From: Pseudomonadota bacterium
GTDB taxonomy: Bacteria; Pseudomonadota; Gammaproteobacteria; Xanthomonadales; Xanthomonadaceae
Length of the DNA: 33,346 nucleotides
Assembly: GCA_023423605.1 (NCBI GenBank)
Contig: JAFAFF010000309.1
Location: forward strand, 1 to 33,346
Reading direction: 5' to 3'
Position numbers and translations under genes: made by a program. Within the stretch, counting starts at the first letter, position 1. Every line of letters begins with the position of its first letter. The notes under the pieces are model-generated. The model saw nothing but the letters and a program-made list of their open reading frames with translations. It was not told the DNA's origin and ran no database searches. Positions 1 through 33,346 of the stretch are shown here, one piece after another.

Positions 1-244
1 CGATGCTGATTCCCGGGATGTAACGGATGGCCTCTTCCATGGTGTTGGCCATCTCCGCATCCAGGTCGGCGGCGCTGAGCACGGTGACATTCTGGTTGCG
101 GGATTTCGATTTCTTCGCGCGCTCGGCCTCCACGCGCACGGTATCCAGGGTACTGGCGCCGGCCGGCGCATCGGCGCGTGCATCGGCAACGACGGACAGG
201 CCGGCGAACACCGCCAGCGAGAGCAGGGAGAAGGACAGCTTCAT
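1..244 (-). CDS. TonB-dependent receptor, N-terminal part (heme/hemoglobin-type), runs off the window
   Basis: Only the first 81 codons are present; the gene continues beyond base 1. The visible protein has a hydrophobic signal peptide ending near ADARA, then a TonB-box-like LDTVRVEA. The start of the plug domain follows, with NVTVLSAADLD and MANTMEEAIRYIPGISI. The string EAIRYIPGISI resembles the plug of the hemoglobin/heme receptor branch (compare VRYEPGVSV in that family), so heme or haem-protein uptake at the outer membrane is the best guess. The ATG at 242-244 is supported by CGGAG about 10 bases upstream. It lies 175 bases downstream of the EF-hand gene on the same strand, so it may be the last gene of that operon. 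The substrate cannot be settled from this fragment. Confidence 0.8.
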   Translation of the reverse strand, partial: MKLSFSLLSLAVFAGLSVVADARADAPAGASTLDTVRVEAERAKKSKSRNQNVTVLSAADLDAEMANTMEEAIRYIPGISI

Positions 245-348
245 CGGGAAAACTCCGGGAGGAAAAGGCTTGGAAGACGCCGTTCCTGGCTGCCGGAGTT
301 CGAAGGACCGGTGCGCGCTGGGTGGGTGTCGCGTGGTTCAGTGGGTGT

Positions 349-378
349 TGCCGGCCGGCCTCGCCCGCCGGCCCGGCA
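349..378 (-). terminator. GC-rich hairpin between EF-hand gene and TonB receptor
   Basis: The arms TGCCGGCCGGC and GCCGGCCCGGCA pair over about 11 bp with one bulged C, around a loop of about 7 nt. No T-run follows on the minus strand, so it is not a classical intrinsic terminator. It could attenuate or stabilise the message between the two genes. Confidence 0.25.
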
Positions 379-419
379 TCAATGTGCAGGATGGAAGGCG
401 CGAAGACGGGCGCCTGCCA

Positions 420-1259
420 TCACCTGGCGGTCGGTTCGGGATCGCGGGCGTCGACGATGCCATCACCATCGGTGTCGGCGCGATCGAACAGGCGCCTGCC
501 CGATACCTGGTACTCGGCGAACGTCATGCGTCCATCCTTGTCGGTGTCCAGGGCATTGAAGCGCACGCCCGCCTGTCGTTCGCTGGCGGCGCGGACCTTG
601 CTGCGCTGTGAATCCAGGCGACCTGCGAATTCGCGGGTGTACTCGTCCAGGTCCAGCCTGCCATCGTTGTCGGCATCGGTGCCCGCGAAGGTCGCCGCCC
701 GCGCCGCGTCGAATTCGGCGCGATCCACGACCCCATCTCCGTTGCGGTCATAAAGCTCCAGCATGCCGTTGGCGGTGTGCGAGGTCGGCATCTTCAGGGG
801 ATCGCGGTTGCTGGCCGCAGCCGTCTCGCGCGTGGCGTCCTGGCTGCGTTCATGGGCAGCCCAGGTCCGTTCACCGGCGGCATCGAATTCGGCACGGCTG
901 ACATGGCCATCCTTGTCGCGGTCCAGCGCCCTGAAACGGGTATCGGTCTGCCGCAGATGTCCGGCGTGCGCTTCGGCCAGCCGCGCATCGAAGCGCTGCA
1001 GGTATTCATCGATGTATTCCTGGCGGCTTACCACGCCATCGTGGTTGGAATCAGTGGCGTCATAACGTGCGCGGCGGAACTGTTCGAACTGCGCCCAGCT
1101 GACCGCACCGCGCTGCTCCGGATCGAACTGTGCCAGGAACGCCTTGGCCGATGATGACGCAACGGCATCGGCATGGCCGCCCGTGGCGTGGGAGGGTGCA
1201 TTCTGGGCAGCAGCACCGAATGCCACGGCGAGGGCCGCGACGGGAAGCAGGATCTTCAT
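420..1259 (-). CDS. Secreted EF-hand calcium-binding protein with six EF loops
   Basis: A 279-aa protein with an N-terminal signal peptide (MKILLPVAALAVAFGAAAQ). Six recognisable EF-hand loops follow near residues 70-81 (DSNHDGVVSRQE), 113-124 (DRDKDGHVSRAE), 171-182 (DRNGDGVVDRAE), 195-206 (DADNDGRLDLDE), 238-249 (DTDKDGRMTFAE) and 262-270 (DTDGDGIVD). A degenerate loop may lie near 45-56. The helices between loops are rich in Ala, Arg and Glu. The family binds Ca2+ and acts outside the cytoplasm; a specific role is not known to me. The ATG at 1259 follows AGGGG at 6 bases. The gene starts 24 bases after the DUF4198 stop, so the two are almost certainly co-transcribed, with a TonB receptor downstream. 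Confidence 0.85.
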   Translation of the reverse strand: MKILLPVAALAVAFGAAAQNAPSHATGGHADAVASSSAKAFLAQFDPEQRGAVSWAQFEQFRRARYDATDSNHDGVVSRQEYIDEYLQRFDARLAEAHAGHLRQTDTRFRALDRDKDGHVSRAEFDAAGERTWAAHERSQDATRETAAASNRDPLKMPTSHTANGMLELYDRNGDGVVDRAEFDAARAATFAGTDADNDGRLDLDEYTREFAGRLDSQRSKVRAASERQAGVRFNALDTDKDGRMTFAEYQVSGRRLFDRADTDGDGIVDARDPEPTAR

Positions 1260-1283
1260 GGTTTTCCCCTTGGTCGAGATGGC

Positions 1284-2077
1284 TCAGGGTTCGAGGACGC
1301 GGAAACTGAGCGTGTAGTTGTTGCCGTACTGCGGCGCGGCGGCACCTTCAGGCGCGGCGCCGCGGTAACGGATCAACGCCAGGTAGCTGCCGGCTTCCGT
1401 CAGCGGCAGGCGGACCCCGCCCTGCGCATCGGTGGTCAGCTCCACTGCCGCTGGCTGGGTGCGGCCCTCCCCCTGCGCACGGTGGATCTCCACCTTCTGT
1501 GCGGGCAGCGGCTTGCCGTCGTAATGGATGGCGAGTTCGAACGTCTCGCCGCTGTACAGGTCGCTGGGATGGGTGACCGGCACCAGCTCCAGGCCCTTGC
1601 CATAGGGCTTCAACGCGGCACGGGTGGGCGCCCCTGCGGTGAGATAGACCTCCGAACGCGAAAGGCTCTGGTAATGCGAGAGGAGCCGGGCGCCGGCCGG
1701 CAACGGCCTGGACGGATCGCGACTGCTTTCGGTCCTGCCATCGAGTTCCCAGGTGCGGAACACCGCCCCAGGCGGTTGCCGGTACTGAACCGGTAGGTGC
1801 CCTTGCGGCCCGGCAGCGTCTGTTCGGCCACCGCGCGCGTCTTCAGGTAATGCACGGTATCCGGCGCGTGCCGCGTGCCATCGGGATCGGTCACCACGAA
1901 GGTGCTGTTGTCGAACACCACTTCGGGCACGAAGAAGGTCTCGGCGAAACTGGCGTCCAGTGTCACCACACTGTCAGGACCTACGTCGAAGCTCGCCGGC
2001 GCCGGGTAAGGGGTATGTGCGTGCGCAGGCGCAACCACGGCCGCCAGCACCAGGCTGGCAATCAGAAGACGTTTCAT
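1284..2077 (-). pseudogene. DUF4198-family periplasmic protein, interrupted by a one-base frameshift
   Basis: Two overlapping reading frames together make one DUF4198-like protein. The N-terminal part starts at the ATG at 2077 (GAGAG lies 6 bases upstream, which favours this over 2083). It has a signal peptide ending AHA, so the mature protein would begin with histidine (HTPYPAP), and it reads to GTYRFSTGNRLG. The C-terminal part continues in another frame from VFRTWELDG through SRSEVYLTAGAPTR to NNYTLSFRVLEP, the usual family end. Restoring one G in the four-base homopolymer at 1766-1769 rejoins the frames as NRLGAVFRTWELDG. DUF4198 proteins are periplasmic and some belong to metal uptake systems. 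Whether the break is a real mutation or a sequencing error in the homopolymer cannot be decided here. Confidence 0.75.
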
Positions 2078-2121
2078 CGGCATCTCTCACGGAAGGCGCC
2101 GACCCTTGGCCGGCGGCGCAT

Positions 2122-2150
2122 ACCCTACGCTTATCGCGAATGCTTCGCAA
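2122..2150 (-). promoter_or_regulatory. Predicted sigma70-type promoter of the DUF4198/EF-hand/TonB operon
   Basis: On the minus strand a -35-like TTGCGA (2150-2145) and a -10-like TAGGGT (2127-2122) are separated by exactly 17 bases. The expected start near 2115 gives a leader of about 38 nt before the ATG at 2077. Confidence 0.45.
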
Positions 2151-2152
2151 TA
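2132..2152. promoter_or_regulatory. Fur-like palindromic operator overlapping the -35 element
   Basis: Arms TATCGCGAA and TTCGCAATA flank TGC; 8 of 9 positions are complementary. The core GCGAATGCTTCGC resembles the high-GC Fur boxes seen before iron-uptake genes in xanthomonads. It covers the -35 region of the predicted promoter, the placement expected of a repressor site. The assignment to Fur is an inference. Confidence 0.45.
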
Positions 2153-2170
2153 CGATCCGTCAGCATGTTC

Positions 2171-4756
2171 TCAGCCGCGCGGCTTTGCCGGATTCAGCAG
2201 GTTGGAGAAGAACAGCGCATTGATCAGCAACCGATCGGTGCCATGCCAATACTTGCGATGCGCAGGATCATCCGCGAACAGCACCACGTTGCCCTGCCCC
2301 TGCGGCGATACCAGCAGCCAGGCCGAGCCCGCGACCCGCCCACGGTTGCGTTCGGACAGATAGCCATTCACCCGCGGCGCGTCATCCACCCGCACCACGG
2401 TCGAGAACGGATTCGCACTGGGCTGCAGGACCACCGTGCTTTCCTTGTTCACGGCCAGCCGGCTGCCTGGCACGCCGAAGCCCAACGGATGCGTGATATC
2501 GATCGCAGCGCTCAGGATATTGCCGCTGACCCGTTCGATCGCCGCGATGTCGCGCTGGTCGCCGAATGCCTGGCGGCCGCTGTAGTCCGCATCCGGTTCC
2601 GCTGCCAGTGTCTCGCCCTCGGCCAGCTTCTTCTCCACGGCCCACCGCGACGCAGTGCCATAGGTGACCAGCGAGCCACCCGCCTGGACCCAGCGTTTCA
2701 ACGCAGCCACCGCATCGGCATCCACGCCGTCGTATTTGCCGCCGGACAGCACGATCGTGGTGTAGCGGTCCAGCGCCACCCTGCCCAGTTGCGAGGGATC
2801 GATCTTGCTGGCCGGAACATGCAGTTGCTGGTCAAGCAGGAACCATGTCGAGCCGATTTCGGTGGCTGTCACCCCTTCGCCCATCACCAGCGCGACTGCC
2901 GGCTTGCGCAGCGCCTTTACGCCATCGCTGCCCAGGTCGATGCCCGCCCGGTTCTGTCCCGTGGCCAGTGCATGCACGGTGACCTGGGTTGCCTGCGCGA
3001 TGGACTGCACGGCATCCCGCAATGCGGCGTCCTGCAGCGGCTGGCCCGCCACCGGCACCACCACGCTGCCGGCCGCGAACTCACGCTCACCCGCGGACGT
3101 GGTCGCGGTAAAGGGCCTGAACGTAGCCCGCGCCGCCAGCCCGCTGGACTGCAGTGCGTACAGGGCGGCACCGGCGTTGTAGTCGCGCCAGTCGATCACA
3201 TACGCATAGCCGGCCTGGCCGCCCTGCACGCTGCCTTCGATGGCAGGCAACGAGGTGATGCGCGCACCTTCGCCCACGCGTGCCTTGCTGCCGGCGAAGG
3301 CCACGCCGTACGCCGGTGCGATGGCGTAGGAGGTGCTGCCGTAGAACACGTCGCCCTTGATGGCCGGCGTCTCCGCGAAGATCGAATGCACCAGGCGGAA
3401 CTGCGGCTGCACCACCGGCACCACATAGGCACTGCCTGGTTCGAAACGATGCCCGTCGACGGTCACCGCCGAAGCCAGCGCATGCACCTGGATTCCATGC
3501 AGCAGCAGCAGTTCCAGCAGCCGGTTCGTGAGCGCGGGATCATGCACGTCACCGAACACGAAGCTCTTCACCGGCTGCTGCGCCGCCTGCTTCAGCGCCG
3601 ACTGGAAGAAGGACTTCTGCAGATCGAGCAGTCCTTCGCGTTCGGCGACCGCACCGCGCACCGTGCCCAGTCCGGTAGCCACCTGGTTGCGGATGGTGAA
3701 GGGAAACGTCAGCAGCCCATTCACCGATTCCTGCACACGGCCACGCGAACTGGCCTGTTCAACGGTCACGCCGACTGCGCCGTGGAAATCGGGGTAGGTA
3801 GAGCCGTACACCGGCGAGAAGTTGTCGTAGTTCTCACCCGTGTAGTACAGCGATCCCAGCGCATCCAGCGAGGCGGCGTGGTATCTGGCCAACGTCTTGT
3901 TGAATTCGTACGAGGCCGCCGGAAGCAAAGGACTCTGCATGCTCTTCGGCGACGGCTCGAAGTAGTAGGTGCTGTCCTTGCCCATCTCGTGGAAGTCGAT
4001 CTGGACATTGGGATACCACTGGTGGAATACCTCCACCTTCGGGCGGCTGTCCTGCTGGGTCAAGGCCAGCCAATCACGGTTGAGATCGGTGAAATAGTGG
4101 TTGGTACGCCCCTGCGGGAACGGTTCAACGTGCTCCTTGTCAGCCGGATCGGACGAGGCGGGAAGAGAAGCGTAGGCGTTGTGCCAGTTCGCCGCACGGT
4201 CGCGCCCATCCGGGTTCTGTGCCGGATCGAACAGCACCACCGCCTGCTGCAGCCACTGCTGCGCTTCGGCGCTGCGGCTGGCCACCAGGTAGTAGGCGGT
4301 CAGCATCGCCGCCTCGCCGCTGGATGTTTCGTTGCCATGCACGCTGTAGCCCAGCCACACCACCACCGGACTGTCGCCGGCCGCCGCGCGCGGCTGCGAG
4401 GGATCGACCAGCGTTGCGTGCTGCTGCCGCAGCTGTTCCAGCCGCGCGTGGTTGTCGGCCGCGGTGACCGTGGCGATGATCAGCGGGCGGCCCTCGTAAC
4501 TGCGGCCGATCTCCCTCACGTGGATCCTGTCCGAGTGACTGGCCAGCGCGTTGAAGTACGCCACCAGCTGGTCGTGGCGCGTGTAACGGCTGCCGATCTC
4601 GTAACCCAGGAACTGCTGCGGCGTGGGAATGGCGGGATCGAAATCGTCGGCCTGGGGAAAGAAGTACGCGCTCTGGGCGTGGGCAGGCAGCACGGCGGAA
4701 AAGGCCACCGGCACGGCAATGAGCAACGACAGCAACACACAGCGATGGAAAGACAC
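2171..4756 (-). CDS. M14-family zinc carboxypeptidase-like protein, secreted
   Basis: An 861-aa protein with a signal peptide ending near AHAQS. The peptidase M14 core lies at about residues 45-345. The zinc motif is HGNE (H140, E143), the third ligand is H256 in IDFHEMG, and the candidate catalytic glutamate is E333 in VTVEQASSRG. NPDGR (181-185) and DLNRDW (224-229) are further family signatures. The long C-terminal half has a region near PYDGVDADAV followed by LKRWVQAGGSLVTYG that looks like a glutamine-amidotransferase-like fold of unknown role. The product should trim peptides in the periplasm or outside the cell. The start is a GTG with GGGGA upstream. It lies 77 bases downstream of a TonB receptor on the same strand, so peptide digestion coupled to uptake is a reasonable inference. 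Confidence 0.85.
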   Translation of the reverse strand: MSFHRCVLLSLLIAVPVAFSAVLPAHAQSAYFFPQADDFDPAIPTPQQFLGYEIGSRYTRHDQLVAYFNALASHSDRIHVREIGRSYEGRPLIIATVTAADNHARLEQLRQQHATLVDPSQPRAAAGDSPVVVWLGYSVHGNETSSGEAAMLTAYYLVASRSAEAQQWLQQAVVLFDPAQNPDGRDRAANWHNAYASLPASSDPADKEHVEPFPQGRTNHYFTDLNRDWLALTQQDSRPKVEVFHQWYPNVQIDFHEMGKDSTYYFEPSPKSMQSPLLPAASYEFNKTLARYHAASLDALGSLYYTGENYDNFSPVYGSTYPDFHGAVGVTVEQASSRGRVQESVNGLLTFPFTIRNQVATGLGTVRGAVAEREGLLDLQKSFFQSALKQAAQQPVKSFVFGDVHDPALTNRLLELLLLHGIQVHALASAVTVDGHRFEPGSAYVVPVVQPQFRLVHSIFAETPAIKGDVFYGSTSYAIAPAYGVAFAGSKARVGEGARITSLPAIEGSVQGGQAGYAYVIDWRDYNAGAALYALQSSGLAARATFRPFTATTSAGEREFAAGSVVVPVAGQPLQDAALRDAVQSIAQATQVTVHALATGQNRAGIDLGSDGVKALRKPAVALVMGEGVTATEIGSTWFLLDQQLHVPASKIDPSQLGRVALDRYTTIVLSGGKYDGVDADAVAALKRWVQAGGSLVTYGTASRWAVEKKLAEGETLAAEPDADYSGRQAFGDQRDIAAIERVSGNILSAAIDITHPLGFGVPGSRLAVNKESTVVLQPSANPFSTVVRVDDAPRVNGYLSERNRGRVAGSAWLLVSPQGQGNVVLFADDPAHRKYWHGTDRLLINALFFSNLLNPAKPRG

Positions 4757-4833
4757 GAGTGTTCCCCGGAAGGGCCGCCGGCAGGTGCAGGCGGCGTGGA
4801 CGAAGGATGCGGAGCCGGCCGTGCCCGGCGGCC

Positions 4834-7524
4834 TCAGAAGCGGTAGTCGAATCCCACCGTGAAGTAGCGTCCGCGCAGGTCGTACTGGCTGAAGTCGTAA
4901 GGCGCGCGGATGCCGGGGAAAGAGGCGTCGTATGGCGGATCCTCATCGCCCAGGTTCTGGATCTTCGCGTACAGCGTCAGCTGCTCGAAGCCGGTGTAGC
5001 CCAGGTACAGATCGAACTGGCTGTACGCATCCACGCGGTCCTGCACCGCCTGCGCGCTGGCGCTCGCCTTCTGGTCGTAGCCGCTGGTGTAGTACCAGGT
5101 AAGCGCGGTACGCACATCGCCGGTGCTCCAGTCCAGCGTGGTGGTCGCCTTGTTCTTCGGCAACGTCGCGCCCAGGTTGCTGCCGGCATAGTCCACCAGC
5201 GGGCCGTCGATCACGGTCGGCCGCCTGTAGTCGCGCACGTGCGTATAGGCCGAGGACAGGTTGAACTCGCCGAAGCGATCGGTGGGAATCCGCTGCCGCA
5301 GCTCCACGTCGATGCCGGACGTCTGCAGCGTGCTCAGGTTCTGGTAACGGTTGTACACCGCCAGCAGCTTGCCGCGCTCATCACGCAGCACGGCGCCGGG
5401 CACATCGTCGGTTACCAGGGTCTGGGTGTTGTTGGTGCCGACCAGGTTCTCCAGTTCTATCCTGTAGTAATCCACGCTCAGGCTGGTAGTGGCCCAGGGC
5501 GACAGCACCACGCCGAAGTTGTAGCTGCGGGTACGTTCCGGCTTCAGGTCGGTGTTGCCGACGGTGAAGAAGGTCGGGTTCTGGCGCGAGCCCGGCAGGT
5601 CCGGGTCGCGCGGATCCACCACGCTGCCGTAGGAGATGCTGGTGCTGTCCGAGTTCTCGGAAAGCGACGGTGCGCGGAAGCCCTTCGATGCCGCCGCACG
5701 CACCAGCAGCACGTCCAGTGGCTGCCAGCGCAGGCCGACCTTCGGCGAGAACGCGTCGCCGAAGTCGTCGTAATGATCCGCACGCGCGGCCACCGAAAGC
5801 TCCAGCGTCGAGGCCAGCGGAATGTTGGCCTCGGCATAGGCGGCGGTCACGTTGCGCTCGCCATGGACCTCGGCGATGGCCGGGCGCACCTGCAGTCCGG
5901 CGTCGATCTGCCACGGATTGTTCGAATCCAGCTTCTCACGGCGCCATTCCACGCCCGAGGCGAAGCCGATGTCGCCCGCCCAGGTGTGGCCGAGCGTACC
6001 GGACAGCTTCGCGTCGATACCCTGCAGTTTCGACTCGGCCGGGCGCAGCGTGGCTATGTTGATTCCATCGAGCACCGCCTGCGGCGTGGCCGAGGGATCC
6101 AGCAGGTTGTAGCTGCCGGTGGCCAGCGCATCGGCCAGCGCCCAGCGATTGGCGAAGCCGCCCGATACCGTTTCCCGCTCGCTGCTGCGCGCGCCGAATG
6201 CACCCGCTTCCCAGTCCCATCTTCCGGTGCGGCCGCGCACACCGAACAGGCCACGGTAGGATTGCGAACGATTGGTCTTGATCGTGCCGCCGAGGTCGAA
6301 GAACGTGTACTCGATCGGTATCGCCCGGCCATAGGCGTTGTAGGGATTGCCGGCCGGCAGGTTGGAGGACACCGGCTCGGCCAGCCCGGTATCTGCATTG
6401 AGCGCGAAACGGCCGCTTTCCAGGGTGAAGAACGGGCTGCTGCCGAACCAGGAAACACCCTTGACTTCGCTGTACAGGACTTCGCCGAACGCTTCGATGG
6501 TGTCGCTGAGGCGGAAGGTGCCGTTGGCATATGCCTGCCACCGCTTGGTGGAAGGAATCAGCGTGGTATACGGCGCCTGGTTGAAGCCGCAGGTGTCGCC
6601 GGCCAGGCCATCGATCGGTGCGCTGGCCACCCGCGTGGTGCCCTCCGGGCAGTGTCCTTGCGCATCCAGCATCGGCACCGATACGCCGTCCACCAGGTAC
6701 CGCGCGCCCTTGGCCGACCAGCCGTTCCAGCGCCCGCCGGGCTGGTCGCTGTAGATGCCGGACGTCGTCAGGTCGCGCTCGTCCTGGTCCAGCCGGTCAC
6801 GGTTGTAGCCTTCCAGGCTGACCAGGATGTTGTAGCCATCACGGTCCAGGTCGCCCAGGCCGCCGACGAACTTGAACTTGTGTTCGTCCAGGCCGCCCTG
6901 GTCGGCAGTGCCGGCGCTGGCGCCGAACTCCGCGCCCTGGAAATCCTGGCGGGTGATGATGTTGACCACACCGGCAACGGCATCCGAACCGTACACCGCC
7001 GATGCTCCATCCTTCAGCACCTCGATGCGCTCCACGGCGACCAGCGGCAGGGCGTTGAGATTGACGAAGGTGTCGGAAAGACCGTTGGCCGGGAAACCGT
7101 AGTTGGCCAGCCGGCGGCCATTGAGCAGCACCAGGGTGTTCTTCTGCGAAAGGCCGCGCAGGCCGATCCCGGCCGAACCCGATGCCCAGCCACTGTTGGA
7201 GGTTTCGTTGGCGGCATTGCCGGTATTGGCGGAAAGGGAGCGAAGCACGTCGGCCACGGACGCTTTTCCGGTGGCGTCCAGCTGTTCGCGGTCGATCACC
7301 TGCACCGGATTGGCGGTTTCGGTATCGCTGCGCTTGATGTTGGAGCCGGTGACACGTACGGCCGCCAGCGTGCTGGCATCGCCCGTGGCGGCGGTGGAAG
7401 CGGAGGTCTCGGCGGCGGCGGGCAAAGGCGCGGCCAAGGCGGCGGCAAGAGCCGCCACGAGCAGGGTGTGCTGGGGCATGTGGTAATCGTGGGGGTGGGT
7501 GGTGGTGGCTCCGCAGTAGCGCAT
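4834..7524 (-). CDS. Large TonB-dependent receptor, substrate unknown
   Basis: An outer-membrane active-transport receptor of about 896 aa. After a signal peptide (LLVAALAAALAAPLPAAA) comes a TonB-box region (LAAVRVTG) and SNIKRSDTETANPVQVID, typical of the large xanthomonad TonB receptor branch. The plug carries GLSQKNTLVLLNGRR, IEVLKDGASAVYGSDAVAG and VVNIITR. The barrel ends in YFTVGFDYRF with the terminal phenylalanine used for membrane insertion. The ATG at 7524 has GGAAG 9 bases upstream and is reported here. The ATG at 7479 gives a neater signal peptide (MPQHTLLVAA) but lacks a visible ribosome site; the true start is one of these. The M14 peptidase follows in the same direction, suggesting peptides or peptide-bound ligands as substrate. 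Confidence 0.9.
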   Translation of the reverse strand: MRYCGATTTHPHDYHMPQHTLLVAALAAALAAPLPAAAETSASTAATGDASTLAAVRVTGSNIKRSDTETANPVQVIDREQLDATGKASVADVLRSLSANTGNAANETSNSGWASGSAGIGLRGLSQKNTLVLLNGRRLANYGFPANGLSDTFVNLNALPLVAVERIEVLKDGASAVYGSDAVAGVVNIITRQDFQGAEFGASAGTADQGGLDEHKFKFVGGLGDLDRDGYNILVSLEGYNRDRLDQDERDLTTSGIYSDQPGGRWNGWSAKGARYLVDGVSVPMLDAQGHCPEGTTRVASAPIDGLAGDTCGFNQAPYTTLIPSTKRWQAYANGTFRLSDTIEAFGEVLYSEVKGVSWFGSSPFFTLESGRFALNADTGLAEPVSSNLPAGNPYNAYGRAIPIEYTFFDLGGTIKTNRSQSYRGLFGVRGRTGRWDWEAGAFGARSSERETVSGGFANRWALADALATGSYNLLDPSATPQAVLDGINIATLRPAESKLQGIDAKLSGTLGHTWAGDIGFASGVEWRREKLDSNNPWQIDAGLQVRPAIAEVHGERNVTAAYAEANIPLASTLELSVAARADHYDDFGDAFSPKVGLRWQPLDVLLVRAAASKGFRAPSLSENSDSTSISYGSVVDPRDPDLPGSRQNPTFFTVGNTDLKPERTRSYNFGVVLSPWATTSLSVDYYRIELENLVGTNNTQTLVTDDVPGAVLRDERGKLLAVYNRYQNLSTLQTSGIDVELRQRIPTDRFGEFNLSSAYTHVRDYRRPTVIDGPLVDYAGSNLGATLPKNKATTTLDWSTGDVRTALTWYYTSGYDQKASASAQAVQDRVDAYSQFDLYLGYTGFEQLTLYAKIQNLGDEDPPYDASFPGIRAPYDFSQYDLRGRYFTVGFDYRF

Positions 7525-7542
7525 GAACGGTCGCTTCCGGAC

Positions 7543-7599
7543 CAATAACATCTCTTCATACGGATATAAGAGACAATAACATCTCTTCATCGCGATGAA
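7543..7599. repeat. Repeat-rich control region between TonB receptor and queD
   Basis: A 17-bp perfect direct repeat, caataacatctcttcat, occurs at 7543-7559 and 7574-7590 (period 31). The second copy is part of an inverted repeat: AAGAGA at 7568-7573 and TCTCTT at 7582-7587, 8 bases apart. A perfect 14-bp palindrome, TTCATCGCGATGAA, spans 7586-7599. These lie 20-75 bases upstream of the TonB receptor start and are much less GC-rich than the genes on either side. They look like binding sites for a regulator of the receptor operon. Confidence 0.55.
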
Positions 7600-7644
7600 C
7601 ATGTTTTTGAATGCGCAGTGGCACAGGCATGCCCGTGTCGCCGC

Positions 7645-7650
7645 TACAAT
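7645..7650 (+). promoter_or_regulatory. -10 hexamer TACAAT of queD, six bases before the ATG
   Basis: TACAAT is followed by exactly six bases and then the queD ATG at 7657, with no ribosome site visible in between. Transcription would start at or beside the A of the start codon, giving a leaderless mRNA. No clear -35 element is visible. Confidence 0.5.
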
Positions 7651-7656
7651 GGCCGC

Positions 7657-8022
7657 ATGGAAATCTTCAAAGTCTTCATGATCGAGGCAGCCCACCGCCT
7701 GCCCAACGTGCCGCCGGGCCACAAGTGTTCGCGCTTGCACGGGCATTCCTTCCGCGTGGAGCTGAAAGTTGCTGGCGAGCCTGGCGCAGACACGGGCTGG
7801 ATCATGGATTTCGGCGACGTGAAGGCGGCCTTCCAGCCTCTCTATGACCGCCTGGACCACCATTACCTCAACGACATTCCCGGCCTGGAGAATCCCACCA
7901 GCGAGAACCTGGCGGTATGGATCTGGCGCGAGCTCAAACCGTTGCTTCCCGCCCTGAGCGAGATCACCGTGCATGAAACCTGCACCTCAGGCTGTCGCTA
8001 CCGCGGGCCACAGGGCGGATGA
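7657..8022 (+). CDS. queD: 6-carboxy-5,6,7,8-tetrahydropterin synthase (QueD)
   Basis: A 121-aa member of the 6-pyruvoyl-tetrahydropterin synthase family, the same length as E. coli QueD. It converts 7,8-dihydroneopterin triphosphate to 6-carboxytetrahydropterin in the cytosolic pathway to queuosine (preQ0). Visible residues are zinc ligands H13, H28 and H30 (EAAHR and RLHGHSF), catalytic C24 in [10 protein letters not shown], the LDHHYLND histidines, PTSENLA, and the substrate glutamate in VHETCTSG. The ATG at 7657 is chosen over an upstream in-frame start at 7618 because [13 protein letters not shown] is the family N-terminus. No other queuosine gene is nearby. It is divergent from the TonB receptor. 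Confidence 0.92.
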
Positions 8023-8030
8023 CAAGTGCT

Positions 8031-8059
8031 TGATCCTGAACGGGATTCAGACAGGATCA
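8031..8059 (+). other. Hairpin just after queD
   Basis: TGATCCTG (8031-8038) and CAGGATCA (8052-8059) form a perfect 8-bp stem around a 13-nt loop, starting 9 bases after the queD stop. No T-run follows, so it may protect the 3' end or pause polymerase rather than act as a strong terminator. Confidence 0.4.
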
Positions 8060-8078
8060 GGAAATTGGCGCGACACTG

Positions 8079-8106
8079 TTGCAATGCAGCAAAAAAGGCG
8101 TATGCT
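8079..8106 (+). promoter_or_regulatory. Predicted promoter of the small RNA
   Basis: TTGCAA (8079-8084) and TATGCT (8101-8106) are separated by 16 bases, a good sigma70-like arrangement. The expected transcript start is close to 8113. Confidence 0.5.
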
Positions 8107-8113
8107 GCATTGC
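8081..8113. promoter_or_regulatory. 33-bp palindrome spanning the small-RNA promoter
   Basis: GCAATGCAGC (8081-8090) and GCTGCATTGC (8104-8113) are perfect 10-bp inverted arms with a 13-base centre. The left arm overlaps the -35 element and the right arm runs from the -10 to the expected start site, as in a repressor operator. Confidence 0.5.
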
Positions 8114-8243
8114 ATCAAGGCTGTCACGGCGGTCCATCGAAGAGGATGGCAAGCGCCTGAAGCCGCAGGACATTGCATGGGTCCCTCCCCCCGTGCAATC
8201 GCAGGACCCGGCAGATCCCTCCCTCTGTCGGGTCCTTTTTTTT
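8113..8243 (+). ncRNA. Predicted small RNA with two identical C-rich hairpin loops
   Basis: No believable protein is encoded here. A transcript from about 8113 to the terminator would be about 131 nt with three stem-loops. The first uses GGCG (8128-8131) with CGCC (8154-8157) and CCATC with GATGG around loop GAAGAG. The second (8172-8199) is a 10-bp stem with loop TCCCTCCC. The third (8204-8235) is the terminator stem, whose loop is A-TCCCTCCC-T. Two loops thus show the same octamer, complementary to GGGAGGGA and so to purine-rich ribosome sites. The layout (about 115-130 nt, three hairpins, C-rich loops) recalls the Xanthomonas small RNA sX13, but I cannot confirm homology by sequence. It converges on the asparagine-synthetase-like gene, which ends 10 bases beyond. 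Confidence 0.6.
8204..8243 (+). terminator. Strong intrinsic terminator of the small RNA
   Basis: GGACCCGGCAG (8204-8214) pairs with CTGTCGGGTCC (8225-8235) over 11 bp with one G-U pair, followed directly by eight T (8236-8243). GGGTCC at 8179-8184 could compete for the GGACCC of the left arm, an alternative fold that would open the terminator. Confidence 0.85.
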
Positions 8244-8252
8244 GCGTCGGCA

Positions 8253-10109
8253 TCAGCCATTGGACCCGCCATTGGAAGCATGGCATCGCATGCGCTCATG
8301 CCACGCCAGGTACATCAGCAGGGTCCACAGCGGGGGATGCCAGTGACGCTCTCCCTGCTGGAACCGCTCCCACATCCATCGCACGCGCGCATGGTCGCGG
8401 ATTTCCGCTGCCGTCAACGAAGCGGGCGCCAGCAAGGCGTGTGCCCATTCCCGCAACGGTCCACGCAGCCAGGCGCTGATGGGCGGGCCAAAGCCGCGCT
8501 TGGGCCGTTGCACCAGCGGGGCTGGAAGGTAGCGGCAGAGCAGCTGTTTGAGTATCCATTTCTGTTCTCCGCGGCGCAGCTTGAGATCCACCGGGAGCTG
8601 CCAGGCGAACTCGATCACACGCTTGTCCAGTAGCGGTGACGCCGTCACCAGGCCACATGCAGCCGCAGCAGCGCCGACCTTGGTGAGGATTCCATTGCCC
8701 AGTTCCATGGTGAAATCCAGATACTGCACCTGGTCGATGAGCTCTCCGCCGACCAGCGGCAGCGATACATCCCGGTAAGCCGTCCGCGGCTCGATCACGC
8801 CGCCCAGCAGCAGTGCAGGCTCGCGCCAGCGGGAAACACGCATCAGGTAATGATGGGCGGCACCCGTTCCGGACAGCTCCGCGGCCAGCGCCTGCATGCC
8901 ACCGGCACGCCAGCGTTCCCTGTCGCTCTGGTCATGGCGGGCAAACCAGTTCCGCAACCATCCAGGCAGTAATGCACTGCAACGGGCATTGCGTACGGCG
9001 CGCAGATAAGCGCCGTGGCCGCAGAACAGCTCATCCCCCCCATCGCCGGTGAGCGCCGTGAGGCAGCGCCCGGACAACAGCTCGCTGGCCATCAGGGTGG
9101 GAAGCTGCGAGGCGTCGGCAAAAGGCTCGGCCCATACGTCGGGAATGCGCTGTACGTGCTCCAGCACGGCACCATCATCAAATACAACCGTTTCATGGTT
9201 GACCCCCAAGTGGCGCGCGATGGCCACCATCCACTCCCGCTCGTCATGCTCGGGAGCGTGAAACCCTATGCCGACAGTCGTCACCGGCAGATCGGACTGC
9301 ATCTGCAGCAGGGCGGTCACCAGCGAGGAATCGGTACCCCCGGACAGGAATGCCCCCGCTCGCGTCGCTCCGCCCGTGGCCGCCGATGCCTCCACCGCAC
9401 GCTGCAACCGGAGATGGAGACCTTCGATGGCCACTTCGGCCGGAATCGCGGACCGGCGCACCAGAGCGTCGCCATAGACGGACGCCGCATCCCAGAAGCG
9501 CAGCTGATCGATGCCCGGGATGTGGTACTGCGGACCACGCATTGCATCCTTCCGCGACAGTTCGAGCATGCTGACCGGCAACAACTTGTAGATGCCCTGG
9601 TGAATGCTGTACGGCGCAGGCACATGGCCGTGCCGCAGGAACAGGGCCAGCGCACCACGGTCCACCGGAATGTTCCAGCGCGACGATGCCCGCAGTTCCC
9701 CCAGGTCGCTGGAGAACACCAGCCGGCCATCGACCCATCCGTAGTACAGCGCGCGCTGCCCGACGGGATCGCGGGCCAACCCCAGGCGTTGCGTCTCGCA
9801 GTCCCAATGCGCCATCACGAACGCACCGTCCATGTCCGCAAGCGCCGCGCGCAGGCCACGCTCGGCGATGGTGTCGGCGAGATCCGCGGCCGCAACACCT
9901 TGCCTTGAGCGTCCCATGCGCACCCTCCCCTGCATGGCCACGATATGGCGTCCACAACGGGAAACGCCGGCACCCTCCCCACAGGTGACGGCAAAACCGG
10001 CCAGCGCGTCTGTCCATCCCGGTCCGGCCGCCACCGCCTGGCCTTCCACCCCGTGCAGGCCATTGCCCCAGGCACCGCAGAGCGGTTCCCAGCTTCCTGT
10101 CAGTTCCAC
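8253..10109 (-). CDS. Asparagine-synthetase-like ATP-dependent amide ligase lacking the glutaminase cysteine
   Basis: About 618 aa. The C-terminal synthetase domain is intact: PPi-loop SGGTDSS (256-262), TTVGIGFHAPEHDE, a WAEPFADASQLPT segment and LTGDGGDELFCGHG. The N-terminal region keeps the outline of a class II glutaminase (DGAFVMAHWD, LARDPVGQRALYY). It has no MCGI start, so the nucleophilic Cys is missing, and no NGEI-like segment. Relatives of this kind include sugar-modifying WbpS-type proteins and lasso-peptide cyclases; neither partner set is present. The GTG at 10109 is preferred because GAGG lies 9 bases upstream. The longer TTG start at 10148 falls inside the terminator hairpin of the upstream gene. 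It would use ATP to activate a carboxylate, probably with ammonia or another amine; the substrate is unknown. Confidence 0.7.
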   Translation of the reverse strand: MELTGSWEPLCGAWGNGLHGVEGQAVAAGPGWTDALAGFAVTCGEGAGVSRCGRHIVAMQGRVRMGRSRQGVAAADLADTIAERGLRAALADMDGAFVMAHWDCETQRLGLARDPVGQRALYYGWVDGRLVFSSDLGELRASSRWNIPVDRGALALFLRHGHVPAPYSIHQGIYKLLPVSMLELSRKDAMRGPQYHIPGIDQLRFWDAASVYGDALVRRSAIPAEVAIEGLHLRLQRAVEASAATGGATRAGAFLSGGTDSSLVTALLQMQSDLPVTTVGIGFHAPEHDEREWMVAIARHLGVNHETVVFDDGAVLEHVQRIPDVWAEPFADASQLPTLMASELLSGRCLTALTGDGGDELFCGHGAYLRAVRNARCSALLPGWLRNWFARHDQSDRERWRAGGMQALAAELSGTGAAHHYLMRVSRWREPALLLGGVIEPRTAYRDVSLPLVGGELIDQVQYLDFTMELGNGILTKVGAAAAACGLVTASPLLDKRVIEFAWQLPVDLKLRRGEQKWILKQLLCRYLPAPLVQRPKRGFGPPISAWLRGPLREWAHALLAPASLTAAEIRDHARVRWMWERFQQGERHWHPPLWTLLMYLAWHERMRCHASNGGSNG

Positions 10110-10130
10110 AGCGATTGCCCTCGCCCGATG

Positions 10131-10158
10131 AAGAAACCGGCTGCGCAAGGCAGCCGGT
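10131..10158 (-). terminator. Intrinsic terminator after the outer-membrane protein gene
   Basis: Perfect 9-bp arms GCAGCCGGT (10150-10158) and ACCGGCTGC (10136-10144) surround a 5-base loop. On the minus strand they are followed by a T-rich TTCTT (10135-10131). It lies 24 bases after the stop of the beta-barrel gene and separates it from the downstream synthetase-like gene. Confidence 0.65.
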
Positions 10159-10182
10159 GGTACCCGGAAACAGACGCCGCGC

Positions 10183-10785
10183 TCAGAAACGCTGGCCGAT
10201 GCTCAGGGCAACGCCTTCCGACTGCCACTTCTTTCCCTGCAGTACCTTGCTGCTTCCCGACTTTCTCGGCTTGAGGACACTGGCTTCGGCACGGATGAAG
10301 GTGTTTTCCGAAAGGTGAAAATCCATGCCGACACCCAGTCGCGCGGCCAGCATGCTGTCGCGAGGAGCCTTGATGCCTTCCACCTTCACCGCCGGTTTGA
10401 GGCTGTTGCGCATGTAGGCGGCACCGGCACGACCGAACAGCTCCACGCGATCTCCCACCGGCATGATCACCAGCATCGATGCATCCAGCGACTGGCTGGA
10501 ATACTTGCCTACACCGTCACGCTTCACACCACGGGGATTGAAGCGATATCCGCCCTCGAAGGCCAGGTTCGGTGAAACACGCACACCACCGCCGAGGCTT
10601 ACCGCGTTGGTGTTGGCCTTCCAGACATCACGCTTGCCCGCTGCATCCTTCGCTCCCTTGTCCTCCAGCTTGTAGCGCGAGATGCCCGCCAGGCCGTATA
10701 CACCCTCACGGCCCTCGGCCGCGGCAGCCAGTGCCGGCGCCATTCCCAGGATTGCCGCTGCCAGGAAACATGTCTTCTTTTGCAT
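10183..10785 (-). CDS. Small outer-membrane beta-barrel protein
   Basis: 200 aa with a signal peptide (KKTCFLAAAILGMAPALAAA). It then shows alternating beta-strand sequence typical of an 8-stranded OmpA/OmpX-like barrel (GVYGLAGISRYKLED, AVSLGGGVRVSPNLAFEGGY, ELFGRAGAAYMRNS, LAARLGVGMDFHLSENTFIR) and a C-terminal GQRF ending in phenylalanine. The ATG at 10785 is fixed by AAGGAG 7 bases upstream. The longer frame from 10839 has no such site. The gene is divergent from an RstA/RstB-like two-component system. A four-repeat operator lies between them, so regulation by that system is likely. The exact function is unknown. Confidence 0.8.
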   Translation of the reverse strand: MQKKTCFLAAAILGMAPALAAAAEGREGVYGLAGISRYKLEDKGAKDAAGKRDVWKANTNAVSLGGGVRVSPNLAFEGGYRFNPRGVKRDGVGKYSSQSLDASMLVIMPVGDRVELFGRAGAAYMRNSLKPAVKVEGIKAPRDSMLAARLGVGMDFHLSENTFIRAEASVLKPRKSGSSKVLQGKKWQSEGVALSIGQRF

Positions 10786-10858
10786 TGCGCTGCTCCTTCG
10801 TTGATGAGAGTGCAATGCTGCGCTCCAGCCTCCTGACATTCCTTCGCTTCTTTGTCAG

Positions 10859-10898
10859 CACGGGTGACCGTGCGTAATGCTCTGTAACGGTCTGTGAC
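10859..10898. promoter_or_regulatory. Four tandem 10-bp repeats, likely OmpR-family response-regulator operator
   Basis: On the minus strand the sequence divides into four consecutive 10-mers: GTCACAGACC, GTTACAGAGC, ATTACGCACG and GTCACCCGTG. Each begins with RTYAC at exact 10-bp spacing. OmpR/PhoB-type regulators bind side by side to direct repeats of 10-11 bp. The array lies between the outer-membrane gene (start 10785) and the response regulator gene (start 10993). Confidence 0.6.
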
Positions 10899-10980
10899 CA
10901 GCTTCGAGAAAACGCGCTTCGATAACCGGAAGAGCATGCGCATGACGCATATCCGGCTGTCCGGTGTCGACAGCGGGCGC

Positions 10981-10986
10981 TAGCAT
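10981..10986 (+). promoter_or_regulatory. -10 hexamer TAGCAT six bases before the response-regulator ATG
   Basis: TAGCAT, six bases, then ATG at 10993. No ribosome site is present and no good -35 is visible, consistent with an activator-dependent promoter and a leaderless mRNA. Confidence 0.45.
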
Positions 10987-10992
10987 CGATGC

Positions 10993-11703
10993 ATGAATAC
11001 GACCGGATTTACCGAGCGTTCCACCGTGCTGATGGTGGATGACGACACGCGTCTGGTGACGTTGGTCAGTCGATACCTGCAGAGCCACGGCCTGCAGGTG
11101 GAGCACCATCCGGACGCCACGCAGGCCGCCGACCACATCCTTTCCGACCAGCCGGACCTGGTGCTTCTGGATATCGGCCTGCCCGATGGCGACGGACTGG
11201 ATATCTGCCGCAGCGTCCGCCAGGACTATCGCGGCGTCCTGTGCATCTTCAGTGCACGCGCGGACGATATCCACCAGGTTCTCGGGCTGGAGCTGGGCGC
11301 GGATGACTACATCACCAAGCCGGTGGAGCCACGCGTGCTCCTGGCGCGGCTTCGCGCACACCTGCGGCGGGGCCAGGCGACCAACCAGCCATCGATGGTC
11401 GCGTTTGGAACCCTGCGGATCGACCTGCAGGAACGGCGAGTCCACCTGGGAGGAAAGGTCGTCGACATGACCACTGCCGAGTTCGACCTGCTGGCGTTGC
11501 TGGCCAGGAACGCCGGTCGCATCATGGATCGCGACTCTCTCCTCAGGCAGCTGCGCGGGGTCGGATTCGATGGTCTGGACCGTTCCATGGATGCACGCAT
11601 CTCCCGGCTCCGTCGTCGCCTCGGCGACTGCGCATCCGAACCGGTACGTATCCGCACCATCCGCGGCCGCGGCTATCTGTTCAGCCGCACCGACTGGGAC
11701 TGA
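10993..11703 (+). CDS. OmpR-family response regulator (RstA-like)
   Basis: 236 aa. The receiver domain (about 10-125) has the acidic pocket VDDD at 15-18, phospho-acceptor D60 in LVLLDIGLPDGDG, and conserved K109 in YITKPVEP. The DNA-binding winged helix (about 135-232) includes VVDMTTAEFDLLALLARNAG and the recognition helix region MDARISRLRRRLG, ending IRTIRGRGYLF. The next gene, its kinase, begins 5 bases after the stop, so they form one operon. The four-repeat array upstream is the obvious place for autoregulation and for control of the divergent outer-membrane gene. RstA-likeness is judged from the pairing with an RstB-like kinase; the stimulus is unknown. Confidence 0.9.
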   Translation: MNTTGFTERSTVLMVDDDTRLVTLVSRYLQSHGLQVEHHPDATQAADHILSDQPDLVLLDIGLPDGDGLDICRSVRQDYRGVLCIFSARADDIHQVLGLELGADDYITKPVEPRVLLARLRAHLRRGQATNQPSMVAFGTLRIDLQERRVHLGGKVVDMTTAEFDLLALLARNAGRIMDRDSLLRQLRGVGFDGLDRSMDARISRLRRRLGDCASEPVRIRTIRGRGYLFSRTDWD

Positions 11704-11708
11704 CCACC

Positions 11709-13037
11709 ATGAAGCTCCGACATTGGCGGCTGTATGTCTACTACGGCGTGCTGTTCGTTGCCACCCAGCTGCTGCTGGTCGCCGGCGGCATCATGGCATG
11801 GAGCCACTGGACCGAAGATCACTTCGACCAGCAGATGCGCAGCCAGCTGCGGGGAACCCATGCACTGGTCATGAAACGCCTCGACCATGATGATGCCGCC
11901 GCGTGGCCAGCGGTCATGAAGGACATCCAGGCCGACTTTTCCTATCCCATCGTCCTGCGCGACATCCATGACATCACGGCACGGCTGGACCCCCTCCGCC
12001 GCCGTGAACTGAGTGCCGGCACCATCGTGGTGAGTGAGGACAATTCCTACAGCTACCAGCGCGTGCATGGAAGCGACCAGGTCCTGGTACTCGGCAATTT
12101 CGACACGTTGCTCGATGAGCCCCGTACGACCGAGGAGCCGTCGCCCGTCAGCGACTGGGCACTGCTGCTGCTGATGGTATCGGCCATCGTCATCCCCCTG
12201 TACCTGTTGATCTATCGACTCTGCCGGGACATCAACGCGCTGGATGCGGCCGCACGCGGCATGCTCGACAATCACTTCGAAGCCTCGGCACCGCGCATGC
12301 ACACCCACCTGCTTCGCCCGCTCGGCATCGCACTCAACCATGTCGCCGAGCAGATGCGCATCCTGCTCGATGGACAACGCCTGATGTCCCATGCGGTCGC
12401 CCATGAGATACGCACGCCGCTGGCGCGCCTGACCTTTACCGGTGAACTGCTGCGCGAGGCAGCCGACACCCCCACCACCGCCGGGCTGCTGGACGAACTG
12501 GACGCCGATATCGCACGGCTGCAGCAGCTGACAAGCGCAGGGCTGGAATACGCACGCTTCGGTCGCATGCCGTTGCTGGAGCGCTCGCGGATCACCATCG
12601 CACCACTGGTCGGGAAGCTGTGGAACGGCATTGCCAGCGAAGGCGGCCCATCGCTCATCATGGACATGAACGACGACGCGTCGCTGCGTGGCAACGCACC
12701 CGCGGTGGAGCTGGCGCTGCGCAATCTGCTTGCCAACGGGTACCGCCATGCACGCAGCATCGTCCGCGTGGGCGTCCACCAGGCCGCAGGGATGACCGTC
12801 GTGGAGATCGACGATGACGGGCCCGGCATCCCTGCACCCATGCGCGAGCGCGTGTTTCACCCTTACATCCAGCTGGACTGCAACCGGGACGGCTTTGGAC
12901 TCGGACTGGCCATGGTCCGCGTCATCGTGACCCGGCATCGGGGGTCGGCTGTCATCCTGGATGCTCCGCTGGGCGGGGCACGCTTCCACTTACGTTTCCC
13001 GGAGGACGATCTGTCCGCCTCCCGCCTCAGCGGATGA
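11709..13037 (+). CDS. Membrane sensor histidine kinase (RstB-like), partner of the preceding regulator
   Basis: 442 aa. TM1 is at about 10-30 and TM2 at about 149-170, enclosing a periplasmic domain of about 118 aa with the RstB-like VLGNFDTLLDEP near its end. A HAMP linker (about 171-222) follows. The dimerisation helix has the phospho-acceptor H232 in SHAVAHEIRTPLARL. The ATPase domain has the N box (NLLANGYRHA, 339-348), the G1 box DDDGPGIP (368-375) and the G2 box GFGLGLAMV. The ATG lies 5 bases after the regulator stop. Its last 11 bases overlap the 3' end of the oppositely oriented kinase of the next two-component system. Confidence 0.9.
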   Translation: MKLRHWRLYVYYGVLFVATQLLLVAGGIMAWSHWTEDHFDQQMRSQLRGTHALVMKRLDHDDAAAWPAVMKDIQADFSYPIVLRDIHDITARLDPLRRRELSAGTIVVSEDNSYSYQRVHGSDQVLVLGNFDTLLDEPRTTEEPSPVSDWALLLLMVSAIVIPLYLLIYRLCRDINALDAAARGMLDNHFEASAPRMHTHLLRPLGIALNHVAEQMRILLDGQRLMSHAVAHEIRTPLARLTFTGELLREAADTPTTAGLLDELDADIARLQQLTSAGLEYARFGRMPLLERSRITIAPLVGKLWNGIASEGGPSLIMDMNDDASLRGNAPAVELALRNLLANGYRHARSIVRVGVHQAAGMTVVEIDDDGPGIPAPMRERVFHPYIQLDCNRDGFGLGLAMVRVIVTRHRGSAVILDAPLGGARFHLRFPEDDLSASRLSG

Positions 13038-14529
13038 CCCGCGGGTGGGTGATCGTGGCATCGCGGCGCGGAAGCTCGAACATGAACACAGCACCGGTTC
13101 CGCTGCCTTCACCACGATCCAGCAGCCGAATCGAGCGTCCATGCAGCTGGAGGATGCGCTGTACGATCAGCAGGCCAAGGCCGCCATTGTCGCCACGCCG
13201 GACGCCCGTCGATGCAGGTGCATGGAACAGGGTGGCCTCCAGCAACGGATCCACGCCCGGTCCATCGTCGGCCACCTGTACCTGCACGCTGTCCGCATCC
13301 GCGGCCAACCGTACCTGCACATGGCCTCCTTGCGGCGCATGCCGCAGGGCGTTGTCGATCAGGTTGGTCAGTACGCGTTCCACCAGCCCGACGTCCGCAC
13401 ATACCTGCGGCAGTCCGCGGGGCACGACCGCATCGAGCCGCTGGCCCCTGGCCTGCGCGGCCAGCTCGAACTTCTGCAGCACGTCCTGCAGCAGCTCCGG
13501 CAGCGCGAACATCTCCCGCTGCAACTGGACCTGGCCATGTTCCAGCCGTGCCAGTTCGAACAGGGCGCGCGCAAGCCCACCCACCTTCGCGCTCTGCGCC
13601 AGGGCGATGGACAGATAACGCCGGCGCTCTTCCGCTGACAACGCCGCCTCCTTCATGGCCAGCGTTTCCAGGTAACCGTGCAGCGAGGAAAGCGGCGTGC
13701 GCAGGTCATGGGAAATATTGGCGACCAGTTCGCGGCGCTGCAGGTCCTGCTGGCGCAGCTGCTGCCACTGTTCACCCAGCCGGTGCGCCATCTGCGCGTG
13801 CGCATGTGCCAGGATGGCCAGTTCGTCGCGTTCGCCAGCGGGCAATGGAGCAGGTTCGGCCACGGCCATCGGCGAGTCCACATCGAACGACTGGATGCGC
13901 CGGGTCAGTTCACGCAACGGCCGGGTCACCCAGTAGAACGCCACCAGCCCCGCCAGCCCGCACAGCGCCACCACCAGCGCCCCGGATCCCAGCAGCGTGC
14001 GCCACTGGCTGCCTGCAGCAAGGTCATCGGCAAGCATCTGCCGCTGCTCCCCCACCAGCACCACATAGATGTAGCCCGCCTGGCGGCCCTGCACCATCAG
14101 TGGCGCAACGCTGAATACCTTTCGTGCGTGCGCGCTGCGTGGGTCGTCACCAAGAATCGGCAGCGGCGCGCCGGCCAGCAGTGCCTTCAGCGGTTCCACC
14201 GCCACGCGGTCGCGATGCAGGTGCCCCTGCGGCGCATCGTGCCCCAGGATCCGCCCCTGGTCGTCCAGCAGATAGACCTCCACGCTGGGGTTGACGGCCA
14301 TCAGCTGGCCGAACAGCGCGCGCACCTCGCCCTGGCGCATGCCCGCAGCGTCCATCAGTTCGCTGCGGCGCGCGATGTGCGCAGCCAGGTCGAGCGATAG
14401 CCGCTGCACCACTTCCTGCTCATGGCGTACCGCGGTACGCATCTGCATGCCCAGCAATGCAAGGCCACACAGCACCAGCAGCGCGCAGAACACCGCCGCC
14501 AGCTTCTGCCACAGCCGCAGGCGGATCAC
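13027..14529 (-). CDS. Membrane sensor histidine kinase, partner of the OmpR-type regulator at 14526
   Basis: 500 aa. TM1 is at about 10-29. A periplasmic sensor of about 150 aa follows, with a Cache/PAS-like pattern (VEVYLLDDQGRILGHDAPQG, FSVAPLMVQGRQAGYIYVV). TM2 is at about 180-201, then a HAMP domain. The H box has H274 in ANISHDLRTPLSSLHGYLE. The ATPase domain includes LTNLIDNALRHAP, VADDGPGVDP and NGGLGLLIVQRIL. The GTG start at 14529 overlaps the regulator stop by 4 bases (GTGA), a typical coupled arrangement; the longer upstream frame is antisense and rejected. The pair is divergent from the msrB-dipZ-msrA operon, so the sensor may detect oxidants or envelope damage. Its periplasmic part carries several methionines, noted only as a possibility for oxidation sensing. 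Confidence 0.88.
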   Translation of the reverse strand: MIRLRLWQKLAAVFCALLVLCGLALLGMQMRTAVRHEQEVVQRLSLDLAAHIARRSELMDAAGMRQGEVRALFGQLMAVNPSVEVYLLDDQGRILGHDAPQGHLHRDRVAVEPLKALLAGAPLPILGDDPRSAHARKVFSVAPLMVQGRQAGYIYVVLVGEQRQMLADDLAAGSQWRTLLGSGALVVALCGLAGLVAFYWVTRPLRELTRRIQSFDVDSPMAVAEPAPLPAGERDELAILAHAHAQMAHRLGEQWQQLRQQDLQRRELVANISHDLRTPLSSLHGYLETLAMKEAALSAEERRRYLSIALAQSAKVGGLARALFELARLEHGQVQLQREMFALPELLQDVLQKFELAAQARGQRLDAVVPRGLPQVCADVGLVERVLTNLIDNALRHAPQGGHVQVRLAADADSVQVQVADDGPGVDPLLEATLFHAPASTGVRRGDNGGLGLLIVQRILQLHGRSIRLLDRGEGSGTGAVFMFELPRRDATITHPRVIR

Positions 14530-15245
14530 GGAGCGCTCCCGGCCGGTGCCACCAGCTTGTAGCCGCGCCCCCAGACCGTGATGATGCGCCGGGGCGATGC
14601 CGGGTCCACCTCGATCTTGTTGCGCAACCGGTTGATGTGCGTGTTGACGGTATGTTCGTAGCCATCGTGGGAATAGCCCCATACCTGGTCCAGCAGTTCC
14701 AGGCGCGAGTACACCGTGTCGCGGTTGCGCGCGAAGAACAGCAGCAGGTCGAATTCACGGGGTGTGAGTTCCAGCTCGCGGCCATCGATGGCTGCCGTGC
14801 GCGCCACCGGGTCCAGCGCGAGGCCGCCCACCTCCAGCGCGCCGGCATCGATGCGCGCGGACTGCGCCATCGCGTCGGCACGACGCAGCAGGGCCCGCAC
14901 CCGTGCCACCAGTTCCGGCATGGAGAAGGGCTTGGACAGGTAATCGTCCGCGCCAAGTTCCAGCCCGACGATCCGCTGCGTCTCGCTGCCACGCGCGCTG
15001 ATGATGATGATCGGCACGTAGCGCGCCATGGCGCGGGCACGCTGGCACAGCTGCAGGCCATCCACGCCCGGCAGCATCACGTCCAGCACCAGCGCATCCC
15101 AGGGGCCTTCCTGTTCCAGCAGGCGCAGGCCCTCATCACCGGTGGCGGCGTGGGCCACGCCATAGCCCTCGTCGCCCAGGTGCAGGCGCAGCAGTTCGGC
15201 GATGTGGGCGTCGTCTTCGACGATGAGGACGCGTCTGGCGTGCAT
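14526..15245 (-). CDS. OmpR-family response regulator, divergent from the Msr operon
   Basis: 239 aa. The receiver domain has acidic VEDD at 9-12, phospho-acceptor D55 in LVLDVMLPGVDG, and K105 in YLSKPFSMPELVARV. The winged-helix DNA-binding domain (about 130-232) has ELELTPREFDLLLFFARN, TVNTHINRLRNKIE and ITVWGRGYKLV. It is the first gene of a two-gene operon with the kinase. Its start lies 139 bases from the msrB start, and the region between presumably holds its operator. No characterised orthologue can be named from sequence alone. Confidence 0.9.
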   Translation of the reverse strand: MHARRVLIVEDDAHIAELLRLHLGDEGYGVAHAATGDEGLRLLEQEGPWDALVLDVMLPGVDGLQLCQRARAMARYVPIIIISARGSETQRIVGLELGADDYLSKPFSMPELVARVRALLRRADAMAQSARIDAGALEVGGLALDPVARTAAIDGRELELTPREFDLLLFFARNRDTVYSRLELLDQVWGYSHDGYEHTVNTHINRLRNKIEVDPASPRRIITVWGRGYKLVAPAGSAP

Positions 15246-15384
15246 GCGGGAACCCCGGGGAACCTGCCGCCATTGTGGCGCGCAGCACGCACGGATGTAT
15301 CACGGAAAATTTAACCTGGCGTGAGGACTCGTTGACCGGCCTCGGCGCAGCATGCAGTCATCGTCCTCCGTGGAGATGCCCACC
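15246..15384. promoter_or_regulatory. Divergent control region between two-component operon and msrB
   Basis: For msrB, TTGACC (15332-15337) could be a -35, but the -10 position about 17 bases on (CAGTCA) is poor, suggesting the promoter needs an activator. CACGG occurs twice with an 11-base period (15290-15294 and 15301-15305), the spacing of OmpR-type half-sites. TTAAC (15311) and TTGAC (15332) lie 21 bases apart. For the regulator gene a CACAAT on the minus strand is a possible -10. None of these is strong alone. Confidence 0.3.
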
Positions 15385-15933
15385 ATGTCGCTCACCCGTC
15401 GTCACCTGCTTGGACTTGGCGGCATGACCGCCGCCGCTGGCGTGCTTGGCCTGGGTGCCTGCAGCCGGGCGGCCCCGGCGGCGGCCGCAGGCGCCCGCAC
15501 ACGCACGTTCGAGGTCATGCACAGCGACGCGCAGTGGCGGCAGATGCTGACACCGACGCAATACTCGGTCCTGCGCCAGCATGCCACCGAACGCGCCGGC
15601 AGCAGTCCGCTGGACCGCGAACATCGCAAGGGCACGTTCCACTGCGCCGGTTGCAACCTGCCACTGTTCTCCTCTTCCACCAAGTTTGAAAGCGGCACCG
15701 GCTGGCCGAGTTTCTGGGCGCCACTGCATGATGCGGTGGGCGAGGACCGCGACACGGCCTTCGGCATGCTGCGCGTGGAGATCCATTGCCGTCGCTGCGG
15801 CGGCCACCTTGGCCACGTCTTCAACGATGGGCCGCGACCGACCGGCCTGCGCTACTGCATGAATGGCGCCGCACTCACGTTCGTTCCCACTCCCCGGACG
15901 GCGGCCGATGGCGGCTGGCGCGTATCGGTCTGA
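15385..15933 (+). CDS. msrB: Peptide-methionine (R)-S-oxide reductase MsrB, Tat-exported and probably lipid-anchored
   Basis: 182 aa. The ATG at 15385 has GGAG 9 bases upstream; two earlier in-frame ATGs lack a ribosome site. The N-terminus LTRRHLLGLGG carries a twin arginine, and the hydrophobic stretch ends in LGAC, a lipobox-like site, so the enzyme should sit outside the cytoplasm on a membrane. The MsrB domain has both zinc CxxC pairs (FHCAGC and IHCRRC), SGTGWPSFW, GGHLGHVFNDGP and the catalytic cysteine in GLRYCMNGAAL. The position where some MsrBs have a resolving cysteine (GxGWPSF) is Thr here. It reduces methionine-R-sulfoxide in oxidised envelope proteins. It is first in an operon with dipZ and msrA. 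Confidence 0.92.
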   Translation: MSLTRRHLLGLGGMTAAAGVLGLGACSRAAPAAAAGARTRTFEVMHSDAQWRQMLTPTQYSVLRQHATERAGSSPLDREHRKGTFHCAGCNLPLFSSSTKFESGTGWPSFWAPLHDAVGEDRDTAFGMLRVEIHCRRCGGHLGHVFNDGPRPTGLRYCMNGAALTFVPTPRTAADGGWRVSV

Positions 15934-15958
15934 TGCCCTTCCCGACCATGGAGCTCCG

Positions 15959-17719
15959 ATGATCCTGTTGCTGCTGGCGTATCTGGGCGGCGTGCTGACG
16001 CTGCTCAGCCCGTGCATCCTGCCGGTGCTGCCGTTCGTGTTCGCGCGCGCTGGCCGCTCCTTCCTGCGCAGCACCCTGCCTCTCCTGCTGGGCATGGCGG
16101 TCACCTTCGCCGCCGTTGCCAGCCTGGCGGCGGTGGGCAGCGCGTGGGTGGTCCAGGCCAACCAGATCGGTCGCTGGCTGGCGCTGGCGCTGATGGCGCT
16201 GTTCGCACTGGCCCTGTTGTGGCCGGCGCTGGCCGATCGCCTGCTGGCACCGTTCCAGCGCATCGGTGCACGCCTGAGCGCACGTGCCGATGCGGCCGAT
16301 GATGCCGGCCGCGGCGGTGCCGGGACGTCCCTGTTGATCGGCATCGCCACCGGGCTGCTGTGGGCGCCCTGCGCCGGTCCGATCCTCGGCCTGGTGCTTA
16401 CCGGGGCCGCACTCAACGGCGCCAGCATCGCCACCAGCAGCCTGCTGGTGGCATATGCGCTGGGAGCGGCCACTGGCCTGGCGCTGGCGGTATGGGTGGG
16501 CGGGCGCGTGTTCAATGCGCTGAAGTCGCGCCTGGGCCTGGGCGATGCACTGCGTCGCGGGCTTGGCGTGGCGGCACTGCTGGCCGTCGTGGCCATCGCG
16601 ATGGGCTGGGATACCGGCGTGCTGACGCGGCTGTCCACGCTGAGCACCGCACGCCTGGAACAGCGCCTGCTGGATGTGGTGCCCGCTGCACGGCCGGCAG
16701 GCAACGCCATGACCACCACGGCCGCCTCCGCCGGCGCACCGTTGCCGATGGAAGGCAACCTGCCGCCGCTGGAGGGTGCCACTGGCTGGCTCAACAGTCC
16801 GCCGCTTGGCGCTGCGGCACTGCGTGGCAAGGTGGTGCTCATCGATTTCTGGACCTATTCCTGCATCAACTGCCTGCGGGCGATGCCCTTCGTGCACGAA
16901 TGGGAGCGCCGCTACCGCGACCACGGCCTGGTGGTGATCGGCGTGCATACGCCGGAATTCGCCTTCGAACGCAATCCGCGCAACGTCATGCGCGCGGTCG
17001 AACAACTGAAGGTGGACTATCCGGTCGCACTCGACAACAACTATGCGATCTGGCGTGCGTTCGACAACCGCTACTGGCCCGCGCATTACTTCGTCGATGC
17101 ACAGGGCCAGGTGCGCGCGCACCAGTTCGGCGAAGGCAACTACGCGCACTCCGAACAGGTGATCCGGCGTCTGCTGCAGGAAGCGGGCAACCGCGATCTG
17201 CCACCGCCGGTCGATGCCGCCGCCGGCCACCTGCAGGGCGTGGCCGAGCAGGCCGACATGCGCAACCTGCGTTCTCCGGAAACCTACCTGGGCCACGCGC
17301 GCGCGGAAAATTTCGCTTCCAGCGGCGGACAGCATCCAGGCGATGCATTCGATTACGCCCTGCCGTCCACGCTGGCACTGAACCAGTGGGGCCTGGGCGG
17401 GCGCTGGAAAGTGACCGACGAGGCGGCGGAACTGCGCCAGGCCGGCGGCCGCATCGCCTTCCGCTTCCATGCCCGTGACCTGCACCTGGTGCTGGCCCCT
17501 GCCGAGGATGGCAGGCCGGTGCGTTTCCGGGTGTGGCTGGATGGCAGGCCGCTGCCGGCCGCCGATGCCGGCGGCGACGTTGCTGCCGATGGCACCGGAA
17601 CGGTGGCCGAACACCGCCTGTACCAACTGGTACGCCAGCGCGACAGCGTCGGCGAGCATCGCTTCGAGATCGAGTTCCTGGACCCCGGTGTCCAGGCCTA
17701 TGCCTTTACGTTCGGTTGA
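15959..17719 (+). CDS. dipZ: DipZ: CcdA-like membrane electron carrier fused to a thioredoxin domain and a C-terminal beta domain
   Basis: 586 aa. Residues 1-240 form a CcdA/DsbD-type membrane domain with the redox cysteines C19 (LLSPCILP) and C138 (LLWAPCAGP). Residues about 265-410 are a TlpA-like thioredoxin domain with CxxC at 302-305 (YSCINCLRAMPF). The remainder is a beta-sandwich-like domain (RIAFRFHARDLHLVLAP, PVRFRVWLDGRPL), as in mycobacterial DipZ. It would take electrons from cytoplasmic thioredoxin and pass them outward. Between msrB and msrA its natural clients are those two reductases. The ATG at 15959 follows GGAG; the longer upstream frame overlaps msrB and is not used. Thirteen predicted bases of start context and operon order both fit. 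Confidence 0.88.
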   Translation: MILLLLAYLGGVLTLLSPCILPVLPFVFARAGRSFLRSTLPLLLGMAVTFAAVASLAAVGSAWVVQANQIGRWLALALMALFALALLWPALADRLLAPFQRIGARLSARADAADDAGRGGAGTSLLIGIATGLLWAPCAGPILGLVLTGAALNGASIATSSLLVAYALGAATGLALAVWVGGRVFNALKSRLGLGDALRRGLGVAALLAVVAIAMGWDTGVLTRLSTLSTARLEQRLLDVVPAARPAGNAMTTTAASAGAPLPMEGNLPPLEGATGWLNSPPLGAAALRGKVVLIDFWTYSCINCLRAMPFVHEWERRYRDHGLVVIGVHTPEFAFERNPRNVMRAVEQLKVDYPVALDNNYAIWRAFDNRYWPAHYFVDAQGQVRAHQFGEGNYAHSEQVIRRLLQEAGNRDLPPPVDAAAGHLQGVAEQADMRNLRSPETYLGHARAENFASSGGQHPGDAFDYALPSTLALNQWGLGGRWKVTDEAAELRQAGGRIAFRFHARDLHLVLAPAEDGRPVRFRVWLDGRPLPAADAGGDVAADGTGTVAEHRLYQLVRQRDSVGEHRFEIEFLDPGVQAYAFTFG

Positions 17720-17729
17720 GGGAAAGCTG

Positions 17730-18470
17730 ATGAAGATGTCGCTTGAGAAGGGTATCGCCGGCAGCTTCGCCGCCCTGGCGGTGGGCGCGCTGCTGGCCTT
17801 CGCGGTGGATGCCGGACCCGGCCTTGGCAAGGCCGCCACGCCACCGGCGATGAACACGGAGGAAAGCCGCGCGTTGCCCGCCGCGACGGGCGCGGCAGCG
17901 TTCACCGATGACCGCACGCAGGCCAGCGTGGTGTTCGCCGGTGGCTGTTTCTGGGGCGTGCAGGGCGTGTTCCAGCATGTGAAAGGTGTGAGCAACGCGG
18001 TATCCGGCTATATCGGTGGCGAAGCATCAACCGCCCGCTACGAACGGATCACCTCCGGCACCACCGGGCACGCCGAAGCCGTCCGCGTGGATTACGATCC
18101 CCGGCAGGTCAGTTACGGCCAGCTGCTGCAGGTGTTCTTCTCCGTGGCGCATGATCCCACCCAGTTGAACCGCCAGGGGCCGGATCGCGGCAGCCAGTAC
18201 CGATCTGCCATCTTCAGCGACGACCCGCGCCAGCAGGCGGCCAACCGGGCCTACGTCAGCCAGATCGCGGCGGCCTTCAGGGCCCCGGTGGTGACCGAGC
18301 TGGGCAGTGGCAAGCCGTTCTTCCCGGCGGAGGGCCACCACCAGAATTACATGGCGCGCTATCCGCAGGCTGCCTACATCCGCTACTACGATGCGCCCAA
18401 ACTGGCGGCACTGCGGCAACGCTTCCCGCAGCTGTACCGTCGTGATCCGGTGCCGGTACCGATGAAATGA
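17730..18470 (+). CDS. msrA: Peptide-methionine (S)-S-oxide reductase MsrA, membrane-anchored or exported
   Basis: 246 aa. The N-terminus has lysines followed by a hydrophobic stretch (about 10-28), which should export or anchor the enzyme. The MsrA domain starts near residue 66, with catalytic C73 in AGGCFWGVQGVF, then VSGYIGGE, SGTTGHAEAVRVDYDP, DRGSQYRSAIF and EGHHQNYMARYP. No second cysteine is visible, so recycling of the oxidised cysteine would need an outside thiol such as the DipZ thioredoxin domain. It reduces methionine-S-sulfoxide, the complement of MsrB. The ATG at 17730 is preceded by GAGGG; the start is 10 bases after the dipZ stop. Confidence 0.92.
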   Translation: MKMSLEKGIAGSFAALAVGALLAFAVDAGPGLGKAATPPAMNTEESRALPAATGAAAFTDDRTQASVVFAGGCFWGVQGVFQHVKGVSNAVSGYIGGEASTARYERITSGTTGHAEAVRVDYDPRQVSYGQLLQVFFSVAHDPTQLNRQGPDRGSQYRSAIFSDDPRQQAANRAYVSQIAAAFRAPVVTELGSGKPFFPAEGHHQNYMARYPQAAYIRYYDAPKLAALRQRFPQLYRRDPVPVPMK

Positions 18471-18542
18471 CACTGCTGCTCCGGTCGCGACGCCACCAAC
18501 GATCCTGCGCGGCGCATGGCGCAGCGACCTGCCCGGGCGCTG

Positions 18543-18587
18543 TTGCTGGGCGTGCCCTTGCTGGACGTGTCCTTGCTAGACTTGCCG
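18543..18587 (+). repeat. Three tandem 15-bp repeats just before the fRMsr gene
   Basis: Three consecutive units start with TTGCT: TTGCTGGGCGTGCCC (18543), TTGCTGGACGTGTCC (18558) and TTGCTAGACTTGCCG (18573). The last contains the putative -10 hexamer TAGACT and ends two bases before the ATG at 18589. The array looks like a recent triplication that has partly diverged. Confidence 0.65.
18577..18582 (+). promoter_or_regulatory. -10 hexamer TAGACT six bases before the fRMsr ATG
   Basis: TAGACT, six bases, then ATG at 18589, with no ribosome site between them. This is the same arrangement as for queD and for the response regulator at 10993. Confidence 0.45.
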
Positions 18588-18588
18588 C

Positions 18589-19071
18589 ATGTTCGCCACC
18601 TCCACGCTGACCGGCAGCAAGCCGGAACAATACGCCCAGCTGCTCGAACAGGCCCGTGGCCTGGTGCATGGCGAGAGCGATCGCATTGCCAATGCGGCCA
18701 ATATCGCTGCGCTGGTGTACCACGCCCTGCCGGACCTGAACTGGGTGGGATTCTATCTGTACGATGGCAGGGAACTGGTGGTCGGCCCGTTCCAGGGATT
18801 GCCCGCGTGCGTGCGCATTCCGCTGGGCAAGGGCGTGTGCGGAACGGCGGCCAGCCAGCGCGCTACCCAGCGCATCGAGGACGTCGATGCCTTCCCGGGC
18901 CATATCGCCTGCGACTCAGCCTCGCGCTCGGAGCTGGTGGTGCCCCTTGTACGCGGCGACGAACTGATCGGCGTATTCGATCTGGACAGCCCGCGGCTGT
19001 CCCGTTTCGACGCCGATGACCAGGCTGGCCTGGAAGCCATCGCCCAGGTGTTCATCGACGCACTGGCATGA
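18589..19071 (+). CDS. msrC: Free methionine-(R)-sulfoxide reductase (GAF domain)
   Basis: 160 aa, a single GAF domain of the YebR/fRMsr type. Family residues are visible: NWVGFYLYDG, VGPFQGLPACVRIPLGKGVCG, GHIACDSASRSELVVPL and DLDSPRLSRFD. The three conserved cysteines are C74, C84 and C108. The enzyme reduces free methionine-R-sulfoxide in the cytosol using thioredoxin. With MsrA and MsrB just upstream, all three sulfoxide-reductase classes lie within 4 kb. Its last bases overlap the next gene by 4 (ATGA), so the two are translationally coupled. It has its own apparent promoter within the 15-bp repeat array. Confidence 0.9.
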   Translation: MFATSTLTGSKPEQYAQLLEQARGLVHGESDRIANAANIAALVYHALPDLNWVGFYLYDGRELVVGPFQGLPACVRIPLGKGVCGTAASQRATQRIEDVDAFPGHIACDSASRSELVVPLVRGDELIGVFDLDSPRLSRFDADDQAGLEAIAQVFIDALA

Positions 19072-19394
19072 ATGCCGCGGGACTGCGCAACATCGGACCG
19101 AAGAGCGCGGCGTGGCTGCGCCAGGTCGGCCTGCGCAGCCGCGAGGACCTGCAGGCCGTGGGCGCGGTAGGCGCCTTCGTCAAGGTGAGGAGGGCGGGAT
19201 TCAAGCCCAGCCTCAACCTGCTGTACTCACTGGAAGGCGCGCTGCGCGACTGCCACTGGCAGGAACTGGAGCCCGCACGGCGCGATGCACTGGTGCGCGA
19301 ATACGAAGCGTGCATCGCCGCACAGCCGTTGAAACCGGCAGGTCCCGCCGCCGGCCCGGTGCGGGAACATCGTTTCGACAGCAACGAGCGGTAG
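19068..19394 (+). CDS. TfoX C-terminal domain protein
   Basis: 108 aa. The whole protein matches the C-terminal domain of TfoX/Sxy: GLRNIGPKSAAWLRQVGLRSREDL, then GAFVKVRRAGFKPSLNLLYSLEGAL and a closing helix with the motif HWQELEPARRDALVREYE. The helix-hairpin-helix-like start suggests nucleic acid or protein binding. Full TfoX proteins regulate competence, but this stand-alone domain has no N-terminal half and its role is not established. It is coupled to the fRMsr gene by an ATGA overlap and meets the CobC-like gene tail to tail 12 bases away. Confidence 0.82.
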   Translation: MNAAGLRNIGPKSAAWLRQVGLRSREDLQAVGAVGAFVKVRRAGFKPSLNLLYSLEGALRDCHWQELEPARRDALVREYEACIAAQPLKPAGPAAGPVREHRFDSNER

Positions 19395-19406
19395 CGCCGC
19401 CTCCGG

Positions 19407-20006
19407 TCAGCTGACCGCCGTCGGCTGCTGCAGTTCCAGCAGCTCGCCCCACAGGCCGTTGTCGCTGCGTTCCACGCGCAGCCGCAGGCGCGTGCCATGG
19501 TCGATGCGCAGCGCCCAGCACAGCGACATCGGCAGTCCGCACGCCTGCGACAGCACCATCCGCAGTGGCCCTCCATGGCTGACGATCAGCGTCGGCGCCG
19601 CATCAGCCGCTTCTTCCTCGTCGAACAGCCGATCCAGCGCGCGCGCGATGCGCCGCTCGAAGTGCCCCCAGCTCTCTCCGTTGGGCGGCGGGAATGCATG
19701 CGGATCGCGGTGGAAGCCCAGCAGCGACGGCTCCGGCAGCGCATCGACGGGCAAACCGTCCCAGTCGCCGAAATCCAGCTCCTCCCAGTCCGCTTCAGGC
19801 TGCACTTCCAGGTTGCGCGGCACCGCCAGCGCCACAGCGGTATGCAGCGCGCGCAGCCGCGGCGAGCAGATCACCCGCTCCCACTCCAGCGCGTCATACG
19901 CCTGGCAGAGCGCATCATGGCTGCCGGCAAGCAGGGGTGGATCGCTGCGCCCATCGAGATGGGTATCGCGGCCGGTGCTGGCGTGGCGTAGCAGATCGAT
20001 GATCAT
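19407..20006 (-). CDS. cobC: Histidine phosphatase family protein, probable alpha-ribazole phosphatase
   Basis: 199 aa of the phosphoglycerate-mutase/histidine phosphatase superfamily. The catalytic motif is LLRHAST with H8 (RHA instead of the common RHG). It is followed by DGRSDPPLLAGS, ERVICSPRLRALHTA, EELDFGDWDG and the second histidine in LIVSHGGPLRM. Related CobC enzymes remove the phosphate from alpha-ribazole 5'-phosphate in cobalamin assembly. The divergent neighbour is btuB with a cobalamin riboswitch, which supports that role, but other small-molecule phosphatases look alike. The ATG at 20006 gives the family N-terminus (MIIDLLRH). It overlaps by 4 bases a 10-codon leader frame that has a strong ribosome site. 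Confidence 0.75.
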   Translation of the reverse strand: MIIDLLRHASTGRDTHLDGRSDPPLLAGSHDALCQAYDALEWERVICSPRLRALHTAVALAVPRNLEVQPEADWEELDFGDWDGLPVDALPEPSLLGFHRDPHAFPPPNGESWGHFERRIARALDRLFDEEEAADAAPTLIVSHGGPLRMVLSQACGLPMSLCWALRIDHGTRLRLRVERSDNGLWGELLELQQPTAVS

Positions 20007-20091
20007 GGCGCGCGCACGTCCAGGCGATGCAGCACGGCTCCCTCCTCCTGCCGGGGCGGGCGGGCAGCGCCCGGCGCATTGGACAGGAGGG
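20003..20091 (-). promoter_or_regulatory. Structured leader of the CobC-like gene with mini-ORF and sequestered ribosome site
   Basis: No ribosome site stands before the ATG at 20006. A strong GGAGGAGG at 20048-20041 instead serves a GTG at 20035, which opens a 10-codon frame ending in TGA at 20003 and overlapping the ATG as ATGA. CCTCCTG formed by 20090-20084 can pair with the CAGGAGG of that site, hiding it in a hairpin. A minus-strand TAGAAT at 20151-20146 is a possible -10, giving a leader of about 130 nt. This is my reading of the sequence only. Confidence 0.35.
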
Positions 20092-20193
20092 CAACACAAC
20101 ACGGTATGGACATCGGGGAACAGGTCTGGACCAGAAGCAGCACCCATTCTAGTCGACGCGCGCCGACCATCTGCATGCGCGCCTCCGATGGCT

Positions 20194-20199
20194 TAGACT
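20194..20199 (+). promoter_or_regulatory. Likely -10 of the btuB transcript (TAGACT)
   Basis: TAGACT lies just upstream of the riboswitch aptamer and would start transcription near 20206. The -35 about 17 bases upstream is not recognisable. Confidence 0.35.
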
Positions 20200-20205
20200 G
20201 CGCGC

Positions 20206-20400
20206 ACTTCCAGGTGACCTGCGGCATGCGCCGGCAGGTTGAAACGGGAAGCCGGTGACGCATCGTTCGATGCCACTCCGGCGCTGCCCCCGCAACGGTA
20301 AGCACGTCACAAGCGGACATCACGCCACTGTGCCCTGGCATGGGAAGGCGTCCGCCCGGTGGTTTCCACCGACGGCAAGCCCGGAGACCGGCCAGGAAGC
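20206..20400 (+). promoter_or_regulatory. Cobalamin (AdoCbl) riboswitch upstream of btuB
   Basis: The conserved aptamer blocks appear in order: AGGTGACCTGCGG near 20211, AACGGGAAGCCGGTG near 20246, GCTGCCCCCGCAACGGTAAG near 20283, the B12 box GCCACTG at 20324-20330, and AGCCCGGAGACCGGCC near 20378. The aptamer is followed by about 130 bases before the btuB start. Binding of adenosylcobalamin should turn btuB off. No T-run follows a hairpin there, so control at translation start is more likely than termination. Confidence 0.92.
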
Positions 20401-20491
20401 CCATAGGTTGCGATGCGGTGGGCATCGGCGACGGCCACCGCGTCCGCGTGGTGCGCATCGCCCTGTCCTTCGCGCCGCAGCTCCCCTTGCC

Positions 20492-20511
20492 TCCGCGCGG
20501 GCGTGCGCGGA
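20492..20511 (+). promoter_or_regulatory. Hairpin next to the btuB ribosome site
   Basis: TCCGCGC (20492-20498) and GCGCGGA (20505-20511) form a perfect 7-bp stem with a 6-base loop, ending 5 bases before the GGAG of the btuB ribosome site. It may be part of the riboswitch expression platform. Confidence 0.4.
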
Positions 20512-20529
20512 AGACCGGAGTTTTCCCCC

Positions 20530-22371
20530 ATGACATCGCCGTTCCGAATCCTCCCCCTGGCCCTGGTGGCGACATTGCCCGGCATCGCCGCCGCGCAGGA
20601 TGCCACCACCGCGCTGGACCCGATGCTGGTCACCGCCACCCGTACGCCGATCATGCTGTCCGACAGCCTCAGCCCGGCGCAGGTGATCGACCGCGCCACC
20701 ATCGATGCCAGCCAGGCGACCTCCCTGCAGGACCTGCTGCGCGGCCGCGCCGGTATCGATCTTGCCAACACCGGTGGACTGGGCAAGCAGACCTCGCTGT
20801 TCCTGCGCGGCACCAACTCGTCGCACACCGTGGTGCTGATCGATGGCGTGCGCATCAACACGGCTGATTTCGGCCTGGCCATGCTGCAGGACCTGCCGCT
20901 GGCACAGATCGAACGCGTGGAAATCGTGCGCGGTCCGCAGTCGAGCCTGTACGGTGCCGATGCCATCGGCGGCGTGGTGCAGATCTTCACCCGCCGCCAT
21001 GACGGTGGATTCGCGCCGCGACTGGAACTGGGCGGCGGCAGCCATGGCCTGCGCCAGGCCAGCGGCGGCATCGGTGGTGGGACCGAACGGGGCTGGTTCG
21101 GGCTGGACATTGGCTACCAGCACAGCGATGGCATCGATGCCTGCCGTGGCTCCAGCCTGACCTTCGCCGGCTGCGGCGCCGAAGAGCCGGACCGCGATGG
21201 GTATCGCAACCTTTCCGGGAGCGCACGTGGCGGCTACACCTTCAACCCGCAATGGAGCGTGGAAGGTACGGCGCTGCGTGCCGAAGGGGAGAACCACTAT
21301 GACGGCTACTACAACTACTCCGAAACCGTGCAGCAGGTATTGGCCGGCAAGGTCCGCTACACGCCATCGGAGCGGGTTGGGCTGGCCGCCAGCATCGGCC
21401 GCAGCGACAATGAATCGGACAATTACGGTCCGCTGGAGGCCTTTGGCAGCGCGCAGACGCACCGCGACACCGCCTCGCTGCAGGCGGACATCGCCATCGC
21501 CACGGGCCATCTGCTCACCGCCGGCGTGGACTGGAGCGATGACAGCCTGGACGGCAGCAGCGCCGGTTACCTGGTCGACAGCCGCGACAACACGGGTGTG
21601 TACGTGCAGTACCAGGGGCGCTTCGGGCAGCACCAGCTGCAGGCCAGCATGCGCAACGACGACAACGAACAATTCGGCAACCACACCACCGGTTCGGTGG
21701 CGTGGGGCATGGAATTTGGTGGCGGCTGGAAGCTGACCGCGAGCCACGGCACCGCTTTCAAGGCGCCCACCTTCAGCGATCTCTACGATCCCTGGAGCGG
21801 CGTGCCGACACTGGATCCGGAGGAATCCCGCAGCACCAACCTGGGCATCGCCCAGCAGGGTCGCGGCTGGCGCTGGGGCGTGGACGTGTATGAAACCCGC
21901 GTTGATGACCTGATCACCTTTGACGCGGCCACCTTCCAGATGACCCAGGTCGAGAAGGCACGCATCCGCGGCGCCGAACTGACCGGTAACGTGGTGCTGG
22001 GCGGCGTGGACATCAACGCGCAGCTGAGCTGGACCGATCCACGCAACCGCACTGCGGGCAACTCGTACGACAACTGGCTGGCACGTCGTGCACGGCAGAC
22101 GGCGCGTATCGACCTGGACCGCACCTTCGGCGATCTGCGCGTGGGCCTGACCGGTTTCGGTGCCGGCAAGCGTTTCGATGATGCGGCCAACGCGGTACGG
22201 CTGGCGGGCTACGGTACGCTGGATGTGCGCCTGGAATATGCACTGAACCGCGACTGGTCGCTGCTGGCGCGCGCAGCCAACGTGTTCGACCGCCGCTACG
22301 AAACCGTTGCCTGGTACAACCAGCCCGGCCGCGAATACCAGCTGAGCCTTCGCTACCAGCCGACCCCGTAG
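20530..22371 (+). CDS. btuB: TonB-dependent vitamin B12 receptor BtuB
   Basis: 613 aa. Signal peptide (RILPLALVATLPGIAAAQ), then a TonB box (LDPMLVTATRTP). The plug has SLQDLLRGRAGIDLANTGG, SLFLRGTNSSHTVVLIDGVR and ERVEIVRGPQSSLYGADAIGG. The beta-barrel includes ASHGTAFKAPTFSDLY, PEESRSTNLGI and NVFDRRYETVAWYNQPGRE. These are BtuB-type hallmarks. The receptor imports corrinoids across the outer membrane. The ATG at 20530 follows GGAG at 9 bases. The identification is firm because a cobalamin riboswitch precedes it. The stop codon TAG is shared with the GTAG head of a palindromic repeat. Confidence 0.93.
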   Translation: MTSPFRILPLALVATLPGIAAAQDATTALDPMLVTATRTPIMLSDSLSPAQVIDRATIDASQATSLQDLLRGRAGIDLANTGGLGKQTSLFLRGTNSSHTVVLIDGVRINTADFGLAMLQDLPLAQIERVEIVRGPQSSLYGADAIGGVVQIFTRRHDGGFAPRLELGGGSHGLRQASGGIGGGTERGWFGLDIGYQHSDGIDACRGSSLTFAGCGAEEPDRDGYRNLSGSARGGYTFNPQWSVEGTALRAEGENHYDGYYNYSETVQQVLAGKVRYTPSERVGLAASIGRSDNESDNYGPLEAFGSAQTHRDTASLQADIAIATGHLLTAGVDWSDDSLDGSSAGYLVDSRDNTGVYVQYQGRFGQHQLQASMRNDDNEQFGNHTTGSVAWGMEFGGGWKLTASHGTAFKAPTFSDLYDPWSGVPTLDPEESRSTNLGIAQQGRGWRWGVDVYETRVDDLITFDAATFQMTQVEKARIRGAELTGNVVLGGVDINAQLSWTDPRNRTAGNSYDNWLARRARQTARIDLDRTFGDLRVGLTGFGAGKRFDDAANAVRLAGYGTLDVRLEYALNRDWSLLARAANVFDRRYETVAWYNQPGREYQLSLRYQPTP

Positions 22372-22391
22372 CGCCGGGCTCTGCCCGGCTG
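22368..22391 (+). repeat. GTAG-headed palindromic repeat (SMAG/REP type) at the btuB stop
   Basis: GTAG is followed by stem GCCGGGC (22373-22379), loop TCT and GCCCGGC (22383-22389). The TAG of GTAG is the btuB stop codon. It resembles the GTAG repeats known from Stenotrophomonas and probably protects or terminates the btuB mRNA. Confidence 0.65.
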
Positions 22392-22416
22392 CGCGACACT
22401 CCTGCATTGCCCGGCA

Positions 22417-23112
22417 CTACGTCAGCGGAGCCGCCAGGCCCGGCAACTCCCGCAGGTCGTCCATCACCGCAACCGCCTCGGCACATTCCAGGTCCAGCCC
22501 CCGCGGATAACCGTAACGCACCAGCGCCACCGGCATGCCCGCATCCAGGGCCGCGCGATAGTCGGTCAACGAGTCACCCACCATCAGGCACTGCGCCGGC
22601 AGGAGGCCGAAGTGCGCGGCGATATGCCGCAACGGCTCACCGTCCGGCTTGCGCTGCGGCAGCGAATCGCCGCCCAGCACCAGCGCGAACGCATCATCCA
22701 CGCCCAGGTGCCTCAGCAAGGGCGGTACCAGCGCGGACGGCTTGTTGGTGCAGATCGCCAGCGGCACGTTGCGCTCGCGCAGCTGCGCCAAGGCTTGCGG
22801 AACACCATCGAACAACCGCGGGCTGCGCAACAGGCATTCGCGGTAATGCACCATGAAGCCAGGCATCACCTCACCCAGGTCGGCGGCACTGCCAGCCGCA
22901 TCGAAGGCCTGTTCCACAAGCCTGCGCACGCCGTCGCCTATCCACGTCAACACCGTCGCCTCGGGAACGCGCGGCAGATGCCAGTCCTGCAGGGTACGGT
23001 TGAGCGCCTCGGCAATATCGCTGGCGCTGTCCACCAGCGTGCCATCCAGGTCGAACACCACCAGCGGATACGGGTACAACGGGAAATCGGTCACGAAAAC
23101 ACAGCTTCGCAT
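22417..23112 (-). CDS. gph: Phosphoglycolate phosphatase, HAD family
   Basis: 231 aa. HAD subfamily I with the nucleophile motif VVFDLDGTLVDSASD (D21, D23), a helical cap, CTNKPSALVPPLLRHLG (motif III lysine nearby) and MVGDSLTDYRAALDAG (motif IV acids). The first acid motif and the cap match Gph, which removes 2-phosphoglycolate formed by repair of oxidised DNA. An ATG at 23112 starts the longest frame. A start a few codons later (GTG before TDFPLYP) is possible. A -10-like TACAAT lies 14 bases upstream, giving a very short leader. The gene follows dinB on the same strand but is separated from it by a terminator repeat. Confidence 0.88.
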   Translation of the reverse strand: MRSCVFVTDFPLYPYPLVVFDLDGTLVDSASDIAEALNRTLQDWHLPRVPEATVLTWIGDGVRRLVEQAFDAAGSAADLGEVMPGFMVHYRECLLRSPRLFDGVPQALAQLRERNVPLAICTNKPSALVPPLLRHLGVDDAFALVLGGDSLPQRKPDGEPLRHIAAHFGLLPAQCLMVGDSLTDYRAALDAGMPVALVRYGYPRGLDLECAEAVAVMDDLRELPGLAAPLT

Positions 23113-23126
23113 GCAGAAAACACCCG

Positions 23127-23132
23127 ATTGTA
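23127..23132 (-). promoter_or_regulatory. -10-like TACAAT upstream of gph
   Basis: On the minus strand TACAAT ends 14 bases before the gph ATG, giving a leader of only about 7 nt. No ribosome site is visible and no clear -35 was found. Confidence 0.4.
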
Positions 23133-23147
23133 CGGGCGTGCAAGCGC

Positions 23148-23207
23148 AAAAAAAGGGGGACGGAGGACGTTAAATTTTCTGCGATTCAATTAACCTCCTC
23201 CGTCCCC
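23148..23207 (-). repeat. Palindromic repeat that ends dinB and acts as its terminator
   Basis: GGGGACGGAGG (23156-23166) and CCTCCGTCCCC (23197-23207) are perfect 11-bp inverted arms. Inside, GTTAA (23169) and TTAAC (23190) also pair. On the minus strand the stem is followed by seven T (23154-23148), giving an intrinsic terminator for dinB. The right arm lies in the dinB coding end. The GGGGACGGAGG termini resemble dispersed palindromic elements seen in many proteobacterial genomes. Confidence 0.7.
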
Positions 23208-24275
23208 ATTTTCGAAGAGTTCGCGCTGGAGGGCGGGTTCACGGCTGCGGAAGCCACCCAGGCCGACGCCCACCAGCCGATAGCGGGTGTCGGCGGGAAG
23301 GTCGACCCGCGCGCGCAGGGCCAGCGCGATGTCGCGAAGTTCCTCCATCGATTGCGGCGGGCGCTCCGGTGTGTGGCTGCGGGTGAGGATGCGGAACTGC
23401 GAGGTCTTCAGCTTCAGCACTACGGTACGCCCACTGCGCTCGGTCCTGCGCGTGGCATTCCAGGTCCTGCCGGCCAGTTCCGCGATGGCCGGGCCAAGCG
23501 CTTCCAGCGGCAGGTCCTCGCTGAAGGTATCTTCCGAGGAAATCGACTGCACGGGCTGGTCCGGCTCCACCGGCCGTTCATCGATTCCGCGTGCGCGCTT
23601 GTACAGGCTGCGCCCGAAGCTGCCGAAGGCTTCTTCCAGCGCCGGCTGCGTCCAGCCACGCAGGTCGCCGCAGGTGACGATGCCAAGCGCCGCGAGCCGG
23701 CCCTCCATCACCTTGCCCACGCCCGGCACCTTCTTCACCGGCAGCGGTGCCAGGAACGCGTCGATGCGCTGCGGCGTGATCACGAACTGGCCATCCGGCT
23801 TGCGCCAGTCCGACGCGATCTTGGCCAGGAACTTGTTCGGCGCGATGCCGGCCGAAGCAGTCAGCAATGTCTCTTCACGTATCTGCGCACGGATGTCGCG
23901 CGCTATCTCCGTCGCCAGCGCCATGCCGGATTTCGGCGCGGTCACATCCAGGTAGGCCTCGTCCAGCGAAAGGGGCTCCACCAGGTCGGTATGGCGCAGG
24001 AAAATCCCGCGCACCTGGCGCGATACCGCCTTGTAACGGGCGAAATCCGGCGGCACGAACACCGCATCCGGGCACAGTCGCTCGGCACGCATCGCCGGCA
24101 TCGCCGAGCGGATGCCGAACACGCGTGCTTCGTAGGAGGCCGCGCACACCACCGAACGCGTGCCACGCCATGCCACCACCACCGGCCGCCCCCGCAGCGA
24201 AGGGTCGTCGCGCTGTTCCACCGAAGCGTAGAACGCGTCCATGTCAACGTGGATGATCTTGCGCAAGGCGGTCAT
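23190..24275 (-). CDS. dinB: DNA polymerase IV (DinB, Y-family)
   Basis: 361 aa, near the usual length. The palm has [13 protein letters not shown] (D11) and SLDEAYLD (D105, E106), the catalytic acids; FYA provides the steric gate region. Then come thumb [18 protein letters not shown] and little-finger [15 protein letters not shown] and [17 protein letters not shown]. It extends primers on damaged templates. The ATG at 24275 ([11 protein letters not shown]) is the family start; the longer frame from 24341 is not. The last codons (ENGDGGG then TAA) are encoded by a palindromic repeat arm, so the native C-terminus has probably been replaced. I see no LexA-like site in the 190 bases upstream. 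Confidence 0.92.
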
Positions 24276-24468
24276 GGTAAAGGTTCTGGAGGCATTCGAC
24301 GTTGGTGGGCCACACGCTGAAGTATGGTCTTTGCACATCAACAGGATGCGCGTTTTTGCCCGCCGACACTACGCTTGCGTACGGTCGCAAAGTTTGATTG
24401 CAGGCGTTCGCCTCGTGCATCCTCGGCTGCTCGCTTCCCTGTTTTCCGCTTCCAGGATCGTGCTTTCC

Positions 24469-24984
24469 ATGACTCGTCTCCACGCGTTCGACCGCGACCA
24501 GCTGCTGGCCAGCGCCCGCGGTGAACTGTTCGGCGCCAATGCCGGCCGCCTGCCCAACGACCCGATGCTGATGTTCGACCGCATCACCGACATCCGCGAA
24601 GACGGCGGCCCGCACGGCAAGGGCATGGTACGCGCAGAACTGGATATCCGCCCGGACCTGTGGTTCTTCGGCTGCCATTTCATCGGTGATCCGGTGATGC
24701 CCGGCTGCCTGGGCCTGGACGCGATGTGGCAGCTCACCGGCTTCTACCTCACCTGGCTGGGCGCCCCCGGCCGTGGCCGCGCGCTGGGCTGCGGCGAAGT
24801 GAAGTTCACCGGCCAGGTGCTGCCGGATGCAAAGCTCGTCAGCTATGAGATCGACATCACCCGCGTCATCAACCGCAAGCTGGTGATGGCGCAGGCCGAC
24901 GCCCGCATGCTGGTGGATGGCCGGGAAATCTACGCCGCCAAGGACCTGCGCGTCGGCCTGTTCACCTCCACGGAGAACTTCTGA
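24469..24984 (+). CDS. fabA: 3-hydroxydecanoyl-ACP dehydratase/isomerase FabA
   Basis: 171 aa, the standard FabA length. The catalytic H70 lies in [20 protein letters not shown] and the acid D84 follows in [21 protein letters not shown] and [17 protein letters not shown] are further family segments. The enzyme dehydrates 3-hydroxydecanoyl-ACP and isomerises trans-2 to cis-3-decenoyl-ACP, the branch point to unsaturated fatty acids. The ATG at 24469 gives [17 protein letters not shown] lies 12 bases upstream. The 193 bases between dinB and fabA contain a short inverted repeat, TTGCG (24375) and CGCAA (24386), of unknown use. The stop overlaps the fabB start. Confidence 0.95.
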
Positions 24985-26192
24985 TGCGGCGTGTCGTCAT
25001 CACCGGAATGGGCATCACCTCGTGCCTGGGCAACGACCTGGACACGGTATCGGCGAGCCTGCGCGAAGGACGTGCCGGCATCACCTTCCTGCCTGATCAT
25101 GCCGAAGCCGGCCTGCGCAGCCAGGTTGGTGGCCGCGTCGACCTGGACCTCGATGCGCTGATCGACCGCAAGCTCAAGCGCTTCATGAGCGATGCCTCGG
25201 CCTATGCCTACCTTGCCGCGCGCGACGCGATCGCCGATGCCGGGCTGTCGCCGGAGCAGGTCAGCAACCCGCGCACCGGCCTGATCGCCGGCTCCGGTGG
25301 CGGTTCCAGCGAATGGCAGGTGGAAACGGCCGATATCCTGCGCAGCCGCGGCGTGCGCAAGGTCGGTCCGTACATGGTGCCGCGCACCATGTGTTCCACG
25401 GTATCGGCCTGCCTGGCCACCGCCTTCCAGATCAAGGGCCTGAGCTATTCGCTGTCGGCCGCCTGTGCCACCTCCGCGCACTGCATCGGCGCGGCGGCGG
25501 ACCTCATCCGCCACGGAGCGCAGGACGTGATGCTGGCCGGTGGCGGCGAAGACCTGCACTGGTCCATGAGCGTGATGTTCGATGCGATGGGTGCACTTTC
25601 CACCAGTTTCAACGACACGCCGGCCACCGCGTCGCGCCCCTATGACCGCAACCGCGATGGCTTCGTCATCGCCGGCGGCGGCGGCATGCTGGTGCTGGAA
25701 GACTACGACCATGCCGTGGCGCGTGGCGCCACCATCCATGCCGAGCTGGTGGGTTACGGCGTGACGTCCGATGGTGCCGACATGGTGGCGCCGTCCGGCG
25801 AGGGCGCCGTGCGCTGCATGAAGATGGCCATGGAACACGTGGACCGTCCGCTGGACTACCTCAATACGCATGGCACATCGACGCCGCTGGGCGATGTCAC
25901 CGAACTCAACGCGATCCGCGAAGTATTCGGCGATGCGGTGCCGCCGCTGTCCTCGACCAAGGCGCTGTCCGGGCATTCGCTCGGTGCCGCCAGCGTGCAC
26001 GAGGCCATCTACTGCCTGCTGATGATGCGCGACGGATTCGTTGCCGGCTCGGCCAACATCAGCGAGCTGGACCCCAGGGTGGAAGGCTTCCCCATCCTGC
26101 GTGAAAGCCGCGAACAGAAGCTGGACACGGTGATGTCCAACAGCTTCGGGTTCGGTGGCACCAACGCCGCACTGGTGTTCGGCAGGGTCTGA
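24984..26192 (+). CDS. fabB: 3-oxoacyl-ACP synthase I FabB
   Basis: 402 aa, beta-ketoacyl-ACP synthase. The catalytic triad is C161 (SAACATSAH), H296 ([11 protein letters not shown]) and H331 ([11 protein letters not shown]). The C-terminal glycine motif is [14 protein letters not shown]. The N-terminus [18 protein letters not shown] is typical. FabB elongates the cis-3-decenoyl-ACP made by FabA, and the fabA-fabB pair is the classical anaerobic unsaturated-fatty-acid route. The ATG uses the A of the fabA TGA (TGATG), so translation is coupled. A hairpin follows the stop. Confidence 0.95.
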
Positions 26193-26198
26193 GCAACG

Positions 26199-26219
26199 GA
26201 GCCGGCCAACGGCCGGCTC
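26199..26219. terminator. Hairpin between convergent fabB and HAD phosphatase genes
   Basis: GAGCCGGCC (26199-26207), loop AAC, GGCCGGCTC (26211-26219): a perfect 9-bp stem that could work on both strands. The following bases (TGCCCCGC) lack a T-run. It resembles the CCGGC stems of the GTAG repeats elsewhere in the window but has no GTAG head. Confidence 0.5.
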
Positions 26220-26229
26220 TGCCCCGCTG

Positions 26230-26910
26230 TCATGCCAACCAGGGCTGCAGCAAGGCACGCGCATCGTGCAGCGATTCGACGATGCGATGCCCCAACGCCA
26301 GCTGTGCGTCATCGGGCACGATCAGATCAGGGACCTGGATGACGGTCATTCCCGCCGCCAGCGCCGCGCGGGTACCCGCCGGTGAATCCTCCAGCGCAAG
26401 GCAGCGGGACGCCTGCCTGCCAAGCCGCTGCGCCGCCAGCAGGTAGATGTCCGGCGCCGGCTTGGGATGTTCGACGTCGCTGCTGGTCACCACCGCATCG
26501 AAGTACGCCAGCAGACCGCAGGCCGCCAGCTTGCGGCTGGCCCGGGGCTGCCGGGTGGAGGTGGCGACCGCGCGTGGGATGGCGTGCGCCTGCAGCACCT
26601 GCAGCAGTTCGGTGATGCCGGGGCGAAGCGGCAGGCCGGTCTGCGTGTTCGCTTCGTAGAGCGCATGGCAGCGCGCGAACAACGCATCCAGCCGTCGTGC
26701 ATCATCCACGTGCTGCTGCAGCAGCTCGCGGCAATCGCGCTCGCCCAGCCCCACCATGCGCAGGAAGAACCCTTCCGGCAATGGCATGCCCAGTTCCAGC
26801 GCGGCCTGGTTCCAGCAGGCGATCGACATGCGCTCGCTGTCGATCATCAGGCCGTCCATGTCGAAGATCACCGCCTCGGGCCGGAACGGCAGCGCGGCCA
26901 CTCCGCTCAC
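26230..26910 (-). CDS. HAD-family hydrolase, beta-phosphoglucomutase-like
   Basis: 226 aa. Nucleophile motif VIFDMDGLMIDSERM (D17, D19), cap residues GLGERDCRELL, motif II AVATSTRQPRA, the lysine in VEHPKPAPDIYLLAAQRLG, and ALEDSPAGTRAAL (motif IV acids). This places it with sugar-phosphate and nucleotide phosphatases related to beta-phosphoglucomutase. The substrate is unknown. The GTG at 26910 overlaps the rsuA stop by 4 bases (GTGA), so it is third in a coupled operon. The longer frame reaching 26955 lies inside rsuA and is rejected. Confidence 0.85.
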   Translation of the reverse strand: MSGVAALPFRPEAVIFDMDGLMIDSERMSIACWNQAALELGMPLPEGFFLRMVGLGERDCRELLQQHVDDARRLDALFARCHALYEANTQTGLPLRPGITELLQVLQAHAIPRAVATSTRQPRASRKLAACGLLAYFDAVVTSSDVEHPKPAPDIYLLAAQRLGRQASRCLALEDSPAGTRAALAAGMTVIQVPDLIVPDDAQLALGHRIVESLHDARALLQPWLA

Positions 26911-27608
26911 GGGGCGAACAACGTATCGATATCCGCCGCGTCCAGCGGCCGCCACTGGCCTTCTTCCAGCCCCTCCAGGCCCAACCCGCCGACACGACTG
27001 CGATGCAGGGCCCGCACATGGTTGCCGGTGGCGGCGAACATGCGCCGCACCTGGTGATAACGTCCTTCGTGCAGCACCAGGCGTGCCGTACGTGGCCCCA
27101 GCACCTCGAGCCCGGCCGGCAGCAGCGCGGTCTTCTCCGATTCCAGCATCAGCGTGCCGCTGGCGAACAGTGCCACCTCATCGCCACGCAGGTCCTCGGC
27201 CAGCTCCACCTCGTAGACCTTGGGCAGCTTGGCTTTCGGGGAAATGATCCGGTGCAGCAGGCCACCATCATCGGTGAGCAGCAGCAGGCCGCTGGTATCG
27301 CGGTCCAGGCGGCCCACGGTGGACAGCACCGGATCGCGGTCGCGGTAACGCGGTGGCAGCAGGTCGTACACCAGCCGCCCCTTGTCCTTGGTGGAACAGG
27401 TGACGCCACGCGGCTTGTGCAGCAGGATCGCCAGGCCCGCCGGCGGATCCAGCGGCTCGCCGTCCACGCGGATGGCCTCGTGCGCTACCTGGTCGTCCGC
27501 ATACAGCACCTCACCGGCGGCATCGGTGATGCGGCCTTCGCGGAACATCCACTGCACCTGCTTGCGGCTGCCGTAACCCAGGTTGGCGATCAGCTTCACC
27601 AGCTTCAT
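26907..27608 (-). CDS. rsuA: 16S rRNA pseudouridine(516) synthase RsuA
   Basis: 233 aa, close to E. coli RsuA in length. An N-terminal S4 RNA-binding domain (about 1-60, KLIANLGYGSRKQVQWMFREG) precedes the synthase domain. The catalytic aspartate is D102 in TVGRLDRDTSGLLLLTDDG. LLHKPRGVTCST and EGRYHQVRRMFAATGNHVRALHR are also conserved. It isomerises U516 of 16S rRNA during 30S assembly. It starts with an ATGA overlap with rsmC and ends with a GTGA overlap with the HAD gene. Pairing with a second 16S rRNA-modifying enzyme fits a ribosome-maturation operon. Confidence 0.9.
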   Translation of the reverse strand: MKLVKLIANLGYGSRKQVQWMFREGRITDAAGEVLYADDQVAHEAIRVDGEPLDPPAGLAILLHKPRGVTCSTKDKGRLVYDLLPPRYRDRDPVLSTVGRLDRDTSGLLLLTDDGGLLHRIISPKAKLPKVYEVELAEDLRGDEVALFASGTLMLESEKTALLPAGLEVLGPRTARLVLHEGRYHQVRRMFAATGNHVRALHRSRVGGLGLEGLEEGQWRPLDAADIDTLFAP

Positions 27609-28663
27609 CGCGCGCCTCCGCGCACTGCCTCGAGCAGCTTGAAGCCGTCGCGTTCGGCGATCACCCGGACCGTACCGAAGCTGTCGTTGAGCACATGTTC
27701 GTACGGCAGATGGCGGTTGGCCACCACGAACAGGCGGCCACCGCGGCGCAGTCCCTGCGCGGCCACGGCGATGAAACGCTGGCCGATGTCAGGGCGGTCC
27801 TCGCGTGCGGGCGTGTGGAACGGCGGGTTGCTGACGATGACATCGTAGACCGGCTCGATGCCATCGGTGACGTCGCGCCACAGGTACTGCAGCGGCACCT
27901 CGCGCGGCGGTGTGGCCAGGTTGGCCCGGGCCAGGTCCAGCGCGCGCTGTTCGGCCTCGTACAGGTCCAGCGCGGAGATCTTCAAACAGCGTTCCAGCAG
28001 CTCGCGCGACAGGTAACCGTAGCCCGCGCCGAGATCGGCTGCGCGGCCGGCAAGATCCGCCGGCAGATGCTCGGCCAGCAGTGCCGACGCCGGGTCGATA
28101 CGGTCCCAGGCGAACACACCCGGACGGCTGAGGAAACGTCCGTCCAAAATCCTGCGCGGTGCATCCAGGGCCGCCCAGCGCGTGGCCAGGGCGGCATCGT
28201 GCTGGCCCTGCTGGGGCGATGTCCAGTACACCCGGCAATGATTCTTGGTGAGCACCCCACCCAGTCCGGCCAGCTGCTTCAGGTCACTTTCGCCCGAACG
28301 CGCACCTTCATTGTTGGACTGGCAGGCCACCACGATGCCACCGGGGGCGACCAGCCGCAACGCGCGCGCGAACAGCGCGCGGGCCTCCTCGCGCTGGCGG
28401 GGCGGCAGCAGCAGCACCATGGCGAAACGCCCGGCCTGGTCTTCGCCAAGCGAGGACGCCACGTCGCGGCCACTGGCCTGCAGCGATTGCGCGAAGGGCG
28501 CAAAACTCTGCTCGCAGACCAGCTCACGGCCCTGTGCGTGTTCGCGCAGTGGCCAGCCGTCGCGGGCGCGCAGAAAGGCCACCGGGCCCTGCGGCCAGCG
28601 CAGCAGGCCCTGTGCGAAGGGCAGGAACAGGGTCTGCAGGGGAGCGTCGTCGCGGGCAGCCAT
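27605..28663 (-). CDS. rsmC: 16S rRNA (guanine-N2)-methyltransferase, RsmC-like
   Basis: 352 aa. The N-terminal half is a degenerate, catalytically silent methyltransferase-like fold. The C-terminal half binds SAM, with ADLGAGYGYLSREL (about 209-222) and the N2-methyltransferase motif SNPPFHTPA (about 278-286). E. coli RsmC has the same two-lobed plan and methylates G1207 of 16S rRNA. The ATG at 28663 (MAARDDAPLQTLF) is chosen because the longer frame to 28813 reaches past a TACAAT promoter element into noncoding sequence. The gene leads a three-gene operon with rsuA and a HAD phosphatase. RlmG-type 23S enzymes are the main alternative. Confidence 0.82.
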   Translation of the reverse strand: MAARDDAPLQTLFLPFAQGLLRWPQGPVAFLRARDGWPLREHAQGRELVCEQSFAPFAQSLQASGRDVASSLGEDQAGRFAMVLLLPPRQREEARALFARALRLVAPGGIVVACQSNNEGARSGESDLKQLAGLGGVLTKNHCRVYWTSPQQGQHDAALATRWAALDAPRRILDGRFLSRPGVFAWDRIDPASALLAEHLPADLAGRAADLGAGYGYLSRELLERCLKISALDLYEAEQRALDLARANLATPPREVPLQYLWRDVTDGIEPVYDVIVSNPPFHTPAREDRPDIGQRFIAVAAQGLRRGGRLFVVANRHLPYEHVLNDSFGTVRVIAERDGFKLLEAVRGGAR

Positions 28664-28698
28664 CGGGCAGGTAAGCCTTGCTGTTTCGGGGGATGCCC

Positions 28699-28704
28699 AT
28701 TGTA
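28699..28704 (-). promoter_or_regulatory. -10 hexamer TACAAT upstream of rsmC
   Basis: On the minus strand TACAAT lies 35 bases before the chosen rsmC ATG, giving a leader of about 28 nt. No convincing -35 is visible in the GC-rich bases upstream. Confidence 0.4.
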
Positions 28705-28839
28705 GCGGCTCGCCGGAGCGCAGCCCGCCCGGTACGTGTACCAGTGCCGGGCTTTGCGAAAAGCCAACGCGACCTTGATCCGGCGCGAACACCCTGCCGG
28801 TCAGGGTAGTCACACCCCTCGGATTAATGGAGAAAACGC

Positions 28840-29103
28840 ATGCGTGCCTTGTTCGTCGGTGGCGTGGTCGACAACAGCGAGATGGATCTGGAGGGCAGCC
28901 AGCCTCCCGTGCACTACCCGGCCGATACCGGTGGCGGACATTCGCGGTATCGCCTGCACCAGTTGGGCAAGGCGGCCGATGGCACGGTCGCCTACGCGGT
29001 TTACGGTGCCCCGGACATGGGAGACGATGAAGTCAGCCGCGTGGCGGATGAGCGTGCCTACGCGCGACGGTTCGACGCCGAGCCGACCCTGTTCGAACAC
29101 TGA
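28840..29103 (+). CDS. Small conserved-looking protein of unknown function
   Basis: 87 aa with no signal peptide or membrane segment. The sequence begins MRALFVGGVVDNSEMDLEG and ends in a DDEVSRVADERAYARRF region; it is acidic overall. GGAG lies 8 bases before the ATG, a normal ribosome site, and GC use at third positions is as in neighbouring genes, so it looks real. I do not recognise the family. It is divergent from rsmC and followed by a GTAG palindrome that also lies at the end of the kinase gene opposite. A short stem ACCCTG/CAGGGT at 28791-28806 lies upstream. Confidence 0.65.
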   Translation: MRALFVGGVVDNSEMDLEGSQPPVHYPADTGGGHSRYRLHQLGKAADGTVAYAVYGAPDMGDDEVSRVADERAYARRFDAEPTLFEH

Positions 29104-29118
29104 GCGCAACGCATCGGA

Positions 29119-29142
29119 GTAGAGCCGGGCTCTGCCCGGCTG
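29119..29142. repeat. GTAG-headed palindromic repeat (SMAG/REP type)
   Basis: GTAGA, then stem GCCGGGC, loop TCT, GCCCGGC and TG. It sits between the ends of the small unknown gene and the hybrid kinase and can terminate or protect both messages. Confidence 0.65.
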
Positions 29143-29148
29143 GCCCGT

Positions 29149-31200
29149 TCAATGCAACGCGTGCGTCCCAGGACCATGCACATGCCGTACCGCAGCGACC
29201 AGCTGCGCCACCGAATACGGCTTGGCCACGTGTTCCTGGAAGCCTGAAGCCAGCGCGCGACGGCGGTCATCCGCACGCGCCAGCGCCGTCACCGCCACTG
29301 CCGGCAGCATCTGCGCATCCACCGCCATGTCTTCGCGCAGCGTACGGATCAGGCCGTAGCCGTCCATTCCCGGCATGCCGATGTCGGTCAGCAGCACGTC
29401 GAAATGCCCGCGGCTCCTGTCGTTGAGCACCGCCAGCGCTTCTCCGGCCGATGCCGCTGCCGTCACGTCGGCCCCCTGTTCCTCCAGCATGCGTCGCAGG
29501 TATTCCAGCACCTCCACCTGGTCCTCCACGGCCAGCACGCGCAGGCCACGCAAAGGATACGGCTCGATGATCTTCTCGGTGATCGGGCCGCCGCTGACCA
29601 CTTCGCGCAACGGACGCACACCATGGTCCGGCTGGTAGCGCGGCAGCAGCACGGTGAATACCGCGCCCTGCCCATGCCCTTCGCTGGCCGCGGTGACCTT
29701 GCCGCCGTGCAGCTCCACCAGTTGCTGCACGATGGCCAGGCCCAGCCCCAGGCCGCCATGCCGGCGCGTGGTGGTTCCATCGGCCTGGCGGAAGCGGCCG
29801 AACAGGTGGTTGAGAAACTCCGGATCGATACCATCGCCACTGTCCTGCACCGTCACCTGCCACGCATCGCCGCGCTCCTCCAGCTTCAGCTTCACGAAGC
29901 CTTCGGCCGGCGTGAACTTGATGGCGTTGGAGAGCAGGTTCCACAGTACCTGCTGCATGCGCGTGGCATCGCCGAGCACAAGGCAGGGTGTATCCGGAAG
30001 CTCCACGCTCACGTCCAGCGCCTTGCCCTCCGCCACCAGCTCCTGCGCCCCCAGCGCGGCACGCAGTTGATCGCGCAGGTCCAGCACTTCCACTTCAAGC
30101 TGCACCTTGCCCAGCAACATGCTGCTCAGGTCCAGCATGTCCGATATCAGCCGTTTCTGCGCCGTGGCGCTGCTGGCAATGACGCCCAGCCCCTTGTACA
30201 GCGGACTGTCCGACGTCACGCGCTGCAGCAGCAGCTCGCTCCAGCCAAGGATCGTCGTCAGCGGTGTGCGCAGCTCATGGGACAGCGTGGCCAGGAACTC
30301 ATCCTTCAGGCGCGCGGTGTTCTCCGCCGCGCTGCGCGCCGCGCGCTCGGACTGCAGCAGCTCCTCGCGGGCCAGTTCGATCTCGCGCCGTTCGGTCACG
30401 TCAGGGCTGCTGCCGGCCAGCCCGACGAATTCGCCCGTGCGCGAAAAACGCGGCCGGGCATTCATTTCCAGCCAGCGCCATTCGCCGTCGGCACGCCGCG
30501 CCCGCACCAGCGCATGCAGCGAACGCTGCGCACCCAGCGCTTCGCGCAACTCATAGTCGAACACGGAGGCATCGTCCGGATGTACCAGCCCCCGCCACAC
30601 ATCCTCCGGGACGCGGTTCTCGTCGCCGCCGAAGAACTCGCTGAAGGCGCTGTTGACGAAGCGCGCATGGCCCTGCGCGTCCAGTACCCATACCGGCATT
30701 GGCAAGCCATCGGCCAGCGCGCTGAAGCGTGCTTCGCTCTCGCCCAGTTCGCCTTCGATGCGCTTGCGCGCACTGACATCGAAGAACAGGATGGCGACCT
30801 TGTTCTCGCCGGGCTCCCCCACGCGTACTGCATTGACCGCATAGGAGCGACCCAGCGCCCGTGCATCCAGCTCGAACTGGGCGGGCCTGCCCGAACGGGC
30901 GATCCTGCCGTAGATGCGGAACCATTCCTGCTCGTGGTCCGGTTCCATTTCGGACATGCGCCTGCCCACGGCATCCACCAGGCCCGTCTGCCGTTCGAAG
31001 GCTTCGTTGACCTCCAGGAAGACGTAGTCCACCGGGCGATCCTGCTCGAACAGCACCTGCACGACACAGAAACCCGCTGCCATGCGGTCCAGTGCCTGCC
31101 GGTGCAGGCCACTCTCCGCCAGGTCGGAAGACGATGGCGGTATATCGGGAGGCAGATTCAGGGAGGACAAGAGCGTGTGTAGACCGATGGCAATGACCAC
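29149..31200 (-). CDS. Cytosolic PAS-containing hybrid histidine kinase with C-terminal receiver
   Basis: About 683 aa with no membrane segment in the conserved part. Two PAS domains (about 40-145 and 150-275) include FVNSAFSEFFGGDENRVP and LVHPDDASVFDYEL. Next is a histidine kinase core with the phospho-acceptor H307 in LATLSHELRTPLTTILGW, then NLLSNAIKFTPAEG, DSGDGIDPEFLNHLF and GGLGLGLAIVQQL. The receiver domain (about 552-675) has D605 in LLTDIGMPGMDGYG and K659 in HVAKPYSVAQL. No response regulator or output gene is adjacent, so it is an orphan. The start is uncertain: a GTG at 31200 is reported. A TTG at 31170 and an ATG at 31083 are alternatives, and the first codons have atypical use. 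Confidence 0.82.
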   Translation of the reverse strand: MVIAIGLHTLLSSLNLPPDIPPSSSDLAESGLHRQALDRMAAGFCVVQVLFEQDRPVDYVFLEVNEAFERQTGLVDAVGRRMSEMEPDHEQEWFRIYGRIARSGRPAQFELDARALGRSYAVNAVRVGEPGENKVAILFFDVSARKRIEGELGESEARFSALADGLPMPVWVLDAQGHARFVNSAFSEFFGGDENRVPEDVWRGLVHPDDASVFDYELREALGAQRSLHALVRARRADGEWRWLEMNARPRFSRTGEFVGLAGSSPDVTERREIELAREELLQSERAARSAAENTARLKDEFLATLSHELRTPLTTILGWSELLLQRVTSDSPLYKGLGVIASSATAQKRLISDMLDLSSMLLGKVQLEVEVLDLRDQLRAALGAQELVAEGKALDVSVELPDTPCLVLGDATRMQQVLWNLLSNAIKFTPAEGFVKLKLEERGDAWQVTVQDSGDGIDPEFLNHLFGRFRQADGTTTRRHGGLGLGLAIVQQLVELHGGKVTAASEGHGQGAVFTVLLPRYQPDHGVRPLREVVSGGPITEKIIEPYPLRGLRVLAVEDQVEVLEYLRRMLEEQGADVTAAASAGEALAVLNDRSRGHFDVLLTDIGMPGMDGYGLIRTLREDMAVDAQMLPAVAVTALARADDRRRALASGFQEHVAKPYSVAQLVAAVRHVHGPGTHALH

Positions 31201-31395
31201 AGCATGGTCCAGAAAGCGTATTCGCAGCGTCAAGCGCCAACTGTCATGCACGAAGCCCGGCCGATGGGCCTGGCGATGAATTGACCGTAAGCGTGCGCCG
31301 GGACGCCAGCGCGCTTCCCTTGCCCGCCGGCAGGGCCAGCCCCACACTATCCTTACCTACCATGCATGCGCCCCCGTGGCGCTGGAGCCAAGGTC

Positions 31396-31968
31396 ATGAA
31401 CCGTCGCTCGATATGCAGCCTGCTGCTGGCAGGCGCCCTTGCCATCGTGCCGCTGCTGGCCACCGCCGCACCGCGCACGGTGACCGATCCCCAGGCACCG
31501 CGTGCGCTGGAAGCCGCCGGGCCAGTGAACGTGCGGTGGAACGATCCAAAGACATTCACCGAACTGCGCAGCAGCCGTAACCGGTTCGAGGCCGAGCGCG
31601 GCGACTGGGTGCGCCAGCTGGCCGACTACATCCGTACTTCCGCCACCAAGCAGCTGCAGCCCGGCCAGACACTGGATGTGACTGTGCTGGACATCAAGCG
31701 CGCGGGCGATTTCGAGCCGTGGCATGGCGCGCGCGCGGACGATATCCGCATCATGCGCGACATCTACCCGCCGAAGATCGCGCTGCAATACAGCCTGAAA
31801 GGGGCGGACGGACGAATTCTCGGCGAAGGCGAAGCGACGCTGCGCGATACCGGCTTCATGCACGGCAGCGTGGGACTGCAGAGCAGCAGCGATCCATTGC
31901 GTTACGAGAAGAAGCTGATCGACGATTGGGTGCGCCGCGACCTGGCCAGGGAAATCGCCGCGCGCTGA
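31396..31968 (+). CDS. DUF3016-family exported protein
   Basis: 190 aa with a signal peptide (MNRRSICSLLLAGALAIVPL, cleavage near TAA). The mature part has VNVRWNDPKTFTELRSSR, LADYIRTSATKQLQPGQTLDVTVLDIKRAG and IRIMRDIYPPKIALQYSL. It closes with LIDDWVRRDLAREIA. These match the DUF3016 family of proteobacterial periplasmic proteins, whose function is not known. The ATG at 31396 has GGAG/AAGG upstream; the in-frame ATG at 31366 would put extra residues before the signal peptide. A possible -10 TATCCT lies at 31348-31353. The gene is divergent from the hybrid kinase. Confidence 0.82.
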   Translation: MNRRSICSLLLAGALAIVPLLATAAPRTVTDPQAPRALEAAGPVNVRWNDPKTFTELRSSRNRFEAERGDWVRQLADYIRTSATKQLQPGQTLDVTVLDIKRAGDFEPWHGARADDIRIMRDIYPPKIALQYSLKGADGRILGEGEATLRDTGFMHGSVGLQSSSDPLRYEKKLIDDWVRRDLAREIAAR

Positions 31969-31990
31969 CGCATTTCAGGAAATGGATCAA

Positions 31991-32050
31991 GTAGAGCGGG
32001 GCTCTGCCCCGCTGCGCGGTAAGGCCCAGCCGGGCAGAGCCCGGCTCTAC
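31991..32050. repeat. GTAG palindromic repeat pair, unit 1
   Basis: Begins GTAGAGC and ends GCTCTAC, with two internal stems (GCGGGGC-TCT-GCCCCGC and GCCGGGC-AGA-GCCCGGC): two GTAG elements in head-to-head inverted order. It is followed by GACATGTGG. It probably terminates DUF3016 and alr, which converge here. Confidence 0.75.
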
Positions 32051-32074
32051 GACATGTGGCGGTGAGGGGGCTAC

Positions 32075-32135
32075 GTAGAGCGGGGCTCTGCTCCGCTGTG
32101 CGGTGAGGCCTCAGCCGGGCAGAGCCCGGCTCTAC
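32075..32135. repeat. GTAG palindromic repeat pair, unit 2
   Basis: A near copy of unit 1 starting 84 bases later, again from GTAGAGC to GCTCTAC and followed by the same GACATGTGG. One stem has a change (GGGGCTCTGCTCC). The copy of the flank shows that a whole unit was duplicated, not inserted twice independently. Confidence 0.75.
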
Positions 32136-32162
32136 GACATGTGGGTCCGGGTACCCAGGGCG

Positions 32163-33236
32163 TCAGCCGATGTATTCGCGGCGCACGCGCTTCACCGCGC
32201 AGGGCAGCTGGTAGGCGCTGACTCCGCACCGCGGTGCCAGCTCCGAGAGGCTGGGCGCCTCGCCGCCCCACAGCTGCACTTCGCTGCCTGTACCCGCATC
32301 CGGATGCGGCGTCAGGTCCACCGTCAACATATCCATCGATACACGCCCGACAAGCTCACCCGGGCGACCGTCGATCACCACCGGCGTCCCGTTCGGCGCG
32401 AACTGCGGATAACCATCCGCATAGCCCATGGCCACCACGCCCACCCGGGTCCGTTCCCGGGCCACGAACCGCGCGCCATAGCCCACCGGTTCACCGGCGT
32501 CGATCCAGCGCTCGGCAATCACCCGCGAGCGCATGTTCATCACCGGCCGCAACCGTGCCGTGGTTGCCGTATCCCCGGGCAGCGGGTTGGCTCCATACAG
32601 CATCAGGCCGGGACGCACCCAGTCACTGCGCACATCCGGCCAGCCCAGCAGCGCGGGCGAGTTGCACACGCTGGTCTCGCCTTCCAGCCCGGCAATGGCA
32701 TCGGCAAACACCGCCGCCTGCTCGTGGGTGCGCTCGCTGTCCAGTTCATCGGCACGCGCGAAATGGGTCATCATCACGATGCGCTGCACATGCGCCAGCG
32801 CGGACAGCTGCGCGTGCGCGGCACGGAACGCCTCCACGTCCAGGCCCAGCCGGTGCATGCCACTGTCCAGCTTCAGCCAGACCACAAGCGGGCGCGACGC
32901 CGCGAAGGCCGTGACCGCATCCACCTGCCACGTCGAAGCCACCGCGGTCCACAGATCGTGCTCGACGATCAACGGCAGTTCGCTGGCCTCGAAGAACCCT
33001 TCCAGCAGCAGGATCGGCGCGCGGATGCCGGCGGCGCGCAGTTCCAGCGCTTCCTCGATGGTGGCCACCGCAAAGCCGTCGGCCTCGCCTTCCAGTGCCT
33101 CCGCGCAGCGCACCGCGCCATGGCCATACGCATCGGCCTTGACCACCGCCAGCGCCTTGCCGCCGCCCAGTTCGCGGGCCAGGCGATAGTTGCTGCGCAA
33201 GGCGTCCAGGTCGATCAACGCACGTGCAGGGCGCAT
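32163..33236 (-). CDS. alr: Alanine racemase, probably the catabolic DadX type
   Basis: 357 aa, PLP-dependent. The cofactor lysine K33 lies in [11 protein letters not shown], and Y253 in [13 protein letters not shown] is the opposite catalytic base. [11 protein letters not shown] and VRPGLMLYG are conserved, as is [13 protein letters not shown]. The enzyme interconverts L- and D-alanine. The ATG at 33236 has GGAG 8 bases upstream, inside the end of the preceding gene, which it overlaps by 22 bases. That neighbour looks like D-amino acid dehydrogenase, so this is the dadA-dadX arrangement used for alanine breakdown, though it may also supply cell-wall D-alanine. Confidence 0.92.
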
Positions 33237-33346
33237 TCGCGACTCTCCATGTGCGTGCTGAAAGCCTTGCCACCATAGCGGAAGATATCCAGGCCCTCGG
33301 TGCTGATCTGCGGCTGGCGCGCGCTCATCAGGTCGGCCAGGTAGCG
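33215..33346 (-). CDS. dadA: D-amino acid dehydrogenase DadA, C-terminal fragment
   Basis: The last 43 codons are visible: [20 protein letters not shown], then [17 protein letters not shown] and CALHVR, stop. RYLADL with a following P-I-x-x-x-GLD and RYG fits the C-terminus of the DadA small subunit family, which oxidises D-alanine to pyruvate. The frame overlaps the alanine racemase start by 22 bases. The identification rests on a short fragment and the pairing with the racemase. Confidence 0.6.

Follow-up and report, generated by a model that had tools for sequence, protein, structure and literature searches.

Features of the locus downstream of queD

The window analysed here is the whole stretch of 33,346 nt from contig JAFAFF010000309.1 of a bacterium of the family Xanthomonadaceae (assembly GCA_023423605.1). 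On its plus strand the gene queD is followed by a promoter-like stretch, a twin hairpin and a T tract, facing a convergent gene:

7657..8022, plus strand: queD, 6-pyruvoyl-tetrahydropterin synthase family (PF01242, 129.6 bits), the conserved upstream neighbour
8077..8091, plus strand: PhaR-like box 1 (TGTTGCAATGCAGCA) over the −35 element, with the core YGCRNYGCR
8079..8084, plus strand: −35-like TTGCAA, kept among relatives, weak against the consensus
8101..8106, plus strand: −10-like TATGCT, kept among relatives, weak against the consensus
8103..8117, plus strand: PhaR-like box 2 (TGCTGCATTGCATCA), a core match that overlaps the −10 element and the probable start site
8119..8164, plus strand: 5′ stem of the predicted fold, a variable spacer, not conserved
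8172..8199, plus strand: conserved hairpin 1, loop TCCCTCCC at 8182-8189 (fold, alignment)
8203..8236, plus strand: conserved hairpin 2 and intrinsic terminator, loop TCCCTCCC at 8216-8223 (fold, alignment, terminator scan)
8236..8243, plus strand: tract of eight T, predicted 3′ end (sequence, terminator scan)
8253..10148, minus strand: neighbouring convergent gene of asparagine-synthase type (PF00733, 256 bits)

Hairpin 1 has a stem of 10 bp and hairpin 2 a stem of 13 bp. As the preliminary description of this DNA had claimed, both loops contain the same octamer; each 8-nt loop is exactly TCCCTCCC, and these are the only two copies in the window. The octamer alone is unremarkable by chance (at least two copies in 26 of 100 shuffles of the window); beyond chance is that both copies each fill a whole hairpin loop. 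The 131-nt segment 8113-8243 has a predicted folding energy of −62.3 kcal/mol (z = −4.97), a value as low being reached by none of 200 shuffles, and in the predicted ensemble both loops are unpaired with a probability of 1.0. The strong intrinsic terminator with eight T was likewise recovered: hairpin 2 with its T tract is the sole terminator found by the terminator scan in 7900-8400, and lies on the plus strand.

Three stems had originally been described. The segment does fold in this way, with 8119-8164 as the 5′ stem, but only the two hairpins are conserved. Four relatives (L154, L155, L156 and L015) have hairpin 1 about 20 nt past the −10 element and leave no room for the first stem, which therefore is not part of the conserved element; we rejected it as a family feature and regard it as a spacer that varies among relatives.

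Conservation and covariation of the twin hairpin

A protein search with queD was used to collect related loci, of which the best 80 of at least 575 confirmed relatives were taken. A twin hairpin lies 3′ of queD in 42 of these 80 loci; one of initially 43 rows (L049) was dropped as a chance pair within coding sequence, and L074 was kept as an element without an assignable phasin gene. Alignment A2 comprised 34 sequences (30 distinct), namely the window and 33 of the 42 loci, nine near-duplicate loci being left out. Among the 23 base pairs, 13 had changed on both sides, and 93.9% of the cells were paired. For all five covariation measures none of 500 shuffles scored as high, and no control structure slid along the alignment came near. 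The loops vary slightly in this wider set: the first base of loop 2 is A instead of T in several sequences, TCCCTCCT and TCCCCTCCC occur as further variants, and hairpin 2 of L036 and L072 has CCCCCACG. Compensatory changes in the stems together with highly conserved loops, the absence of which had been named beforehand as evidence against a small RNA, are hence both found in the relatives. The twin hairpin is a conserved, covarying RNA element of Xanthomonadaceae with two conserved stems.

The 80 queD loci and the window (0.98 Mb, both strands) were also scanned for hairpins with a Watson-Crick stem of at least 8 bp and an 8-nt loop. This yielded 354 hairpins, each counted on both strands. 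The commonest loops were TCCCTCCC and its antisense reading with 53 instances each, and all 53 TCCCTCCC loops fall within the twin-hairpin element, spread over 38 loci. The window's own hairpins were missed by this strict scan because their stems hold G-T pairs.

With the covariance model R1, matches were obtained in 196 of 395 genomes of the family, including named Xanthomonas and Stenotrophomonas loci. In the order, 77 of 348 genomes match, and the 11 genomes new to the order list score 34-41 bits; in the class there are seven matches among 369 genomes, four strong (all contained in the family list) and three weak.

Association with phasin genes and repeated phasin loss

Of the 42 element-bearing queD loci, 39 have a phasin gene between queD and the hairpins, and there the element forms its 3′UTR and terminator, with the phasin stop codon 12-53 nt upstream of hairpin 1. 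The identity of the phasin was supported by a match to PF09361 in all three tested cases. No phasin gene was found at the queD element loci L006 (Stenotrophomonas chelatiphaga DSM 21508) and L015 (UBA4619); PF09361 had no match in their genomes (G001 and G002) and one match each in seven other genomes. The window is of the same type as L006 and L015: the element does not follow a phasin there, the gene being absent from the locus as searched over its 33 kb. A weak match at 31319-31510 (E 0.004), the only one elsewhere in the window, overlaps unrelated frames and was rejected, and so was the idea of a phasin remnant in the 5′ segment 8119-8164, which has no similarity to phasin DNA.

A phasin profile built from 17 sequences matched in 333 of the 395 family genomes. 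We compared it with 150 places matched by R1; 46 of the 196 R1-matching genomes have no place among them. Phasin coordinates were listed for 108 of the 150 places, and in all 108 the element lies 14-126 nt downstream of the phasin gene on the same strand. At 25 places the genome has a phasin for which no coordinates were listed; at 17 the genome gave no phasin match. Sixteen of these 17 places were fetched, the seventeenth belonging to the genome of L006. In fifteen of the fetched loci, as well as in L006, L015 and the window, queD is followed by either one or two PhaR-like boxes, then a spacer and finally the twin hairpin. L166, the remaining fetched locus, is weak, and its genome measures 2.4 Mb. 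In L154, L155, L156 and L015 hairpin 1 starts about 8 nt after box 2. Three others, L151-L153, carry a deletion scar: the phasin frame is gone, the promoter and approximately the last nine phasin codons remain, the stop codon TGA has become TGG, and three phasin-bearing neighbours have an identical hairpin region.

A queD tree computed from 351 bases places the phasin-less loci in six clades (Fitch count 6; printed node supports 0.75-0.998), and the window forms a phasin-less clade of its own. The deepest of these clades could alternatively never have had a phasin. Regarding polyhydroxyalkanoate synthesis, PF07167 matched in 6 of 11 genomes, two of them over the cut-off, and was replaced by TIGR01836, with which class III PhaC exceeded the cut-off in 17 of the 18 genomes without a phasin (17 and G002), the exception being G020 with its 2.4 Mb. 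At G022:C1:2856759-2857801 the PHA synthase profile matches in two adjoining pieces in different frames.

Promoter and twin hairpin thus remain at the window and 17 other loci where the phasin is gone. The retention of the hairpin RNA without the phasin suggests that the RNA itself has a job. Another explanation is that the element is only a tandem terminator and 3′ stabiliser of the phasin mRNA, left over in phasin-less genomes and without action in trans. It accounts for the strength of hairpin 2 as a terminator and for the position of the element behind the phasin in all 108 placed cases. We nevertheless judge it unlikely, since a terminator needs no particular loop and the loops of the phasin-less loci are constant. 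The phasin-less set comprised 18 sequences (15 distinct), the window included and L166 (G020) left out as weak. Loop 1 is TCCCTCCC in all 18, and loop 2 reads CCCTCCC, preceded by T or A, likewise in 18 of 18, while the stems change with compensation: nine of 23 pairs had changed on both sides (5 of 500 shuffles as high) and 96.5% of the cells were paired (0 of 500), one measure, that of further pair types, not being above the shuffles (481 of 500 as high). Against a mere terminator speak also the persistence of promoter and hairpins without phasin in six clades and the status of TCCCTCCC as the commonest 8-nt hairpin loop in the scanned DNA, confined to the element.

Promoter and PhaR-like boxes

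The promoter pair proposed earlier, TTGCAA and TATGCT separated by 16 bases, is conserved in the relatives; as a promoter sequence it is weak, agreeing with the consensus at 8 of 12 positions and giving no call by a promoter scanner. Because of this weak match its assignment rests on conservation: the stretch around TTGTTGCA..GGCGTATGCTGCATTGCATCA is common to the window and to phasin-bearing and phasin-less loci.

Over the −35 element and over the −10 element and start lie two palindromic cores of the form YGCRNYGCR, at a distance of 26 or 27 bp. Among the 39 phasin loci, 35 agree with the strict core in both boxes and 4 in one; among the 18 phasin-less loci the numbers are 13 and 5. Pairs of cores at a distance of 22-30 bp are no great rarity, occurring 100 times in 983 kb, the promoter locus included, and the window holds one such pair, at the promoter. 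These boxes resemble the PhaR motif of Sinorhizobium meliloti, in which, according to the available text of PMC12542648, PhaR, which polyhydroxybutyrate (PHB) sequesters, represses phasin genes as well as the sRNA gene mmgR. PhaR was found in all 11 genomes tested, two of them phasin-less, and in all 11 genomes examined a PhaR-type core is located 44-47 nt upstream of phaR; these 11 cores are not independent because the genomes are related. The presence of boxes in the promoter (8077-8091 and 8103-8117) suggests that the twin-hairpin promoter would be under PhaR control.

There is a precedent for an RNA gene with such control. MmgR (ar8) of S. meliloti is described, in the portions available of PMC12542648 and PMC8401924, as an RNA gene that PhaR controls and that has a bearing on PHB storage; it has 77 nt, is Hfq-dependent and is reported to restrain phasins (PMC8401924). 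Unlike a member of that family, the window has no MmgR-type Rfam match, and the likeness lies in the putative control by PhaR. As to Hfq, the window element shows its T8 tract. For a small protein gene and RNAs sharing one processed transcript, the CcaF1-CcsR operon of Rhodobacter sphaeroides, as presented in part of PMC10253847, provides a precedent: the small protein gene and the CcsR RNAs are transcribed together and processed by RNase E. It differs by its four RNAs, its RpoH-type promoter and its DUF1127 protein (PMC10253847), and CcsR1 (RF02791) is not among the Rfam matches of the window.

The preliminary description mentions neither the link to phasins nor the PhaR-like boxes, nor that the phasin was lost repeatedly.

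Comparison with sX13 and other known RNAs

Small RNAs with C-rich loops are already known, and the element had initially been suggested to be an RNA of the sX13 type or an undescribed relative. The first of these suggestions did not hold. RF02232 (sX13) is absent among the 14 Rfam matches to 7980-8300 at E up to 10, the element lies after queD and not after polA, it has two conserved stems instead of three, and five of five genomes that carry the twin hairpin elsewhere have their sX13 at polA. We therefore rejected sX13 membership. The designation as an undescribed relative fits, because the window element stays below the threshold of every sRNA family of Rfam. The window's sole Rfam match at gathering level is a cobalamin riboswitch at 20195-20410 (107.2 bits).

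According to the accessible part of PMC3771888, sX13 follows polA, has 115 nt, three stems and loops with 4C or 5C, and acts on G-rich sites near start codons. The two RNAs have in common the C-rich hairpin loops, the occurrence in Xanthomonadaceae and G-rich motifs near starts as targets, predicted ones in the case of the window element. They differ in that the element of the window type follows queD or a phasin gene and occurs alongside sX13; its conserved stems number two, with loops of the TCCCTCCC type. On stems 2-3 of sX13 model R1 gives 32-41 bits at five of five polA loci, compared to 86 bits for the window, so a distant relation or a common design is possible. Descent from sX13 by duplication and divergence, with its targets retained, would explain this score, the C-rich loops over a terminator in both RNAs and the action of sX13, too, on G-rich sites near start codons (as stated in the available sections of PMC3771888). 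We hold such an origin to be improbable: the window gave no RF02232 match up to an E of 10, the locus, loops and upstream gene differ, sX13 is separately present, and the R1 score may be due to GC stems of a generic kind, to CCUCC and to the U tail.

The best Rfam match of the window is ar14 (RF02344) with 27.0 bits (E 0.0024), below the gathering score of 58.8; L005 reaches 31.3 bits. From what PMC10746234 offers in its available part, ar14/NfeR1 and the cuckoo RNAs are alphaproteobacterial, have three CCUCCUCCC motifs and repeat one anti-Shine-Dalgarno (aSD) motif while the stems differ. The window element, too, repeats an aSD motif in each loop, with covarying stems and mostly unchanged loops in 34 sequences; this likeness is one of working principle only.

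Several further C-rich RNAs were noticed. At L173 1495-1566 (G032:C11:208794-208856) another C-rich hairpin pair with a terminator follows the end of an open frame, the sX13 of that genome being located elsewhere, and secondary R1 matches of similar strength occur in G129, G171, G249, G237 and G246, some of which may be sX13. The class search gave a C-rich RNA at L170 1458-1579 (G669:C48) that stays below threshold with the models of anti-hemB, ar14, sX13 and CcsR1, scores hinting at a common design of these families. The X. euvesicatoria element at L026 6894-6968 scores 25.2 bits with anti-hemB (RF02837), for which 49.5 are needed.

CsrA/RsmA-type proteins prefer GGA, and the antisense loops read GGGAGGGA, the exact complement of the plus-strand loops, which holds GGA; a minus-strand decoy for such a protein, possibly produced by read-through from the convergent gene at 8253-10148, is nevertheless highly improbable given that the T tract, the conserved promoter stretch and the sole terminator found in 7900-8400 are all on the plus strand.

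Candidate targets at ribosome sites

Both loops contain CCUCC, the core of the anti-Shine-Dalgarno sequence of 16S rRNA. The preliminary description had predicted an action in trans on ribosome sites resembling GGGAGGGA, and such sites are plausible targets. In three genomes GGGAGGGA occurs 4-9 nt before ATG at 22 places, compared to nine for the reversed pattern. Three of the eight frames of at least 100 aa at these places read as TonB-dependent receptors, which gave the hypothesis of receptors as targets. In twelve new genomes the same search (GGGAGGGA-N4-9-ATG) yielded 111 places versus 18 for the reversed pattern. The exact sites are few, with 4 to 17 places per genome.

From the total of 133 places 127 were read, three overlapping duplicates and three antisense copies of the loop being left out. 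A frame of at least 100 aa follows at 66 of the 127 sites, some of these frames probably not being genes. The TonB Plug domain was found in 20 of the 66 frames, the glycoside hydrolase domains GH43, GH10 and GH3 in three, one and one, respectively. In the new genomes receptors made up 17 of 58 frames (a split made by reading translations); in a 1.6-Mb sample of G022 they made up 11 of 1310 (p = 6e-18). These background frames were our own calls of the longest non-overlapping frames, and the receptors among them were found with a profile built on the TonB receptor of the window together with the 20 receptors that follow the sites. TIGR01782 matched all ten receptors tested, five over the cut-off although the pieces were truncated, and in six genomes the exact site precedes the same orthologue, with 66-97% identity to L179. 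At L190 1501 (G022:C1:3449360-3449375) a start resembling that of a TonB receptor is preceded by GGGAGGGA; its frame stops after 29 aa, whereas that of the relative L301 continues.

The computed energy of the 8-bp duplex between loop and site is −15.5 kcal/mol. The net pairing energy is alike for both groups, with medians of −8.9 kcal/mol at receptor sites and −9.0 kcal/mol at the other sites. A control with ordinary ribosome sites, drawn from one genome and too small to prove specificity, gave GGAGG-type sites before 3 of 11 TonB receptors in the G022 sample, compared to 2.5% of the other frames; the full 8-mer GGGAGGGA was found before none of the frames of this sample. Strong sites are therefore commoner before TonB receptors in general, which weakens the evidence for targeting, and strong ribosome sites alone may make up part of the receptor signal. 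When GGGAGGGA was compared with the GGAGG class across different genomes, receptors made up 17 of 58 versus 3 of 35 frames (p = 0.015), a modest excess. We infer from these sites that receptors are targets, as a prediction. Genes of the window itself were rejected as targets, the single site with seven of eight matches (9929, minus strand) lying inside the asparagine-synthase frame.

A putative PhaR-controlled RNA and its meaning

We consider it fairly probable that the locus encodes a PhaR-controlled RNA that would mask, with its C-rich loops, the ribosome sites of nutrient-uptake genes during carbon storage; its transcription, binding by PhaR, pairing and targets are predictions from the DNA. 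The gene would give a small RNA of about 130 nt or less, with a probable functional core of two hairpins, each presenting UCCCUCCC in its loop, and with hairpin 2 presumably doubling as terminator. Its ancestry in Stenotrophomonas lineages would be the 3′UTR of a phasin mRNA. As the window locus no longer has the phasin reading frame, the promoter is proposed to drive the RNA alone. PhaR would occupy both promoter boxes and come off once polyhydroxybutyrate granules form; the RNA may accordingly be made while carbon is stored. The loops would then pair with GGGAGGGA-type ribosome sites and lower translation, mainly that of TonB-dependent nutrient receptors and of some glycan-degrading enzymes.

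A further-reaching version, which we put forward tentatively, holds that the RNA, and not the phasin, is the selected function of the locus: PHB-sensing PhaR would drive a twin-loop RNA that damps TonB receptors and glycan-degrading enzymes as stores fill, and that began as a phasin 3′UTR of Stenotrophomonas lineages and was repeatedly freed by deletion of its own coding sequence.

We found no description of the twin-hairpin RNA in the titles and abstract beginnings of the literature on phasin and PhaR, sRNAs, Xanthomonas, Stenotrophomonas and TonB, and it may be present as an unnamed entry in an RNA-seq list. The word phasin does not occur in the main text of a study on mRNA-derived sRNAs of Xanthomonas (PMC7694677).

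The close relatives with and without the coding sequence, among them one lineage with a visible scar, would let one follow, as a natural experiment, the origin of a stand-alone sRNA from an mRNA tail. The job of the RNA is perhaps to tune nutrient uptake to stored carbon. If this is true, an RNA in a phasin 3′UTR behind a PhaR-type operator would link carbon storage directly to the control of nutrient uptake.
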